A stretch of 64,000 nucleotides of DNA. Source: Pseudomonas sp. MMS21 TM103. Lineage in GTDB: Bacteria; Pseudomonadota; Gammaproteobacteria; Pseudomonadales; Pseudomonadaceae. This document shows, piece by piece, positions 1-64,000 of the stretch. The notes under the pieces are model-generated. The model was not told where the DNA came from, ran no database searches, and was given only the letters and a program-made list of their open reading frames with translations. The DNA is taken from the NCBI RefSeq assembly GCF_022132145.1, contig NZ_JAJISP010000007.1, forward strand, positions 124,001 through 188,000. Reading direction: 5' to 3'. Position 1 is the first letter of the stretch. Each line of letters begins with the position of its first letter. The translations under genes and the position numbers were made by a program.

Positions 1-1
1 C

Positions 2-1369
2 CTGTTGCTCTTGCCTGCGGGGTTGATGGCGGCACCTGGAATGGTGGTGGAGTTGCGCGTCGATGGTGCGATTGGTCCGGCCAGCGCCGATTACGTGGTG
101 CGTGGCCTGTCCCGCGCGGTAGACGAGGGCGCGCAACTGGTGGTGCTGAGCATCGACACCCCCGGCGGTCTGGACACCTCGATGCGCTCGATCATCAAGG
201 CGATTCTCGCCAGTCCGATTCCGGTGGCCAGCTTTGTTGCCCCCAGTGGTGCACGGGCCGCCAGTGCCGGCACCTATATCCTCTATGCCAGCCATATTGC
301 GGCGATGGCGCCGGGCACCAATCTTGGCGCGGCCACCCCGGTGCAGATCGGCGGCATGCCCGGTTCACCGTCGCCCGCACCGGACCAGCCGGAAAGCGCC
401 GATAAGGGCGACAAGCCCGGCGAGGCCAGCGAGGCCGAGAAGGCCGGCGTACCGACCGATACCCTGAGCAAGAAACAAATCAACGATGCCTCCGCCTATA
501 TCCGGGGGTTGGCGCAGATGCGCGGGCGCAATGCCGAGTGGGCCGAGCGGGCGGTGCGGGAGTCAGTCAGCCTGTCCGCCGAAGAAGCGCTCGCCCGCAA
601 GGTGGTCGACTACCTCGCCCGTGACCTGGCCGACCTGCTCAGGCAACTGGACGGTAAGCGCTTCACCGCCGCGGGCGTCGAGGTGACGCTGCAAACCGCC
701 GATGCCGTGGTGGTCAGCCGCGAGCCGGACTGGCGGGCACAGTTGCTGGCGGTGATCACCAATCCCAGTGTGGCGCTGCTGTTGATGATGATCGGCGTCT
801 ATGGACTGTTCTTCGAGTTTTCCAACCCGGGCAGCGGCGTCGGCGGCGTGCTCGGCGGTATCTGCCTGATTCTGGCGCTGTATGCCCTGCAGCTGTTGCC
901 GGTCAACTACGCGGGAGTGGCCTTGATCCTGCTCGGCATCGCCTTTATCGCCGCCGAAGCATTCCTGCCGAGTTTCGGCGTGCTCGGGATTGGCGGGCTG
1001 GTCGCTTTCGTCTTCGGCGCCTTGATCCTGATCGACACCGAAGTGCCCGGCTTCGGCATTCCCCTGGCGTTGATCGTGACCCTGGCCCTGACCACTGGCG
1101 GAGTGATTTTCGCCATTCTCAGCATGGCCTTGCGCGCCAGGCGCCGCGCCCTGGTCGGCGGCGACAGCGAATTGATCGGCAGCCTGACGCGGATCCAGGC
1201 GGTGCAGCCAAGCAACCCGCTGGGCGGCTGGGTGCAACTGCAAGGCGAGAACTGGCAGGTCGTCAGCCAGGTGCCGCTGCAACCCGGCCAGCAGGTGCGG
1301 GTGCTGGCGCGCAAAGGCTCGACGCTGGACGTCGCCACCACTGAAGACACACCGCCACAAGGAGACTGA
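2..1369 (+). CDS. NfeD-family membrane serine protease (5' partial)
   Basis: Membrane-bound ClpP-class protease of the NfeD type, which family knowledge links to cleavage or quality control of slipin/stomatin partners. The readable protein opens inside a hydrophobic signal segment ([13 protein letters not shown]), so the true start lies left of the window. An N-terminal Clp-like domain follows, with SIDTPGG and the Ser-containing [13 protein letters not shown] stretch. A Pro/Glu-rich linker sits near residues 120-150, then four or five hydrophobic segments (about residues 250-375), then a C-terminal OB-like NfeD domain. The stop is followed after one base by the slipin start, so the two are co-transcribed. 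Family assignment is firm; the substrate is inferred. Confidence 0.88.
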
Positions 1370-1370
1370 C

Positions 1371-2129
1371 ATGGGTTTCGAATTGAGTTTTGCCACGCTG
1401 GCAGTGCTGTTGATGGCGCTGCTGGTTTCGGCGTTTCGTATCCTGCGCGAATACGAGCGCGGCGTGGTGTTCCAGTTGGGGCGCTTCTGGCGGGTCAAGG
1501 GGCCGGGTCTGGTGATCATCATTCCGGGCATCCAGCAGATGGTGCGCGTCGATCTGCGCACCATCGTGCTGGACGTGCCGACCCAGGACGTGATCTCCCG
1601 CGACAACGTCTCGGTCAAGGTCAATGCGGTGATCTACTTCCGCGTCCTCGACCCGCAGAAGGCGATCATCCAGGTCGAGGATTACCACGGCGCCACCAGC
1701 CAGTTGTCGCAAACCACCCTGCGCGCGGTACTCGGCAAGCACGAGCTGGACGAGATGCTCGCCGAGCGCGAACGCTTGAATATCGATATCCAGCAAGTGC
1801 TGGACGCGCAGACTGACGCCTGGGGCATCAAGGTGGCGAATGTCGAGATCAAGCATGTCGACCTCGACGAATCGATGATTCGCGCCATCGCCAAGCAAGC
1901 CGAGGCCGAGCGTGAGCGGCGGGCCAAGGTGATTCATGCCGAGGGTGAATTGCAGGCCTCGGAAAAACTCATGCAGGCCGCCGAAATGCTCGGTCGTCAG
2001 CCCGGTGCCATGCAGCTGCGCTACATGCAGACCCTGAGCAATATCGCCACCGACAAGAGCTCGACCATCGTCTTTCCGCTGCCGATCGAGCTGCTCCAGG
2101 GCATGGCCGAACTCAAGAGTAAAAGTTAG
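1371..2129 (+). CDS. Slipin / stomatin-like SPFH-domain membrane protein
   Basis: SPFH-domain protein of the bacterial slipin (stomatin) family, 252 aa, which probably forms membrane scaffolds and is the usual partner of NfeD. An N-terminal hydrophobic anchor (residues 5-22) leads into [12 protein letters not shown] and the band-7 core ([21 protein letters not shown]). An alanine/glutamate-rich coiled-coil stretch ([15 protein letters not shown]) follows, and the C-terminus ends [10 protein letters not shown]. The RBS AAGGAG lies just before the ATG, within the end of the nfeD gene. A complete, ordinary family member. Confidence 0.92.
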
Positions 2130-2136
2130 CCGGCCA

Positions 2137-2181
2137 TCGACCGCGCAGGTGCTCGCCAGGTGCGAGCCCCGGCGCGGTCGA
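2137..2181 (+). promoter_or_regulatory. Long interrupted hairpin ahead of the cysteine synthase fusion gene
   Basis: The outer arms TCGACCGCGC (2137-2146) and GCGCGGTCGA (2172-2181) pair perfectly. Inside them GCTCGC (2151-2156) and GCGAGC (2162-2167) pair around a 5-base loop, leaving a symmetric 4x4 internal loop. No T-run follows, and the structure ends eight bases before the gene's ribosome binding site. It may act as an attenuator, an mRNA-stability element or a processing site between the slipin gene and the fusion gene. Confidence 0.5.
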
Positions 2182-2201
2182 GGCTGTTGACGGAGGCTGC
2201 G

Positions 2202-3698
2202 ATGAACATCCGCTACGAGAGCATTCTGGCCACCATTGGCCGCACCCCGGTGATCCGTATCAACCGCCTGGCGCCGCCCGACGTCGAGTTGTATGTCAAG
2301 GCGGAAGCCTTCAACCCCATGGGCTCGGTCAAGGACCGCATGGCCCTCAGCGTGATCGAGGCGGCCGAAATCAGCGGCGCCCTGCAGCCCGGGCAGACGG
2401 TGATCGAGGCCACCAGCGGTAACACCGGCATCGGCCTGGCCATGGTCTGCGCAGCCAAGGGTTATCCGCTGGTGGTGACCATGGCCGAGAATTTCAGTAT
2501 CGAGCGGCGCAAGATCCTGCGTTTTCTTGGCGCGCGGGTGGTGCTCACCCCGGCGGCGCTGAAGGGTAGCGGCATGGTCGGCAAGGCCGAGGAACTGGCG
2601 GCGGCTCATGGCTGGTTCCTGGTGCGCCAGTTCGAGAACGAGGCCAACGCCGACGCCCACACGCGCACCACCGCCCTGGAAATTCTCGATGCCTTCGCCG
2701 ATGGTAAGCTCGACTACTTCGTCACCGGCTACGGCACCGGCGGCACCCTCAAGGGCACCGCGCGGGTGTTGCGCGAGTACCGCCCGGCAACCCGCATCGT
2801 GGTCTGCGAGCCGGATAACTCGCCGCTGCTGGGGAGCGGTATCGAACAGATGCATGACGCCGAGGGTCGGCCGCTGGAGAGTCACCCGGCGTTTCGCCCC
2901 CATCTGATGCAAGGCTGGACCCCGGACTTCATCCCCAAGCTCACCGAAGATGCCCGCCGTCTTGGCCTGATCGACCGGATCATGCCGGTCAACGGCAACC
3001 AGGCCCTGCACTACGCCCGCCAGCTGGCGCGCCAGGAGGGCATCTTCTGCGGGCCGTCGAGCGGGGCCACCTTCGCCGGCGCCATGGCCGTGGCCGCCGA
3101 TGCTGCCCCAGGCAGTCGCATCCTCTGCATGCTGCCGGATACTGGCGAGCGCTACCTGTCCACGCCGCTGTTCGAGGACATTGCCGTGGACATGACCGAG
3201 GAGGAGCAAGACTTGGCCAGCTCGACGCCCAACTTTCGTTTCGACGTTGCCGTCAGCGCGCCCAGCGCCGGGCCGTCGGCACCTGTCGAGCCGGTCGCCG
3301 ATGCCGAGGCCGAGGCGTTGCTGGCGCAGATCCTCGCCGACCGCCAGCAGCCATTGGTGATGTTCGCCCTGGAGTGGTGCGAGTTCTGCTGGTCGGCGCG
3401 CAAGCTGTTCCACGCCCTCGGCGTGCCCTACCGCTCGGTCGACCTGGACTCGGTCGAGTACCAGCAGGGCGACCTCGGTGGCCGCCTGCGTGTGGCGCTG
3501 CGGCGCAAGAGCGGGATGCTCACCATTCCACAGGTATTCATCGGTGGCGAATTGGTCGGTGGCTGCAGCGAACTGTTTGGCGCCTATGCCGATGGCCGGC
3601 TCGCCACCATGCTGCGGGCCCACGGCGTCGACTTGGCTGAGGCACCGGCGATAGACCCGGCGACCCTGGCGCCGGCCTGGCTGCATCCGCGCAGCTGA
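2202..3698 (+). CDS. Cysteine synthase-like PLP enzyme fused to a C-terminal glutaredoxin domain
   Basis: Two-domain protein of 498 aa. Residues 1 to about 330 are a fold-type II PLP enzyme of the O-acetylserine sulfhydrylase/cystathionine beta-synthase family: NPMGSVKDRMA with the PLP lysine K44, the substrate loop TSGNTG, the phosphate-binding GYGTGGTLKG, and PSSGAT. A linker rich in Ala/Pro follows. The last ~110 residues form a glutaredoxin fold with a CxxC site (WCEFCWSARKLF) and TIPQVFIGG as the cis-Pro glutathione-binding segment. The start at 2202 is chosen because GACGGAGG sits 6 bases upstream; an earlier in-frame start lies inside the hairpin. The fusion suggests coupling of thiol reduction to cysteine-type chemistry (inference). 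Confidence 0.88.
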   Translation: MNIRYESILATIGRTPVIRINRLAPPDVELYVKAEAFNPMGSVKDRMALSVIEAAEISGALQPGQTVIEATSGNTGIGLAMVCAAKGYPLVVTMAENFSIERRKILRFLGARVVLTPAALKGSGMVGKAEELAAAHGWFLVRQFENEANADAHTRTTALEILDAFADGKLDYFVTGYGTGGTLKGTARVLREYRPATRIVVCEPDNSPLLGSGIEQMHDAEGRPLESHPAFRPHLMQGWTPDFIPKLTEDARRLGLIDRIMPVNGNQALHYARQLARQEGIFCGPSSGATFAGAMAVAADAAPGSRILCMLPDTGERYLSTPLFEDIAVDMTEEEQDLASSTPNFRFDVAVSAPSAGPSAPVEPVADAEAEALLAQILADRQQPLVMFALEWCEFCWSARKLFHALGVPYRSVDLDSVEYQQGDLGGRLRVALRRKSGMLTIPQVFIGGELVGGCSELFGAYADGRLATMLRAHGVDLAEAPAIDPATLAPAWLHPRS

Positions 3699-3861
3699 CC
3701 GGCGGCGGACAAGCTGTCGCGCTCTGCGCCGGGTGTCGGAAAATGTGCCGTGATACGCGGATTAATCAGAGCTTTCCCCTGAAGCGCGGCGGATATACAG
3801 GGAGGCCAGCGCCGTCGCTCTTCTAGACTTCAAGGTACTCGGCTGGATTAAGGAGAGGATT

Positions 3862-4986
3862 ATGCGTATCGGTGTTCCCAAAGAGATCAAGAACCATGAG
3901 TACCGCGTTGGCCTGACCCCGCACTCGGTCGCCGAACTGACCAGTCTTGGCCACCAGGTCTGGGTCGAGACGTTGGCCGGCACCGCCATCGGCTTCAGCG
4001 ACGGCGACTACCAGGCGGCCGGCGCGCAGATCGCCGGGGACGCGGCGCAGGTGTTTGCCGAGGCGCAATTGATCGTCAAGGTCAAGGAGCCGCTGACCGC
4101 CGAGCGCGCGCGGCTGCGTCCCGAGCACACCCTGTTCACTTACCTGCACCTGGCGCCGGATCGGCCGCAGACCGATGAGCTGATGGCCAGCGGCGCCACC
4201 TGCATCGCCTACGAAACCGTCACCGACAGCCACGGCCGTCTGCCGTTGCTGGCGCCGATGTCCGAGGTGGCCGGGCGCATGTCGATCCAGGCCGGGGCCA
4301 ACTGCCTGGAAAAAGCCAAGGGCGGGCGCGGTGTGCTGCTCGGCGGCGTACCGGGCGTGGCGCCGGGCAAGGTGGTGATCCTCGGCGGCGGCGTGGTCGG
4401 CAGTCATGCCCTGGCCATGGCGGTGGGGCTGGGCGCCGACGTCACGGTGCTGGACAAGAACGTCGACGCCCTGCGGCGTCTGGACAACCAGTACGCCAGC
4501 CGCATCACCACCCTCTATTCGACCCGCGCTACGTTGCGCGAGCAGATCCTTGCGGCCGACCTGGTGATCGGTGGCGTACTGATTCCCGGTGCCGCCGCCC
4601 CCAAGCTGATCAGCGCCGAGATGGTCCGGCAGATGCAACCCGGCTCGGTGCTGGTGGATGTGGCGATCGACCAGGGTGGCTGTGCCGAGACCTCGAAAGC
4701 CACCACCCACGCCGATCCGACCTATGTGGTCGACGAGGTGGTGCACTACTGCGTGGCCAACATGCCCGGCGCGGTGGCGCGCACCTCGACCCTGGCGCTG
4801 AATAACGCGACCCTGCCGTTCGTCATCGCCCTCGCCGAGAAAGGCGTGCGCCGCGCGCTGGAGGATGACCCGCACCTGTGCAATGGCCTCAACGTGGCCA
4901 AGGGCATGATCACCTGCGCCAGCGTCGCCGAAGCTCATGGCTTGCCCTTCCAGTCGGCGGCCAGCGTGCTCGAGCATCTGCCGTAG
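3862..4986 (+). CDS. ald: Alanine dehydrogenase
   Basis: NAD-dependent L-alanine dehydrogenase, reversible oxidative deamination of alanine to pyruvate and ammonium; 374 aa, the normal length. The N-terminus [20 protein letters not shown] is canonical. The catalytic pair corresponds to K75 (in VKVKEP) and H96 (in FTYLHL). The Rossmann motif is GGGVVG at 175-180, and the conserved [11 protein letters not shown] segment is present. A strong RBS (AAGGAGAGG) precedes the ATG. It appears monocistronic; the 160-base upstream gap shows no clear regulator gene, although Lrp-type control is usual in the family. Confidence 0.96.
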
Positions 4987-5177
4987 CGCAGACGCACGGA
5001 CTGATGGCGGCGTGCGCCGGGCGGTGTTGCGCTTCGGCCTCGTAGCTGGCGGCGGCGCCGAGTGGCTTTTCGCGGTTGAAGCCGACGCCGTGAGAGCAAT
5101 TCTGCGCATTTGATTGACCGGACGGCCGATGTCACTCACGTGATGCGGCCGTGCCGGAACCGCAAATCCCGCAAAAA

Positions 5178-5196
5178 CTGATCGTCAATCGATCAG
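5178..5196. repeat. Short perfect hairpin between ald and hslO
   Basis: CTGATCG (5178-5184) and CGATCAG (5190-5196) form a 7-bp stem with a TCAAT loop. On the minus strand it would be followed by TTTTT, but no minus-strand gene is present. The rest of the 4987-5292 gap shows no gene. Confidence 0.35.
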
Positions 5197-5292
5197 CCCG
5201 TGGCGGTGATTCGGCGCGCGGCCCTTGGTTAGGCCGGCATTTGTGCATAAAATCGCCAGCCTCTAGCAATTCCCCTTGCAGGCGAGCCCGCT

Positions 5293-6180
5293 ATGCCCGA
5301 TTTCACCCAACGCTTTCTGTTCGACGACGCCGACATTCGCGGCGAGTTGGTCGTCCTGGGCGAGAGCTACCAGCACGTGCTGGCCAAACATGACTATCCG
5401 CAGCCGGTCGCGCAATTGCTCGGCGAGCTGCTGGCCGCTGCAGCCTTGCTGGTTGGCACCCTGAAGTTCGACGGTCTGCTGATTTTGCAGGCGCGCTCCT
5501 CGGGTGCGCTGCCGCTGTTGATGGTCGAATGCTCCAGTGCCGGCGAACTGCGCGGGATCGCCCGCTATCATGCCGAGCAGATTAACGCCGATGCCGGCCT
5601 GGCCGAGCTGATGCCCGATGGTGTGCTGGCGATGACCGTTGACCCCGCCCAAGGCCAGCGCTATCAAGGTATCGTCGATCTGGACGGCGCCACGCTGAGC
5701 GATTGCCTGACCAACTATTTCACCACGTCCGAGCAATTGGCCACCCGCTTCTGGCTCTGTGCCGATGGTCAACGTGCGCGCGGTATGCTGCTCCAGCAAT
5801 TGCCGGCCGATCGTCTGAAAGAACCGGAAGAGCGTGAGGCCAGCTGGCAGCATGTGACGACCCTGGCTAGCACCTTGAGCCACGAAGAGCTGCTCGGCCT
5901 GGACAACGAAACCCTGTTGCACCGCCTCTATCATGAAGAGTCGCTGCGCCTGTTCGAACCGCGCCCGCTGCAGTTTCGCTGCAGCTGCTCGCGTGAGCGT
6001 TCGGCCAATGCGCTGGTCAGTCTGGGGCAGGCCGATGCCGAACTGCTGTTGAGCGAACATGCCGGGCAGGTGGTGATCGACTGCCAGTTCTGCAATCAAC
6101 GCTATGCGTTCGATGCCGCCGACATTGCCCAGCTGTTCGCTGGCGGCGGCAGCGCAGGGCCTGCGGACACGCTGCATTGA
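5293..6180 (+). CDS. hslO: Hsp33 redox-regulated chaperone
   Basis: Cytosolic holdase chaperone activated by oxidative unfolding; 295 aa, the usual size. The C-terminal zinc/redox switch is intact: C230-x-C232 and C264-x-x-C267, the four cysteines whose disulfide formation activates Hsp33. The N-terminal substrate-binding domain shows the family segment [14 protein letters not shown]. The upstream RBS is weak. It lies directly before pckA in the same orientation, the usual Pseudomonas arrangement, although 160 bases separate them and pckA probably has its own promoter. Confidence 0.96.
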
Positions 6181-6340
6181 AGCCGATAGCGTTCGTCTAT
6201 CGACCCGCTTAGCGGATCGGGTACTGCCAAGAGACGTGCTTTCTGGCATACTTCCGCGACTTTTTTCTCGCTGTAGTAGTGTCTTTGCTTTTACTACAAA
6301 CCGTTTGGAAAACTCGGCCCATTGGCCGACGGGGACCCTC

Positions 6341-7882
6341 ATGACGCAAGCCAACACCGCCGTGTACACCGACATCAGCGCCGCCCAACTGGTCGAAGAA
6401 GCCATTCGCCGCGGCGAGGGCGAACTGGCCGCCAGCGGCGCCCTGGTCGTCCGTACCGGTCACCGCACTGGCCGTTCGCCGGCTGATCGCTTCATCGTTC
6501 GGGAGCCGAGCACCGAGGCGCAAATCGCCTGGGGCGCGATCAATCGCCCGTTCCCGGCCGACAAGTTCGACGCCCTCTGGGATCGTGTCGAGGCGTTCAA
6601 TCGCGATCAGGATTTCTTCGTTTCCCACGTCCATGTAGGTTCCGCCGAGGAGCACTACCTGGCGGTCAAGATGACCACCGCCACGGCCTGGCAGAACCTG
6701 TTCGGCCGTCAGTTGTTCATCAATCCCGAGACCTACAACCCTGCCGGCAAGGACGAGTGGAAGGTGCTCAACGTGGCCAACTTCGAGTGCGTGCCCGAGC
6801 GTGATGGCACCAACTCCGACGGCTGCGTGATCATCAACTTCGCCGCCAAGAAGGTTCTGCTGGCCGGCATGCGTTACGCCGGTGAAATGAAAAAGGCCAT
6901 GTTCTCGGTGCAGAACTTCCTGCTCCCGGAAAAAGATGTGCTGCCGATGCACTGCGCCGCCAACATTGGCGAAGAGGGCGATGTGACCCTGTTCTTCGGT
7001 CTGTCCGGCACCGGCAAGACCACCCTGTCGGCCGACGAGTCGCGTTATCTGATCGGCGATGACGAACACGGCTGGGGCGAAGGCGTGGTCTTCAACATCG
7101 AGGGCGGTTGCTATGCCAAGTGCATCGACCTGTCCGAGAAGAACGAGCCGGTGATCTGGAAGGCCATCCAGTTCGGCACCGTGCTGGAAAACGTCATCCT
7201 CGACGAACAGCGCGTGCCGGATTACACCGATGACAGCCTGACCCAGAACAGCCGCGCCGCCTACCCGCTGGAGTTCGTCGAGAAGCGCAGCGAGAAGAAC
7301 CTCGGCGGCGAGCCGAACGCGGTGATCTTCCTGACCTGCGACCTGACCGGCGTGCTGCCGCCAGTGTCGATCCTCAACGAAGAGCAGGCGGCCTACCACT
7401 TCCTGTCGGGCTACACCGCACTGGTTGGTTCCACCGAAATGGGCAGCGGCAGCGGCATCAAGTCGACCTTCTCCACCTGCTTCGGTGCGCCGTTCTTCCC
7501 GCGCCCGGCTGGCGAGTACGCCGAGTTGCTGATCAAGCGCATCCGCGGCTTCAACTCCAAGGTCTACCTGGTCAACACCGGCTGGACCGGCGGTGGCTAT
7601 GGTGTGGGCAAGCGCTTCAATATCCCCACCACCCGTGGCGTGATTGCCGCAATCCAGAGCGGCGCGCTGATCGGCACCGAAACCGAGCAACTGCCGATTA
7701 TCAACCTCAGCGTGCCGAAGTCGGTACCGGGCGTCGAAACCATCCTGCTCAACCCGCGCAACACCTGGGAAGACCAGAACGCCTACGACGAAGCCGCCAA
7801 AGGCCTGGCCAAGCTGTTCATCGACAACTTCAAGAAGTTCGATGTCAGCGACGCCATCAAGCAGGCCGGCCCGCAGCTCTAA
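6341..7882 (+). CDS. pckA: Phosphoenolpyruvate carboxykinase (ATP)
   Basis: Converts oxaloacetate and ATP to PEP, ADP and CO2, the committed step of gluconeogenesis. With the start at 6341 ([13 protein letters not shown]) the protein is 513 aa, matching pseudomonad PckA; the open frame continues upstream without homology. Visible motifs: [14 protein letters not shown] at the N-terminus, the kinase P-loop GLSGTGKTT at about residue 220, the metal-binding LIGDDEHGW, and [13 protein letters not shown] terminator hairpin follows 17 bases after the stop. Confidence 0.97.
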
Positions 7883-7899
7883 GCCGCTATGCCTCCTGC

Positions 7900-7927
7900 G
7901 ACAGGGCCGCCTTCGGGCGGCTTTGTC
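7900..7927 (+). terminator. Rho-independent terminator of pckA
   Basis: The GCCGCC / TTCG / GGCGGC tetraloop hairpin (7906-7921) is extended by GACAG pairing with TTTGTC, giving an outer stem of about 12 bp. It is followed by a short T-rich stretch and lies directly downstream of pckA. Confidence 0.85.
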
Positions 7928-8151
7928 ATTTCCGCACCTCGCGCCTGACTGGTGGCGCTGCTCGCGCTGTGGGCGCGAACTGTCGACCCGCCGCTGACCA
8001 GCGAGGGTGCCGAGAGGACAGTTTCGCGACCAGATCACGGCTGCCTGGCACTCGCAGGCGACACCGCCCACCGCATCGTTTATGGGTGGCCTGACTCACC
8101 CTCACCGCGCTATGGTCACGGGCCATCCAGCGGTCAACGGAGTGACAGCTC

Positions 8152-10080
<1,929 letters not shown>

Positions 10081-10230
10081 GCGGCTTGACCGGGCGGTGC
10101 TGGCTCCTGGTGCGCTCGATCGAAACGCGCGCCATGGCGCCGGAAGGTTGCGGTATGACGGATTGAGAGCGCATAACGACCCGGTTCTCGATCGAGTAGT
10201 TGCAGGGACCTGGCCGGATCGGCAGGCCCC

Positions 10231-11139
10231 TTAAGGGAGTCTGTAGCTGTCGGGTATCTCAAGTGCCACGAAGTGGCGTATATGCTCCAAAAAACCGTGA
10301 TGAAATTTAGAGAGCCGGGCCTGGGTGGGAATCAGCATGCTGAAATCCATCTCGATCGCCGGCTCGAAGGCCCGAAACAGCACGCCGCTTCCCCGGTATT
10401 CGAGCGCGCTGATGGCATCCACCAGGGCAATTCCAGCGCCCTGCTCGACAAACATGCACATGGGGATCGACAGCTGGGTCTCCAGGCGCAGTTCACGCTG
10501 CACGTCATGGGCGGCGAAAATCGCGTCGATATGCTGGCGCGAGGCAATCGTCTGCGGGTAGGAGATGAAGGCTTCACCCTCCAGGTCCTCGGGCACTATC
10601 AGTGCCTTGTCCTGTAGCCGGTGACCGACCGGCAAGGCGCACAGCAGGCGCGATTTCAGCAGCTTCTCGCTGCGCGGGCTGGGGTAAGTATTGGGTTGCA
10701 CGATAAAACCCAGGTCGCAGCGCTGCCCCACCACCAGGTCCACCACTTCGCGCGACGACTGCACCACCAGGGTGATCTGCGCCTGTTCGTGCGCTTTGAG
10801 AAAAGCGCTGATCGCCCGCGGCAGAAAGGACAGTCCCAGCGCCGGCGCGCAGGCGATATGCAGCGAGCCGCGGGTGAGGTTGCCTATTTCCCGGGCGGTA
10901 CGGGCGATGCGCTCCACCCCCAGCAGCGAGCGCTGCACTTCTTCGTACAGCACCAGCGCTTCCGGGGTGGGCTGCAGACGGCCTTTGGTCCGCTCGAACA
11001 GGGCGAAGCCGATGTCCTCCTCCAACGCGCCGATCAGCCGGGTCGCCGCCGGCTGGGAGATGTGCAGCATCTCGGCGGCGCGGGTGACGGTCTGCCCGAG
11101 GATTACCGCACGAAAGGCTTCCAATTGACGCAGATTCAT
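10231..11139 (-). CDS. LysR-family transcriptional regulator of the divergent oxidase operon
   Basis: LysR-type regulator of 302 aa. The N-terminal winged helix-turn-helix reads MNLRQLEAFRAV through TVTRAAEMLHISQPAATRLI, followed by the type 2 periplasmic-binding-like effector domain (LHIACAPALGLSFLPRAI). The ATG at 11139 matches the canonical family start; an ATG at 11154 is also in frame. The sequence resembles the OccR/NocR branch of opine regulators by inspection. It is divergent from the oxidase operon at 11297, so it probably activates that operon in response to the imported substrate. Confidence 0.88.
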   Translation of the reverse strand: MNLRQLEAFRAVILGQTVTRAAEMLHISQPAATRLIGALEEDIGFALFERTKGRLQPTPEALVLYEEVQRSLLGVERIARTAREIGNLTRGSLHIACAPALGLSFLPRAISAFLKAHEQAQITLVVQSSREVVDLVVGQRCDLGFIVQPNTYPSPRSEKLLKSRLLCALPVGHRLQDKALIVPEDLEGEAFISYPQTIASRQHIDAIFAAHDVQRELRLETQLSIPMCMFVEQGAGIALVDAISALEYRGSGVLFRAFEPAIEMDFSMLIPTQARLSKFHHGFLEHIRHFVALEIPDSYRLP

Positions 11140-11296
11140 CCGTCGCAACCCCATAACGAAAAGACATAGTCTTGCAAAAATAAAGCATTTTTCATCGTCG
11201 CATAAGCGCCCTAGGATCAATTGCATCTTCACCGACATGGCCGTCTGAGTGAATCCCGGAACAACAACGGGAGCAATCCTGACTGAGGCGCACCCT
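11140..11296. promoter_or_regulatory. Divergent promoter region between LysR gene and oxidase operon
   Basis: A 157-base AT-richer spacer separating divergent start codons. It includes the stretch at about 11172-11200 with several imperfect T-N11-A pairings, as expected for LysR operators, but no single box can be defined. GAGG at 11285-11288 is the RBS of the first operon gene. Confidence 0.45.
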
Positions 11297-12421
11297 ATGC
11301 AAAAAACTGAGATCATGGTCGTTGGCGGCGGTTTGCTCGGCATGGCCATCGCCTACGGCCTGGCTCGCCTGGGGCGCCAGGTCAGCGTTCTGGACGAGGG
11401 CGACACGGCCTTGCGCGCGGCGCGCGGCAACTTCGGCCTGCTCTGGGTACAAGGCAAAGGCTACGGCATGCCGGCTTATGCGCAGTGGACCCTGCAATCG
11501 GTAGCGCTGTGGCCGCAACTGGCGCGCATGCTGCTGGACGACACCGGCATCGAGGTGCAACTGCGCCAGCCCGGCGGCTTTCAGCTGTGCCTGTCCGATG
11601 CGGAAATGGCCGAAGAAAGCCGTCGTCTGTGCTGGCTCAAGGATGCACTGGAGGGCGACTATCCCTTCGAACTGCTTGATCCCGCCGCCCTGCGCAAGCG
11701 CCTGCCCGGTGTCGGTCCGCAGGTGGTTGGCGCCTGCTATTCGCCGCTGGATGGCCACATCAATCCGCTTAAATTGCTGCGCGCTTTGCATGCCGGTTGT
11801 CACCAGCGCGGCGTGCAACTACTCAATGGACGTCAGGTTAGTGGCATCGCGCAACGCGGCGAGGGCTTCGAGGTTGCCTGCGGTGACCAGCGCTGGCACA
11901 GCGAGCGCCTGGTGCTGGCGGCCGGGCTGGGCAACCGCGAGCTCGGCGCTTTGCTGGGCCAGCCGGTACCGGTGCAGCCTAGTCGCGGGCAGATCCTGGT
12001 AACCGAACGCCTCGAGCCGTTCCTGCACTATCCCACCAGCACCGTCCGCCAGACCGACGAAGGCACCGTGCAGCTGGGCGATTCGGCGGAGTCGGTGGGC
12101 TTCGACGACGGCACCAGCAGCGCGGTCATGGCCGATATTGCCGGGCGGGCGGTGCGGTGTTTTCCGCGGTTGGCGAATGTCCGTCTGGTGCGTGCCTGGG
12201 GCGCGTTGCGGGTGTTGAGCCCGGATGGCGCGCCTATCTATCAGGCCCTGCCCGGCGCACCGGGCGCCAGCGTGCTGTCCTGCCACAGCGGCGTGACCCT
12301 GGCCGCCGCTCACGCACTGCGCCTGGCGCCCTGGATCGCCGGTGAGCAGGCACTGGTGGAGATCAGCTCCTTCGGCCTGCAACGTTTCGCCGCCCCTGCC
12401 GAGGTGCGTCATGCCAGCTGA
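11297..12421 (+). CDS. FAD-dependent amino-acid/amine oxidase subunit (DAO family)
   Basis: DAO-fold flavoprotein of 374 aa resembling the catalytic beta-type subunit of octopine/nopaline oxidase and HcnC-like or D-hydroxyproline dehydrogenases. The FAD dinucleotide motif VVGGGLLGMAIAYGLARLG is at the N-terminus. Further features are RGNFGLLWVQGKGYGMP, the GHINPLKLLRAL substrate-side segment and the C-terminal ScHSGVTLAAAHA FAD loop. The start at 11297 is preferred for its GAGG RBS. It overlaps the next gene by 11 bases, so the three oxidase genes are translationally coupled. The actual substrate is unknown. Confidence 0.85.
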   Translation: MQKTEIMVVGGGLLGMAIAYGLARLGRQVSVLDEGDTALRAARGNFGLLWVQGKGYGMPAYAQWTLQSVALWPQLARMLLDDTGIEVQLRQPGGFQLCLSDAEMAEESRRLCWLKDALEGDYPFELLDPAALRKRLPGVGPQVVGACYSPLDGHINPLKLLRALHAGCHQRGVQLLNGRQVSGIAQRGEGFEVACGDQRWHSERLVLAAGLGNRELGALLGQPVPVQPSRGQILVTERLEPFLHYPTSTVRQTDEGTVQLGDSAESVGFDDGTSSAVMADIAGRAVRCFPRLANVRLVRAWGALRVLSPDGAPIYQALPGAPGASVLSCHSGVTLAAAHALRLAPWIAGEQALVEISSFGLQRFAAPAEVRHAS

Positions 12422-12752
12422 CAGCCTGTTCCGCCAACTGCCCTCCGACGCAGGGTTGCTCAGTATCGAGTTCGATGGCCAAGCCCTAGAGGTGCCGGCC
12501 GGTGTCTCGTTGGCGGCCGCCTTGCTCGCCAGCGGTATTCGCCATACCCGCAGCACCCCGGTGAGCGGCAGCCCGCGCGCGGCCTACTGCATGATGGGCG
12601 TGTGCTTCGAATGCCTGGTCGAAGTGGACGGCATGCCCAACTGCCAGGCCTGCCTATTGCCAGTCTCACCCGGCATGCGCGTGCGCAGCCAGCGCGGGGC
12701 CCGCAGCCTGAGCCCGGCGCCTGCGCTGGAGGAGCACCACGATGACGCTTGA
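12411..12752 (+). CDS. Small [2Fe-2S] ferredoxin-like oxidase subunit
   Basis: 113-aa protein with a plant-type [2Fe-2S] fold, like the N-terminal domain of sarcosine oxidase alpha or HcnA/OoxX-type small subunits. The cluster cysteines lie in AAYCMMGVCFECLVEV followed by NCQAC, i.e. C-x4-C-x2-C plus a distal Cys. It presumably carries electrons between the two flavoprotein subunits encoded on either side. The ATG at 12411 overlaps the upstream gene, with GAGG just before it. Confidence 0.85.
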   Translation: MPADSLFRQLPSDAGLLSIEFDGQALEVPAGVSLAAALLASGIRHTRSTPVSGSPRAAYCMMGVCFECLVEVDGMPNCQACLLPVSPGMRVRSQRGARSLSPAPALEEHHDDA

Positions 12753-14145
12753 ATCCGTCGACCTGCTGATCATCGGCGCCGGCCCCGCCGGCATGAGTGC
12801 GGCGCTCGAGGCGTGTCGCCATGGCCTGAGCGTGACGCTGCTGGACGAGCAGGGCTCACCCGGCGGGCAGATCTACCGCAACATCGACGGCAGCGACCCG
12901 CAACGCCTGGCGATACTCGGTGCGGATTACCAGGCCGGAGCAAGCCTGAGCGCTGCCTTTATGACCTGCGGCGCGCGCTATATCGCCGGCGCCGCGGTGT
13001 GGCAAGTCACCGCGCAGAAGCAGGTGCACTACCTGCTCGACGGCCGCGCCAGGGTCTTACACGCGCGGCGCTTGCTGATCGCCACCGGTGCCTATGAACG
13101 GCCCATGCCGATTCCCGGTTGGACCCTGCCCGGAGTGATGACCGCCGGTGCCGGCCAGATCCTGCTGAAAAATGCCGCGCTGTTACCCAAGGGGCCGGTG
13201 GTTCTGGCCGGCTGCGGCCCACTGCTGTACTTGTTGGCCGTGCAGTACCTGCGCGCCGGTGTTGCGCTGGCGGCGCTGGTCGATACCAGCAGTCACGCCG
13301 ATGCGCTCCGCGCCTGGCGCCAGCTGCCGGGCGCCTTGCGCGGCTGGCGCGAGCTGCTCAAGGGCCTGTCGTTGTTGGCGAGCTTGCGCCGCGCCGGCGT
13401 CGCGCATTACCGCGGCGCGCGTCATCTGGCTATTCAGGGCGAAGAGCAGGCCGAGGCCTTGCGCTTCAGCAGTGGCGGCATTGAGCGCCGCATTCCGGCG
13501 AGCTTGATCCTGTTACACCAAGGGGTGGTGCCGAACAGCCAGATCAGCTGGTCGCTGCGCTTGCAGCACCACTGGAACAACGAGCAACTGTGCTGGAGCG
13601 CCGGGCGCGACGTCTGGGGCGAAACCAGCCAGGCGGGCATTTTCATCGCCGGAGACGGTGGCGCCATTGGCGGTGCGCTGGCGGCGCAGCAACAGGGCCG
13701 GATCGCTGCCCTGGCCATCGCCGGGCAGTTGCAACGCCTCGCTGCGCCTGACATCGAGGCGCTCGCCAAACCCTATCGGCGCGCCCTGGCTCGACAGCTC
13801 GCTACGCGCCCTTTGATCGACACCCTGTACCGCCCGCCACTGGAAAACCGCGTACCGGCAGATGAAGTCATTGTCTGCCGCTGCGAGGAAGTCAGCGCCG
13901 GCGACGTACGCCAGCATGTCGACCTCGGCTGCCTCGGCCCCAACCAGACCAAAGCATTCGGCCGCTGCGGCATGGGTCCCTGCCAGGGGCGCCTGTGTGG
14001 CCTGAGCGTGACCGAAGTGATCGCCGAACGCCGTGGCGTCCCCCCGGCGCAGGTCGGCTACTACCGCATCCGTTCGCCCTTGAAACCCATCACCCTCGCC
14101 CAGTTGGCCAGCGAGCCCATAGCCAGCGCCCCTCAGGAGTCCTAA
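12742..14145 (+). CDS. FAD/NAD(P)-dependent oxidoreductase subunit with C-terminal BFD-like Fe-S domain
   Basis: 467-aa pyridine-nucleotide-disulfide-type flavoprotein resembling the alpha subunit of opine oxidases and HcnB. N-terminal FAD motif LLIIGAGPAGMSAALEA, GGQIYR, a second nucleotide region at about residues 150-180, and FIAGDGGAIGGALAA near 310. The last ~100 residues carry a bacterioferritin-associated-ferredoxin-like module: VICRCEEVS (C-x-C) and FGRCGMGPCQGRLCG. It overlaps the ferredoxin gene by 11 bases. With the two preceding genes it should make a heterotrimeric substrate dehydrogenase/oxidase. Confidence 0.86.
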   Translation: MTLESVDLLIIGAGPAGMSAALEACRHGLSVTLLDEQGSPGGQIYRNIDGSDPQRLAILGADYQAGASLSAAFMTCGARYIAGAAVWQVTAQKQVHYLLDGRARVLHARRLLIATGAYERPMPIPGWTLPGVMTAGAGQILLKNAALLPKGPVVLAGCGPLLYLLAVQYLRAGVALAALVDTSSHADALRAWRQLPGALRGWRELLKGLSLLASLRRAGVAHYRGARHLAIQGEEQAEALRFSSGGIERRIPASLILLHQGVVPNSQISWSLRLQHHWNNEQLCWSAGRDVWGETSQAGIFIAGDGGAIGGALAAQQQGRIAALAIAGQLQRLAAPDIEALAKPYRRALARQLATRPLIDTLYRPPLENRVPADEVIVCRCEEVSAGDVRQHVDLGCLGPNQTKAFGRCGMGPCQGRLCGLSVTEVIAERRGVPPAQVGYYRIRSPLKPITLAQLASEPIASAPQES

Positions 14146-14498
14146 TGAATAGCATCCAACGCATCGACAGCAATCCCCGCCTCAGCCGCGTGGTGGTGCA
14201 CAACGGCGTGGCCTGGCTCAGCGGCATAGTCGCCGCCGATTGCAGTCAGGATATTCGCGGGCAAACCCGCCAGGTGCTGCAGCGCCTGGAGGAATTACTC
14301 ACGGAGGTCGGCAGCGACAAAAGCCGCCTGCTCAGCGCGCAGATCTGGATGAAGGACATGCTCAGCGACTTCTCGGCGATGAACGATCAGTGGAGCGCCT
14401 GGTTCGCCCCCAGCGAGACACCGGCCCGCGCCACGGCCCAAGTGACCTTCGATGATACCGACATCCGCCTCGAGCTGATCGTCACTGCGGCGGTCTGA
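14145..14498 (+). CDS. RidA-family enamine/imine deaminase
   Basis: 117-aa member of the RidA/YjgF/UK114 family, which hydrolyses reactive enamine and imine intermediates. It contains WLSGIVAADC, the QTRQVLQRLEELLTEVGSD helix and the C-terminal arginine region (ETPARATAQVTF). The ATG overlaps the TAA of the upstream flavoprotein gene (TAATG), with CAGGAG seven bases before it. Its place in an amine-oxidase operon fits removal of the imine product (inference). Confidence 0.9.
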   Translation: MNSIQRIDSNPRLSRVVVHNGVAWLSGIVAADCSQDIRGQTRQVLQRLEELLTEVGSDKSRLLSAQIWMKDMLSDFSAMNDQWSAWFAPSETPARATAQVTFDDTDIRLELIVTAAV

Positions 14499-14660
14499 GC
14501 ACAGCACTCACCCTGAACCCGCCGGGTCCGCCCGGAGGTATGGCCTGAATGGCCAGCCAAGCGCCATGCACAGCAGTCATTCGGCTTGCTGCTGCCGATA
14601 ACGGGTGACTTCATTTCCTGGAGCATCTGGATTACAACAACAACGTAATTGGAGCCACCT

Positions 14661-15443
14661 ATGAATCGCTACAGCACTCTCAAGACCCTCGGCCTGGCGA
14701 CGCTGGTCGCATTTGCCTGCACCGCCCAGGCCGCCGACAAGCCCCTGCGCCTGGGCATCGAGGCGGCCTACCCGCCCTTCGCCTACAAAACCCCGGACAA
14801 TCAGATCCAGGGTTTCGACTACGACATCGGCCAGGCGCTGTGCGCCGAGATGAAGGTCACTTGCGAATGGAAAGAGGTCGAGTTCGACGGCCTGATCCCA
14901 TCGCTCAAGGTGCGCAAGATCGACGCCGCTCTGTCGTCGGTATCGATCACCGAGGAACGCCTGAAGTCGGTGGACTTCAGCCACAGCTACTACCGCGTCC
15001 CGGCGAAGCTGGTCGCTGGCAAAGACACTGGCATCGACCGCATCCCGGCGGATCTCAAGGGCAAGCGCATCGGCGTGCAGCGCGCCACCAACTTTGACCG
15101 CTATGCCAGTGAATACTTCGTGCCCGCTGGCGCCGAGGTGATCCGCTATGGCACCCAGAACGAGGTGTTCCTTGACCTGCTGGCCGGCCGCCTGGATGCC
15201 AGTCTGGCCGGTTCCATCGCCATCGAAGAAGGCCTGCTGAAGACGCCGGAAGGCAGCCCCTTTCAGTTCGTTGGCCCAAGCTTCACCGAACAGCAATATT
15301 TCGGCACGGGCGCCGGCATCGCGGTACGCAAAAATGACCCACTGGCTGCCGAGCTGAACAAGGCCCTGGCCGCCATTCGCGCCAACGGCACCTACGACCA
15401 GATCCGCAAGAAGTATTTTGACTTCGACATCTATGGCGACTGA
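14661..15443 (+). CDS. Periplasmic amino-acid/opine-binding protein of an ABC transporter
   Basis: 260-aa family 3 solute-binding protein (lysine/arginine/ornithine/octopine type). A Sec signal peptide ends TAQA before ADKPLRLGIEAAYPPFAYK. Ligand-pocket signatures are GFDYDIGQALC, FDGLIPSLKVRKIDA and SITEERLKSVDFS. The start at 14661 follows GGAG with 6-base spacing. No permease or ATPase gene is adjacent, so the protein either borrows another ABC transporter or the rest of the operon has been lost. The specificity probably matches the oxidase substrate. Confidence 0.88.
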   Translation: MNRYSTLKTLGLATLVAFACTAQAADKPLRLGIEAAYPPFAYKTPDNQIQGFDYDIGQALCAEMKVTCEWKEVEFDGLIPSLKVRKIDAALSSVSITEERLKSVDFSHSYYRVPAKLVAGKDTGIDRIPADLKGKRIGVQRATNFDRYASEYFVPAGAEVIRYGTQNEVFLDLLAGRLDASLAGSIAIEEGLLKTPEGSPFQFVGPSFTEQQYFGTGAGIAVRKNDPLAAELNKALAAIRANGTYDQIRKKYFDFDIYGD

Positions 15444-15456
15444 TTGAGTCCGCTCG

Positions 15457-15476
15457 TCGCCGCCCTGCGGCGGCGA
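15457..15476 (+). terminator. GC hairpin after the binding-protein gene
   Basis: TCGCCGCC / CTGC / GGCGGCGA is an 8-bp perfect stem 13 bases after the stop. It lacks a T-run, so it may be a weak or rho-assisted terminator or an mRNA 3' stabiliser. Confidence 0.45.
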
Positions 15477-15520
15477 GCCCGGCCTTCGCAACACCGTGAA
15501 CCTTAACTCGGGTGGTAGCT

Positions 15521-15847
15521 ATGGAACTTGATCGGGTTGAGCTTTTTGCGCTGGAGCGGTTGTTTGGCCAGGCTGACGCTGGGCCTCACTGCTTGGCAGT
15601 AGCGCGCCATCGTTTCGAGGTGTTGGAGCGCTCGAAGACGTCGGTCGGATTCTATTCAATCATTAAATACCCCCACGGCCTTGAGCAGATCCAGCCGCTG
15701 CAGGAGCTAAGCTTGCCCTTCAGGCACCATTTGCTGCCGTCTGGCGGCCACTTCGTCTGCTGGGTCGAGGGTGACTCAACGCTGTGCTTGGAGGCCGTCG
15801 CCAGTCAGCAGCCTTGGCCTGCGGACTTTACTCCGGCTGGCTTGTAA
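15521..15847 (+). CDS. Hypothetical protein, 108 aa
   Basis: Not recognised. The protein is 108 aa, soluble and lacks a signal peptide. It opens MELDRVELFALERLFG and contains FYSIIKYPHGLEQIQ and GGHFVCWVEGDSTLCLEAV, which look like a compact alpha/beta fold. The ATG at 15521 is preferred over the GTG at 15512. Its stop overlaps the first codon of the recQ-tail relic. It stands alone between the catabolic operon and the insertion sequence and may belong to the same imported segment. Confidence 0.6.
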   Translation: MELDRVELFALERLFGQADAGPHCLAVARHRFEVLERSKTSVGFYSIIKYPHGLEQIQPLQELSLPFRHHLLPSGGHFVCWVEGDSTLCLEAVASQQPWPADFTPAGL

Positions 15848-15938
15848 GGCGCTCGGGATTGCCTGCTTCGCTGCGTTGGACAGCTACCCCTACGCCGAGG
15901 TGCGCGCCTGGGCCGAGCAACAACGGGCCATGGCCTGA
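15846..15938 (+). pseudogene. Relic of a recQ 3' end (last ~30 codons)
   Basis: In frame from 15846 the sequence encodes KALGIACFAALDSYPYAEV then RAWAEQQRAMA and a stop. The intact recQ ends KARSMAGFAALERYPYAEV, RRWAEQAG, stop. The match begins at the same lysine and ends at the stop codon, with nucleotide identity of roughly 70 percent by eye, so this is a diverged homologous tail and not a recent copy. No upstream recQ sequence is attached. It suggests that the 10.08-15.85 kb segment separated recQ from its former 3' end. Confidence 0.7.
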
Positions 15939-16101
15939 CGTAGCGCGGCAATCGATAACAGCTGATATGGATTGAGGATGGTTCCAGGTCGAGCGGCCCG
16001 CTCGATCCGGAGAGGGGCGGCCCGGGCGGCATTCGACAATCCTCAGCTTGTGTGCCGCGCCGATGAACCCTGGTGCACTGCCTGCGGCGAGTGATGATGG
16101 G

Positions 16102-16113
16102 ATGGACTCCTCC
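16102..16113. repeat. Left subterminal inverted repeat of the IS1111-type element
   Basis: ATGGACTCCTCC, the exact reverse complement of 17519-17530. The immediately following bases repeat CTCCTC, and a GAGGAGGAG RBS lies 70 bases further on. Confidence 0.8.
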
Positions 16114-16191
16114 TCCTGTAGACGGCATCTAGGTGCCAAGTAATGTGTTCTGAGAAAGAGTCACAGTACTAACCAAGAGGAGGAGCCCGTC

Positions 16192-17274
16192 ATGCATGCT
16201 AATCCCGTTGCGGCACGTATGCACATCCATTGCGTCGATCTGGCCAAAGAGAAGTTCCAGGTACACAGCTTCAACCACTCTGGCGAGTGCCTGAAGCAGC
16301 GCACCTTGACGAGAAGCCAGTTCGAACGGTTTTTCTGTGACGCCCAGATGCCGCGTGGACTGATCGTGATGGAAGCCTGTGCCGGTGCCTCGCACTGGAG
16401 CCGCCGGTTCGAAGCCTTAGGTCACCAGACCCGCTTGCTGCCTGCCCAGTTCGTGGCCAAAAAACGCGTGGGCAACAAGAACGATGGCAATGATGCCGAC
16501 GCGATCTACGCCACCCATTGCGACAAACGGGTACGTCCGGTACCCACCAAAACCCTGGAGCAACAAGATCTGGCGGCATTGCACTGCGCACGGCAGTTAT
16601 TGATCAAACAACGCATTCAGCTCAGCAACCACATCCGCGGTTTACTGGCCGAGCGCGGTTGCGTGGCCGGCAAGGGCGACAAGGGATTTCAACTGCTCCT
16701 GGCGCGCGTCGCCGAACGGCTCGACCCCGAAGTCAGCGAGCCATTGCTGGAGATAATCGGCTTGCAGCTCAAGGTCCTGGAAGCCCTTGATGCGCAACTG
16801 AGCGCGCTGGAAAAACGCGTGCGCCAGGCGGCGCAGCAATCGCCCCTGGCCATGCACCTAACCAGTATCTTCGGGGTGGGGCCGGTGATTGCGACGGCGT
16901 TTGTCGCCGAACATGGCCGGGGTGTCGAACGCTATGCCGATGCGCGCCAGTTTGCCGCCAGCCTGGGGCTGACCCCGACGGAGCACTCCAGTGGGTCCAC
17001 ACACTGGCTCGGCTCGATCACCAAGTGGGGCGATGCCTATCGACGGCACTTGCTGACCCAAGGAGCGCACACCGTGGTCAGCAACTGTCATCGCCATCTG
17101 GACCCGCTGAGCGATCTGGCCCGGCGCCTGCTGGACAAACACAAGCGTCGTAATGTGGTCGTGATCGCGGTGGCCAATCGCATGGCCCGGATTATCTATG
17201 CCCTGTTCAAACACCCGCAGGATTACCGCATCACCCGCCAAGGCTGGGCGAACATCACCGCAGGAGGGTATTAA
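16192..17274 (+). CDS. IS110/IS1111 family DEDD transposase
   Basis: 360-aa recombinase. The N-terminal RuvC-like DEDD domain starts with HCVDLAKEKFQVH (first catalytic Asp) and includes VMEACAGASHW and the NDGNDADAI segment with later acidic residues. The C-terminal transposase_20 domain contains the helix-hairpin-helix-like SIFGVGPVIATAF, then ADARQFAASLGLTPTEHSSG and the conserved catalytic Ser region. A very strong RBS (AGGAGGAG) precedes the ATG. Full length, no internal stop. Confidence 0.95.
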   Translation: MHANPVAARMHIHCVDLAKEKFQVHSFNHSGECLKQRTLTRSQFERFFCDAQMPRGLIVMEACAGASHWSRRFEALGHQTRLLPAQFVAKKRVGNKNDGNDADAIYATHCDKRVRPVPTKTLEQQDLAALHCARQLLIKQRIQLSNHIRGLLAERGCVAGKGDKGFQLLLARVAERLDPEVSEPLLEIIGLQLKVLEALDAQLSALEKRVRQAAQQSPLAMHLTSIFGVGPVIATAFVAEHGRGVERYADARQFAASLGLTPTEHSSGSTHWLGSITKWGDAYRRHLLTQGAHTVVSNCHRHLDPLSDLARRLLDKHKRRNVVVIAVANRMARIIYALFKHPQDYRITRQGWANITAGGY

Positions 17275-17518
17275 GGTCTTTCGTACACTTGGGTTAACAC
17301 GCAGGAGGCTTTTCAAACAGCAGCATCGCTGAGATGGTTGAATCAGGTCAGACCGAACGCCGGAAATGCCGAGTAGGGTGTAGGCGCAAGAAGCGTCGCA
17401 GTGACGATAGGCACCGGTGTTGCGAACGCCCCATCTAGGCTCGGAGACGACGGTCTCCACAAATAGAAGCCGAATATACGTTAGCGCTGACTTTCAACAA
17501 TTCGAAGCTTGAAGCTGT
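17275..17518 (+). ncRNA. Non-coding right end of the IS, candidate bridge/seeker RNA
   Basis: The 244 bases between the transposase stop and the right inverted repeat hold no open frame but fold readily, for example GGAGAC/GACG/GTCTCC at 17443-17458 and CGTC/GCAGT/GACG at about 17393-17405. In IS1111-subgroup elements the guide RNA that brings donor and target together is encoded in this position, whereas IS110 proper encodes it at the left end. The assignment rests on position and structure; exact RNA ends are unknown. Confidence 0.5.
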
Positions 17519-17530
17519 GGAGGAGTCCAT
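17519..17530. repeat. Right subterminal inverted repeat of the IS1111-type element
   Basis: GGAGGAGTCCAT, exact reverse complement of 16102-16113. Outer flank begins ATACACCCTACGG. Confidence 0.8.
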
Positions 17531-17698
17531 ATACACCCTACGGACCGCGGATTGCTCCAGGCTGGGTGGCGCCTATTCGTAGGGCGGCTTCGGAGCGAAG
17601 CGACAGCCCGCAGAATGCGGTGTTGTACCGATGTGTCCTGATAGTTCTGCACTCACCTGAAGGGGCTTGGGTACAGAGGCAAATTCGGGAGCGCAAAC

Positions 17699-17741
17699 GA
17701 CGCATTCTTATCCCGATGCTAAACCGGGATAAGAATGCGTC
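17699..17741. repeat. Perfect 17-bp palindrome
   Basis: GACGCATTCTTATCCCG (17699-17715) and CGGGATAAGAATGCGTC (17725-17741) are exact reverse complements around a 9-base loop. No T-run follows, so it is not a standard terminator. It may be a protein-binding or mobile-element end site. Confidence 0.75.
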
Positions 17742-18214
17742 AGGGGAGAGGAAAATTCACAACCGAGGCGGCGCTGATGAGGGTCAGCAGCGTCTCGGAT
17801 TTCGATGGTTCACGCCCCGTCGGGGCGCTGGATCGGTATCGCTGGCCGCCTGGATCAGTGCCAGGGTGCTGCGTTGGATCGCCATGCTCTGCAGTTGAAC
17901 GGAGCTTCGTTAGCGCTAAGGCTATCAATCCTGACCTATGGTCGGGTTATACCGCTCTACTGTTTCGCCTTGTACGATTTTCCCCTACGCGAGCTACGGC
18001 GTTACGCGCTAAGCGCTAAGTTCGGTTGCCATCTGTCGTTGACCTGCACCCACGGTCTGTCATTCGGACTCCATGGTTGTACGTGCATTCTGTGCTTTGG
18101 CACTGCGGCCAGCGTGCAGAATCACGCGGGTGCTGATTGGGGGACAAGTGATGCTGGGTGTCGTCATTCGCTTAGGCCCTCCCTATTGCTGTCCTAAGTC
18201 ATAAGGTAGCCCGA

Positions 18215-18249
18215 TTTATCGCCAGAGGTTTAGTACGAGTGGCGATAAA
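18215..18249. repeat. 10-bp inverted repeat
   Basis: TTTATCGCCA (18215-18224) and TGGCGATAAA (18240-18249) are perfect complements around a 15-base loop that itself contains AGGTTT, complementary to AAACCT just outside the right arm. Confidence 0.65.
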
Positions 18250-18264
18250 ACCTGATGCTTCAGG

Positions 18265-18360
18265 AATTAACGCGCATAAACCCCGGCCCAGCGCCGTATT
18301 CCCTGGGCTGGGCCGATTTTCCCTGTCGAGAAACCAGCTCGGGGTGGCGTTATGCGTCAA
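18265..18360. repeat. Nested imperfect palindrome with inner hairpin
   Basis: Outer arms ACGCGCATAAACCCCG and CGGGGTGGCGTTATGCGT pair imperfectly (small insertions in each arm). Within them GGCCCAGC and GCTGGGCC form a perfect 8-bp hairpin. The result is a cloverleaf-like structure of about 95 bases with no coding potential. Function unknown. Confidence 0.5.
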
Positions 18361-18540
18361 CAGGCTCGTCAGTCACCTGGCCTTTACGGTATCCGCGATG
18401 CGCGCTGAGCAAGGGTCGATCCGCCACAGGCTCAATCGGCGCGTTTCCAGGCATTTCGGGGTCGACTTCAGACATCCGTGCAGACGCCAGACCCTCTAGG
18501 TTAGGCGGCTGTTATATCAGCCGAAAAACTTGGAGTAGAC

Positions 18541-18885
18541 ATGTCCAGCCCGATCACCGTTCTGCGCGATACCACCCCCATGCCGATGCTCGACGCCTGC
18601 AAATGGGAAAAGCTTGCCGGCGACCCGCACACCGTCAACCTCAATGCCTACACCTCGGAAGACGGCAGCAAGATCATGGGCACCTGGATCTGCACTCCCG
18701 GCAAATGGCGGGTCGCCTACGAGAAATGGGAGTACTGCCACTTCCAGGAAGGCTACTGCATCATCACCCCGGACGGTCAGGCGCCGATCCACCTCAAGGC
18801 CGGCGATATCTTCATCGTCGAACCGGGCATGCAAGGCACCTGGGAAGTGGTCGAGACGGTGCGCAAGTACTTCGTCTTCGCCTGA
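18541..18885 (+). CDS. Cupin-domain protein (ureidoglycine aminohydrolase-like cupin)
   Basis: 114-aa single-domain cupin of the Cupin_3/EutQ-like type. It has the paired motifs ICTPGKWRVAYEKWEYCHFQEG and HLKAGDIFIVEPGMQGTWEVVE, giving a small beta-barrel; the usual metal-binding His set is only partly kept (the first motif has WEYCHF). A good RBS (TTGGAG) lies 6 bases upstream. The gene stands alone; pathway unknown. Confidence 0.82.
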   Translation: MSSPITVLRDTTPMPMLDACKWEKLAGDPHTVNLNAYTSEDGSKIMGTWICTPGKWRVAYEKWEYCHFQEGYCIITPDGQAPIHLKAGDIFIVEPGMQGTWEVVETVRKYFVFA

Positions 18886-18937
18886 TATCCACAGTCGCGC
18901 AGCCAGGCGCAGATGTAGGGTGGCGTTCAACCACCAC

Positions 18938-19420
18938 CTAGGGGGCTCCTGGTGCGCTCGCTTCCTCCTCCGTCAAGCGCTGCAGGTAGATGGCGAAATC
19001 CGGGTCTTCCCCGCGCAATAACTGTGGCAGCCGTTCGCGGAAGTCCTCGCGTCGGCTCCACTCGCGCATGTAGTCCTCCCAGGAGTGCCAGCGCCGCTGT
19101 TTCTTCTCGTCCATGTTGGGCTCGTAGATCAGCAGATAGGCACGCTCGAACAGGGAAATGAGCATATCGAAGATCAGCAACATGCGTTCGCGCTGTTCGT
19201 CGGTCAAATCCGGGGTGGCAGGCTGGCTGCGCAGCTTCAGGTCCGGGTTGGCCAGTACCACTTCCAGGAAGTCGATATAGGCATCGGAGATCTGCTGCCA
19301 GGTGGCTTCCTGTTCATTCGCGCGCTCCTTGCGCTGTTCGACGAGGAACACACCAATCGCGAAGGGCAAGGCCACCACCGTGACGATGTAGGACAGCAGT
19401 TCCCAGGTTTCGAGTGTCAT
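18938..19420 (-). CDS. Membrane-anchored protein of unknown function
   Basis: 160 aa with one N-terminal transmembrane helix (ETWELLSYIVTVVALPFAIGV) followed by a charged, helical cytoplasmic domain rich in Glu/Arg (RKERANEQEATWQQISDAY, MREWSRREDFRERLPQLL). The start at 19420 is supported by GGGAG eight bases upstream. Not recognised as a named family. A degenerate second copy of this gene lies at 34062-34340 in the same orientation, so the family has duplicated within this chromosome region. Confidence 0.75.
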   Translation of the reverse strand: MTLETWELLSYIVTVVALPFAIGVFLVEQRKERANEQEATWQQISDAYIDFLEVVLANPDLKLRSQPATPDLTDEQRERMLLIFDMLISLFERAYLLIYEPNMDEKKQRRWHSWEDYMREWSRREDFRERLPQLLRGEDPDFAIYLQRLTEEEASAPGAP

Positions 19421-19783
19421 ATATCTCCCGTCGGCTAATGGCCGGTAGAGCAAGCAAAGCCCATTTTTCGCCGCGGCCGGCGCCAATCGCCCAGGCGCCC
19501 TTGGCAACATACGACCAGTGGCACAACTATGGCACACAGGCTGGCTATGCTCAGGTAGCGGGCCGAATGGGCCGCACCAATGCTGTCTTTCGCCCACTCA
19601 GCGGTATTTCTCGAACAGCATCGCGTTTATACAGGCAGTCTTCAGGTCAAACGGTGAGACAAGGCAGACAAGGGAAGTTGGTTAACAGCGTGTCATGTGC
19701 AACCTGAAAGTGGATGCCTCCGGAAAATTGATGGACGGTCCCAGGCGGCGGTTCAAGCAATTTGACGTGTAGGGATTCATATT
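19421..19783. other. Intergenic spacer
   Basis: 363 bases between divergent genes (minus-strand membrane protein and plus-strand multicopper oxidase). It should carry both promoters. No repeat, RNA gene or recognisable operator was seen. Confidence 0.5.
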
Positions 19784-21850
19784 ATGTTCACGCGGCGTAC
19801 ATTCTTGAAATATACCGGCGGCACCGTTCTTACACTGTATGCAATTAACAGATTCGGCGTGCCCGTCGCACTCGCACAGATTCCCGGTGGCTCACTCGAT
19901 CCACATGACATTGCCATGTTTCAGACCCCCTTGCTGATTCCGCCGGTCATGCCGAGAGCGGCAAAGTTCAACCGGTTGGCCGGCAAGCAGGTCGACTACT
20001 ACGAGATATCGGTCAAGCAGTTCGCCCAGCAGATTCTCCCGGCGGGCCTGCCGGCCACCACCGTGTGGGGCTATGGCGCGTTGTCGGCCAACGGCAGTCG
20101 AGGCCTGTTGCTGCATAACGCCCCGTCGCTGACCATCGAGGCCAAGTGGAACACGCCGGTGCGGGTGAAGTGGATCAACGACCTCACGGACGATGTCGGC
20201 AACTACCTGCCGCACCTGCTGGCGGTGGACCCGACCCTGCACTGGGCCAACCCGCCCGGCGGCCTCGCTGGGCGCGACATGCGCCCGAGCTTCGACAGCA
20301 CACCGCCGCTCTACACCGGACCGGTGCCCATGGTCACCCATGTGCACGGTGCAGTCGGCGTCGGCGACGAGAGCGACGGCTATACCGAGGCCTGGTACCT
20401 GCCCGCTGCCAGCAACATCCCACAGGATTACGCCCATGCAGGCACCTGGTACGGTTTCTTCGCCGGCAAGGCCGAGGCCAAATTCGGTGAGACCTGGGGG
20501 CCAGGCTTTGCCACCTTCCAGTATCCGAACCTCAATCGCGCCTCGACCCTCTGGTATCACGACCACACTCTCGGCATGACCCGACTCAATGTCTATGCCG
20601 GGCCGGCCGGTTTCTACCTGATACGTGGTGGCCCGGACGGCGACTTGGCGGTGAGCGATACCCGCTCCGGCATGCCAGCGCTGCTGCCAAGTCCGGCGCC
20701 GCGGGAGAACGACAAATTCCCGCCGAACAAGACCTACTACGAGATCCCCATCGCCATCCAGGATCGTTCGTTCAACATCGATGGCTCTCTGTTCTACCCC
20801 GACTCACGCGAATTCTTCGACGACATTGCCGGTCCCTTCATTCCCGACACCGACATCGCGCCGGCCTGGAATCCCGAGTTCTTCGGCAACACACTGATGG
20901 TTAACGGCAACACCTGGCCCTTCCATACCGTCGAGCAGGTGCGCTATCGCCTGCGCCTGCTCAACGGCTGCCAGTCGCGCTTCCTGATCCTCGACTTCGG
21001 CAATATCCCCGGTGTGGAGGTCTGGCAGATTGGCAACGAAGGCGGCTTCCTGGCTGCGCCGGTCAACCTCAGCGCCGATCACGGCAATCGCCTGCTGATG
21101 GGTCTGGCCGAACGGGCCGACCTGATCGTCGATTTCACCAATGTGCCAGTGGGCAATTACGTGTTGGGCAATATCGGCCCGGACGAACCCTTCGGAGGCG
21201 GCGAGCCGGGTCTCGATTTCGAAATTGCCGACCCGGCGTCCACCGGCCAGGTCCTGGAGTTTCGCGTGGTGCCGGCCGTGGCCGTTGACCCGAGTACACC
21301 GCCGCAGTTTCTGCAGTTGCCGGCGATCACACCGCTGCCGGCGGCAAGCCTCACCCGTCGCCTGGTCCTGATCGAGGAGGTGTCGGACTACTTTTACGAT
21401 GCCCCAGCTGAAGCATTACTGGGCACTCTCGCCGGCGACCCCGCCGAGGCGCCGGCACAGTGGAGCAAGCGCCAGTGGGCAGAGCCGGTGACCGAGAACC
21501 CGGCCGTGGGTGCGACCGAGGTCTGGGAGCTGTACAACGCCACCGCCGACGCCCATCCGATGCACATCCATGAGGTGGTGTTCGAGGTCATCGACCGGCA
21601 GGATATCTTCGTCGACGAGGATGAACAGCAGGTGCAGCTAGCCCCCGGCAGCGTGCCCATTCCAGCCGAGCCCTGGGAGACCGGCTTCAAGGATACGGTC
21701 ATCACCTACCCCGGCCAGGTCACGCGTCTGCGCGTACAGTTCAACTCGCCCGGCCAGTTCGTCTGGCACTGCCACATCGTCGAGCACGAGGACAACGAGA
21801 TGATGCGGCCATTGCGCATCGGCCCCCTGCAGCCGGGGCAACCGGACTAG
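19784..21850 (+). CDS. Tat-exported multicopper oxidase (CotA/bilirubin-oxidase-like)
   Basis: 688-aa three-cupredoxin-domain oxidase. A twin-arginine signal (FTRRTFLKYTGG) ends near ALAQ, so it is exported folded to the periplasm. The four copper motifs are intact: VTHVHGA (about residue 186), WYHDHTLG (about 257), HPMHIHEVVF (about 591) and WHCHIVEHEDNEMMRP (about 662, providing type 1 and trinuclear ligands). The domain layout and long length resemble CotA/bilirubin oxidase and PcoA-distant oxidases. The substrate could be a phenol, Mn(II) or metal ion. It is a single gene with no copper-resistance partners nearby. Confidence 0.92.
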   Translation: MFTRRTFLKYTGGTVLTLYAINRFGVPVALAQIPGGSLDPHDIAMFQTPLLIPPVMPRAAKFNRLAGKQVDYYEISVKQFAQQILPAGLPATTVWGYGALSANGSRGLLLHNAPSLTIEAKWNTPVRVKWINDLTDDVGNYLPHLLAVDPTLHWANPPGGLAGRDMRPSFDSTPPLYTGPVPMVTHVHGAVGVGDESDGYTEAWYLPAASNIPQDYAHAGTWYGFFAGKAEAKFGETWGPGFATFQYPNLNRASTLWYHDHTLGMTRLNVYAGPAGFYLIRGGPDGDLAVSDTRSGMPALLPSPAPRENDKFPPNKTYYEIPIAIQDRSFNIDGSLFYPDSREFFDDIAGPFIPDTDIAPAWNPEFFGNTLMVNGNTWPFHTVEQVRYRLRLLNGCQSRFLILDFGNIPGVEVWQIGNEGGFLAAPVNLSADHGNRLLMGLAERADLIVDFTNVPVGNYVLGNIGPDEPFGGGEPGLDFEIADPASTGQVLEFRVVPAVAVDPSTPPQFLQLPAITPLPAASLTRRLVLIEEVSDYFYDAPAEALLGTLAGDPAEAPAQWSKRQWAEPVTENPAVGATEVWELYNATADAHPMHIHEVVFEVIDRQDIFVDEDEQQVQLAPGSVPIPAEPWETGFKDTVITYPGQVTRLRVQFNSPGQFVWHCHIVEHEDNEMMRPLRIGPLQPGQPD

Positions 21851-22115
21851 TCGCGCGAGGTGACTATGAGGGCGTCGGCCCGCGGCAGGCGCCCGGAGTC
21901 CATGTCCAGCGGCCGATCCGGGTGCCGAGTGTGCTTGCGTCCGCGTCATCCCAGCCAGCATTTACCCCGTCGCGCAAACGATAGGGGTTGCCTTCCACGC
22001 CGGCCATTGTCATAACTGTCACGTGGCCATGTGCGGGAGCCTACTCAGCGCTCCCCTGCAGGCTCAACGCAAGACAGGGTTGTGCATCTGCCGTTGCAGC
22101 GTCCCGATTTGTAAT

Positions 22116-22139
22116 CTTTGTCAGCGTGTAACGACAAAG
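22116..22139. promoter_or_regulatory. Palindrome upstream of the hibernation-factor gene
   Basis: CTTTGTC (22116-22122) and GACAAAG (22133-22139) form a perfect 7-bp inverted repeat with a 10-base spacer, 62 bases before the start codon and preceded by TTTGTAAT. It is a plausible regulator site or 5'-UTR hairpin. The rest of the 21851-22201 gap shows no gene. Confidence 0.4.
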
Positions 22140-22201
22140 TCCGGAACCTCGGCGCCATGTCAGCCCTCGAAGGTACAGACCCGTCAGAAGCGAGGAATAC
22201 C

Positions 22202-22627
22202 ATGCAAATTCATGTGAGAAGCAACCATATCGAAGGAAGTGTCCGGCTTCAGGAGTGGGTAAGCGCGACAGTGTCCGAGCGGCTGGATCGTTTCGAAGAT
22301 TTTCTCACTCGGGTTGAAGTTCATCTCAGCGACGAGAATGGCAACAAGGCCGGCGCCGACGACAAGCGCTGCCAGATCGAAGCGCGGCCCAAAGGCCATC
22401 AATCCATTTCAGTTACCCACAAAGCCTCCTCGCTCGATCAGGCCGTGGACGGCGCCACCGAAAAAATGCGTCATGCCCTCGATCACATGGTTGGCAAGCT
22501 GGAGGTCAGGGCCGTATCCACCGGGCATATCGACGACCCGCGCCTGAGCGAAGAACCCAAGCAAGTCACCGAGGCCCTGCTGCAGGAAGAGTTCCTGGCC
22601 AAGGAAGAAGCCCTGAGCCGCGCTTGA
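22202..22627 (+). CDS. hpf: HPF/RaiA-family ribosome hibernation factor
   Basis: 141-aa cytosolic protein of the sigma-54 modulation/S30EA family, which binds the 30S subunit and stalls or dimerises ribosomes in stationary phase. The fold reads MQIHVRSNHIEGSVRLQEWV, RVEVHLSDENG and CQIEARPKGHQSISVTHKA, with the helix TEKMRHALDHMVGKLE. It has a longer acidic tail than E. coli Hpf. It is not beside rpoN as the main pseudomonad hpf is, so it is probably an accessory paralogue. GCGAGG is the RBS. Confidence 0.85.
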   Translation: MQIHVRSNHIEGSVRLQEWVSATVSERLDRFEDFLTRVEVHLSDENGNKAGADDKRCQIEARPKGHQSISVTHKASSLDQAVDGATEKMRHALDHMVGKLEVRAVSTGHIDDPRLSEEPKQVTEALLQEEFLAKEEALSRA

Positions 22628-22663
22628 GGCGTTCCCATTCGTTGATTCCTGAATGATTGCCAT

Positions 22664-22695
22664 AAGGGGTTGCCATGCGTGCATGGCAACCCCTT
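22664..22695 (+). terminator. Strong hairpin terminator after hpf
   Basis: AAGGGGTTGCCATGC (22664-22678) and GCATGGCAACCCCTT (22681-22695) form a perfect 15-bp stem with a 2-base nominal loop, 36 bases after the hpf stop. The A/T-flanked stem resembles a bidirectional terminator, though only a short T-run follows. Confidence 0.7.
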
Positions 22696-22953
22696 TAAGG
22701 TTGCGCAAACCGTCCCCGAAGCCGCCAAGCCAGCCCGCGCACTCCCTTGCAGCTGCGGCGCCGCTGCCGGTCTGTTGCGTAACAAAACCCTGTGCTCGCC
22801 GCCGATTGTCTGTCCGCCGGCTGCTGCTCAAGCAGGCGTCACAGTCCCCAAAGCGCCAACGCAATCCGCGACCGCCGCCCAGCAAACCCGATGGTTACTC
22901 GTTAACTGTTGCGAGCACTGCAGGCGCGAAATGCGCGGATAAAAACCAGGCGT

Positions 22954-22976
22954 TCTCTCTCTCTCTCTCTCTCTCT
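22954..22976. repeat. TC dinucleotide microsatellite
   Basis: About eleven to twelve consecutive TC units. Such tracts are prone to slippage and are rare in pseudomonad intergenic DNA. No gene frame spans it. Confidence 0.85.
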
Positions 22977-23040
22977 ATCTCATCAAACAAAAATAACTCG
23001 TTGTTTTATATATAGAAATTAGATCAGGAGATGAGCCCTT

Positions 23041-23101
23041 TAGGAGCCAGCTTGCTGGCGATGCTTTTGACCTACAAAGATCGCCAGCAAGCTGGCTCCT
23101 A
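23041..23101. repeat. REP-type palindrome, 22-bp perfect arms
   Basis: Arms at 23041-23062 (beginning TAGGAGCCAGCTTGCTGG) and 23080-23101 are exact reverse complements around a 17-base loop. The GTAGGAGC...GGCTCCTAC type is a common dispersed palindrome between Pseudomonas genes. Only this copy was seen in the window. Confidence 0.8.
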
Positions 23102-23447
23102 CAGTTTGCTGCGCGACAGCGCGGCGTCGAAAACAAGGCAGGCCCTTCCTCCGGATGACAGACACCCATGCCATACGTCACGGGGGGCAGCGCCTGATTT
23201 ATCGCCTTTATCGCCGCGCTCCAGCGCGAAATAGGGCCGCCTTTTTTTTTCCCTTCTATCATGTACACGATGCATTGGTATTTATGCCGGCCTGCCGATG
23301 TCGATACAGGCTGCGGTGACTCAGCCGTACAACCGTATAGCCGGAGAGCGGCCTTTCGCCATGGATCGTTGTGGCGGGAGCGAACAGACTGATTTCTGAG
23401 GCGTCGATGTCCGGGCACGCGGGCGTCTCATCGCAGGAGGGTCGGAC

Positions 23448-25502
23448 ATGTACGATTCCAGTCACATCCACCATGATCTGTCTGGTGGCAAGGATCGGAT
23501 CAACCCCATCGTTTTCTACGGCTCTACACTGGCCATCGTCGTATTCGCCTTGTGGGCGATGTTTTTCACCGAGGCGGCCAACGCGGCCATCTACGCGGCG
23601 CTCGGGTGGATATCCAACACCTTCGGCTGGTTTTACTTCATCGCCGTAGTCGCCTATCTGGTGTTCGTCATCGTGATCGGCATGTCCCGTTTCGGCAGCA
23701 TCAAACTCGGGCCCGACCACGCCGAGCCGGAGTTCAATGTGGTGACCTGGGCGGCCATGCTGTTCTCGGCCGGCATCGGCATCGACCTGATCTTCTACTG
23801 CATCGTGGAGCCCATTACCCAATTCATCAGCCCGCCGGTGGGCGAGGGCGGCTCCATCGAGGCCGCCCGCCACGCCATGGAAATTACCTTCCTGCACTGG
23901 GGGCTGTCCGGCTGGGGCATCTACACCCTGGTGGGGCTGTGCCTGGCCTTTTTCAGCTACCGTCATGGCTTGCCGTTGCGGATCCGCTCGGCCCTGTTCC
24001 CGGTGTTCGGCAGGAAAATATTCGGACCGCTGGGGGATGTGGTGGATATCGCAGCGGTCCTGGGCACCGTCTTCGGGGTAGCCACCAGCCTGGGCATCGG
24101 CATCATCCAGCTGAACTTCGGTCTCAACTACATGTTTGGCGTGCCCGAAAGTACGCTGACCCAATCGATCCTCGCCATCATGATCGTGGTGTTCTCCGCC
24201 GTTTCCGCGGCCACCGGCGTCGAGCGCGGCATCCGCCGGCTGTCGGAATTCAACATGCTGCTGGCCGTGCTGCTGATGCTCTTCGTGCTGATCGCCGGCA
24301 ATACCATGTTCCTGCTCAACGCGTTCGTGATGAACGTCGGCGACTACCTGGGCCACTTCGTCCAGTTGTCCTTCAACACCTACGCCTTCGCCCCGCCTAC
24401 CGACTGGCTCAATGGCTGGACGGTGTTTTTCTGGGCCTGGTGGATCGCCTGGGGACCCTTCGTCGGCCTATTCCTGGCGCGCATCTCGCGCGGGCGAACC
24501 ATCCGTACCTTCGTGGCCGGCACCCTGATTCTGCCCTTGACCTTCATGATGGGCTGGATGTCCATCATGGGAAACAGCGCCATCGAAATGGTCATGGGCG
24601 GCGCCACCGAGTTTGGCGAACAGGCCATGACCAACCCCGGTTCCGCCATCTACCTGTTCCTCGAGAACCTGCCCTGGGTCACCCTCACCACCCTGGTGAC
24701 CACGCTGCTGGCGATCGTGTTCTTCGTCACCTCCGGGGACTCCGCCTCGCTGGTGCTGTCGAACCTCACCTCCATCATCAAGAACCCCAACGACGACGCC
24801 CCGACGTGGATGCGCATAGTCTGGGCGGCGATTATCGGCGTGGTCACCCTGGCGCTGTTGATGACCGACGGCCTGTCGGCGTTGCAGAGCGCCGTGGTGG
24901 TAATGGGGCTGCCGTTTGCCTTCGTCCTGTTCCTGATGATGATCGGCCTGACCAAGGCACTGAGGCTGGAAGCCATGAAGGCGGAAAGTCTCAAGTCGTT
25001 AGGCCGTCACTTGCCGGAAAGCACCACAAGCGCCGGCGGCGCCCACCCGTCCTGGGCCTCGCGCCTGTCCCGGGCCATGAGTTTTCCGAGTGAAAAGGAA
25101 GCGCAGACCTTTCTCGCCGAAACCATCCAGCCGGCGATGGAGGAGGTCAAGGCCGTGCTGGCGGAGAAGGGTTACCACGCGAGCGTGGAAACCGGTGACG
25201 AAGCCCTGCCCTATCTGAGCCTGAAGGTGGATCTCGGCGAGGAGTTGAACTTCGCCTATCGGGTCTACCCCAACCAATGCCTGATGCCGTCGTTCACCCT
25301 GCGCGCGCCGCGCCCCCAGGCCTATTACTACCGGCTCGAGGTGCACCTGCACGAGGGCGGTCAGGGCTATGACCTGATGGGCTACAGCAAGGAACAGGTG
25401 ATCGAGGATATCGTCGACCAGTTCGAGAACCACCTGCATTTCCTGCATTTGCAACGGGAGGCGGGCAGCAGTAGCGCGCCGGAGCTTGGCGACGCTACCT
25501 AA
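23448..25502 (+). CDS. betT: BCCT-family choline transporter BetT
   Basis: 684-aa secondary transporter importing choline (and possibly betaine) by cation symport. Twelve hydrophobic segments span roughly residues 15-515. The BCCT signature lies in AMLFSAGIGIDLIFYCIVEP and the Trp-rich substrate segment is WWIAWGPFVGLFLARISRGR. A long hydrophilic C-terminal tail (about 515-684) is typical of osmosensing BetT proteins. The strong RBS GGAGGG lies 8 bases upstream. It is followed 50 bases later by the choline dehydrogenase gene, giving an uptake-oxidation operon. No betI or betB is adjacent. Confidence 0.93.
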   Translation: MYDSSHIHHDLSGGKDRINPIVFYGSTLAIVVFALWAMFFTEAANAAIYAALGWISNTFGWFYFIAVVAYLVFVIVIGMSRFGSIKLGPDHAEPEFNVVTWAAMLFSAGIGIDLIFYCIVEPITQFISPPVGEGGSIEAARHAMEITFLHWGLSGWGIYTLVGLCLAFFSYRHGLPLRIRSALFPVFGRKIFGPLGDVVDIAAVLGTVFGVATSLGIGIIQLNFGLNYMFGVPESTLTQSILAIMIVVFSAVSAATGVERGIRRLSEFNMLLAVLLMLFVLIAGNTMFLLNAFVMNVGDYLGHFVQLSFNTYAFAPPTDWLNGWTVFFWAWWIAWGPFVGLFLARISRGRTIRTFVAGTLILPLTFMMGWMSIMGNSAIEMVMGGATEFGEQAMTNPGSAIYLFLENLPWVTLTTLVTTLLAIVFFVTSGDSASLVLSNLTSIIKNPNDDAPTWMRIVWAAIIGVVTLALLMTDGLSALQSAVVVMGLPFAFVLFLMMIGLTKALRLEAMKAESLKSLGRHLPESTTSAGGAHPSWASRLSRAMSFPSEKEAQTFLAETIQPAMEEVKAVLAEKGYHASVETGDEALPYLSLKVDLGEELNFAYRVYPNQCLMPSFTLRAPRPQAYYYRLEVHLHEGGQGYDLMGYSKEQVIEDIVDQFENHLHFLHLQREAGSSSAPELGDAT

Positions 25503-25552
25503 TCCTTGGCGGCGACAGCGCCCTCGCGCCCTATCCGTCGAGGAGGCGGCAC

Positions 25553-27250
25553 ATGAACCAGGCAACGTTCGATGAGGAATTCGATTACGTGATCGTCGGC
25601 TCCGGCTCGGCGGGGGCCGTGCTGGCCAACCGGCTGAGCGCCGACGGCCAGCATCAGGTGCTGGTGCTGGAGTTCGGCGGCAAGGACAACTCCGTGTTCA
25701 TCCAGATGCCGACTGCCTTCTCCATTCCCCTCAACATGAAACGGTTCGACTGGGGCTTCTACACCGAAGCGGAACCGGGATTGAAGGGGCGACGCATCCA
25801 CCAGGCCCGGGGCAAGGTGATCGGCGGCTCCTCCTCGATCAACGGCATGGCCTATGTGCGCGGCTGCGCCGGCGACTTCGACGAGTGGGAGGCGCACGGC
25901 GCCAAAGGCTGGGGCTATCGGGACGTGCTGCCGTACTTTCGGCGCTCGGAAGACTGCGTCTACGGCAGCGACGCCTACCGCGGCACCGAGGGGCCGCTCA
26001 CCACCTGCAACGGCAACAACATGAAGAACCCGCTCTACCGTGCCTTCATCGAGGCCGGCCGGCAGGCCGGTTACGGCGAGACCCGGGACTACAACGGCTA
26101 TCGCCAGGAAGGCTTTTGCCGCATGGACATGACGGTGCGCGATGGCGTGCGCTGCTCCACCGCCCTGGCCTACCTCAAGCCGGCGCTGGGGCGACCCAAC
26201 CTCAAACTGGTCATGCATGCCCTCACCACCCGGGTGATCATGGCGGGCAAGCGCGCCTCGGGGGTGGAGTACCGTCGGGGCGGCACGACCCGGCGCGCCC
26301 GGGCACGCCGGGAGGTGATCCTCTGCGCCAGCAGCTTCAACTCGCCCAAGCTGTTGATGCTCTCCGGCATCGGCCCGGCCCAGCACCTCAAGGCCCACGG
26401 TATCGCGGTGGTGCACGACTTGCCGGGGGTGGGGCAGAACCTGCAGGACCACCTGGAGGTCTGGGTCCAGCAGGCCTGCACCCAGAAGATCACGCTGAAC
26501 GGCTGGCTGAACCCGCTGGCCAAGCTGTGGATCGGCGCCCAGTGGTTCTTCTTCAAACAGGGCCTGGGCGCGTCGAACCAATTCGAGTCCAACGGCTACA
26601 TCCGCAGCCGCGCCGGCCTGCAATACCCGGATCTGCAGTACCACTTCCTGGCTGGCGCCATTGCCTACGACGGTTCCAGCGCGGCCGCGGGCCACGGTTT
26701 CCAGGTCCACCTCGGACACAACAAGCCCGCCAGCCGCGGCTGGGTGCGGCTCAAGTCCGGCGACCCGGCCGAGCCGCCACAGATGTTCTTCAACTACCTG
26801 AGCGAGGAAGCGGACAAGCAGGCCTACCGCAACGGCCTGCGCCTGACCCGGGAGATCTTCGCCCAGCCCGCGTTCGACCCCTACCGCGGAGCGGAACTGT
26901 CCCCCGGCAAGCAGGTGCAGAGCGATGACGAAATCGACAACTGGCTCGCCGAAACTGCCGAAACCGCCTACCACCCCGCGGGCACCTGCCGCATGGGCAG
27001 CGACGCCATGGCGGTGGTGGACCCGGAGTGCCGGGTGCACGGCGTGGAGGGTTTACGGGTGGTGGACTCCTCCATCATGCCGACGCTGACCAATGGCAAC
27101 ATCAATGCCCCCACCATCATGATCGGCGAGAAGGCCGCCGATCACATTCTGGGCAAGGGTCTGCTGCCTCCCGCCGAGGCGGACGTGTTCTTCGCCGAGG
27201 ACTGGCAGAACCGCCAGCGTCTGGGTGGGGCCGAGCGCAAGCTCGAGTAG
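25553..27250 (+). CDS. betA: Choline dehydrogenase, GMC flavoprotein
   Basis: 565-aa GMC-family FAD oxidoreductase oxidising choline to betaine aldehyde. The N-terminal FAD site is DYVIVGSGSAGAVLANRLS, and the GMC signature 1 region is GKVIGGSSSINGMAYVRG. The C-terminus has the catalytic His in AETAYHPAGTCRMG and the second His/Asn region NGNINAPTIMIGEKAAD. GAGGAGG precedes the ATG. It is operonic with betT and complete. Other GMC substrates cannot be excluded, but the neighbour supports choline. Confidence 0.93.
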   Translation: MNQATFDEEFDYVIVGSGSAGAVLANRLSADGQHQVLVLEFGGKDNSVFIQMPTAFSIPLNMKRFDWGFYTEAEPGLKGRRIHQARGKVIGGSSSINGMAYVRGCAGDFDEWEAHGAKGWGYRDVLPYFRRSEDCVYGSDAYRGTEGPLTTCNGNNMKNPLYRAFIEAGRQAGYGETRDYNGYRQEGFCRMDMTVRDGVRCSTALAYLKPALGRPNLKLVMHALTTRVIMAGKRASGVEYRRGGTTRRARARREVILCASSFNSPKLLMLSGIGPAQHLKAHGIAVVHDLPGVGQNLQDHLEVWVQQACTQKITLNGWLNPLAKLWIGAQWFFFKQGLGASNQFESNGYIRSRAGLQYPDLQYHFLAGAIAYDGSSAAAGHGFQVHLGHNKPASRGWVRLKSGDPAEPPQMFFNYLSEEADKQAYRNGLRLTREIFAQPAFDPYRGAELSPGKQVQSDDEIDNWLAETAETAYHPAGTCRMGSDAMAVVDPECRVHGVEGLRVVDSSIMPTLTNGNINAPTIMIGEKAADHILGKGLLPPAEADVFFAEDWQNRQRLGGAERKLE

Positions 27251-27313
27251 TCACGATTGCACGACCTACCCCGATCAGTCCCCTCTCCCCACTGGGGACG
27301 GCCGGCTAGGAGA

Positions 27314-27341
27314 GGGTTAGGGTGAGGGTGAGGGTGAGGGG
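27314..27341 (+). repeat. G-quadruplex-type GGG tract array
   Basis: Five G-tracts (27314-27316, 27320-27322, 27326-27328, 27332-27334, 27338-27341) are separated by exactly three bases each (TTA, TGA, TGA, TGA). This fits the strict G3N3 quadruplex rule on the plus strand, in the convergent gap between betA and the tautomerase gene, where it could act as a transcription barrier. Confidence 0.75.
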
Positions 27342-27485
27342 AGGTTACCGAGGCAACGAAACTATCGGCTACAAACAGTCTCTGCGATAAACCCAGCTCC
27401 GTAAGATGCGCGGGCCGCGTAGGATGAGCGCAGCGATACTCCTCGTAAACTGGGCCGCACTGCACCAACGCCGGGAAATACCCAA

Positions 27486-27692
27486 TCAATCCGCCGTTCG
27501 CTGCCGGTACTCGGTGGTGGTGATGCCGGCGAAGCCCCAGTTATCCGTGTCGACTTCCTCGATCACGATATGGGTCAGGTCGGGGCGTTTGTTCAACACC
27601 CGTTGCAGGGTTTCGGTGATCTCGCGAATCACCTGGGCCTTCTGCTCGCGGGTAACGCCGTCGCGGGTAATGCGCACATTGACGAAAGGCAT
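27486..27692 (-). CDS. 4-oxalocrotonate tautomerase-family protein
   Basis: 68-aa protein with the catalytic N-terminal proline exposed after Met removal (MPFVNVRITRDGVTREQK), the defining feature of tautomerase-superfamily enzymes, and the usual beta-alpha-beta unit (VIREITETLQRVLN, HIVIEEVDTDNWG). The start at 27692 is set by AAGGAG and the Pro-1 rule. It lies downstream of the SDR gene in the same direction and is probably co-transcribed. The substrate is unknown. Confidence 0.9.
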   Translation of the reverse strand: MPFVNVRITRDGVTREQKAQVIREITETLQRVLNKRPDLTHIVIEEVDTDNWGFAGITTTEYRQRTAD

Positions 27693-27746
27693 GCTGGTAC
27701 TCCTTGGGGTTTTAACATGCGGAAGGCGCATAGGCCTCCCAGGGGT

Positions 27747-28481
27747 TTACCACTTGCCGACGCTCATGCCGCCATCTACTGGCAGCACCGCGCCGGTGGT
27801 GAAATCGGCGTCCGAGAGATAGAGCACGGCGTCGGCAATCTCCTCGACGCGTCCCACCCGTCCGGCCGGATGCAGGCCAGCGAGGAAGTCGAGGGTTGCC
27901 GGGTCATGCATCGGCGTATCGATGATCCCCGGCGCCACCGCATTCACCTTGATGTTGTACGGCGACAGCTCCAGCGCCAGGGCGCGGGTCGCCTGATTCA
28001 GGCCGCCCTTGATCAGCACCGGCAGCATGGCCGGCACCGCCAGGTTCGGTTGCAGCGCGATGCTCGCGGTGATGTTGATGATGTGGCCCTGGCGCCGCTC
28101 GATCATGTGCCGCGCGGCGGCCTGGGAGGCGTACACCACGCCCTTGAGGTTGGTATCCAGCAGGCTGTCCAGCTCAGCGACCGTGTAGTCGATAAAGGGC
28201 TTGGCCAGGAAGAAGCCGGCGTTATTCACCAGCACATCGACCTGACCGAAGCGCTCGATGGCGCGTTCGATCAGGCGCGGCGCGGTGGCCGGGTCGGCGA
28301 TATCACCGGCCACGCCGAGAAAACGCCCGTTGCCGGCCAGGGTTTCGGCGGCGTCGGCCAGCCGTGCTTCCGAGCGCGCATTGCCGACCACATTGAAGCC
28401 GCGGGCGAGATAAGCCTTGGCCAGGCCGAGACCGATGCCGCTGGAGGCACCGGTGATAACGACAGTTCTGTTGTTGCTCAT
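27747..28481 (-). CDS. SDR-family oxidoreductase lacking the catalytic tyrosine
   Basis: 244-aa classical short-chain dehydrogenase. The cofactor motif TGASSGIGLGLA and NNAG at about 86-89 are intact, Ser140 is in NITASIA, and K158 is present. The tyrosine expected four residues before K158 is replaced by proline (AMLPVLIKGGLN, P154). The C-terminal GGMSVGKW is normal. Either this subfamily uses different chemistry or it is catalytically weak. Its operon with the tautomerase and its divergence from a LysR gene suggest a small catabolic unit. Confidence 0.88.
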   Translation of the reverse strand: MSNNRTVVITGASSGIGLGLAKAYLARGFNVVGNARSEARLADAAETLAGNGRFLGVAGDIADPATAPRLIERAIERFGQVDVLVNNAGFFLAKPFIDYTVAELDSLLDTNLKGVVYASQAAARHMIERRQGHIINITASIALQPNLAVPAMLPVLIKGGLNQATRALALELSPYNIKVNAVAPGIIDTPMHDPATLDFLAGLHPAGRVGRVEEIADAVLYLSDADFTTGAVLPVDGGMSVGKW

Positions 28482-28594
28482 GGTGATAGTCCTGCTTGGG
28501 TAGTGGAGGGCAGCGCTGTGGGCAGGACTATATTTGTGCGCTGAAAGCGGATAAATATGCAGCCAGGCACTTCACTTGATACACGGTGTAATCA

Positions 28595-29515
28595 ATGCGG
28601 CGACAATTCGACGATGTACTGCTGGGCAGCATCGAGCTGTTCTGTCTGGCAGCGGAGATCGGCAGCTTCACCGGCGCGGCCCTGGCCGCCGGTGTCACCC
28701 CGGCGGCGGTGAGCCGCTCGGTCTCGCGCCTGGAGGCGCGGCTTGGCGTGCGCCTGTTCGTGCGCACCACCCGCAGCATCCGCCTGACCGAAGGCGGGCT
28801 CGCCTACCACCAGCAATGCCGCGGCGCGTTGAACCAGATGCTCGAAGCCGAGCGCGAGCTGATGGGCCAGCAACAGATGCCGTCCGGCACCCTGCGCATC
28901 AGCCTCCCCACCACCTACGGACACCACCGGATACTGCCGCTGCTGCCCGAGTTCCGCCGCCAGTACCCGCAGGTGCAAGTGGAGATCCACCTGGGCAACC
29001 GCAATATCGATTTCGTCGACGAAGGCTACGACATGGCCATCCGCGTACGCGCGCAGCCCGATTCCGGCCTGATCGCCCGCCAACTGGAAGACGCCGCCCT
29101 GGTCGTGGTGGCGACCCCCGAGTACCTGGCGCGCGCCGGCACCCCGCAGAACCTCGACGACCTGGCGCAACATGAATGCATTCAGTTCGAACTGCCCAGC
29201 AGCGGCCGACGCATCGCCTGGCTATTCAACGACGGCGGCCGCCCCTGCGAAACTCTCACCCAGGGCGCCTACCTCTGTTCTGACGACGTGCTTGGCGGCG
29301 TGACCCTGGCCAAACACGGCGCGGGGCTGTTCCAGACCTACCGCTTTATCATCGAACGGGAACTGGCCGAGGGCTCACTGGTGGAAGTGCTGCAAGCCTA
29401 CGCCGGCCGCTCGCGGCCGTTCACCTTGCTCTACCCCCATGGGCGGCATGTGCCGTTGAGATTGCGGGCGTTTATCGATTTTCTGATGGATAAGCAGAAG
29501 GGCTGGGGGGCTTGA
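28595..29515 (+). CDS. LysR-family transcriptional regulator
   Basis: 306-aa LysR regulator. HTH at residues 10-60 (LLGSIELFCLAAEIGSFTGA, VTPAAVSRSVSRLEARLG), then the effector-binding domain beginning SGTLRISLPTTYGHH. It belongs to the large CrgA/DsdC-like aromatic-type group by appearance. It is divergent from the SDR-tautomerase pair with a 113-base gap, so it probably controls them. Its 3' end is partly duplicated just downstream at 29629-29845. Confidence 0.92.
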   Translation: MRRQFDDVLLGSIELFCLAAEIGSFTGAALAAGVTPAAVSRSVSRLEARLGVRLFVRTTRSIRLTEGGLAYHQQCRGALNQMLEAERELMGQQQMPSGTLRISLPTTYGHHRILPLLPEFRRQYPQVQVEIHLGNRNIDFVDEGYDMAIRVRAQPDSGLIARQLEDAALVVVATPEYLARAGTPQNLDDLAQHECIQFELPSSGRRIAWLFNDGGRPCETLTQGAYLCSDDVLGGVTLAKHGAGLFQTYRFIIERELAEGSLVEVLQAYAGRSRPFTLLYPHGRHVPLRLRAFIDFLMDKQKGWGA

Positions 29516-29548
29516 AGATGACTTAGTCGCCGGGTGCGCTGAAAGGAC

Positions 29549-29617
29549 AATAGGGGACACGGTTTTGGCTTGAATCATCAAGCAGAAGCGAACTTAATCA
29601 TGCTCTGACCCCCTATT
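29549..29617. repeat. 69-bp mini-element with 8-bp terminal inverted repeats
   Basis: AATAGGGG at 29549-29556 and CCCCTATT at 29610-29617 bracket a short AT-rich stretch containing GACACGG and CTCTGACC motifs. It sits exactly between the LysR gene and its degenerate 3' copy, so it may be a non-autonomous element or recombination scar. Confidence 0.45.
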
Positions 29618-29628
29618 ACTCTGCTGGT

Positions 29629-29845
29629 GGCGTGGCCCTGTTCCAGACCTACCGCTTGATCGTCGAGCGCGAGCTGGCCGAGGACTCAGTGATGGAAGTG
29701 CTGCCGCCCTATGCCGGCCGCTCGCGCCCGTTCACCTTGCCCTATCTGCAGGACGATATGTGCTGTCGTGATTGCGTGCGGTTATCGACTTCCGGACAGA
29801 TAAGCAGAAGGGCCGGAGCCGCTGGGGCGGACTCAGTCGCCAGGT
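29629..29845 (+). pseudogene. Degenerate duplicate of the LysR gene 3' end
   Basis: Reads LFQTYRLIVERELAEDSVM, then EVLPPYAGRSRPFTLPYL, before losing frame. It matches the tail of the LysR protein ending at 29515 (LFQTYRFIIERELAEGSLV, EVLQAYAGRSRPFTLLYP). Homology continues at nucleotide level past the stop (GATAAGCAGAAGGGC; ACTCAGTCGCCAGGTG against ACTTAGTCGCCGGGTG). The first three quarters of the gene are absent. Confidence 0.85.
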
Positions 29846-30134
29846 GAGGGATCTCAAATTCGACGATCACGCCTGAGCGATCCGCGACCCTGTGGTCAAC
29901 ACCAGCAGCGGGTGGCTCGTCGGCGCGCACTGGCCGAGCCAGGCCGTTGAGCCGCGAGGCGGTGAAGGCCGACCTGGACCTGCAACCCGAGAGGGACCGG
30001 TACACACACCAGGGTCGCCTGGCGTACCGGCAGGCCGCCTCGACGATCAAGCGCTAGACTGAATCTGACGCGCCGCGCCAACCCATGCATGGGTTCGCGA
30101 TGCTGCGGCCCACTCACTCGAGAGGAGCGTGAAG

Positions 30135-31169
30135 ATGCAGATCGGCATGATCGGCCTCGGTCGCATGGGCGCCAGCATGGTGACCCGCCTGCTGCGCGGC
30201 GGCCATGACTGCGTGGTCCATGACCAGGCGCCCGAAGGCATCGCACGCCTGGTCGCGCTCGGCGCCACGGGCGCCGCATCGTTGCCGCAGTTCGTCGACA
30301 AGTTGCAGGCACCGCGTGCAATCTGGCTGATGCTGCCGGCCGCGGCCGTCGATGCCCTGCTCGAACAACTGACACCCCTGCTGCAACCCGGCGACATCGT
30401 CATCGACGGCGGCAACTCGCACTATCACGATGACCTCCGCCGCGCCGCGGCCCTGGCGGCAGCAAACATAGCCCACGTCGACGTCGGCACCAGCGGAGGC
30501 GTGGCCGGCCTGGACCGCGGCTACTGCCTGATGATCGGCGGCGGCAGGGAGTCGGTGCAGCATCTCGCACCGGTGTTCGTCACCCTGGCCCCGGGGGCCG
30601 GCACGGCGGCGGCGACACCTGGCCGCCGCGCGGGCGCCGGCACGGCCGATCAGGGCTGGCTGCATTGCGGGCCGCACGGCGCCGGCCACTTCGTCAAGAT
30701 GGTCCACAACGGCATCGAGTACGGGGTGATGGCCGCCTATGCCGAGGGTCTGAACATCCTGCACCACGCCAATATCGGCCTGCGCGAGCACGCAGTCGAT
30801 GCCGAGACGACGCCGTTGCGCGAGCCTGCGCATTACCAGTACGAGCTGGACCTGCCCGAAATTGCCGAGGTCTGGCGCCGCGGCAGTGTGATCGGCTCTT
30901 GGCTGCTGGATCTGACGGCCGCCGCGCTGGCGGACGATCCCTCGCTGGCCGGCTATGAAGGCCGGATCTCGGACTCCGGCGAAGGCCGCTGGACGGTGCA
31001 GGCGGCCATCGACGAGGCCGTGCCCGCCCCCGTGCTGAGCGCGGCGCTGTATGCCCGATTCGGTTCGCGCGGCGACGCCGACTTCGCCAACCGCGTGCAA
31101 TCTGCCATGCGCCATGAGTTCGGCGGCCACCTCGAGAAGCCGGCCGATGGCGGGCCAACCGGAACCTGA
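30135..31169 (+). CDS. gnd: 6-phosphogluconate dehydrogenase (decarboxylating), short Gnd type
   Basis: 344-aa enzyme of the shorter, often NAD-dependent Gnd/YqeC group, converting 6-phosphogluconate to ribulose 5-phosphate and CO2. N-terminal Rossmann motif MIGLGRMGASM, IDGGNSHYHDDLRR, HVDVGTSGGVAGL (signature), and the catalytic Lys/His region HFVKMVHNGIEYGVM. An insert rich in Gly/Ala/Pro at about 155-175 is unusual. The start at 30135 has AGAGGAG at ideal spacing; a GTG at 30129 is too close. It heads a gnd-zwf-GH15 operon whose other two genes are broken. Confidence 0.92.
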   Translation: MQIGMIGLGRMGASMVTRLLRGGHDCVVHDQAPEGIARLVALGATGAASLPQFVDKLQAPRAIWLMLPAAAVDALLEQLTPLLQPGDIVIDGGNSHYHDDLRRAAALAAANIAHVDVGTSGGVAGLDRGYCLMIGGGRESVQHLAPVFVTLAPGAGTAAATPGRRAGAGTADQGWLHCGPHGAGHFVKMVHNGIEYGVMAAYAEGLNILHHANIGLREHAVDAETTPLREPAHYQYELDLPEIAEVWRRGSVIGSWLLDLTAAALADDPSLAGYEGRISDSGEGRWTVQAAIDEAVPAPVLSAALYARFGSRGDADFANRVQSAMRHEFGGHLEKPADGGPTGT

Positions 31170-31170
31170 C

Positions 31171-31501
31171 ATGAACGCAGACACCGCCTCTCCCCCCACA
31201 AAGCCCGCCGACGCCTTGGTGGTGTTCGGCGCCAGCGGCGACCTGGCGCACAAGAAAATCTTTGCGGCGCTCTGCGCGATGGGCCGAAGTGGTGCGCTGA
31301 AGGTGCCGGTGATCGGCGTCGCCTCATCACGGTGGAGCGTCGAGCAATTTTGCGCGCGCCCGGGACAGCGTCGAGAAAGGCGGCCGCGAGGTCAGCCCGC
31401 ATGCACTCAATAATCACCTCCTGTCGGTGCTGCAGTACGTCAGCGGCGACTATCAGGATGCGTCCACCTTCGAGGCTTTGAAATTGGCCCTGCGGGGCGC
31501 G
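31171..31501 (+). pseudogene. zwf: Truncated, frameshifted glucose-6-phosphate dehydrogenase gene
   Basis: Starts two bases after gnd with MNADTASPPTKPADALVVFG, then the NADP motif FGASGDLAHKKIFAAL. A one-base insertion in a TTTT run near 31352 shifts the frame; the other frame then continues ARARDSVEKGGREVSPHAL and VLQYVSGDYQDASTFEALKL. The rest of zwf, about 400 codons, is missing and the sequence switches abruptly to a GH15 tail. A clear deletion plus frameshift pseudogene. Confidence 0.85.
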
Positions 31502-31745
31502 CAGCGACGTCGGCCTGCTGTCCGAGGAATTCGACCCGCGCAGCGGGCACATGCAGGGCAATTTCCCGCAGGCGCTCAGCCCCATGGTGCTGGTCAATAC
31601 CGCACGGCTGCTTTCGTTGGCGCCACGCCAGCTCGATGAATCGAGCAGGACGGGCGAACGCCCTGCAGCCGTAGCGGGTCGGCCCCACTTAACTGCCTGG
31701 CCGAATGGTAAAGCATCGAAAAACAATGGCCAAACAAGCGCTTGA
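31502..31745 (+). pseudogene. C-terminal remnant of a GH15 glucoamylase/trehalase-like gene
   Basis: In frame the sequence reads DVGLLSEEFDPRSGHMQ, then GNFPQALSPMVLVNTARLL, the highly conserved C-terminal signature of family 15 glycoside hydrolases (the LLSEE segment carries the catalytic base region). Everything upstream is gone. gnd-zwf-GH15 is a known gene order in related bacteria, so one deletion from inside zwf to the end of the GH15 gene explains the junction near 31501. Confidence 0.75.
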
Positions 31746-32177
31746 GCGGCCCATTTTGGCAGCAAGATTCGTGTTTAAAGGGAAAGAATCCGCGTGCGAA
31801 AGACCAGCGGTGACCACGATGACGATGCGGCTGGGCGCCGGCTTGGGTCGGTGAAATCCAGCAGCAATCGGCCAAAACGGGCGTTCAGGCCATGAGAATA
31901 TGAAAAATTAAGCAGTCCCCCTTTTCCCCATGCGGTTATCCAGGGCGTGCCATGCGGCGGACGCCGATCTTCGACCTTGGTGGCACGACGGTTAGTGTCT
32001 GGGGTGGTGCTTGCGTGGCCAGGGTGCGCCCTGGATCGGTCTGGCTGGGCAAGGGCAGGCGCGCAGCTTGCGGTGGTGGGTATTCGGCAGGCTGACGGCC
32101 AGCGACTACCCTGTACCTGGCGAATCCGCTTGGCCGAGGCCGTCGCCCGGGCCAGGCTACACGACTGCGAGGAGGCC
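31746..32177. other. Intergenic spacer after the decayed operon
   Basis: About 430 bases with no recognised gene. It contains an AT-rich patch near 31890-31925. Frames on both strands are short and without family signatures. The monooxygenase promoter is expected here. Confidence 0.45.
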
Positions 32178-33671
32178 ATGGCTGTGGAACACCTGGACGT
32201 TCTGATCATCGGCGCCGGCCTGTCCGGCATCGGCGCGGCCTATCACCTGATGCGGCAGTGCCCGCACAAGCGCTTCGCGATCCTCGAAGGCCGGCATGCC
32301 CTCGGCGGCACCTGGGATCTGTTTCGCTACCCGGGCATTCGCTCCGACTCGGACATGTACACCCTCGGCTACAACTTCAAACCCTGGACCGACCCGCAGG
32401 CGATTGCCGACGGCCCGTCGATCCGCCGCTATATCGAGGAGACCGCGCGGGAGCACGGCATCGACGCCAAGATCCGCTACCGGCACCGGGTGCTCAAGGC
32501 CGACTGGTGCAGCGTGGCGGCGCGCTGGACCTTGCAGGTTCAGTGCGGCGAGGCGGCCGAACCGCGCCAGCTGAGCTGCAATCAGTTGCTGATGTGCACC
32601 GGCTACTACCGCTACGAGGCCGGCTACACCCCGGCGTACAAGGGCCGCGAGTTGTTCCGCGGCGTCTTCATCCACCCGCAGCAATGGCCGCCGGGCTTCG
32701 ACTACAGCGGCAAGACCGTGGTGGTGATCGGCAGCGGCGCCACCGCCGTGACCCTGGTGCCGGCGCTGACCGACAAGGCCCGCCACGTGACCATGTTGCA
32801 GCGCTCGCCGAGCTACGTGCTCAGCCTGCCGCAACGCGATGGACTGGCCAGCCTGCTGCGCCGCTGGCTGCCGCCGACCCTGGTCTACCGGCTGCTGCGC
32901 GCGCGCAACGTGGCCATGCAGCTGGCTTTCTACAGGCTGGCCAGGGGCTTGCCGACGCTGGTGCGCAAGCTGCTGCTGGGCCGGGCCCGGCGCCAACTGG
33001 GCGCGGATTTCGACATGCGCCACTTCAGCCCGCGCTACCGGCCGTGGGATCAGCGCCTCTGCGTGGTGCCGGACGGCGATCTGTTCAAGGCGCTGCGCGC
33101 GGGCAAGGCCTCGCTGGTGACCGAGCAGATCGACAGCTTGACCGAAACCGGGATCCGCCTGAAAACCGGCAAGGTGCTGCCGGCCGACGTGATTGTCAGC
33201 GCCACCGGCCTGGACCTGCTGCTGTTCGGCGGTATCGAGGTGGCGGTGGACGGCCAACCGTTCGACGCGGCCAAGAGCATGGGCTATCGCGGCATCATGC
33301 TGCGCGACCTGCCCAATGCCGCGGTGGTGCTCGGTTACACCAACGCCAGTTGGACGCTCAAGGCGGACCTGTCCAGCGAGTACTTCTGCCGCCTGATCAA
33401 GCACATGGACGCCATCGGCATGCGCCAGTGCACCCCGCGCGACCCGGCGCGTCGGGTCGGGGAAGCGCCGTTCCTCGACCTGGCCTCCGGCTACATCCAG
33501 CGCGCCGCCGAGAGAATTCCCAAGCAGGGCGATCGCGTGCCTTGGAAGCTCTACCAGAATTACCTGCTCGACCTGGCACTGCTGCGCTACGGCAAGCTGG
33601 AGGACGGCTACCTGGAATTCAGCTCGCCGCAACCCGGCGCGGATGCCGAGGCGGTCGGCACGGTCGCATAA
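32178..33671 (+). CDS. Flavin-containing monooxygenase of Baeyer-Villiger type
   Basis: 497-aa class B flavoprotein monooxygenase. First FAD motif VLIIGAGLSGIGAAYHL (G12-x-G14), GGTWDLFRYPGIRSDSDMYTLG, and the type I BVMO fingerprint F160-x-G162-xxx-H166-xxx-W170-P171. The second NADPH motif is VVVIGSGATAVTL. It resembles the cyclohexanone/phenylacetone and EthA-like branch in cytosol. The start at 32178 follows GAGGAGG. The likely reaction is NADPH- and O2-dependent insertion of oxygen into a ketone or sulfide. It is a single gene. Confidence 0.92.
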   Translation: MAVEHLDVLIIGAGLSGIGAAYHLMRQCPHKRFAILEGRHALGGTWDLFRYPGIRSDSDMYTLGYNFKPWTDPQAIADGPSIRRYIEETAREHGIDAKIRYRHRVLKADWCSVAARWTLQVQCGEAAEPRQLSCNQLLMCTGYYRYEAGYTPAYKGRELFRGVFIHPQQWPPGFDYSGKTVVVIGSGATAVTLVPALTDKARHVTMLQRSPSYVLSLPQRDGLASLLRRWLPPTLVYRLLRARNVAMQLAFYRLARGLPTLVRKLLLGRARRQLGADFDMRHFSPRYRPWDQRLCVVPDGDLFKALRAGKASLVTEQIDSLTETGIRLKTGKVLPADVIVSATGLDLLLFGGIEVAVDGQPFDAAKSMGYRGIMLRDLPNAAVVLGYTNASWTLKADLSSEYFCRLIKHMDAIGMRQCTPRDPARRVGEAPFLDLASGYIQRAAERIPKQGDRVPWKLYQNYLLDLALLRYGKLEDGYLEFSSPQPGADAEAVGTVA

Positions 33672-33832
33672 GACTCAGCCCCATCGCGACGCGACCATCC
33701 TCCACAGGAAAAATTTTCCGCCGCTGCTATTCCAGTGGCACATTGCCATGTACCATTTGCGACGCGCTTCACGGATGACCACAAGCGCAGCCCATTGCAA
33801 ATGGCATTAGCCACTGGACGAAAGGACTCGCC

Positions 33833-33997
33833 ATGAATACTCAGAAAGAGCAACGTCACCTCCCCGCGCTGCGTGCGCACATCGATCAAATGCTCAACAA
33901 CGGTTGGCAAATCGTCAGTCGCAACCCCCTCAAATTGAGCAGTGGCCGCAGAACCTGCCTGGTTATGCACGGCATGTTGATCGGCGAAGTCGCCTAG
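33833..33997 (+). CDS. Small hypothetical protein, 54 aa
   Basis: MNTQKEQRHLPALRAHIDQM, then LNNGWQIVSRNPLKLSSG and a short tail RRTCLVMHGMLIGEVA. Basic, soluble, no signal. AAAGGA lies upstream of the ATG and codon usage matches neighbours. Not recognised. A real gene is plausible because the frame is closed and translation signals are reasonable, but expression is unproven. Confidence 0.5.
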   Translation: MNTQKEQRHLPALRAHIDQMLNNGWQIVSRNPLKLSSGRRTCLVMHGMLIGEVA

Positions 33998-34061
33998 TGT
34001 TTCCGGTCGTTAGCTGCGAATAGCGTGGGCGACGGCTCACCCTCGGCTTCCGCCGCAGGCG

Positions 34062-34340
34062 CTAGAGATAGGTGCAGACACCAGGACCCTCCCCACGCAG
34101 TCGTTGCAGCAGCCGTTCGCGGACGTACTCGCGCGGGCTCCACTCGCGCATGCAGTGCCCCGAGGAATGTCGGCGCAGGTGCTTCTCCTCGCTCAGGTCC
34201 GGGCTGGCTTGCACTCCCCTCGGGAGCGTCGAGGTAGGCAGCGCAGCTCTGTTGTCAGGTCAGCTCCTCCTCCTGCGCCGGCTCCCGGGTCCCGCAATCG
34301 CGAACGGCAGGGCCGAGATAGGGCAGCAGTCATCTCGCTT
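34062..34340 (-). pseudogene. Degenerate copy of the 18.9-kb membrane-anchored protein gene
   Basis: On the minus strand the last part reads HSSGHCMREWSPREYVRERL, then LQRLRGEGPGVCTYL and a stop. The intact protein at 18938-19420 reads HSWEDYMREWSRREDFRERL, then PQLLRGEDPDFAIYL. Further 5', nucleotide matches continue (AAYLDAPEG against DAYIDFLEV, then the CTGCTGTCCTACATC-like anchor region), but with a frameshift and an internal deletion of about 50 codons between the NPDL-like and DEKK-like segments. No functional start remains. Confidence 0.8.
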
Positions 34341-34409
34341 CCGCTGCGTGCGGTTCACTCAAGCAATGACCCTTCTGGCCTGCCCTGACTACTGGCGAGT
34401 GCTGAAAAT

Positions 34410-34426
34410 GGGGGGGGTTAGCCCCC
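34410..34426 (-). terminator. Possible terminator of the downstream LysR gene
   Basis: On the minus strand GGGGG/CTAA/CCCCC is followed by CCCATTTTC. It lies about 130 bases beyond the stop of the minus-strand LysR gene. A second hairpin, CCCCGGA/TCCGGGG at about 34425-34447, with T-rich flank on the plus strand, adjoins it. Confidence 0.4.
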
Positions 34427-34552
34427 GGATGTCATTCGATGTCCGGGGTTTCTTCACGTTTACCCTCCCGGCGAATGCGCGCTTCTTGCACCGTTCGAGC
34501 AACCACGACCCCGCTCGTCAATGACGCTCGTCCAGCCCTCGCCGTGGCGCCA

Positions 34553-35452
34553 TCAGCCTCGGCCAATGGCGACTATCTGTTCGATCAACCACTGCAACGC
34601 CGCGTCGCGTTGGCGCTGCGCCAGGCTGACGACTTCCAGGTGGAAGGGGCCGAGGGGGAAGGGCAGGTCAAACAGTTGCAGCGGCAAGAGCGCGGCGAAG
34701 TGGCGGGCCAGTTGCCCGGGCAGCACGGCCGCCAGTTCGCTGCTGGCGACAATATGCGCGGCCTGCAGGTAGTTCGGTGTGGTGTAGAGAATCTCGCGGC
34801 TCAGGCCCTGCTCGCCCAGCCACTGGTCGACCATGCCGCGGGTCTGGCCTCCGTGAACCCACAGGTGGCGCAGCTGGAGAAAGGTCTCCAGGTCCAGCGC
34901 CCCCGCGACCAGCGGGTGGTCGCGGCGCAGCGCCAGTTGCAGGGTTTCGCTCATCCAGTGACGACGGGCGAAGCGTGCGGGTGTCTCCTCGAAGCGGCCC
35001 AACACCAGGTCCAGTTCACCCTTGTCCAGGTCTTCGGCAGGCAGGCTCGGGCTGAGGTGGCGGATGTCGAGGCGAATCCCCGGCGCCTGCTGGCTGAGCC
35101 GCTCGACCAGGCGCGGCATGCAGATCAGCTCGACGTAATCGGTTACCGCGATATTGAACCGCAGCCGGCTGCTCGCCGGATCGAAGGCCACACCGGCCAT
35201 CAGGCTCTGCTCGATCTGCTGCAGGGCGGCGCGGATCGGCGCTTCCAGGGCCAGCGCGCGCGGCGTCGGTTGCATGCTGCGGCCGACGCGTACCAGCAAC
35301 GGGTCGTCGAGCAATTCGCGCAGACGGTTGAGGGCGTTGCTCACCGCCGGTTGGCTGAGCGATAGCCGCTCGGCGGCGCGCGAGACATTGTGCTCGCGCA
35401 TCAGGGCCTCGAATACGCGCAGCAGGTTGAGATCGAAGGTGGAGATATTCAT
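34553..35452 (-). CDS. LysR-family transcriptional regulator
   Basis: 299-aa regulator of the NodD/LeuO-like group by sequence look. N-terminal MNISTFDLNLLRVFEALMRE and the HTH NVSRAAERLSLSQPAVSNAL. The effector domain begins FNIAVTDYVELICMPRLVERL. The start at 35452 is the canonical family start. It is divergent, across 98 bases, from the 3-hydroxyacyl-CoA dehydrogenase operon, its most likely target. Confidence 0.93.
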   Translation of the reverse strand: MNISTFDLNLLRVFEALMREHNVSRAAERLSLSQPAVSNALNRLRELLDDPLLVRVGRSMQPTPRALALEAPIRAALQQIEQSLMAGVAFDPASSRLRFNIAVTDYVELICMPRLVERLSQQAPGIRLDIRHLSPSLPAEDLDKGELDLVLGRFEETPARFARRHWMSETLQLALRRDHPLVAGALDLETFLQLRHLWVHGGQTRGMVDQWLGEQGLSREILYTTPNYLQAAHIVASSELAAVLPGQLARHFAALLPLQLFDLPFPLGPFHLEVVSLAQRQRDAALQWLIEQIVAIGRG

Positions 35453-35550
35453 CAGCTGAATACGACTTATCACAAGACTAAATTTCAAAAATAGTAGCGC
35501 CTTGTTTATGGTGATTGTCGATTTTTTGTACTCCCGCCAGAGGAACCCCG

Positions 35551-36792
35551 ATGAGCCACTCCGCTTTCACCGTTCAGCAAGCCGCCGTGATCGGCGCCGG
35601 CACCATGGGCCGCGGCATCGTCATGAGCCTGGCCAACGCCGGCATCCGAGTGCTGTGGCTGGACAACAACCCGCAGATGCTCGAACAGGCCCTGGGCGTG
35701 GTCGCCGAGACCAATGCGCACAACGTCCGCCTCGGCCGCATCAGCGAGCAGGAGTCCGCCGCGCGCCTGGCCTGCATCACCCCGGTGAACGACTACCCGG
35801 CGCTGGCCGAGGTCGACCTGGTGATCGAGGCGGTGTACGAGAACCTCGAGCTCAAGCAGCAGATCTTCCGCAGCCTGGACGCCGTCATGCAGCCGGCGGC
35901 GATCCTTGCCAGCAACACCTCGGCGCTGGACATCGACGCTATCGCTGCGGTCACCGCGCGGCCGGAAAGCGTGCTGGGCCTGCACTTCTTCAGCCCGGCG
36001 CACATCATGAAGCTGCTGGAGATCGTCCGCGGCGCCAGGACCGCGCCCGCGGTGCTGGACGCCGCGCTGGAGCTGGGCCGGCGCATCGGCAAGGTGGCGG
36101 TGGTGGCCGGCAACTGCCACGGCTTCATCGGCAACCGCATGCTCCACACCTACGTGCGCGAGGCGCGCATGCTGCTGCTCGAAGGCGCCTACCCGCATCA
36201 GGTGGATGCCGCGCTGCAGGGTTTCGGCTTCGCCATGGGCCCGTTCCGCATGTACGACGTGGTCGGCATCGACCTGGAGTGGCGTGCCCGCGAGCTGGCC
36301 GGCAAGGGCCAGGATGACCCGGCGGTGCAGGTCGACAACCGCCTGTGCGGCCTCGGCCGCTTCGGCCAGAAGGTGCGCCTGGGCTATTACCGCTACGCCG
36401 AGGGCAGCCGTCAGGCCGAGCATGACCCCGAGGTGGACGCCCTGGTGTTGCAGGTCTCCGAACAGCTGGGCTTCGACCGCCGTGCCATCGATCCTGCGGA
36501 AATCCTCGAGCGCTGCCTGCTGGCGCTGGTCAACGAAGGCGCGAAAATCCTCGAAGAGCATATCGCCAGCAACAGCCACGACATCGATCTGGTCTACCTC
36601 AACGGCTACGGCTTCCCGGCGGACAAGGGCGGGCCGATGGCCTGGGCGGACGCGCAGGGCCTGGCGGACATTTTGGCCCGGCTCAAGGTGTTGCAGGCGC
36701 AGTTCGGCGAGCATTGGCAGCCTGCCAGGCTGATCGAAACCCTGGCCGCCAGCGGTCAGCCGTTCGCCTCCGTGCAGGAGGGCCGGGTATGA
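35551..36792 (+). CDS. 3-hydroxyacyl-CoA dehydrogenase
   Basis: 413-aa NAD-dependent 3-hydroxyacyl-CoA dehydrogenase. N-terminal GAGTMGRGIVMSLANAG Rossmann motif, VIEAVYENLELKQQIF, SNTSALDIDAIA, the catalytic His in LGLHFFSPAHIMKLLEIVRG, and two 3HCDH C-terminal domains (GNCHGFIGNRM; YLNGYGFPADKGGPM). This two-C-domain layout without a crotonase part resembles monofunctional enzymes acting on medium or branched acyl-CoAs. The RBS AGAGGA supports 35551. It overlaps the next gene by four bases (ATGA). Confidence 0.93.
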   Translation: MSHSAFTVQQAAVIGAGTMGRGIVMSLANAGIRVLWLDNNPQMLEQALGVVAETNAHNVRLGRISEQESAARLACITPVNDYPALAEVDLVIEAVYENLELKQQIFRSLDAVMQPAAILASNTSALDIDAIAAVTARPESVLGLHFFSPAHIMKLLEIVRGARTAPAVLDAALELGRRIGKVAVVAGNCHGFIGNRMLHTYVREARMLLLEGAYPHQVDAALQGFGFAMGPFRMYDVVGIDLEWRARELAGKGQDDPAVQVDNRLCGLGRFGQKVRLGYYRYAEGSRQAEHDPEVDALVLQVSEQLGFDRRAIDPAEILERCLLALVNEGAKILEEHIASNSHDIDLVYLNGYGFPADKGGPMAWADAQGLADILARLKVLQAQFGEHWQPARLIETLAASGQPFASVQEGRV

Positions 36793-38579
36793 ATTACCAG
36801 GCGCCGCTGCGCGACATGCGCTTCGTCCTCCACGAGCTGTTCGATATCGGCGGCCACTGCGCGCTGCTCGGCAACGGCCTGGAGCGCGAGCTGATCGACG
36901 GCGTGCTGGAGGAGGGCGCGCGCTACGCCGCGGGCGTGGTGGCACCACTCAATCGCCACGGTGACGAGCAGGGTTGCCAGCTGGACGCCGGGCGGGTCAG
37001 CACCCCCGAGGGGTTCCGCGAGGCTTACCAGCAATACGTCGACAACGGCTGGGCGAGCATGACCGGGCCGAGCGAGTACGGCGGCCAGGGCTTGCCGCAG
37101 ATGCTGGCGTGCAACTTCCACGAGATGCTGATGAGCGCCTCGCTGTCCTTTCGCGTGTACTCGGGGCTGACCGAAGGCGCGGTGCTGGCGCTGTTCAAGC
37201 ACGGCAGCGAGGCGCTGAAACAGGCCTACCTGGGCAAGCTGGTCAGCGGCCAGTGGGCCGGAACCATGTGCCTCACCGAGCCGCAAGCCGGCACCGACCT
37301 GGCGCTGCTGCGTACCAAGGCCGAGGCGCAGGCGGACGGCAGTTACCGGGTCAGCGGCAGCAAGATCTTCATCAGCGGCGGCGAGCAGGATCTGTCGGAG
37401 AACATCGTCCACCTGGTCCTGGCGCGTCTGCCCGATGCGCCGGCCGGGGTGAAGGGCATCTCGCTGCTGCTGGTGCCGAAATTCATTGCTACCGAGGATG
37501 GCGGCCTGGGCGCGCGCAATGCCCTGAGCTGCGGCGCCCTCGAACACAAGATGGGCATCAAGGGCGCGGCCACCTGTGTGATGAACTTCGACGGCGCGAC
37601 TGGCTGGCTGGTCGGCGCGGCCAACCAGGGCCTGGCCTGCATGTTCACCATGATGAACGACGCGCGCTTCCAGGTCGGCTTGCAGGGCCTGGGCGTCGCC
37701 GAGGCGGCGTTCCAGGGTGCCTTGGGCTATGCCCGCGAGCGTCTGCAGTCGCGGGCGCTGGGCGGGCCGGTCGCGCCGGGCAAGGCGGCCGACCCGATCA
37801 TCAGTCATCCCGATGTGCGGCGCATGCTGCTGACCCAGAAGACCCTGGTCGAAGGCAGTCGCATGCTCGGCGTCTACTGCGCGCGCCAGCTCGACCTCGA
37901 ACACGGCCACCCGGACCTGGCCGCGCGCCAGGCCGCCGGCAAGCGCGCGGCGCTGCTGATCCCGATCGTCAAGGCATTCTTCACCGACATGGGCCAGGAA
38001 GTCGCCAGCCTCGGCGTGCAGGTGTATGGCGGCCACGGTTATATCCGCGAGTGGGGGATGGAGCAGTTGATGCGCGACAGCCGCATCACCCAGCTGTACG
38101 AAGGCACCAATGGCATCCAGGCGCTGGACTACATTCGCCGTAAGGTGCTCGGCGATGGCGGCAGCGAACTGTCGCGGTTGCAGGCCGAGTTCAGCCAGTT
38201 GTGCGATGAGCAGATGAGCCGTCCGGCCCTGGCCGAACTGGCCCATGCACTGCAGGCGCGCATTGGCGAATGGCGCGAACTGAGCAGCGCGGTGATCACC
38301 GCCAGCCAGCGCGATGTGCAGGAGATCGGCGCCACTTCGGTGGACTTCCTTCAGTATTCGGCCTATGTGTTGTTGGCCGGTCTCTGGCTGCAGGCCGCGG
38401 CCCGGGCGCAGGATGTGCTGGACGAGGCGCTGGACGAACCGGCCTTCTACCAGGCCAAACTGCACAGCGCGGAATTTTACCTGAAGCGCGTGCTGCCCCG
38501 CGCCAGCGGCCACCGCGAAGCGCTGCTCGGTGGCGCGGACTGCCTGATGGCCATGCCGGAGGCGAGTTTCGCCTTTTGA
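36789..38579 (+). CDS. Acyl-CoA dehydrogenase, long (596-aa) type
   Basis: FAD-dependent acyl-CoA dehydrogenase catalysing alpha,beta-desaturation. The first ~440 residues are the classical fold: GPSEYGGQGLPQML, MCLTEPQAGTDLALLRT, FISGGEQD, and GGHGYIREWGMEQLMRD. The catalytic glutamate lies in QLYEGTNGIQALD. The extra C-terminal ~150 residues match the AcdA-like C-terminal extension of the 590-600-aa subfamily. It is translationally coupled to the 3-hydroxyacyl-CoA dehydrogenase; together they give two steps of a beta-oxidation route. Confidence 0.93.
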   Translation: MNYQAPLRDMRFVLHELFDIGGHCALLGNGLERELIDGVLEEGARYAAGVVAPLNRHGDEQGCQLDAGRVSTPEGFREAYQQYVDNGWASMTGPSEYGGQGLPQMLACNFHEMLMSASLSFRVYSGLTEGAVLALFKHGSEALKQAYLGKLVSGQWAGTMCLTEPQAGTDLALLRTKAEAQADGSYRVSGSKIFISGGEQDLSENIVHLVLARLPDAPAGVKGISLLLVPKFIATEDGGLGARNALSCGALEHKMGIKGAATCVMNFDGATGWLVGAANQGLACMFTMMNDARFQVGLQGLGVAEAAFQGALGYARERLQSRALGGPVAPGKAADPIISHPDVRRMLLTQKTLVEGSRMLGVYCARQLDLEHGHPDLAARQAAGKRAALLIPIVKAFFTDMGQEVASLGVQVYGGHGYIREWGMEQLMRDSRITQLYEGTNGIQALDYIRRKVLGDGGSELSRLQAEFSQLCDEQMSRPALAELAHALQARIGEWRELSSAVITASQRDVQEIGATSVDFLQYSAYVLLAGLWLQAAARAQDVLDEALDEPAFYQAKLHSAEFYLKRVLPRASGHREALLGGADCLMAMPEASFAF

Positions 38580-38699
38580 ACCGCCAAGCCACTTCAGTCG
38601 CCTAGCCGTGACAGGGCGCCGCCGCGCTGGGACAGCCCAGGGAAGGGCCGTTCACCCTGGGTGCGGGACTCGCATCGAGAATAACCAGAGGATCACCCC

Positions 38700-39863
38700 A
38701 TGCAGCCATTCAGCTTCGCCACCACCGCGCAGATCATCTGCGAAAGCGGTTCCGCCCGTCGGCTGGCGGCCCTGTGCGTCGAGCGCGGTGCTCGCTCGGT
38801 GTTTATCGTCACCGACCCGGGGATTACCCAACTCGGCCTGCTCGCCGAGGTGTTGCCCGGTTTTCTCCTGGAAGGGCTGACCGCCCAGGTGTTCGATCAG
38901 GTGGTGGCCGATCCGCCGGAGGCCATCGTGCAGAGCGCGGTGGCGCAGGCCAGGGCGCTCAAGGCCGAGCTGATCATCGGCTTCGGCGGCGGCAGCTCGA
39001 TGGACGTGGCCAAGCTGGTCGCGCTGCTCGCCCACCCCGACTGCAGCCAGGAGCTGGCCGATATCTACGGCGTCGGCAATGCCAGGGGCCGGCGCCTGCC
39101 GTTGATCCAGGTGCCGACCACCGCCGGCACCGGCTCGGAAGTGACCCCGGTGGCGATCGTCACCACCGGGGTCACGACCAAGCTGGGCGTGGTCTCGCCG
39201 CTGCTGCTGCCAGACCTGGCCCTGCTCGACGCCGACCTGACCCTTGGCCTGCCGCCAGCGGTGACCGCCGCCACCGGCATCGACGCCATGGTGCATGCCA
39301 TTGAGGCCTACACCAGCGTGCAGAAGAAGAACCCGCTGTCCGACCTGCTGGCGCGCGAGGCGTTGCGTCTGCTCGCGGCCAACCTCGACCAGGCGGTGCA
39401 CAACGGCAGCAATCGCGAGGCGCGTCAGGCCATGCTGCTCGGCGCCTGTCTGGCCGGCCAGGCGTTTGCCAATGCACCGGTGGCGGCGGTGCATGCGCTG
39501 GCCTATCCACTCGGAGGCCACTTCCATATCCCCCACGGCCTGAGCAATGCGCTGGTGCTGCCGCACGTACTCGGTTTCAACGCCGCGGTGGCCGCGCCGC
39601 TGTATGCCGAGCTGGCGCCGCTGGTGCTGGGCGCGAAGTTGCGTCCCGGCAGTGCCATGGACCAGACAGAACAGTTCATTCTCGAACTGGCCGATTGCAG
39701 CGAACGTAGCGGCTTGCCCACGCGTCTGCGCGACGCCGGGGTGCCGCAGGAGATGCTCGCGCAACTGGCGGCCGACGCCATGCTGCAACAACGCCTGCTG
39801 GTCAATAACCCGCGCGAGATGACCGCCGCGCACGCCCTGGCGATCTACCAGTCGGCCTATTGA
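38700..39863 (+). CDS. Iron-containing (group III) alcohol dehydrogenase
   Basis: 387-aa Fe-dependent NAD(P) alcohol dehydrogenase. Cofactor motif IIGFGGGSSMDVAK, TTAGTGSEVTPVAIV, metal ligands in GIDAMVHAIEAYTS and in HALAYPLGGHFHIPHGLSNA (two His). The RBS AGAGGA lies before the ATG. It follows the acyl-CoA dehydrogenase gene by 120 bases and is closely followed by a thioesterase gene, suggesting a pathway linking a primary alcohol or hydroxy acid with the beta-oxidation pair. Confidence 0.93.
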   Translation: MQPFSFATTAQIICESGSARRLAALCVERGARSVFIVTDPGITQLGLLAEVLPGFLLEGLTAQVFDQVVADPPEAIVQSAVAQARALKAELIIGFGGGSSMDVAKLVALLAHPDCSQELADIYGVGNARGRRLPLIQVPTTAGTGSEVTPVAIVTTGVTTKLGVVSPLLLPDLALLDADLTLGLPPAVTAATGIDAMVHAIEAYTSVQKKNPLSDLLAREALRLLAANLDQAVHNGSNREARQAMLLGACLAGQAFANAPVAAVHALAYPLGGHFHIPHGLSNALVLPHVLGFNAAVAAPLYAELAPLVLGAKLRPGSAMDQTEQFILELADCSERSGLPTRLRDAGVPQEMLAQLAADAMLQQRLLVNNPREMTAAHALAIYQSAY

Positions 39864-39892
39864 GGCGTATCACCGCCATCCAAGGACAGCCC

Positions 39893-40327
39893 ATGACCCC
39901 GCCCCAGCATCTGCGCCGCGACTACCCGCACCTCCAGCCGATCAGCACCCGCTGGCACGACAACGACATCTACGGCCATGTGAATAACGTCACCTACTAC
40001 AGCTACTTCGACAGTGCGGTGAACGCCTACCTGATCGAGGTCGGCGGCCTGGATATCCACCACGGCGAGGTGGTCGGTTTCGTCGTCAGTTCCAGCTGCG
40101 ACTACTTCGCCTCCATCGCCTTCCCCGAGCGCATCGAGATCGGCATGCGGGTCGCCAAGCTGGGCAACAGCTCGGTGCAGTACGAGCTGGCAGTGTTCAA
40201 GCAGGGCGAGGAGCAGGCCTGCGCCGCTGGGCGCTTCGTGCATGTCTTCGTCGAGCGGCAGAACAATCGGCCGCTGCCGATTCCCGAACGCCTGCGCGCG
40301 GCGCTGGCGGCCTTGCGGGTGGAATAG
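39893..40327 (+). CDS. Hotdog-fold acyl-CoA thioesterase (4HBT family)
   Basis: 144-aa single hotdog domain. The active-site segment is STRWHDNDIYGHVNNVTYY, with the Asp typical of 4-hydroxybenzoyl-CoA thioesterase-type enzymes, followed by the long helix and SSSCDYFASIAFPERIEIGM. The start at 39893 follows AAGGAC. As the last gene of the acyl-CoA cluster it probably releases free acid and CoA. Confidence 0.9.
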   Translation: MTPPQHLRRDYPHLQPISTRWHDNDIYGHVNNVTYYSYFDSAVNAYLIEVGGLDIHHGEVVGFVVSSSCDYFASIAFPERIEIGMRVAKLGNSSVQYELAVFKQGEEQACAAGRFVHVFVERQNNRPLPIPERLRAALAALRVE

Positions 40328-40512
40328 GCTGTTCGCGGGCATGGGACTGGGCGTCGCCCCCGCCCCTCAGGCTTTGCAGTGCTCTGGTGGGCAGCGCGTC
40401 GTGCCCATGCAGACACGCGCAGGGTGTGCCGTATGCGCCAGTCAGCTGGATGAATGGTGAAAGTGCCGCCGGCACACTAGGCTTTCGGCAATCGTCTGGT
40501 GAAAGAGTGCCC

Positions 40513-41580
40513 ATGCCCAATCCAACCCGTGAGCAGGCGCAGCAGCGCGCCGAGCGGATTCACGCCTTCGAGCAGGAACTGGCGCAGTTGCAGAGCGAGC
40601 GGGTGGTCAGCCTGACGCCGCAACAGCAGGTGGCGATCAGTCTCTATCACCGGCGCCTGCTCGGTCATTTCGCCACGACTCTGGACATCGACGCCGACCA
40701 GCGCTCGCGGCAGTTGTCGCTGGGCATGCGCATCGCTTCGCTGTTCGGCTCCCTGGCGCTGGCGACGGGAGTGTTCTTCCTGTTCTATCAGTTCTGGGGG
40801 CTGTTCAACGAGGCGGCGCAGGTGACGATCCTGCTCGGCAGCGCGCTTGGCAGCCTGCTGCTGACCTTCTGGATCCAGGCGCGCGACCGCTCCGGTTACT
40901 ACGCCCAGCTGGCGGCGCTGCTGTGTTTCGTTTGCTTCGTGCTCAACCTGAGCATGCTCGGGCAGATATTCAACATCACCCCATCGGACCAGGCTCTGCT
41001 GCCCTGGGGCGCGCTGGCCTTGCTGCTCGCCTACCAGTGCCGGCAGCGCCTGCTGCTGGCGGTTGGCATCCTCTGCCTGGGGCTGTTGGTCGCCATTCGC
41101 TGCAACGCCTGGGGCGGCTTCTACTGGCTGTCGGTGGGCCAGCGGCCGGAGAATTTCCTGCCGGTGGCGCTGCTGCTGATGGCCATTCCGCAGCTGTTCG
41201 AGCAGTCGCACTACAGCGGTTTCGCCGGCCTGTATCGCGGCATGGCGCTGCTGTTCCTGTTCGTCCCGGTACTGCTGTTGTCCTACTGGGGGGCCGGCAG
41301 CTACCTGCCGTGGTCGAGCGCGGCGGTCGAGACGGTCTACCAGGTGCTCAGCTTCCCCCTTGCCGGGCTGGTCATCTGGCAAGGCATACGCCGCGGCTGG
41401 GCGGAGCTGGTCAATCTCGGCCTGCTGTTCGCGCTGATCTTCCTCTACGCCAAGCTGTTCGACTGGTGGTGGCAGCTGCTGCCCAAGTACCTGTTCTTCC
41501 TGTTGCTGGGGCTGCTCTCGCTGTTACTCCTGGCGCTGCTGCAACACTGGCGCAGAAGCGCCCAGGGTGGCGGGCAATGA
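40513..41580 (+). CDS. DUF2157-type polytopic membrane protein
   Basis: 355 aa. A soluble N-terminal helical part (PTREQAQQRAERIHAFEQEL, SLYHRRLLGHFATTLDIDAD) precedes about nine transmembrane helices from residue 75 onward. This matches DUF2157 proteins, of unknown function. The start at 40513 has GAAAGAG upstream. It overlaps the next gene by four bases (ATGA); the two are usual partners. Confidence 0.85.
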   Translation: MPNPTREQAQQRAERIHAFEQELAQLQSERVVSLTPQQQVAISLYHRRLLGHFATTLDIDADQRSRQLSLGMRIASLFGSLALATGVFFLFYQFWGLFNEAAQVTILLGSALGSLLLTFWIQARDRSGYYAQLAALLCFVCFVLNLSMLGQIFNITPSDQALLPWGALALLLAYQCRQRLLLAVGILCLGLLVAIRCNAWGGFYWLSVGQRPENFLPVALLLMAIPQLFEQSHYSGFAGLYRGMALLFLFVPVLLLSYWGAGSYLPWSSAAVETVYQVLSFPLAGLVIWQGIRRGWAELVNLGLLFALIFLYAKLFDWWWQLLPKYLFFLLLGLLSLLLLALLQHWRRSAQGGGQ

Positions 41581-42395
41581 ACGCCCCGAGCACGCGCCAG
41601 CGCCTGTGGCTGGGTCTCGGCCTGATTCTGCTGAGCAACGCCCTGGCCCTGGCCGGGGTCTACTACAACCGCAGCGGCGAGACCGAGAGCAGCCTGACCC
41701 TGAGCGAGCGCGAACTGCAGTGGCCCCATGGCGACTGGTTCCACCGCGAGGACAACAGCGGGCTGCGTTTGCAGCTGCTGTGGCGCCGTGCCGACGAGTC
41801 CGGCTCGCTCGACTGGCTGAGTACAGACAAGCTGCAGGCCCTGGGTTTCCAACGGCCCGACTTCAGCCGGGGCGACTGGCAACAGCGCCTCAACCGGCAG
41901 TTGCCACGGCCGGTGGTGCTGGTGCTGGAACTCGCCGGCCCGGCGTACCAGCAGCAGGTGCAGAATGCGCGCCAGGCGCTGGCCGAGGCCGAGGAGCGGG
42001 TGCGCAGCCGGCCGGATGATCAGGAACTGCAACGCCAGCGCGACAGCCGCCGCGAGCAGCTGATCCAGGAAGAGCAGCGCGACAGCCGTCTGTTCCTGAT
42101 CGATGCCGGACTCGACGCCCAAACGCTGCGCCAGGCCTACCCGGATCGCCAGCGCTACCTGTTGCTCGGCGGGCGCCTGAAGCCCCATGCGGGCAGTGGA
42201 ACAGCGCAACCGGGCGGATTATCCGCAGCCATCTATCCCGATCAATTGCGGGTCACGGTGCCGCATGCCCTGCGTGAGGTGTTCAGCGACTGGCAGCAGG
42301 GCGGCGCCTATCGGACGGAGCTGCCGCAGGTGCGGGTCCAGCTGGCATTCGGTCGCCGGCATGAGCCGTGGATACTCGACGCCAGTCGCCGCTAG
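41577..42395 (+). CDS. DUF4824-like membrane-anchored protein
   Basis: 272 aa. One N-terminal transmembrane helix (LWLGLGLILLSNALALAGV) is followed by a periplasmic domain with a charged coiled-coil stretch (NARQALAEAEERVRSRPDDQ, RREQLIQEEQRDSR) and a beta-rich C-terminus. It resembles GDYXXLXY/DUF4824-type partners of DUF2157. The function is unknown; the tight overlap suggests one membrane complex. Confidence 0.75.
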   Translation: MNAPSTRQRLWLGLGLILLSNALALAGVYYNRSGETESSLTLSERELQWPHGDWFHREDNSGLRLQLLWRRADESGSLDWLSTDKLQALGFQRPDFSRGDWQQRLNRQLPRPVVLVLELAGPAYQQQVQNARQALAEAEERVRSRPDDQELQRQRDSRREQLIQEEQRDSRLFLIDAGLDAQTLRQAYPDRQRYLLLGGRLKPHAGSGTAQPGGLSAAIYPDQLRVTVPHALREVFSDWQQGGAYRTELPQVRVQLAFGRRHEPWILDASRR

Positions 42396-42519
42396 GCGCG
42401 GTGGTGACCAATTAGATAGCGAGGGGGACGCCTGGGGTCCAGCATCGCTCCGCTTTCCCGTCGCGCGCCTTGCCGCGAACGCCCGCGACGGCGCTCGATA
42501 GTGTCACCGCCTCTGCGCC

Positions 42520-43809
42520 CTATCGATCGGCCAGCGCCGCGCGGCGGCCGCGTTCGAGGTCGATGGTGGCGAGAATCAGCAGGCCAAGGACGAAGTAGCT
42601 GCCGGTGATCAGGATCGCCAGGCGGTGGTCGCCATCGGTCAGCCAACTGGTCAGGCCGTAGGTCATCGGGCCGAGAATCGACGACAGCTTGACCGCCTGG
42701 CCCCACAGACCATAGAACTCCGCGCGCCGCGATGGCGGCGCCAGCAGGCCGACGATGGCGCGCCCGGCCGACTGGCTGGCACCCATGCACAGCCCGGCGA
42801 TGTTCGCCGCCAGCCAGAACAGCGGCGGGCCCTCGGCGGCCCAGGTCAGACCGATCATCAGCAGCCAGCCGAACAGGGTCAGGGTCAGGGTGGCGAGATG
42901 GCCGAGGCGATCCTGCACATAGCCGAACAGCACGGCGCCGATCGAGGCGGTGACATTCACCAGCAGGATCAGTTTGAGGGTGTCCTGGGTGGTGAAGCCC
43001 ATGGCCTGGGTGGCATAGATGGCCGCCAGGGTCACCACCGCGGCGATCCCGGCCTGGTAGCACAGGGTGCAGGCGAGAAAGCGCAGCAGGTCGCGATAGC
43101 GCCCGGCTTCGCGGGCCGTCTGGGCGAAGCGGGCGAATGCCAGCCGCACGCCGTGGCGGGCGCCGGCTTGCAGCTGCGCCTGGCTGCGATCGCGCAGGAA
43201 CAGGAAGGTCGGCAGGCTGGACACGGCGAACAGGCTCGCGGTGAGCAGCATGCACACCGGCACGAACTGCGCCGCCGTGTGGCCCTGGGCCTGCGCCCAG
43301 CTGACATAGGCCAGGCTGGCGCCGAGGCTGAGCAAGCCGCCGATATAACCGAAGCCCCAGCCCCAGCCGGAGACTTGGCCGATGGCATCCTCGCGGGCGA
43401 TTTCCGGCAGGAACGCGGCAATCAGGTTTTCGCCAGTTCCGAAGCAGAAGTTCGACAACACGACGAACACGATGGCCGTAACCAGCGCGCCCGGCCCGGC
43501 GAATGCCAGGCCGGCGGTGAACAGCACGCAGCCGAGGGTGCTGAGCAGTAGCAGGCGCTTCTTGCAGGCATAGGCATCGGCGTAGGCGCCGAGCACTGGC
43601 GCGCTGACGATGATCAGGGCATAGGACAGGGCGATGGCACTGGTCCAGGCCAGGGTGCCCCAGGTGGCGCCGCCGGCCACCACCGCGACGAAGTAGGCGT
43701 TGAACACCGCGGTGATCACCACCGTGGTGTAGCCGGAGTTGGCGAAGTCGTACATTGCCCAGGCCCAGGCTTCGCGGCGCGTGACTCCGGGGGCAAGGCT
43801 GGGGGGCAT
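42520..43809 (-). CDS. MFS transporter, UMF1/Atg22-like
   Basis: 429 aa with twelve hydrophobic segments. The opening motif REAWAWAMYDFANSGYTTVV is the hallmark of the UMF1 (Atg22-like) branch of the major facilitator superfamily. Further features are GAYADAYACKKRLLL and the GWGWGFGYIGGLLSLG loop. The ATG at 43809 is preferred over a GTG three codons upstream. Substrate unknown; eukaryotic homologues export amino acids. It is divergent from the ACP-ligase-PlsC gene. Confidence 0.9.
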   Translation of the reverse strand: MPPSLAPGVTRREAWAWAMYDFANSGYTTVVITAVFNAYFVAVVAGGATWGTLAWTSAIALSYALIIVSAPVLGAYADAYACKKRLLLLSTLGCVLFTAGLAFAGPGALVTAIVFVVLSNFCFGTGENLIAAFLPEIAREDAIGQVSGWGWGFGYIGGLLSLGASLAYVSWAQAQGHTAAQFVPVCMLLTASLFAVSSLPTFLFLRDRSQAQLQAGARHGVRLAFARFAQTAREAGRYRDLLRFLACTLCYQAGIAAVVTLAAIYATQAMGFTTQDTLKLILLVNVTASIGAVLFGYVQDRLGHLATLTLTLFGWLLMIGLTWAAEGPPLFWLAANIAGLCMGASQSAGRAIVGLLAPPSRRAEFYGLWGQAVKLSSILGPMTYGLTSWLTDGDHRLAILITGSYFVLGLLILATIDLERGRRAALADR

Positions 43810-43997
43810 GGCAATCACTCTGTTGGGGCGGGCAATTAAGGGTCAAGCAAGCCTAGCAGGCTGCCCGACGAGAGACGACCGCGCTATAACCGCCGACCTG
43901 CTATGGGCTAGAGGTTATTATCGCCCGCGCCGGCAAAGGCTTATTGTTTTTGGGCGAGGGTGGTCGTCGAGACTGCCCATCCGGTAAGGGGTCGCTG

Positions 43998-46835
43998 ATG
44001 AGTCGTTTGCCTCACGCAACACGCGCCCATCCCGATTCAGCGGCTGCGGCGCAACGACTGTTACGCATCGTTAGACAGACGCTTGTCGAGCTGCGTCCCG
44101 ATACGGCGCCTGATTTGTCCGTCAGCCTGCACAGCGTACTCGACAGCGATCTGGGGCTGGACAGCCTGGCCCGGGTCGAACTGTGGTCACGTGTCGAACG
44201 CGAGTTCGGCGTGCGTCTCCCGGAGGCACTGTTCGCCTCGGCGGAGACGCCGGGCGATGTGCTCGAAGCGCTGCTGGCGTGCGCCCCGACAGTCGCGGCT
44301 GGGCCGCCTGGCAACGTCGAGCGCTTGCCCGTCGGCCCGCAGGAGCGGCTTACACCGGACGCCGCGCAGACCCTGATCGAAGTGCTCGACTGGCATGTGC
44401 AGCATCATCCGCAGCGCATCCATGTACGCCTGTTGGGCGAAAACGATACCCCCGAAGACATCAGCTACCTGGCCTTGCAGCAGGGGGCCAGGGCGGTGGC
44501 CAGCGGGTTGCAGCGACGCGGTTTGCAAGCCGGGCAGCGGGTGGCACTGATGCTGCCAACCGGCCGGGATTTCCTCTACGGCTTCTTCGGCATCCTCCTC
44601 GCTGGCGGGGTGCCGGTGCCGATCTATCCGCCCATGCGCATGTCGCAGATCGAGGAGCACTTGCGCCGCCAGGCCGGCATTCTGGCCAACGCCGAGGCGA
44701 CCATGCTGCTCACCGTCAGCGAAGCCAAGCTGCTCGCCCGCCTGCTCAAGCCGCAAATCCCGAGCCTGCGCGAGATCGCCACTGTGGCCGAGTTGTGCGG
44801 CGCAGCCGGCACCTTCCTGGCGACGCCGCGCCAGTCCCAGGATCTGGCATTCCTGCAGTACACCTCGGGCAGTACCGGGCAGCCCAAGGGGGTGATGGTC
44901 AGTCATGCCAACCTGCTGGCCAACATGCGGGCGATGGGCACTGTGCTGCGCGTCAGCGCCGACGATGTGTTCGTCAGCTGGTTGCCGATGTACCACGACA
45001 TGGGTCTGATCGGCGCCTGGCTCGGCAGCCTGTATTACGGTTTCGTCCTGGTGCTGATGTCGCCGCTGGCCTTTCTCGCCCGGCCGCTGCGCTGGCTGGA
45101 GACCATCCACCGCTACCGGGCCACGTTGTCGGCGGCACCGAATTTCGCCTACGAGCTGTGCCTGAGCAAGCTCACCGACACTGAGATCCAGGGCCTCGAC
45201 TTGAGCAGTTGGCGCCTGGCTTGCAACGGCGCCGAACCGGTCAGCCCGGACACCCTGCAACGCTTCGCCGAGCGCTTCGGCCGCTGTGGGCTGCAGCCGG
45301 GGGCGCTGGCCCCGGTCTACGGTCTGGCCGAGGCGACCCTGGGCGTGGCCTTCCCGCCTGTGGGCCGCGCGCCGCTGATCGACTGGGTTAGACGCGAGCC
45401 GTTCCAGGCCCAGGGCAAGGCTGTGCGCGCCGAGCCGGGGAGTCTCGATGCGCTGCGTTTCGTCAGCTGCGGTCGGCCGTTGCCTGGGCATCAGGTACGC
45501 ATCGTCGATGACCACGACATCGAGCTGCCCGAGCGTACCGAGGGCCATCTGCAGTTCAAGGGGCCATCGACCAGCAGTGGTTATTTCCACAACGCAGAGG
45601 AGAGCCAGCGGGTACGCCATGGCGAATGGCTCGACTCGCTCGATCTGGCCTATGTGGCCGCCGGCGAGGTTTATATCAGTGGGCGGGCCAAGGACCTGAT
45701 TATTCGCGGCGGGCGCAACATCTATCCCTACGATGTGGAGACCGCAGTTGGCAGCCTGCCGGGCCTGCGCAAAGGCTGCGTCGCGGTGTTCGGCAGTGGC
45801 GACCCGGCCAGCGTCAGTGAGCGCCTGGTGGTGCTGGCGGAAACCAACGAAAAGGATCCCCGCGTGCGGCAACGCCTGCAACAGCAGATCCGGCGGGTCG
45901 CCGTCGACCTGACCGGGGTGCCGCCGGACGATATCGTTCTGGCGCCGCCGCACAGTGTGCTGAAAACCTCCAGCGGCAAGATCCGTCGCGCCGCCAGTCG
46001 TGAGTTGTACGAGCGCGGCGAGGTAGGCCGGCCGGGGCGTCCGGTGTGGCGGCAACTGCTGCGCCTGCTGCAGTCGGCGGTGTGGGCGCAACTCGGCCGC
46101 GGCTGGCGCAGCGTGCGGGCCGTCTGCTATGCCGGGTATTTCTGGGCCTTGCTCGGGCTGCTCGGCAGCCTGACCTGGACGGCGGTGGCTCTGCTGCCAC
46201 GGCTGAGCTGGCGCCGCCGTTTGACCGGGGCCTCGGCGCGTCTGTTCTTGCGCCTGGCGGGCATCCCCTTGCACATCGAACGCCTGGACAGGCTGCGCCA
46301 TTCGGAGGTGCGAGTGCTGGTCGCCAATCATGCCAGTTATCTTGACGGTTTGCTGCTCTGTGCGGCGTTGCCGCCCGAGTTCAGCTTCGTCGCCAAACGC
46401 GAGCTGGCTGGGCAACGCATCGCCGGACCCTTCCTGCGCCGGCTTGGCACCTGCTTCGTCGAGCGCTTCGACCTGCAGCGCAGTACCGCTGATGCCGAAC
46501 GCCTGGCGGCGGCTTTGCGGTCCGGACAATCGCTGCTGCTGTTTCCCGAAGGCACGCTGAGCCGCGAACCGGGGTTGCTGCCCTTTCGCATGGGCGCCTT
46601 CGTCCTCGCCGCGCGCGCCGACGTGCCGCTGGTGCCGGTGGCCATCGTGGGTTCGCGCATGGTGCTGCGTGACGGTCAATGGTTTCCCCATCGTGGCGAA
46701 ATCCACCTGCACATCTGCGCCCAACTGCTGGCGCAGGGGCCCGACTGGCTGGATGCGATCAAGCTGCGCGACAGCGCGCGGGCCGAGTTGCTGCCGCGCC
46801 TGGATGAGCCTGATCGATTGCGGCTGTCGGGCTGA
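43998..46835 (+). CDS. Trifunctional ACP - acyl-AMP ligase - PlsC acyltransferase fusion
   Basis: 945-aa modular lipid enzyme. Residues about 15-95 are an acyl carrier domain with the phosphopantetheine serine S56 in DSDLGLDSLARVEL. Residues about 110-680 are a fatty-acyl-AMP ligase: YTSGSTGQPKGVMVSH from Y288, VSWLPMYHDMGLIG, YISGRAKDLIIRGGRNIYPY and SSGKIRR. A hydrophobic segment lies at 715-735. The C-terminal glycerol-3-phosphate-type acyltransferase has NHASYLDG (777-784) and FPEGTLSR (about 849). Logic: activate a fatty acid, load it on the built-in ACP, transfer it to a lysolipid or glycerol acceptor at the membrane. TAAGGGG serves as RBS. Confidence 0.92.
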   Translation: MSRLPHATRAHPDSAAAAQRLLRIVRQTLVELRPDTAPDLSVSLHSVLDSDLGLDSLARVELWSRVEREFGVRLPEALFASAETPGDVLEALLACAPTVAAGPPGNVERLPVGPQERLTPDAAQTLIEVLDWHVQHHPQRIHVRLLGENDTPEDISYLALQQGARAVASGLQRRGLQAGQRVALMLPTGRDFLYGFFGILLAGGVPVPIYPPMRMSQIEEHLRRQAGILANAEATMLLTVSEAKLLARLLKPQIPSLREIATVAELCGAAGTFLATPRQSQDLAFLQYTSGSTGQPKGVMVSHANLLANMRAMGTVLRVSADDVFVSWLPMYHDMGLIGAWLGSLYYGFVLVLMSPLAFLARPLRWLETIHRYRATLSAAPNFAYELCLSKLTDTEIQGLDLSSWRLACNGAEPVSPDTLQRFAERFGRCGLQPGALAPVYGLAEATLGVAFPPVGRAPLIDWVRREPFQAQGKAVRAEPGSLDALRFVSCGRPLPGHQVRIVDDHDIELPERTEGHLQFKGPSTSSGYFHNAEESQRVRHGEWLDSLDLAYVAAGEVYISGRAKDLIIRGGRNIYPYDVETAVGSLPGLRKGCVAVFGSGDPASVSERLVVLAETNEKDPRVRQRLQQQIRRVAVDLTGVPPDDIVLAPPHSVLKTSSGKIRRAASRELYERGEVGRPGRPVWRQLLRLLQSAVWAQLGRGWRSVRAVCYAGYFWALLGLLGSLTWTAVALLPRLSWRRRLTGASARLFLRLAGIPLHIERLDRLRHSEVRVLVANHASYLDGLLLCAALPPEFSFVAKRELAGQRIAGPFLRRLGTCFVERFDLQRSTADAERLAAALRSGQSLLLFPEGTLSREPGLLPFRMGAFVLAARADVPLVPVAIVGSRMVLRDGQWFPHRGEIHLHICAQLLAQGPDWLDAIKLRDSARAELLPRLDEPDRLRLSG

Positions 46836-47020
46836 GGGGGGCTGGCGAGCCGGGCAAGCGCTGGTGGGTTGCTCAAGCGCATGCTGGCAGCTGAACACTG
46901 CAATCAGCGACCTTGGCCCAATGCAATGGACTTCCCACCGATGGCGTCCCTATTGGTGCGGCATGGGTAGCGGAGGGGGCGCCTGGTTTGTATCGGCGAA
47001 TGCCACTTGGATGGAGCCTG

Positions 47021-47054
47021 AAAAAAAGCCGCTCACCTGGTTAAGTGAGCGGCT
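47021..47054 (-). terminator. Rho-independent terminator of the glycine-zipper gene
   Basis: On the minus strand AGCCGCTCAC/TTAACCAG/GTGAGCGGCT, a perfect 10-bp stem, is followed by seven T residues (A-run at 47021-47027 on the plus strand), 36 bases after the stop of the gene at 47090. Confidence 0.92.
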
Positions 47055-47089
47055 GGTGTCGAGGGCTATGGTGCTGGGCGCACCATGAC

Positions 47090-47548
47090 TCAATGGTGGC
47101 GATGTTTCTTGTGCTTGTGCTTGTGCTTATGGCCATGGCGGTGGCCACCGCCGTCATAACGGCTGTCATAGCGGTTGTCATAGCGGTTGTCGTTGCTCAG
47201 TTCGTTGCCGAGTGCGCCGCCGGCTGCGCCACCCAGGCCGGCGCCCAGGATCGATCCGCTGCTGCCGCCGACTTGGCCGCCGAGCACCGAGCCGCCCGCC
47301 GCGCCGAGGCCACCGCCGAGGGCGGCGCCGGTCTTGTTGCCGTCGCGGGCGGTAATCGCGCCGCCAGCGGCGCCGCCGACCCCGGCACCAATCGCCGCGC
47401 CGCTGCTGCCGCCGACCTGTTGGCCGATGACGTTGCCCAGGACACCGCCCACGCCACTGCCGAGGGCGACTTTGCCTGAGTCGCCAGCCAGGGCATAAGG
47501 CGTGGCGATAAGGCTGCTGAGCGCGAACGCTACGAGAATTTTGCGCAT
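47090..47548 (-). CDS. Exported glycine-zipper protein with His/Lys-rich tail
   Basis: 152 aa. Sec signal peptide (MRKILVAFALSSLIATPYALA), then three to four glycine-zipper repeats ([45 protein letters not shown]). An NDNRYDNRYDSRYD repeat follows, and a C-terminus alternating HGHKHKHKHKKHRHH. Glycine zippers pack in or across membranes; the His tail could bind metals. Paralogue of the next minus-strand gene. A strong terminator follows. Confidence 0.85.
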   Translation of the reverse strand: MRKILVAFALSSLIATPYALAGDSGKVALGSGVGGVLGNVIGQQVGGSSGAAIGAGVGGAAGGAITARDGNKTGAALGGGLGAAGGSVLGGQVGGSSGSILGAGLGGAAGGALGNELSNDNRYDNRYDSRYDGGGHRHGHKHKHKHKKHRHH

Positions 47549-47705
47549 TGTTTGAGTCCTGCTGAAAAAGGGGGCGAGCGTACTGCAGTCACGATTAGTG
47601 GCTTTTCGCTACATCGCACAGATGTAGAGGCGCCTGGCGGGTTTTGGTTCAATGGCGCTCAAACGCCCGTGCGCTATCCGCAGCAAAAGCGCGCTGTGGC
47701 CTAGG

Positions 47706-47804
47706 CTGTCACCCGCCGCAGGCCGTGCACCGATGGTTCACCGGCGCGGCGCACGTCCTGGCAGGTTGTCGCTGCGCTGTGAACGGACCGCCCACAGAGT
47801 CAGG
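47706..47804 (+). repeat. Dispersed ~100-bp intergenic repeat, copy A
   Basis: Shares blocks with 62186-62281 in the same orientation: CGCCGCAGGC, ACC-AT-GGTTC, GGCGCGGC-type core, then GGTTGTCGCTGCGCT followed by a CCGCCC segment. Both copies lie between genes and have no long frame. Confidence 0.65.
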
Positions 47805-47870
47805 GGCAATCCGCGCCTCAGCCCGGCGCGTGCCATCTGCGTGGGCTTCAGCGCTTGCCGGTTCGACCCA

Positions 47871-48356
47871 CTAGTCGCGCCAGCCGTGGTCGTGGTGCCT
47901 ACGCTTGTGGCGCTTGCCGTGGTGATGACGATGGCCGTGACGGTGGTCGTCACGGTAATAAACGCGGTCGCCACGGTAGTCGCGGTCGTCGTAACGGTTG
48001 GCATCGCCATAGCTGTTGCCGATGGCGCCGCCGGCCCCACCGCCGAGCGCCGCGCCGATCAGGCCGCCGGTGGTGCCGCCCATTTGCTGGCCGATGACGT
48101 TGCCACCGGCTGCACCCAGGCCGCCACCGATGGCGGCTTCGGTCTTGTTGCCGTTGCGTGCGGCGACCGAGCCGCCCGCGGCACCGCCGACGCCGGCGCC
48201 GATGACCGCACCGGTGCTGCCGCCGATCTGCTGGCCGACCACCGAGCCCAATACCCCGCCCAGCGCGCCGCCTACCCCGGCCCGCATGTTATCGCCTGCC
48301 ATTGCCTGTCCTGCGACGAGGCCGAGGCTCAGTAGCAGCATCGAAATGTAGTTCAT
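47871..48356 (-). CDS. Exported glycine-zipper protein with His/Arg-rich tail (paralogue)
   Basis: 161 aa. Signal peptide MNYISMLLLSLGLVAGQAMA, then the same glycine-zipper architecture as the 47090 gene (GVGGALGGVLGSVVGQQIGG; AVIGAGVGGAAGGSVAARNG; AIGGGLGAAGGNVIGQQMGG). A Tyr/Asp repeat (RYDDRDYRGDRVYYRDD) and a basic His tail (HGHRHHHGKRHKRRHHDHG) follow. It is a tandem duplicate separated by 320 bases that include a dispersed repeat; the tails have diverged in Lys/Arg use. Confidence 0.85.
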   Translation of the reverse strand: MNYISMLLLSLGLVAGQAMAGDNMRAGVGGALGGVLGSVVGQQIGGSTGAVIGAGVGGAAGGSVAARNGNKTEAAIGGGLGAAGGNVIGQQMGGTTGGLIGAALGGGAGGAIGNSYGDANRYDDRDYRGDRVYYRDDHRHGHRHHHGKRHKRRHHDHGWRD

Positions 48357-48784
48357 GGAGACGCTCTCCTGGTGATTAAGTCGGTGGCGATGCTGGGGTT
48401 GGCGACCAGGCCTGGCAAGCTTCTGCCGACGAGCGGTGTGCTTATGTTGAGTTGTGTAAGTGGCTGTTTTAAATGGAGAACTTTTTCTTTTTTCGGCGGT
48501 CTGCGGCTATTGGTCGAGCCCAGTCCGGGCGTTTCCAGGCCTTTCGAGGCCTCTGCTCGCGGCCCGGCAGGGAGGTGGAAAGTGCCATATTTTGGTCTTT
48601 GAGCGGCGGGACGCCGGACCACAGCAAGCCGGCTCCGGCAGCCGGGTGAGTGGCAAAGAAGGCTTCCCCTGGCGGGCAGGTTCCAGTCATTTCGCTAGAA
48701 GTTCGCCCGCGGTCATTGCCTAAGCGCTGATGCGCCGCAAAGCGAGACGCTCAGGAGGGTGGGACGGGCCGCCAGCGGGGGTGG
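48357..48784. other. Intergenic spacer
   Basis: About 430 bases between the second glycine-zipper gene and the ArsR gene. It contains AT-rich stretches near 48450-48500 (likely the zipper-gene promoter). No gene, RNA or repeat was recognised. Confidence 0.45.
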
Positions 48785-49081
48785 TCAGGCGGGTCCGCCG
48801 CCCTGACAACACTCGGCCATTACGAAGCTCAGCGCCTGCTGCAGGCGGGCGAAGTCGACCCGGTTGAATACTTCACGGCCATCGCGCTGCTGGGTCAGCA
48901 CGCCGGCCTGCACCATGGTGTTGAGGTGATGGGCCAGGGTCGAGCGGGGAATGCCGATGCGTTCCTGCAACTGGCCGAAGTTGAGCCCATCCGGGCCGCT
49001 GCGGACCAGCGTGCGGAAGACCTGCAGGCGCAGCGGATTGCCCAGCGCCTCAAGGCAAGATGCGACTTCATTGAGTTCCAT
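48785..49081 (-). CDS. ArsR-family winged-helix repressor
   Basis: 98-aa ArsR/SmtB-type regulator: ASCLEALGNPLRLQVFRTLV, recognition helix GIPRSTLAHHLNTMVQAGV and beta-wing REVFNRVDF. It ends MAECCQGGG, with vicinal cysteines that could sense thiol-reactive sulfur species or metal. The start at 49081 is the family-typical one. It is divergent from the sulfite-oxidase-like operon, with a strong palindrome between them, and so probably represses that operon. Confidence 0.88.
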   Translation of the reverse strand: MELNEVASCLEALGNPLRLQVFRTLVRSGPDGLNFGQLQERIGIPRSTLAHHLNTMVQAGVLTQQRDGREVFNRVDFARLQQALSFVMAECCQGGGPA

Positions 49082-49116
49082 GGCGCGGAGAATAGACAAG
49101 CGGCCAGCGGCATGCA

Positions 49117-49146
49117 ACCATATGACTAGATTACTAGTTATATGGT
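49117..49146. promoter_or_regulatory. ArsR-type palindromic operator
   Basis: ACCATATGACTAG (49117-49129) and CTAGTTATATGGT (49134-49146) are reverse complements with one mismatch, around an ATTA spacer. The AT-rich 13+4+13 layout, centred between the divergent ArsR and molybdoenzyme genes, is as expected for an ArsR dimer site overlapping both promoters. Confidence 0.75.
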
Positions 49147-49188
49147 CATTCAGTGAAGGCGACGGCGCCTGCCGTCCGGGAGCCTGCC

Positions 49189-50472
49189 GTGAACAAGTCA
49201 GCTTTACGCTTCGTCGCCGGTAACGGCCTGCTCGATCGCCGCGCCTTTCTCAAGAGCGGTTACGGTCTGACGCTTGCCACAGCCATCGGCCTGTCGCCGG
49301 CCGGGCGCGTGCTGGCGCAAGCCGAACCACCCATGCCGGCCTGGATGACCAGCCTGGGCGGCGCCGATGTCGACTACGGCAGTCCCTCTGGGCATGAGCG
49401 CCAGGTGTTGCGCCAGCTGCAGCCGAGCACCGCGCAGACCGCCGGGTTCAGCATCTGGCATTCGCCGTTGCAGCATCAGCGTGGCAGCATCACCCCCAGT
49501 GGCTTGCACTTCGCGGTGCACCACAACGGCATCCCGGCCATTGACCCCGAGCGTCATCAATTGCTGATTCATGGTCTGGTCGAGCGGCCGCTGAAGTTCG
49601 ACCTGGAGAGACTGCTGCGCTATCCCATGGTGTCGCGCATCCAGTTTCTCGAATGCGCGGGCAACACCGCGGCCAACGCCATCTCGCCGACGGCTCGCGA
49701 TGCCGATTGTCAGGAGCTGTTCGGCCAGGTATCGGGTTCGGAATGGACCGGCGTGCCGCTGTCCTATCTGTTGCGCGAGGCGGGGGTCAAGGCCGCGGCG
49801 CGCTGGGTGATCTGCGAGGGCGCCGATGGCGGCTCGCACAGCCGCAGCCTGCCGCTGGCCAAGTTGATGGATGACGCCATCATCGCCTTCTACCAGAACG
49901 GCGAGCGTCTGCGGCCCTCCCAGGGTTATCCGCTGCGCCTGTTCGTGCCGGGCTGGGAAGGCAACGTCAGCGTCAAGTGGCTGCACCGCCTGGAAGTCAG
50001 CGACAGCCCGGTGTTCAGCAAGGACGAGTCGGGCCTCTACACGCGCATTCTCAGCGACGGCGAGATTCTCGCGTTCGGCTTCCCCATGGATGTCAAGTCG
50101 GTGATCACCCACCCCAGCGGGCAGCAGCAGTTGCCCGAGCTCAAGGGCTTCTACGAGGTCTCCGGGCTGGCCTGGTCCGGCATGGGGCGCATCGCCAAGG
50201 TCGAGGTGTCCGCTGACAACGGCCGCACCTGGGCGCTGGCGCAGTTGCAGGCGCCGGTGCTGGACAAGGCGCTGACTCGCTTCAGCATCCCCTGGCAGTG
50301 GACGGGCGCGGCCACCACCCTGCTCAGTCGCGCCACCGACGAGCTGGGCAACACCCAACCGACCCGGAGCGACTGGCGCCGCCGCTATGCGGCCCACTCC
50401 TTCAACCACTACAACGCCATCCAGGCCTGGCGCGTGAGCAGCAGTGGCGAGGTAGAGAATGTCTATGCGTAG
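49189..50472 (+). CDS. Sulfite-oxidase-family molybdoenzyme (SoxC/SorA-like), Tat-exported
   Basis: 427-aa periplasmic molybdopterin oxidoreductase. A twin-arginine signal (DRRAFLKSGYGLTLATAIG) ends near VLAQA. The molybdenum-ligand cysteine is in RIQFLECAGNTAAN; further family marks are GSEWTGVPLSYLL, GYPLRLFVPGWEGNVSVKWL and the C-terminal Mo-co dimerisation domain (VEVSADNGRTW). The GTG at 49189 with GGGAG upstream is preferred over the GTG at 49153, which lacks an RBS. It overlaps the cytochrome gene by 14 bases. The likely reaction is oxidation of sulfite or sulfane sulfur, with electrons passed to that cytochrome. Confidence 0.9.
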   Translation: MNKSALRFVAGNGLLDRRAFLKSGYGLTLATAIGLSPAGRVLAQAEPPMPAWMTSLGGADVDYGSPSGHERQVLRQLQPSTAQTAGFSIWHSPLQHQRGSITPSGLHFAVHHNGIPAIDPERHQLLIHGLVERPLKFDLERLLRYPMVSRIQFLECAGNTAANAISPTARDADCQELFGQVSGSEWTGVPLSYLLREAGVKAAARWVICEGADGGSHSRSLPLAKLMDDAIIAFYQNGERLRPSQGYPLRLFVPGWEGNVSVKWLHRLEVSDSPVFSKDESGLYTRILSDGEILAFGFPMDVKSVITHPSGQQQLPELKGFYEVSGLAWSGMGRIAKVEVSADNGRTWALAQLQAPVLDKALTRFSIPWQWTGAATTLLSRATDELGNTQPTRSDWRRRYAAHSFNHYNAIQAWRVSSSGEVENVYA

Positions 50473-51037
50473 CCTCTGGCTGCTGCTGGCGCTGACCACC
50501 AGTGCGGTGGCGCAGCCGCTGATCGGGTTCGGCCTGCCGCTGTCGACGCAGACCATCCAGCGCTATGCCATCAGCGTGTATCCCGATGGCCGCAACCTGC
50601 CCCCTGGCCAGGGCAGCGTGCGCGCCGGTGGCGAGCTCTATGCCGACCGCTGCGCCAGCTGCCACAGCGCCAACGGCAAGCAAGGCCCGGCGGCGCGACT
50701 GGTCGGTCGCGACGGCTTTTTCAGCTTCGACGACCCGCTGCGTATCATGCGGATCGGCGAGCATCCGCTGTTGTTGTTTTCGGTAGGCGGTCAATGGCCG
50801 TACGCCACCAGTATCTTCGACTACACGCGCCGGGCCATGCCGCACTACGCACCGAAGAGCCTGAGCGATGATCAGGTGTATGCCATCACGGCCTATATCC
50901 TGCACATGAACGGCCTGCTGGACGCGTCCGCCGTGCTCGATCAGGACAGCCTGCCCAAGGTCGAGATGCCCGGTCGCAAGCGCCTGCGCTGGGCGCAAGG
51001 CGCACCGGAGTCCGCCGCGCCAGCGCCTATGCCGTGA
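50459..51037 (+). CDS. Mono-haem c-type cytochrome, electron acceptor of the molybdoenzyme
   Basis: 192-aa exported cytochrome c (SoxD/SorB-like). Signal peptide RSLWLLLALTTSAVA; haem site YADRCASCHSANGKQG; axial Met likely in RRAMPHYAPKSLSDDQVYAI, a typical class I end with the helix VYAITAYILHMNG. It starts inside the 3' end of the molybdoenzyme gene, so the two are translationally coupled and form the dehydrogenase-cytochrome pair. Confidence 0.92.
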   Translation: MSMRSLWLLLALTTSAVAQPLIGFGLPLSTQTIQRYAISVYPDGRNLPPGQGSVRAGGELYADRCASCHSANGKQGPAARLVGRDGFFSFDDPLRIMRIGEHPLLLFSVGGQWPYATSIFDYTRRAMPHYAPKSLSDDQVYAITAYILHMNGLLDASAVLDQDSLPKVEMPGRKRLRWAQGAPESAAPAPMP

Positions 51038-51145
51038 GCGCTAGGGACAAACGCTCGTCTACTGCGTTCGATTTTTCACTACCTCTGAGAAAACAGCCGG
51101 TTCTGCCGGCGCAAGACGGCAACAGCGGCGGAATCTGGCGGGGTC

Positions 51146-52237
51146 CTACTCCAGCAGGCTCTCGCGACTCCACTGTTCCAGTGCCTGGGCCAGAGGCAGC
51201 ACCTCGCCGGGGCGGCTCAGGGCGTAGCCGGGTAGCTGGGCGATGCGCGCCTGGAACTCGGGGTTCTGCAGCACCCCGAGCAGGGCGCCCATGGCCGGCA
51301 GGGCCAGGCTGTCCTGGTGGCAAAGCAGGCAGTAGTGCTCGCGCGCCATGGGAATGAAGGACAGGCCGAACAGGCGCGCCGCCGCCTCGACGCCGAAACC
51401 GGCATCGGCCATGCCGCTGGCGACGTAGGCGGCGACCGCCGCGTGGGTGTATTCCTCGTTATGGAAACCGTCGATGTCGGTGCTGTCGATCTGCGCCTGT
51501 TGCAACAGGCTTTCCAGCAGCATGCGTGTGCCCGAGCCCTGTTCGCGGTTGACGAAGCGTCGGCCGCTGCGCTGCAGGTCGGCCAGGCCGCTGATGCCCA
51601 GCGGGTTGCCGGGGGCGAGGATCAGGCCCTGGGTGCGCACGACGAAGGTGATCACCCGATGCTCGGCCCTAAGCCAGGGCTGGATGCGTGCCATGCTCAG
51701 GCTGCCCAGCGGCCCGGCCGGTACATGCAGGCCGGCCAGGTCGCAGTCGCGGCGTTGCAGCGAGAGCATCGCCTCGACCCCGCTGCGAAACTGCAACTCC
51801 CACTGCCAGCGGCCATCCTGTTCCAGCCACTCGCGTAGCGCCGCCACGGCGAAGCCATGGCTGGCGTGGATGCGCAGGCCGGGGCGGGTTTCCTGCAGCG
51901 CGCGATTGAGTTCGACCTCCAGTTCGCCGGCGAGGTTGTCCAGTTGCGGGCTCAGGCGCGCGCGGATCCGTTGGTCGGCGCGCAGCAGCTTTTCCCCGAG
52001 GCTGGTGAGGTGCGCGCCCTTGCCGCGCTCCAGGGCAATCAGCGGGCTGCCGAAGAAGGCCTCCCACTTGCCCAGCAGGTTCCACGCGTGCCGGTAGGAG
52101 TAGCCGCTGCGGGCCGCGGCCTCGGTTAGCTTGCCGGTATCGTGGACGTTTTGCAGCAGGCTCAGGCCCTGCGGGTCGAGGCTGCTGCCGTCGGTCTGGT
52201 GAAAGCGCCAGCGCGGTTGGATCTCGATACGGATCAT
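51146..52237 (-). CDS. ModE-HTH / periplasmic-binding-like regulator of the formate dehydrogenase operon
   Basis: 363-aa regulator. The N-terminal ~115 residues match the ModE-type LysR-like winged helix (LSLLQNVHDTGKLTEAAARS, GYSYRHAWNLLGKWEAFFG). The C-terminal ~240 residues are a PBP-like domain of the molybdate-binding/LysR-substrate type (FVNREQGSGTRMLLESLLQQ, EYTHAAVAAYVASGMADAG). It lacks the tandem Mop domains of true ModE. It is divergent from fdsG, so it probably adjusts formate dehydrogenase expression to molybdate, formate or tungstate. Confidence 0.9.
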   Translation of the reverse strand: MIRIEIQPRWRFHQTDGSSLDPQGLSLLQNVHDTGKLTEAAARSGYSYRHAWNLLGKWEAFFGSPLIALERGKGAHLTSLGEKLLRADQRIRARLSPQLDNLAGELEVELNRALQETRPGLRIHASHGFAVAALREWLEQDGRWQWELQFRSGVEAMLSLQRRDCDLAGLHVPAGPLGSLSMARIQPWLRAEHRVITFVVRTQGLILAPGNPLGISGLADLQRSGRRFVNREQGSGTRMLLESLLQQAQIDSTDIDGFHNEEYTHAAVAAYVASGMADAGFGVEAAARLFGLSFIPMAREHYCLLCHQDSLALPAMGALLGVLQNPEFQARIAQLPGYALSRPGEVLPLAQALEQWSRESLLE

Positions 52238-52422
52238 ATGTCCTCTGCTTCATATTTGATGCTGCGTTACGCCATGTTAGCTTGCTTTACGCGGTTTTTA
52301 TCATCCGTAAATAAGAACTCAATTTCATATGTTGTGCGATCAAGAGGTCGCCCAGTCGTTCGCCGGATAGTTTCGGCGATTGCTGGCGACCACCACCACG
52401 CACAGCGGCCGGAGCCTCGAAC
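52238..52422. promoter_or_regulatory. Divergent control region of the fds operon
   Basis: A 185-base AT-rich spacer between the ModE-type regulator and fdsG. CATATG occurs near 52235 and 52326, with TTCATAT repeats near 52249 and 52324, plus paired CGTTACGC / TTTACGCG elements at about 52266-52291. These repeats are candidate regulator half-sites; promoter elements cannot be fixed by eye. Confidence 0.4.
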
Positions 52423-52917
52423 ATGGCCAAGCTTGCCCAGCATGCAGATTTTCCCCAGTACCAGGCCGTCACCCGCGCGGTGCTGGCGGCGCACCGGGAC
52501 GAACCCGGCGCCCTGCTGCCGATTCTTCACGACATCCAGGAGCGTCTCGGCGCGGTGCCGCCCGAGGTGCTGCCGATGATCGCCGAAGACCTCTGCCTGT
52601 CGCGCGCGGAGGTGCACGGGGTGGTCAGCTTCTACCACGATTTCCGCGCCAGTCCGGCCGGTCGCCTGCACCTCAAGGTGTGCCAGGCCGAGGCCTGCCA
52701 GTCGATGGGCGCCAAGGCGCTGACCAATGAGCTGCAGGAAAAACTCGGTTTGCAACTGGGCGAGACTCGTGAAGACGGCAGCCTGACCCTGGAGGCGGTG
52801 TATTGCTTGGGCAACTGCGCCTGTGCGCCGAACGCCATGCTCAACGGTGAGCTGCACGGCCGGGTCGATGCCGAGGACCTGCTGGACCTATTGGAAGAAC
52901 AGGAGGCGCGCGCATGA
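52423..52917 (+). CDS. fdsG: NAD-dependent formate dehydrogenase, gamma subunit (NuoE-like)
   Basis: 164-aa thioredoxin-like [2Fe-2S] subunit, homologue of NuoE. Helical N-terminus with HDIQERLGAVPPEVLPMIAE and HGVVSFYHDFR. The cluster cysteines are in KVCQAEACQSMG and YCLGNCACAP. It transfers electrons between the FMN subunit and the Fe-S chain in the soluble formate:NAD oxidoreductase. First gene of fdsGBAD; overlaps fdsB by four bases. Confidence 0.94.
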   Translation: MAKLAQHADFPQYQAVTRAVLAAHRDEPGALLPILHDIQERLGAVPPEVLPMIAEDLCLSRAEVHGVVSFYHDFRASPAGRLHLKVCQAEACQSMGAKALTNELQEKLGLQLGETREDGSLTLEAVYCLGNCACAPNAMLNGELHGRVDAEDLLDLLEEQEARA

Positions 52918-54494
52918 GCCAGTTGAACCAAGCCATCACCGTCTACGTGCCGCGTGACGCCAGCGCCCTGAGCCTGGGCGCCGACGCGGTGGCACGGGCC
53001 ATCGTTGCCGAAGCCCAGGCGCGCAATCTCGAGGTACGCCTGGTGCGCAACGGTTCGCGCGGGCTGTTCTGGCTGGAACCGCTGGTCGAGGTTGCCACCC
53101 CGGCCGGGCGCGTGGCCTATGGCCCGGTCAAGGCCCGCGATGTCGCCGGGCTGTTCGATGCCGGCTTTCTCGCTGGTGGCGAGCACCCGAAGGCACTCGG
53201 CCTGACCGAAGAAATCGACTACCTCAAGCGCCAGGAGCGCCTGACCTTCGCCCGCGCCGGGATCACCGATCCGCTGTCGCTGGCCGACTATATCGCCCAT
53301 GACGGCTACCGCGGCCTCACGCGCGCGCTGGAAATCGGCGCCGAGGCGATCATCGCCGAGGTGCTCGACTCCGGCCTGCGCGGACGTGGCGGCGCGGCCT
53401 TTCCCACCGGGATCAAGTGGCGCACCGTGGCCGGCTGCGCGGCTGCACAGAAGTACATCGTCTGCAACGCCGACGAGGGCGACTCGGGCACCTTCTCCGA
53501 CCGCATGGTGATGGAGGACGACCCCTTCGTGCTGATCGAGGGCATGACCATCGCCGCCCTGGCCGTCGGCGCCACCGAGGGCTACATCTACCTGCGCTCG
53601 GAATACCCGCACGCCGAGGCGGCGCTCACCGCGGCCATCGCCACGGCCTATGCCGAGGGCTACCTGGGCGACGACATTCTCGGCAGCGGCCAGCGCTTCC
53701 ACCTGCATCTGCGCCGTGGCGCCGGTGCCTATGTCTGCGGTGAGGAAACCTCGCTGCTGGAGAGCCTCGAGGGCAAGCGCGGCGAAGTGCGACCCAAGCC
53801 GCCGCTGCCGGCGATCGAGGGCCTGTTCGGCATGCCCACGGTGATCAACAACGTGATCTCGCTGGCCTCGGTGCCGATCATCCTGGACAAGGGCGGTGCC
53901 TACTACAAGGACTACGGCATGGGCCGTTCGCTCGGCACCTTGCCGATCCAGCTGACCGGCAACATCGCCCGCGGCGGCCTGATCGAGAAGGCCTTCGGCA
54001 TCACCCTGCGCGAACTGCTCTACGACTACGGCGGCGGCTCGGCCACCGGGCGGCCGATCCGCGCGGTGCAGGTTGGCGGTCCGCTGGGCGCCTACCTGCC
54101 GGAATCGCAGTTTGACACGCCGCTGGACTACGAGGCCTTCGCCGCCCTCGGCGCGGTGCTCGGCCACGGCGGCATCGTGGTGTTCGACGACAGCGTCGAC
54201 CTGGCCGAGATGGCCCGCTACGCCATGGAATTCTGCGCCATCGAATCCTGCGGCAAGTGCACGCCCTGCCGGATCGGCTCGACCCGTGGCGAAGAGCTGC
54301 TTGAGCAGATCATCGTCGCCCGCTCGGAAGGTCCGCAGCCGGGGCGCATCGAACTGCTCAAGAGCCTGTGCGACACCATGCTCGGCGGCTCGCTCTGCGC
54401 CCTCGGCGGCATGACCCCCTATCCGGTGCTGAGCGCCCTCAATCACTTTCCCGAAGACTTCGGGGTGTCTCCAGACACCGCCGCAGCCCGCTGA
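52914..54494 (+). CDS. fdsB: NAD-dependent formate dehydrogenase, beta subunit (NuoF-like)
   Basis: 526-aa diaphorase subunit. A short N-terminal thioredoxin-like extension precedes the NuoF core: GLRGRGGAAFPTGIKW (NADH/FMN glycine loop), CNADEGDSGTFSDR, GAYVCGEETSLLESLEG, and the [4Fe-4S] site ESCGKCTPCRIGSTRGEEL. It passes electrons from the Fe-S chain to FMN and NAD. Gene order and overlaps match the fds operons of Cupriavidus and Rhodobacter. Confidence 0.95.
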   Translation: MSQLNQAITVYVPRDASALSLGADAVARAIVAEAQARNLEVRLVRNGSRGLFWLEPLVEVATPAGRVAYGPVKARDVAGLFDAGFLAGGEHPKALGLTEEIDYLKRQERLTFARAGITDPLSLADYIAHDGYRGLTRALEIGAEAIIAEVLDSGLRGRGGAAFPTGIKWRTVAGCAAAQKYIVCNADEGDSGTFSDRMVMEDDPFVLIEGMTIAALAVGATEGYIYLRSEYPHAEAALTAAIATAYAEGYLGDDILGSGQRFHLHLRRGAGAYVCGEETSLLESLEGKRGEVRPKPPLPAIEGLFGMPTVINNVISLASVPIILDKGGAYYKDYGMGRSLGTLPIQLTGNIARGGLIEKAFGITLRELLYDYGGGSATGRPIRAVQVGGPLGAYLPESQFDTPLDYEAFAALGAVLGHGGIVVFDDSVDLAEMARYAMEFCAIESCGKCTPCRIGSTRGEELLEQIIVARSEGPQPGRIELLKSLCDTMLGGSLCALGGMTPYPVLSALNHFPEDFGVSPDTAAAR

Positions 54495-54509
54495 ACCGGA
54501 GACACTGAC

Positions 54510-57353
54510 ATGGCCCTGTTTCGTGAACTCGACTATGGCACTCCCGCCCGCACCGGCGCCCCGGTAACGGTGGAAATCGACGGCCAGGCGATCACCGTGC
54601 CGGCCGGCACCTCGCTGATGCGCGCGGCCCAGGAAGCCGGCATCGCCGTGCCCAAACTGTGCGCCAGCGACAGCCTGGAGCCCTTCGGCTCGTGCCGCCT
54701 GTGCGTGGTGGAGATCGAAGGCCGGCGCGGCTTCCCGGCGTCCTGCACCACCCCGGTGGAAGCCGGTATGAAGGTGCACACGCAGAGCCCGAAACTGGCC
54801 GACCTGCGTCGCGGCACCATGGAGCTGTACATCTCCGATCACCCGCTGGACTGCCTGACCTGCTCGGCCAACGGCAACTGCGAGCTGCAGGACATGGCCG
54901 GCGTGGTCGGCCTGCGCGAGGTGCGCTACGACCCGGTGAAGACCCACCTGGCCGAGACCAAGGACGAATCCAACCCCTATTTCAGCTTCGACCCGGCCAA
55001 GTGCATCGTCTGCAACCGCTGCGTGCGCGCCTGTGAAGAAGTGCAGGGCACCTTCGCCCTGACCATCACTGGCCGTGGCTTCGATTCGCAGGTCAGTGCC
55101 GGGCAGAACGAGGACTTCCTCGACTCCGAGTGCGTGTCCTGCGGCGCCTGCGTGCAGGCCTGCCCGACCGCCACGCTGATGGAAAAGTCGGTGATCGAGA
55201 TGGGCCAGGCGGAACGTAGCGTGACCACCACCTGCGCCTATTGCGGGGTCGGCTGCTCGTTCAAGGCCGAGATCAAAGGCAATGAAGTGGTGCGCATGGT
55301 GCCGAACAAGGACGGCCACGCCAACCACGGTCACTCCTGCGTCAAGGGCCGCTTCGCCTGGGGCTACGCCACCCACCCGGATCGCATCGCCGCGCCGATG
55401 ATCCGCGAGAGCATCGATCAGCCGTGGCGCACCGTCGACTGGGACGAGGCGATCAGTTACACCGCCAAGCGTTTCAAGGACATTCAGGCGCAGTACGGCC
55501 GCGACTCGGTCGGCGGCCTGACCTCCTCGCGCTGCACCAACGAAGAAGCCTACCTGGTGCAGAAACTGGTGCGCGCCGCCTTCGGCAACAACAACGTCGA
55601 CACCTGTGCGCGGGTCTGCCATTCGCCGACCGGTTACGGCCTCAAGGTCACCCTCGGCGAATCCGCCGGGACCCAGGACTTCGACTCGGTGCTGGCCGCC
55701 GACGTGGTGCTGGTGATCGGTGCCAACCCCACCGACGGTCACCCGGTGTTCGGCTCGCAGCTCAAGCGGCGTCTGCGCGAGGGCGCCAAGCTGATCGTCG
55801 CCGACCCGCGCGGCATCGACCTGGTGCGCGGCCCGCACGTCAAGGCCGACTACCACCTGCAACTGCGTCCCGGCAGCAACGTCGCCCTGCTCAACAGCCT
55901 GGCCCACGTCATCGTCAGCGAAGGCTTGGTCAATGAGGCCTTCGTCGCCGAGCGCTGCGAGACCGAGGCCTTCGAGCAATGGCGCGCCTTCGTCGCCGAC
56001 CCGCGGCACAGCCCCGAGGCCATGGCGGAACTGACCGGAGTGCCGGCCGCCGAAGTGCGCGCCGCCGCGCGGCTGTACGCCACCGGCGGTAACGCGGCGA
56101 TCTACTACGGCCTGGGCGTGACCGAACACAGCCAGGGCTCCTCGACCGTGATGGCGATCGCCAACCTGGCCATGGCCACCGGCAACATCGGCCGCGCCGG
56201 CGTCGGGGTCAACCCGCTGCGCGGACAGAACAACGTGCAGGGCTCCTGCGACATGGGTTCCTTCCCCCATGAGCTGCCCGGCTACCGCCACGTCTCCGAT
56301 CCGCTGGCGCGGGCGCAGTTCGAACAATCCTGGGGCGTCAGCCTGCTCGACGAGCCGGGCCTGCGCATTCCCAACATGCTCGCCGCGGCGCATGCCGGCA
56401 CCTTCAAGGGCATCTACATCCAGGGCGAAGACCCGGCGCAATCCGACCCGGATACCCAGCACGTCACCGACGCGCTGCGGGCCATGGAGTGCGTGGTGGT
56501 GCAGGACCTGTTCCTCAACGAAACCGCCAAGTTCGCCCACGTGTTCCTGCCCGGCGCCTCCTTCCTCGAGAAGAACGGCACCTTCACCAACGCCGAGCGG
56601 CGCATCTCGCCGGTGCGCAAGGTGATGCCGGCGCTGGCCGGCAAGGAAGACTGGGAAGTGACCATGGCGCTGTCCAACGCCCTCGGCTACCCGATGAACT
56701 ACAGCCATCCGTCGCAGATCATGGACGAGATCGCCAGCCTGACGCCGACCTTCACCGGCGTCAGCTATGCCAAGCTCGACCATATGGGCAGCATCCAGTG
56801 GCCGTGCAACGACGCCGCGCCGCAAGGCACGCCGATCATGCACGAGGACGCCTTCGTGCGCGGCAAGGGCCGCTTCATGGTCACCGAGTACATCGCCACC
56901 GAGGAGCGCACCTCGCGCAAGCGTCCGCTGATCCTGACCACCGGGCGGATCCTCTCGCAGTACAACGTCGGCGCGCAGACCCGGCGCACCGAGAACAGTG
57001 CCTGGCATGCCGAGGATGTCCTCGAGTTGCACCCGGTGGATGCCGAGGACCGCGGGATCAACGACGGCGACTGGGTGGCGATCAACAGCCGCGCCGGCGA
57101 GACGGTGATGCGCGCGGTGGTGACCGAGCGGATGCAGCCGGGGGTGGTCTACACCACCTTCCACCATCCGGAATCCGGTGCCAACGTGATCACCACCGAC
57201 AACTCGGACTGGGCGACCAACTGCCCCGAGTACAAGGTCACCGCCGTGCAGATCAGCAAGGTCGAAGCGCCTTCGCAGTGGCAGGACGAGTTCCAGGCCT
57301 TTACCAAGGAGCAACTCGACCTGCTGCCACGGATCAAGGTTACCCAGCTCTAA
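54510..57353 (+). CDS. fdsA: NAD-dependent formate dehydrogenase, alpha (Mo-bis-MGD) subunit
   Basis: 947-aa catalytic subunit. N-terminal [2Fe-2S] domain (CASDSLEPFGSCRLC), His-ligated and ferredoxin-like [4Fe-4S] modules (CIVCNRCVRACEEV; CVSCGACVQACPTA), then the molybdopterin domain starting TTCAYCGVGCSFKAE. The molybdenum ligand is a cysteine, C370-H371 in CARVCHSPT, in place of selenocysteine, and GQNNVQGSCDMG is typical of the family. Oxidises formate to CO2 in the cytosol. Requires FdhD (58947) for sulfuration. Confidence 0.96.
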   Translation: MALFRELDYGTPARTGAPVTVEIDGQAITVPAGTSLMRAAQEAGIAVPKLCASDSLEPFGSCRLCVVEIEGRRGFPASCTTPVEAGMKVHTQSPKLADLRRGTMELYISDHPLDCLTCSANGNCELQDMAGVVGLREVRYDPVKTHLAETKDESNPYFSFDPAKCIVCNRCVRACEEVQGTFALTITGRGFDSQVSAGQNEDFLDSECVSCGACVQACPTATLMEKSVIEMGQAERSVTTTCAYCGVGCSFKAEIKGNEVVRMVPNKDGHANHGHSCVKGRFAWGYATHPDRIAAPMIRESIDQPWRTVDWDEAISYTAKRFKDIQAQYGRDSVGGLTSSRCTNEEAYLVQKLVRAAFGNNNVDTCARVCHSPTGYGLKVTLGESAGTQDFDSVLAADVVLVIGANPTDGHPVFGSQLKRRLREGAKLIVADPRGIDLVRGPHVKADYHLQLRPGSNVALLNSLAHVIVSEGLVNEAFVAERCETEAFEQWRAFVADPRHSPEAMAELTGVPAAEVRAAARLYATGGNAAIYYGLGVTEHSQGSSTVMAIANLAMATGNIGRAGVGVNPLRGQNNVQGSCDMGSFPHELPGYRHVSDPLARAQFEQSWGVSLLDEPGLRIPNMLAAAHAGTFKGIYIQGEDPAQSDPDTQHVTDALRAMECVVVQDLFLNETAKFAHVFLPGASFLEKNGTFTNAERRISPVRKVMPALAGKEDWEVTMALSNALGYPMNYSHPSQIMDEIASLTPTFTGVSYAKLDHMGSIQWPCNDAAPQGTPIMHEDAFVRGKGRFMVTEYIATEERTSRKRPLILTTGRILSQYNVGAQTRRTENSAWHAEDVLELHPVDAEDRGINDGDWVAINSRAGETVMRAVVTERMQPGVVYTTFHHPESGANVITTDNSDWATNCPEYKVTAVQISKVEAPSQWQDEFQAFTKEQLDLLPRIKVTQL

Positions 57354-57431
57354 GCGCCGCTGGCGGCGGGCGATCCGGGTGATCGTCCGCCGCCCTTGTT
57401 TTTCAGCTCTTCGACCGCCAGAGGTTCGCAG

Positions 57432-57680
57432 ATGGGCATGAACGCCACACAATTGATCAAGATGGCCAACCAGATCGGCGCCTTCTTCGCCTCCCAGCCC
57501 GACCCCGAGCAGGCGCGCGCGGACTTCGCCCTGCACTTGAAGAAACAATGGGACCCGCAGATGCGCACCGCGCTCTATGCCCACCTCGACGCCACCGCCG
57601 GCGAAGGCCTCAGCGCCTTCGCCCTGGAGGCGATGCAGGGCCTGCGCGAGCAGATAGAGCCGCTGGCCAAGCGCGCCTGA
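57432..57680 (+). CDS. fdsD: Formate dehydrogenase delta subunit
   Basis: 82-aa small helical FdsD protein (NATQLIKMANQIGAFFASQP, VALHLKKQWDP-like segment, MRTALYAHLDA), an accessory subunit of the FdsGBAD complex. The start MGMNATQ at 57432 follows AGAGG. Ends the operon; a strong terminator lies 30 bases beyond. Confidence 0.9.
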   Translation: MGMNATQLIKMANQIGAFFASQPDPEQARADFALHLKKQWDPQMRTALYAHLDATAGEGLSAFALEAMQGLREQIEPLAKRA

Positions 57681-57710
57681 TTGCTGACCTAGGCCAGGCG
57701 CAACGCCGAA

Positions 57711-57743
57711 CAACAAGCCCGCATCCTGCGGGCTTGTTGTTTT
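57711..57743 (+). terminator. Rho-independent terminator of fdsGBAD
   Basis: CAACAAGCCCGC (57711-57722) / ATCCT / GCGGGCTTGTTG (57728-57739) is a perfect 12-bp stem followed by TTTTAT. Confidence 0.93.
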
Positions 57744-58155
57744 ATCTCGAGCAGGCGCCGCAGGATTCAAGGCAAGTGCGGCGAGTCGGCCCGTAAGGTT
57801 TTTCGCAAGCAGCGGGGTTTAGCTAACTGGAACGCGCCCGTTGGCCATGGCGAGCTGGTCGTGCAAGTAGATGCAGCGCTTTGCCGATTCGCCCTAGACA
57901 GCGTCCGTTTGAATGGCATAGTTTCTGATGGGAATCGGCCGGCAGCACCTGCTGCTTGGGCTGGCTGTCATCCCTATCGAATTTCTCCCTCAAGGCGTCT
58001 CTCAGCACAAGGCAAGAAGTGACAAGGGCTTAAGGTTGCACTGAGCCGCTATTGCGCGGGCATGGTCCTTCTCCACCGCGCTCAAATCGCTCGCTTGGCT
58101 CACGGGGACTGCGTGTCGCAGCCCCTAAACCGTTCTGCAACGCTATAGGCCTTTT
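57744..58155. other. Intergenic spacer
   Basis: About 410 bases after the fds terminator with no recognised gene, RNA or repeat. It should hold the promoter of the transglutaminase-like gene. Confidence 0.45.
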
Positions 58156-58953
58156 ATGTGGATGCGTGCTACCTGCTTACTTGAATTCAACAGCCCGGTT
58201 GCGACGCCGTTTATCTTCATGCTGCGGCCACGCAGTGGCTGGCAGCAGTGGGTCGGCCGCGAACAATACCTGTTGACGCCCAGCGTATCGGCGGTTGAGT
58301 TCACTGACCCATTTGGCAACCTTTGCCAGCGCCTGGTCGCGCCGGCCGGGCAATTCGCGGTCCACACCTCGTTTGATGTCGAGGCAGCCGAAGCCTCCGA
58401 TACCGCGCCCGGCGCGTACTTTGTCGAGGTGCAACAGTTACCCGAAGAAACCCTGCCATTCCTGCTGCCCAGTCGCTTCTGCGAGTCTGATCGCTGCACC
58501 CAGCTGGCCGCTTCCATCGTTGCCGGACGGCTGCCTGGCTACGATCAATGCAGCGCGATCGTGGCGTACATTCGCCGAACCATCGCCTATACGCCCGGAG
58601 CGGGTCAGCAAATCATCAGCGCGTGCGAGGTCAACGAGCGGTCACAGGCGGTCTGCCGGGACATGGCGCATCTGGGGATTGCCTGTTGTCGTGCGCTGTC
58701 GATTCCGGCGCGCATGGTCGTGGGCTACCTGGAAAACCTGCAACCGATGGACCTGCATGCCTGGTTCGAGGCCTACGTGGGCGGGCGCTGGTACACCTTT
58801 GATCCAACCCAGGATAATGAGCAAGGCGGCAGGATTACCGTCGCCTACGGGCGAGACGCAGCCGACGTGGCCATCTACACGCAGTTCGGCGACCCGGTTG
58901 AGTTACTGCACATGCAGGTAAGCGTCGAACGAATCGCGGCACCGGCCTACTGA
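58156..58953 (+). CDS. Transglutaminase-like cysteine protease family protein
   Basis: 265 aa. An N-terminal beta domain ([20 protein letters not shown]) is followed by the transglutaminase core with the Cys-His-Asp triad: C167 in [13 protein letters not shown]201 in [11 protein letters not shown] and D216 in TFDPTQDN. This arrangement is that of bacterial transglutaminase-like/SPA-related peptidases, mostly cytosolic. The substrate is unknown. Its stop overlaps the stop of convergent fdhD. Confidence 0.9.
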
Positions 58954-59804
58954 CTGGTTTCTGTCTTTGCTTGCAGCGGCGCCGGGCTGTACACCCGTGG
59001 GGCGTTGTGGTGCGGCAGGTGGATCAGGTTGAGGCAATGGCGACGAGCCCAGTCCGTCGCCAGGTCGGTTGGGGCGGAGAGGCTGACCAGGGTGCCGATG
59101 CCGGCGCGCACCGCCTTGTGGATCAACTCCAGGCTGCAGCGGCTGGTGACCACGGCGAAGCCCTGACAGGGCTCCAAGGGCTCGCGCAGCAGGGCGCCGA
59201 TCAGCTTGTCCAGGGCGTTGTGGCGGCCGATGTCCTCGCGGCACAGGCGCAGCTCGCCGCTGCCATCGACGAAGGCCGCGGCATGCAGCGCGCCGCTGTG
59301 GCGGGCCAGGCGCTGGGCTTCGGCGAGGCGATCGCGCAGCGCATGCAAGTGGGCGGGCGGCGGCAGGGTATGGGCGGGCAACACCGCGAGCTTGGGCAGT
59401 GCCTGTTCCAGTGCTTCCACCCCGCACAGGCCACAGCCGCTGGTGCCGGCCAGCTGCCGGCGCTGCTGCTTGAGCGCCCAGAAGGCGCGGTTGCTGATGT
59501 CCACCTCGGCATTCAGGGTGGCACCGCTACGCGTGAGGCGGATGTCGTAGATCTCGTCGATGGAGTCGACCAGGCCGCCGCTGAGGCTGAAACCGGCGAT
59601 AAAGTCTTCCACCGCCGAGGGCGAGACCATCATCACCGCATGACTGATGCCGTTGTAGCTGATGGCCAGCGCGCTCTCTTCGGCCAGTACGGCATCGGCC
59701 ACCACGCTCGGCGTGCCCAGTTCGGCGTAGGCATAGACCTCACCCGCGCGAGTGGGCGCGTCGGAGGCCTGGGCGGTAGGGGGCGTTGATGCAGCGCGTG
59801 ACAT
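58947..59804 (-). CDS. fdhD: Formate dehydrogenase accessory sulfurtransferase FdhD (FdsC-like)
   Basis: 285-aa cytosolic protein that moves sulfur from the cysteine desulfurase to the molybdenum cofactor of formate dehydrogenase. Signatures: [15 protein letters not shown], the reactive cysteine pair [25 protein letters not shown] and [14 protein letters not shown]. Its N-terminal ~20 residues are a variable Ala/Thr-rich extension. It lies outside the fds operon on the opposite strand, and its stop codon interleaves with that of the transglutaminase-like gene. Confidence 0.94.
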
Positions 59805-59923
59805 GGCTGGCGTCTCTGGATACGACTTATTGGCCTAGCCTAAGCCCGCCGGGCGCAGGCGTCTAATGAGGATTGGCGCGATGCCGAGCGTGGATACTGG
59901 CAGGTCGTTTTCAAGCGTGCCGT

Positions 59924-60580
59924 TCAAGGCAGCAGGTCGCGGTAATCCTCCACCGCGGCGAATTCCTCGGTGTCCTTCGGGCCTTTGCGGCTGTCCGGCT
60001 GGCGCACCGCCAGCAGATGGCCGACGCCGAAGTCGCGGGCGCTGCGCAGGACTGGCAGGCTGTCGTCGATGAACAGGCTGCGCGCCGCATCGAAGCCGAT
60101 ATCCTGTTGCAGGGCGAACCAGAACTGCTGCGCTTCCTTGGCGAAGCCGTAGTCGTGCGAGCTGATCAGGCGGTCGAAGTAGGGCGCCAGTTCGATGCGT
60201 TCGAGCTTCAGCGACAGCGAGTCACGATGGGCGTTGGTGATCAGCACCGCGCGCTTGCCGGTGGCGCGAACCGCGGCGAGGAAGGTGTCGGCGTCCGGGC
60301 GCAGGGCGATCAGGTGCGCCACTTCGCGCTTGAGGTCGCGGATCGACAGGTTCAGCTCGCGGCTCCAGAAGTCCGTGCAGTACCAGTTGAGCTGGCCGGC
60401 ATGCTCGTGGAACAGTGGCAGCAACTCGGCGTCGGCCAGCGCCCGGCTGATGCCGTGCAGCTCGGCATAGCGTTGTGGCAGGTGCTCCAGCCAGAAGTGG
60501 TTGTCGAAATGCAGGTCGAGCAGGGTGCCGTCCATGTCCAGCAGTACGGTGTCGATCTCGGTCCAGGGCAATGACGGCAT
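59924..60580 (-). CDS. yrfG: HAD-family GMP/IMP nucleotidase YrfG
   Basis: 218-aa HAD phosphatase. Motif I LLDMDGTLLDLHFDNHFW, motif II LITNAHRD, motif III lysine in GFAKEAQQFWFAL and motif IV FIDDSLPVLRSA. The length and the LLDLHFDNHFWLEHLP opening match YrfG. It is divergent from nudE across 135 bases, the arrangement known from pseudomonads and enterics. Confidence 0.93.
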   Translation of the reverse strand: MPSLPWTEIDTVLLDMDGTLLDLHFDNHFWLEHLPQRYAELHGISRALADAELLPLFHEHAGQLNWYCTDFWSRELNLSIRDLKREVAHLIALRPDADTFLAAVRATGKRAVLITNAHRDSLSLKLERIELAPYFDRLISSHDYGFAKEAQQFWFALQQDIGFDAARSLFIDDSLPVLRSARDFGVGHLLAVRQPDSRKGPKDTEEFAAVEDYRDLLP

Positions 60581-60715
60581 GGCGGCTTCTTGTAGGCTGA
60601 GTGCGGAGCTTGTCGCGAATCTGCCGACTGGCGTCGTGATCGCGCAATCTCCGACGGGGCTAATCGGAAAAGGCGCGGTATGATAACTCGCCCCGCCACT
60701 CTCAGGAGCCGCACC

Positions 60716-61282
60716 ATGCGTCAGAAACCCACCGTACTCGCCCGCGAGATTGTCGCCAGCAGTCGCCTGTTTCGTGTCGAGGAACTGCAGCTGCGTTTCG
60801 CCAACGGTGTGGAACGGACCTATGAGCGGCTGATCGGCAAGGGCGTCGGTTACGGCGCGGTGATGATAGTGGCGCTGGCCGATGCCGAACATGTGCTGCT
60901 GGTCGAGGAATACTGCGCCGGCACCGACGACTACCAGCTGTCGCTGCCCAAGGGGCTGATCGAACCGGGTGAGGACGTGCTGGCGGCGGCTGACCGCGAA
61001 CTCAAGGAAGAAGCCGGTTTCGGTGCGCGGCGGCTCGAGCACCTGACCGAGTTGAGCCTGTCGCCCGGCTATATGAGCCAGAAAATCCAGGTAGTGCTGG
61101 CCACGGATCTGTACCCGGAAAGCCTGCCCGGCGACGAACCGGAGCCGATGCGGGTGGACAAGGTCAACCTGCGCGAGCTCTCGAGCCTGGTGCAGCATCC
61201 CCAATTCAGCGAGGGCCGAGCCCTGGCCGCGCTCTACCTGGCGCGCGACCTGCTGACCCAGCGTGGAGACTTCGTGCTATGA
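60716..61282 (+). CDS. nudE: ADP compounds hydrolase NudE
   Basis: 188-aa Nudix hydrolase acting on ADP-ribose, Ap3A and NADH. The Nudix box GLIEPGEDVLAAADRELKEEAGF is intact as G(x5)E(x7)REUxEExGU. N-terminal REIVASSRLFRVEELQLRF is NudE-like. The start at 60716 follows CAGGAG. It overlaps cysQ by four bases. Confidence 0.94.
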   Translation: MRQKPTVLAREIVASSRLFRVEELQLRFANGVERTYERLIGKGVGYGAVMIVALADAEHVLLVEEYCAGTDDYQLSLPKGLIEPGEDVLAAADRELKEEAGFGARRLEHLTELSLSPGYMSQKIQVVLATDLYPESLPGDEPEPMRVDKVNLRELSSLVQHPQFSEGRALAALYLARDLLTQRGDFVL

Positions 61283-62100
61283 GCCACCCCCTGATCCCGG
61301 CGGTAATCCAGTTGGTCCGCGAGGCCGGCGCGGCGATTCTGCCGCATTGGCGCGCCGGTGTGCTGGTGACCGAGAAGGCCGACGCCTCGCCGGTGACCGC
61401 CGCCGACATGGCCGCCCACCACATCCTCAACGACGGCCTGATCGCGCTCGATCCGAGCATTGCGGTGCTGTCCGAGGAGGATGCCGATATCGCCTACGCC
61501 GAGCGCGCGCAATGGCGCCGCTGGTGGCTGGTCGACCCACTGGATGGCACCAAGGAATTCATTGCCGGCAGTGAAGAATTCACCGTCAACGTCGCGCTGA
61601 TCGAGCAGGGCCGGGTGGTGTTCGGCGTGGTCGGCATCCCCGCCAGCGGTCGCTGCTACTACGGCGGCGCCGGCCTGGGTGCCTGGCGCGCCGAGGCCGA
61701 TGGTGCGGAGCAGCCAATCAGCGTGCGCCTGAGCCCGGACGAAGCCTTTACCGTGGTCGCCAGCCGGCGTCACACCAGCCCGGCGCAGGAGCGTCTGCTG
61801 GAGGGCCTGAGCGAGCGCTTCGGCGACCTGCAACTGGCCAGCGTCGGCAGTTCGCTGAAGTTCTGCCAACTGGCCGAAGGCATTGCCGATTGCTACCCGC
61901 GCCTGGCGCCGACCTCGCAGTGGGACACCGCTGCCGCCCAGGGCGTGCTGGAAGGTGCCGGCGGCGAAGTGCTGACCCTGCAGGGCGAGGTGCTGACCTA
62001 TGAGGCGCGCGAGTCGCTGCTCAATCCATCCTTTCTCGCCTTGCCGGTAGCCGTCGAGTGGCGCGCCGAACTGATCCAGCTGGCCCGCGCCCTGGACTGA
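61279..62100 (+). CDS. cysQ: 3'(2'),5'-bisphosphate nucleotidase CysQ
   Basis: 273-aa Li-sensitive, Mg-dependent phosphatase of the inositol monophosphatase fold that clears PAP from sulfate assimilation. Metal-site motifs: SEEDADIAYAER, WLVDPLDGTKEFI and the C-terminal SQWDTAAAQGVLEGAGG. It is translationally coupled to nudE (ATGA overlap). Confidence 0.95.
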   Translation: MSHPLIPAVIQLVREAGAAILPHWRAGVLVTEKADASPVTAADMAAHHILNDGLIALDPSIAVLSEEDADIAYAERAQWRRWWLVDPLDGTKEFIAGSEEFTVNVALIEQGRVVFGVVGIPASGRCYYGGAGLGAWRAEADGAEQPISVRLSPDEAFTVVASRRHTSPAQERLLEGLSERFGDLQLASVGSSLKFCQLAEGIADCYPRLAPTSQWDTAAAQGVLEGAGGEVLTLQGEVLTYEARESLLNPSFLALPVAVEWRAELIQLARALD

Positions 62101-62185
62101 GAGCAGGTTTACCCGCCTGCTGCAGCCGGCTCCAGGCGTCCGTAGCTGCCCCCCCCAGAACCTCGAGCAATCCGCGCTCCCTGGG

Positions 62186-62281
62186 CGGTCATTCGCCGCA
62201 GGCAGTGGACCATAGGTTCGCTGGTGCGGCACCAGAGCTGGCGGGTTGTCGCTGCGCTCCGAAGCCGCCCTACGCTCTGGG
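62186..62281 (+). repeat. Dispersed ~100-bp intergenic repeat, copy B
   Basis: Pairs with 47706-47804 (same strand). Shared blocks include CGCCGCAGGC, AGGTTCGCTGGTGCGGC-like core and the exact GGTTGTCGCTGCGCT. Located between cysQ and endA. Confidence 0.65.
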
Positions 62282-62318
62282 GGAGTCGTCATATCTGCAG
62301 CGATCCGCGATCCGGGTG

Positions 62319-62981
62319 TCAGTCGGCGATCAGTTGCTCGACCAGCTCCGGGTCGTCGATAAAGCGATTGCGCGTGCCCTGCAGACTGCCGATCTTTTCG
62401 TTGCGGGCGTTTTCTTCGGCATCCGGCGGGTCCATCCGGTGCCACTGCTTGTACATGCGCACGTCGCCGACGATGGGCAGGCCGTACTCGATGTGCATGT
62501 AGAAGATCGCCCGGGCGATGTTGCCCTTGGCGGCGTCGCGCGGCTCAAGCACTTTGAAGCGGCTCTTGAGGTCGCAGCCGATGTCGGCGAAGGTGCTCTG
62601 CTCGCTGGCGTCCAGCAAACCGAACTGCGCCTTGCGCCGCAGCTGTTCGGCGCGGGTCAGCGCCGGATAGAGGTTATGCAGATCGGCGGCCATATAGGCA
62701 TAGCGTGGGGTCATGATGCTGCACTGACGATCGGTGATGCAGTGCAGGGCGCTTTTCAATTGCTTGCTGCTGTAGATCGGGCTGATGCTGAGCAGTCCGC
62801 CGCCGCCTTGGCCGGTGAAGGCCTTGGCGCAATACAGCGAGGTGCCGCCGGCGCCATACAGCTCATCCCAGAACAATTGGTCGCGCAGTTGTGGGTCGGA
62901 AATCTGACTCTGGCCATTGGCCAGAATCGGCAGGCTGAAACTGGCTGCCAGGCAACCGAGGGCGATAACGACTGCTCGCAT
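62319..62981 (-). CDS. endA: Exported endonuclease I
   Basis: 220-aa extracytoplasmic DNA endonuclease. Signal peptide RAVVIALGCLAASFSLPILA. The family core includes YAYMAADLHNLYPALTRAEQ, EPRDAAKGNIARAIFYMHIE (metal-coordinating region) and RNEKIGSLQGTRNRFIDDP. Cysteines in YCAKAF, HCITDRQC and IGCDLKSR could form disulfides in the periplasm. A complete gene, convergent with cysQ. Confidence 0.93.
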   Translation of the reverse strand: MRAVVIALGCLAASFSLPILANGQSQISDPQLRDQLFWDELYGAGGTSLYCAKAFTGQGGGGLLSISPIYSSKQLKSALHCITDRQCSIMTPRYAYMAADLHNLYPALTRAEQLRRKAQFGLLDASEQSTFADIGCDLKSRFKVLEPRDAAKGNIARAIFYMHIEYGLPIVGDVRMYKQWHRMDPPDAEENARNEKIGSLQGTRNRFIDDPELVEQLIAD

Positions 62982-63084
62982 GCTAAGGACCCGCTGACCG
63001 CCGTGTTCGGGGTCTGTTGTTTTTCTGGAATGGCCGCATCTAACAAGACCGACGTCACATGATCAAGCCGAAAGATTGGCGCCA

Positions 63085-63102
63085 TGTAAGCCTTAGCTTA
63101 CA
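63085..63102. promoter_or_regulatory. GacA upstream activating sequence
   Basis: TGTAAG-CCTTAG-CTTACA is a perfect TGTAAG-N6-CTTACA box, the conserved GacA binding site found upstream of rsmX/Y/Z sRNA genes. The palindrome extends to 11 bp per arm (63081-63106). It lies about 67 bases (centre) before the inferred sRNA start. Confidence 0.9.
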
Positions 63103-63159
63103 TGGCGTGCTGTCGATCGCCACTACTGTGGTGGCTGCTGGGCAGCTAATCTTCTGCCC

Positions 63160-63287
63160 ATGGACGTAGCGCAGGAAGCGCAAAGCAACCAACAGGGATA
63201 CGCTGGATAGCCGCCAGGATGGCGCGCGCAACATGGATGTCAGTACACAGTCTGCAAAGGCCCCGCACCAGCGGGGTTTTCTTTTTT
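63160..63287 (+). ncRNA. rsmY: RsmY-like regulatory sRNA that sequesters RsmA/CsrA
   Basis: About 128 nt ending in a strong terminator. Six GGA motifs occur in 75 nt, four of them in small apical loops: GCGC/AGGAA/GCGC (63169-63181), GCT/GGAT/AGC (63202-63211), CGCC/AGGAT/GGCG (63212-63224) and ACA/TGGA/TGT (63231-63240). This is the signature of Rsm sRNAs, which titrate RsmA/RsmE. The block GCGCAGGAAGCGCAAAG resembles RsmY as remembered. The 5' end is estimated from a TAATCT -10-like element near 63147. The GacA box lies upstream. Choice of RsmY over RsmX/Z is by resemblance. Confidence 0.82.
63261..63287 (+). terminator. Rho-independent terminator of the RsmY-like sRNA
   Basis: CCCCGC/ACCA/GCGGGG (63261-63276) followed by TTTTCTTTTTT. 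Confidence 0.93.
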
Positions 63288-63439
63288 GGGCGTTCGCCCA
63301 GTCCGGCGCTTCTGCCGCGTCAATCTCCAGTAGAGTGATGGTCCACAACGGGGGCAGCCCAGGCATCGGCACGCAGGCCGGTCGACTCGATGGCGACCCG
63401 CAGTGAACTGTGACGACTTTGCACTCCCCGAGTCCCGCC

Positions 63440-64000
63440 ATGCTGATTCCACTTGCCCAGTGCTTTCCCCCTTCGATCCGCGCCGTCTGGTTCCTGCTGC
63501 TGGCGGCGTTGAGCCTGGGCGCTGTCCTGCCAGTGGCTGCCGCGCCGCTATACCGCGTGGGAGTGGAAGACGTCGATTACTACCCAATCTATGCGGTGTC
63601 GGCGGACAACCAGTACCGTGGTTACGCCCGCGCCCTGCTCGACCTGTTCGCCGCCCACGCGGACATTCAGCTGCGTTATGTACCCTTGCCGGTACGCCGA
63701 CTCCATCACAATTACTGGGCGGGCCGGCTTGACCTGATATTCCCCGACAGCCCGCGCTGGAATGAAACCGGCAAACCACAAGGAGTGATTACCTACTCGC
63801 AGCCGCTACTGACCTTTCAGGACGTGATGTTGGTGCTGCCGGGGCGGCTGGGCCAGCCGCGTGAGCGTTTTCGCAAGCTCGGCTTCGTGCGCGGGTTCAC
63901 TCCCTGGAAGTTTCAACCCGAGATCGCCGCAGGTCTGGTGGAGATCCACCAGGCGCCGAGCCCGGAGGGTCTGATTCGGATGACCCTGGCGGGCTACATC
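63440..64000 (+). CDS. Periplasmic solute-binding-like protein (3' partial)
   Basis: The frame opens at 63440 and runs off the window after 187 codons. Signal peptide with the hydrophobic core WFLLLAALSLGAVL and a cleavage region LPVAAAPL. The mature part begins YRVGVEDVDYYPIYAVSADN and contains RGYARALLDLFAAHADI and GRLDLIFPDSPRW, the pattern of family 3 extracellular solute-binding (SBP_bac_3) domains used by transporters, sensor kinases or stand-alone. Without its C-terminus the partner is unknown. Confidence 0.75.
   Translation, partial: MLIPLAQCFPPSIRAVWFLLLAALSLGAVLPVAAAPLYRVGVEDVDYYPIYAVSADNQYRGYARALLDLFAAHADIQLRYVPLPVRRLHHNYWAGRLDLIFPDSPRWNETGKPQGVITYSQPLLTFQDVMLVLPGRLGQPRERFRKLGFVRGFTPWKFQPEIAAGLVEIHQAPSPEGLIRMTLAGYI

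Follow-up and report, generated by a model that had tools for sequence, protein, structure and literature searches.

RsmY is a well-known small RNA of Pseudomonas that sequesters the protein RsmA (CsrA) once the GacS/GacA sensor system has been activated. GacA sites have been placed at -75 for rsmY and at -196 for rsmZ (available part of PMC4950607), and UvrY, the GacA counterpart of E. coli, was shown to bind a comparable inverted repeat, 18 nt long, ahead of csrB and csrC (PMC4682653, in part). Seven GGA motifs are given for RsmY in the accessible portions of accounts on P. aeruginosa (PMC4950607) and P. brassicacearum (PMC7911923), and eight, three of them in loops, for P. fluorescens SS101 in the accessible portion of PMC4353343, where the location of rsmY is also reported to be conserved to some extent. 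The window analysed here, meaning the whole 64,000-nucleotide stretch of contig NZ_JAJISP010000007.1 from Pseudomonas sp. MMS21 TM103, carries a feature on its plus strand which is almost certainly rsmY and would be controlled by GacA and titrate RsmA together with rsmX and rsmZ. The gene is an ordinary further member of a known family, and the finding constitutes a useful annotation rather than a surprise.

The RNA gene and its pathway partners

An Rfam covariance-model scan of the 64-kb window detected RsmY (RF00195) as the sole family over its cut-off, with a match on the plus strand from 63160 to 63280 that scores 106.8 bits (cut-off 57; E 9.8e-25) and covers positions 1-121 of the 121 in the model. 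The preliminary description had proposed an rsmY-type small RNA gene at endA, starting at 63160, preceded at the right distance by a perfect TGTAAG-N6-CTTACA GacA box and closed by a terminator, with a covariance-model search as a check. That search has now been run and returned RF00195 from end to end, and the start, the box and the terminator were all confirmed. Relative to the RNA start at 63160, the box, or upstream activating sequence (TGTAAG-CCTTAG-CTTACA, TGTAAGCCTTAGCTTACA), occupies 63085 to 63102 on the plus strand, that is -75 to -58, with 0 mismatches. At the 3' end, an intrinsic terminator has been located at 63257 to 63287 (plus strand), composed of a 10-pair G+C-rich stem (63257-63280) followed by a T run, and the transcript probably extends past 63280 into this run, with its end at about 63287. 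Two terminator-like sites occur in the rsmY region, versus a shuffle average of 0.6. A candidate -10 hexamer, TAATCT, was recognized by eye at 63147 to 63152 on the plus strand and recurs ahead of the RNA at many of the 30 rsmY loci compared, while a scan of the rsmY region yielded no consensus sigma-70 promoter. No DNA similar to this region was found on plasmids. Several traits of the RsmY family are present, namely a GacA box at about -75, as published, a terminator-ended RNA of about 120 nt (the match being 121 nt), several GGA motifs with some in hairpin loops, and both GacA and RsmA/CsrA encoded in the same genome.

A short protein gene has also been considered for this position, since a 128-aa frame on the minus strand (63055-63441) overlaps the RNA and is open in the window. 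Of the 11 loci tested, 8 likewise have this frame open throughout the RNA, including the six nearest relatives, and in L037 it is matched at 87% over 109 residues with no stop. Against this, the matches contain stops in L040 (1), L038 (2) and L043 (1), they fall into two pieces in L037 and L039, and for the majority of more distant loci they shrink to roughly 33-42 residues over the RNA, with no frame remaining open across it in all 11 loci. Open frames are, moreover, cheap in G+C-rich DNA. With the RsmY model matched from end to end, the interpretation as an RNA gene is maintained, and after the 11-locus comparison, with its stops and breaks, protein coding was judged unlikely, indeed to an extreme degree.

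The same genome encodes the expected partners of the pathway. Covariance models detected rsmX at 115.5 bits and rsmZ at 116.6 bits. RsmZ (RF00166) and RsmX (RF02144) belong to the same clan as RsmY, are rich in GGA and have a GacA box or box-like element upstream, although their loci and families are separate. Taking into account that rsmX, rsmY and rsmZ are all GacA-controlled, GGA-rich and grouped in one Rfam clan, the RNA in the window could be suspected of being one of the other two members. However, cmscan retained RsmY as the top model of the clan at this position and placed the best rsmX and rsmZ elsewhere in the genome, the RsmY model gives the rsmX locus no more than 39.9 bits, and the box at -75 differs in position from that of the genome's own rsmZ, which is found at -189. 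A mistaken identity within the clan is hardly credible, and the gene is assigned to rsmY.

GacA was identified as the best of 48 matches, with 58% identity over residues 1-214 of E. coli UvrY. It carries response-regulator and LuxR-type domains, and its gene adjoins uvrC, as uvrY does in E. coli. A single CsrA/RsmA gene (89.2 bits, at G000:C6:788208-788366) has been detected in the genome, despite the three Rsm small RNAs present. Among 25 genomes of the genus, this one included, one copy of CsrA occurs in 5 and 2 to 5 copies occur in 20. A Pseudomonas whose nearest named relative in this analysis is P. aestuarii has now been assigned GacA, one CsrA and three Rsm small RNAs. With the sequence, fold family, box, terminator and conservation observed here, along with the presence of GacA, CsrA, rsmX and rsmZ, the behaviour of the family suggests that phosphorylated GacA would bind the palindromic box and activate transcription from 63160 on. 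The six GGA motifs of the resulting RNA of about 121-128 nt would then bind and titrate RsmA (CsrA), which would free mRNAs under RsmA repression, and RsmY would act jointly with the genome's own rsmX and rsmZ.

Genomic context and distribution

The RNA gene lies between the two genes that the preliminary description had named as its neighbours. The divergent neighbour is endA (62319 to 62981, minus strand), of the endonuclease I family (PF04231, Endonuclease_1, 73.6 bits), and the downstream neighbour is an SBP_bac_3-like binding-protein gene (63410 to 64000, plus strand), which continues past the window and scores 24.5 bits with PF00497, just under the cut-off of 26.4. A comparison with known rsmY contexts had also been proposed there. 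The EndA of the window, scanned against named genomes, returned 42 loci, 38 of which are titled Pseudomonas, with three titled Pseudomonadaceae, Pseudomonadales or Gammaproteobacteria and one being alphaproteobacterial. When an rsmY profile built from 30 loci (the window and 29 relatives) was run over these, rsmY was found in divergent orientation beside endA in 41 of the 42, the alphaproteobacterial locus yielding no rsmY with this profile. Rfam confirmed RsmY in all 11 of the named endA-rsmY loci submitted, out of the 41. An SBP-like gene occurs downstream in only three of the 41 (L037, L038 and L077).

Other genes flank rsmY elsewhere, and endA was found within 1.5 kb of rsmY in only one of the 29 relatives (L035). 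Loci of the P. fluorescens type have acyl-CoA dehydrogenase and LysR genes as flanks where endA is found here (Pfam, L015), with proteins resembling acyl-CoA dehydrogenase or LysR spotted by eye in several of 13 loci, and one locus (L034) has a GntR-type regulator upstream. Since rsmY stands beside endA in 41 of 42 loci and beside other genes elsewhere, the endA context is typical of its lineage and offers no novelty, and the idea that it might be exotic was rejected. The comparison shows that rsmY keeps the position of its box while the neighbouring genes vary between lineages. Literature searches combining rsmY with endonuclease I or synteny returned only off-topic work among the matches listed, and a search on the three Rsm small RNAs, phylogeny and P. 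mendocina returned nothing. As a separate observation, the EndA match is split into two pieces in L076 and L077, both of which have retained rsmY, and endA may be frameshifted in these loci given the split.

RsmY was detected over the cut-off in 35 of 36 genomes of the genus, that of the window included, and in 0 of 21 other genomes of the order, three of which gave weak matches under the cut-off, in a search of the 57 genomes that used filters able to lose weak matches. The sole genome of the genus without an over-cut-off RsmY in this filtered search was G014. For sequence comparison, the loci of 30 of the 35 RsmY genomes (the window and 29 others) were taken in and 5 were left out. Among named records, P. 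aestuarii SA3-5 (L037) comes closest, with an EndA identity of 95% in a scan that may omit the window's own species. Its RsmY differs from that of the window by four bases in 121, the box sequence and the 12-nt arms around it (described below) are identical, and the neighbours are endA, SBP-like and FMN-reductase-like genes, as they are here.

GGA motifs and fold of the RNA

The RNA contains six GGA motifs in total, compared with the seven of RsmY from P. aeruginosa (PMC4950607) and P. brassicacearum (PMC7911923) and the eight of P. fluorescens SS101, where three are in loops (PMC4353343), each as given in the available part of the source. Two of the six lie in hairpin loops, as AGGAA and AGGAU, both in the Rfam structure and in a consensus fold of 28 rsmY sequences picked from 71 loci. 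Hairpin 1 (GCGC-AGGAA-GCGC, 63169 to 63181, plus strand) shows one both-sided change in the consensus fold, and hairpin 2 (CGCC-AGGAT-GGCG, 63212 to 63224, plus strand) shows both-sided changes at two pairs, in 3 and 4 of the 28 sequences. The consensus fold also includes the terminator itself and a long-range stem, which joins the 5' end to the region before the terminator and comprises three pairs that are invariant over the 28 sequences and one that varies on one side. As this consensus holds two GGA hairpins, two of the motifs belong to apical loops that are conserved and the remaining four lie outside them, and the four apical-loop GGA motifs of the preliminary description have to be reduced accordingly. 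Its statement that the RNA is structured agrees with the covariance model and with the both-sided changes in both GGA hairpins, but finds no backing in the fold energy, which has a z-score of -0.72 relative to shuffles, 48 of 200 shuffles folding equally well or better. As the fold energy is no better than that of shuffled sequence, the case for structure is carried by the covariance model together with the alignment.

Over the 71 loci, the number of GGA motifs ranges from 5 to 11, and the position of the window's RNA at the low end of this range would fit a decayed, silent copy of rsmY. Nonetheless, six motifs are likewise found in each of the near relatives L037, L038, L040, L041 and L042, and the box is perfect, the hairpins are intact, the match is full-length and the terminator is intact. 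Decay is accordingly considered highly improbable, and the locus is regarded as an intact rsmY.

The GacA box and its flanks

TGTAAGCCTTAGCTTACA is the only match to the box pattern in the window with at most 2 mismatches. Shuffled sequences contained a mean of 0.42 such matches per shuffle, with at least one in 35 of 100, and because loose matches are this common, the weight of the box lies in its perfect match and its placement. Only two perfect boxes exist among the 13 contigs (4.95 Mb) of the genome, one at rsmY and the other before rsmZ. Genome-wide matches with at most 2 mismatches numbered 31, versus 40 for a reversed control pattern, and these looser matches carry no weight given that the control exceeds them. 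Measured from the start of the box to hairpin 1, the spacing amounts to 84 nt in the window and lies between 83 and 86 nt in 69 of the 71 loci, the window included. It falls within 1 nt of the window's value in all 29 relatives of the genus, and the box has no mismatch in 23 of these 30 loci (with the window) and one mismatch in 7. Of the 41 endA-rsmY loci, 39 deviate from the spacing of the window by no more than 2 nt, and the boxes of the 41 are free of mismatches in 31 cases, with one mismatch in 9 and two in 1. The boxes of L070 and L074 lie 7-8 nt farther from rsmY (91 and 92 nt to hairpin 1), and the rsmY box of L063 reads TGTCAG-N6-CTGACA, with both halves altered symmetrically.

The box forms the centre of a perfect inverted repeat that extends over 28 nt (63080 to 63107, no strand assigned), formed by two 12-nt arms that are 4 nt apart. 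Across 114 unique rsmY flank combinations, the bases flanking the box pair at offsets 1, 2 and 3 in 56, 71 and 66 cases, versus shuffle means of 33.6, 46.3 and 40.5. These three values exceed all 5000 right-flank shuffles, a control that ignores relatedness, and the value at offset 4 is reached by 14 of the shuffles and that at offset 5 by 164, with no excess at offsets 6 and 7. Arms of at least 4 pairs were found in 26 of the 114 combinations, where shuffles gave 3.3 on average and 10 at most. These 26 comprise 14 distinct 4-base arm sequences, and 58 of the 114 have no flanking pair at all. Slid pairings of the rsmY box flanks showed no excess, nor was any observed for rsmZ boxes, where a set of 30, minus 2 with 3 mismatches, left 28 unique boxes, 19 of them without a flanking pair.

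Co-change of the arms was followed on a poorly resolved tree of the 71 loci, built from a single short RNA. Branches changing both sides at partner positions 1-5 numbered 20 versus 11.5 expected, compared with 86 versus 47 expected at non-partner positions. The excess of double changes is no greater at partner positions than at non-partner ones, which speaks against co-change, whereas the double changes ended in a complementary pair in 10 of 20 cases at partner positions versus 18 of 86 at the others. Relatedness as the cause of the flank pairing is only weakly excluded, and the extended palindrome is treated as no more than a lead, because relatedness is not well controlled. The many base combinations in the arms would point to hairpin-templated copying of one arm from the other, or to a need for symmetry or a cruciform, more than to base-specific protein contacts. 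It can tentatively be suggested, as a rather doubtful possibility, that in part of the species the rsmY box forms the core of a longer palindrome with arms that differ from species to species yet still match, changing together for such reasons. A literature search on GacA and rsmY with extended palindromes or cruciforms returned only unrelated human-genome work.

The rsmX promoter of the same genome (L002 1427-1444) has a box-like element, CATAGCGAAAGGCTTACA, at -74 to -57, in which the right half is intact and the left half is degenerate. A similarly degenerate left half appears in the rsmX box of P. brassicacearum in the accessible part of PMC7911923, and the notion of a newly degenerate box was dropped in view of this published likeness. 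Lastly, a pair of inner flanks, GCCA before the box and TGGCGTG after it, which occurs in none of the other 29 rsmZ boxes compared, is shared by the genome's own rsmZ box (L133) and the rsmY box (63081-63109).
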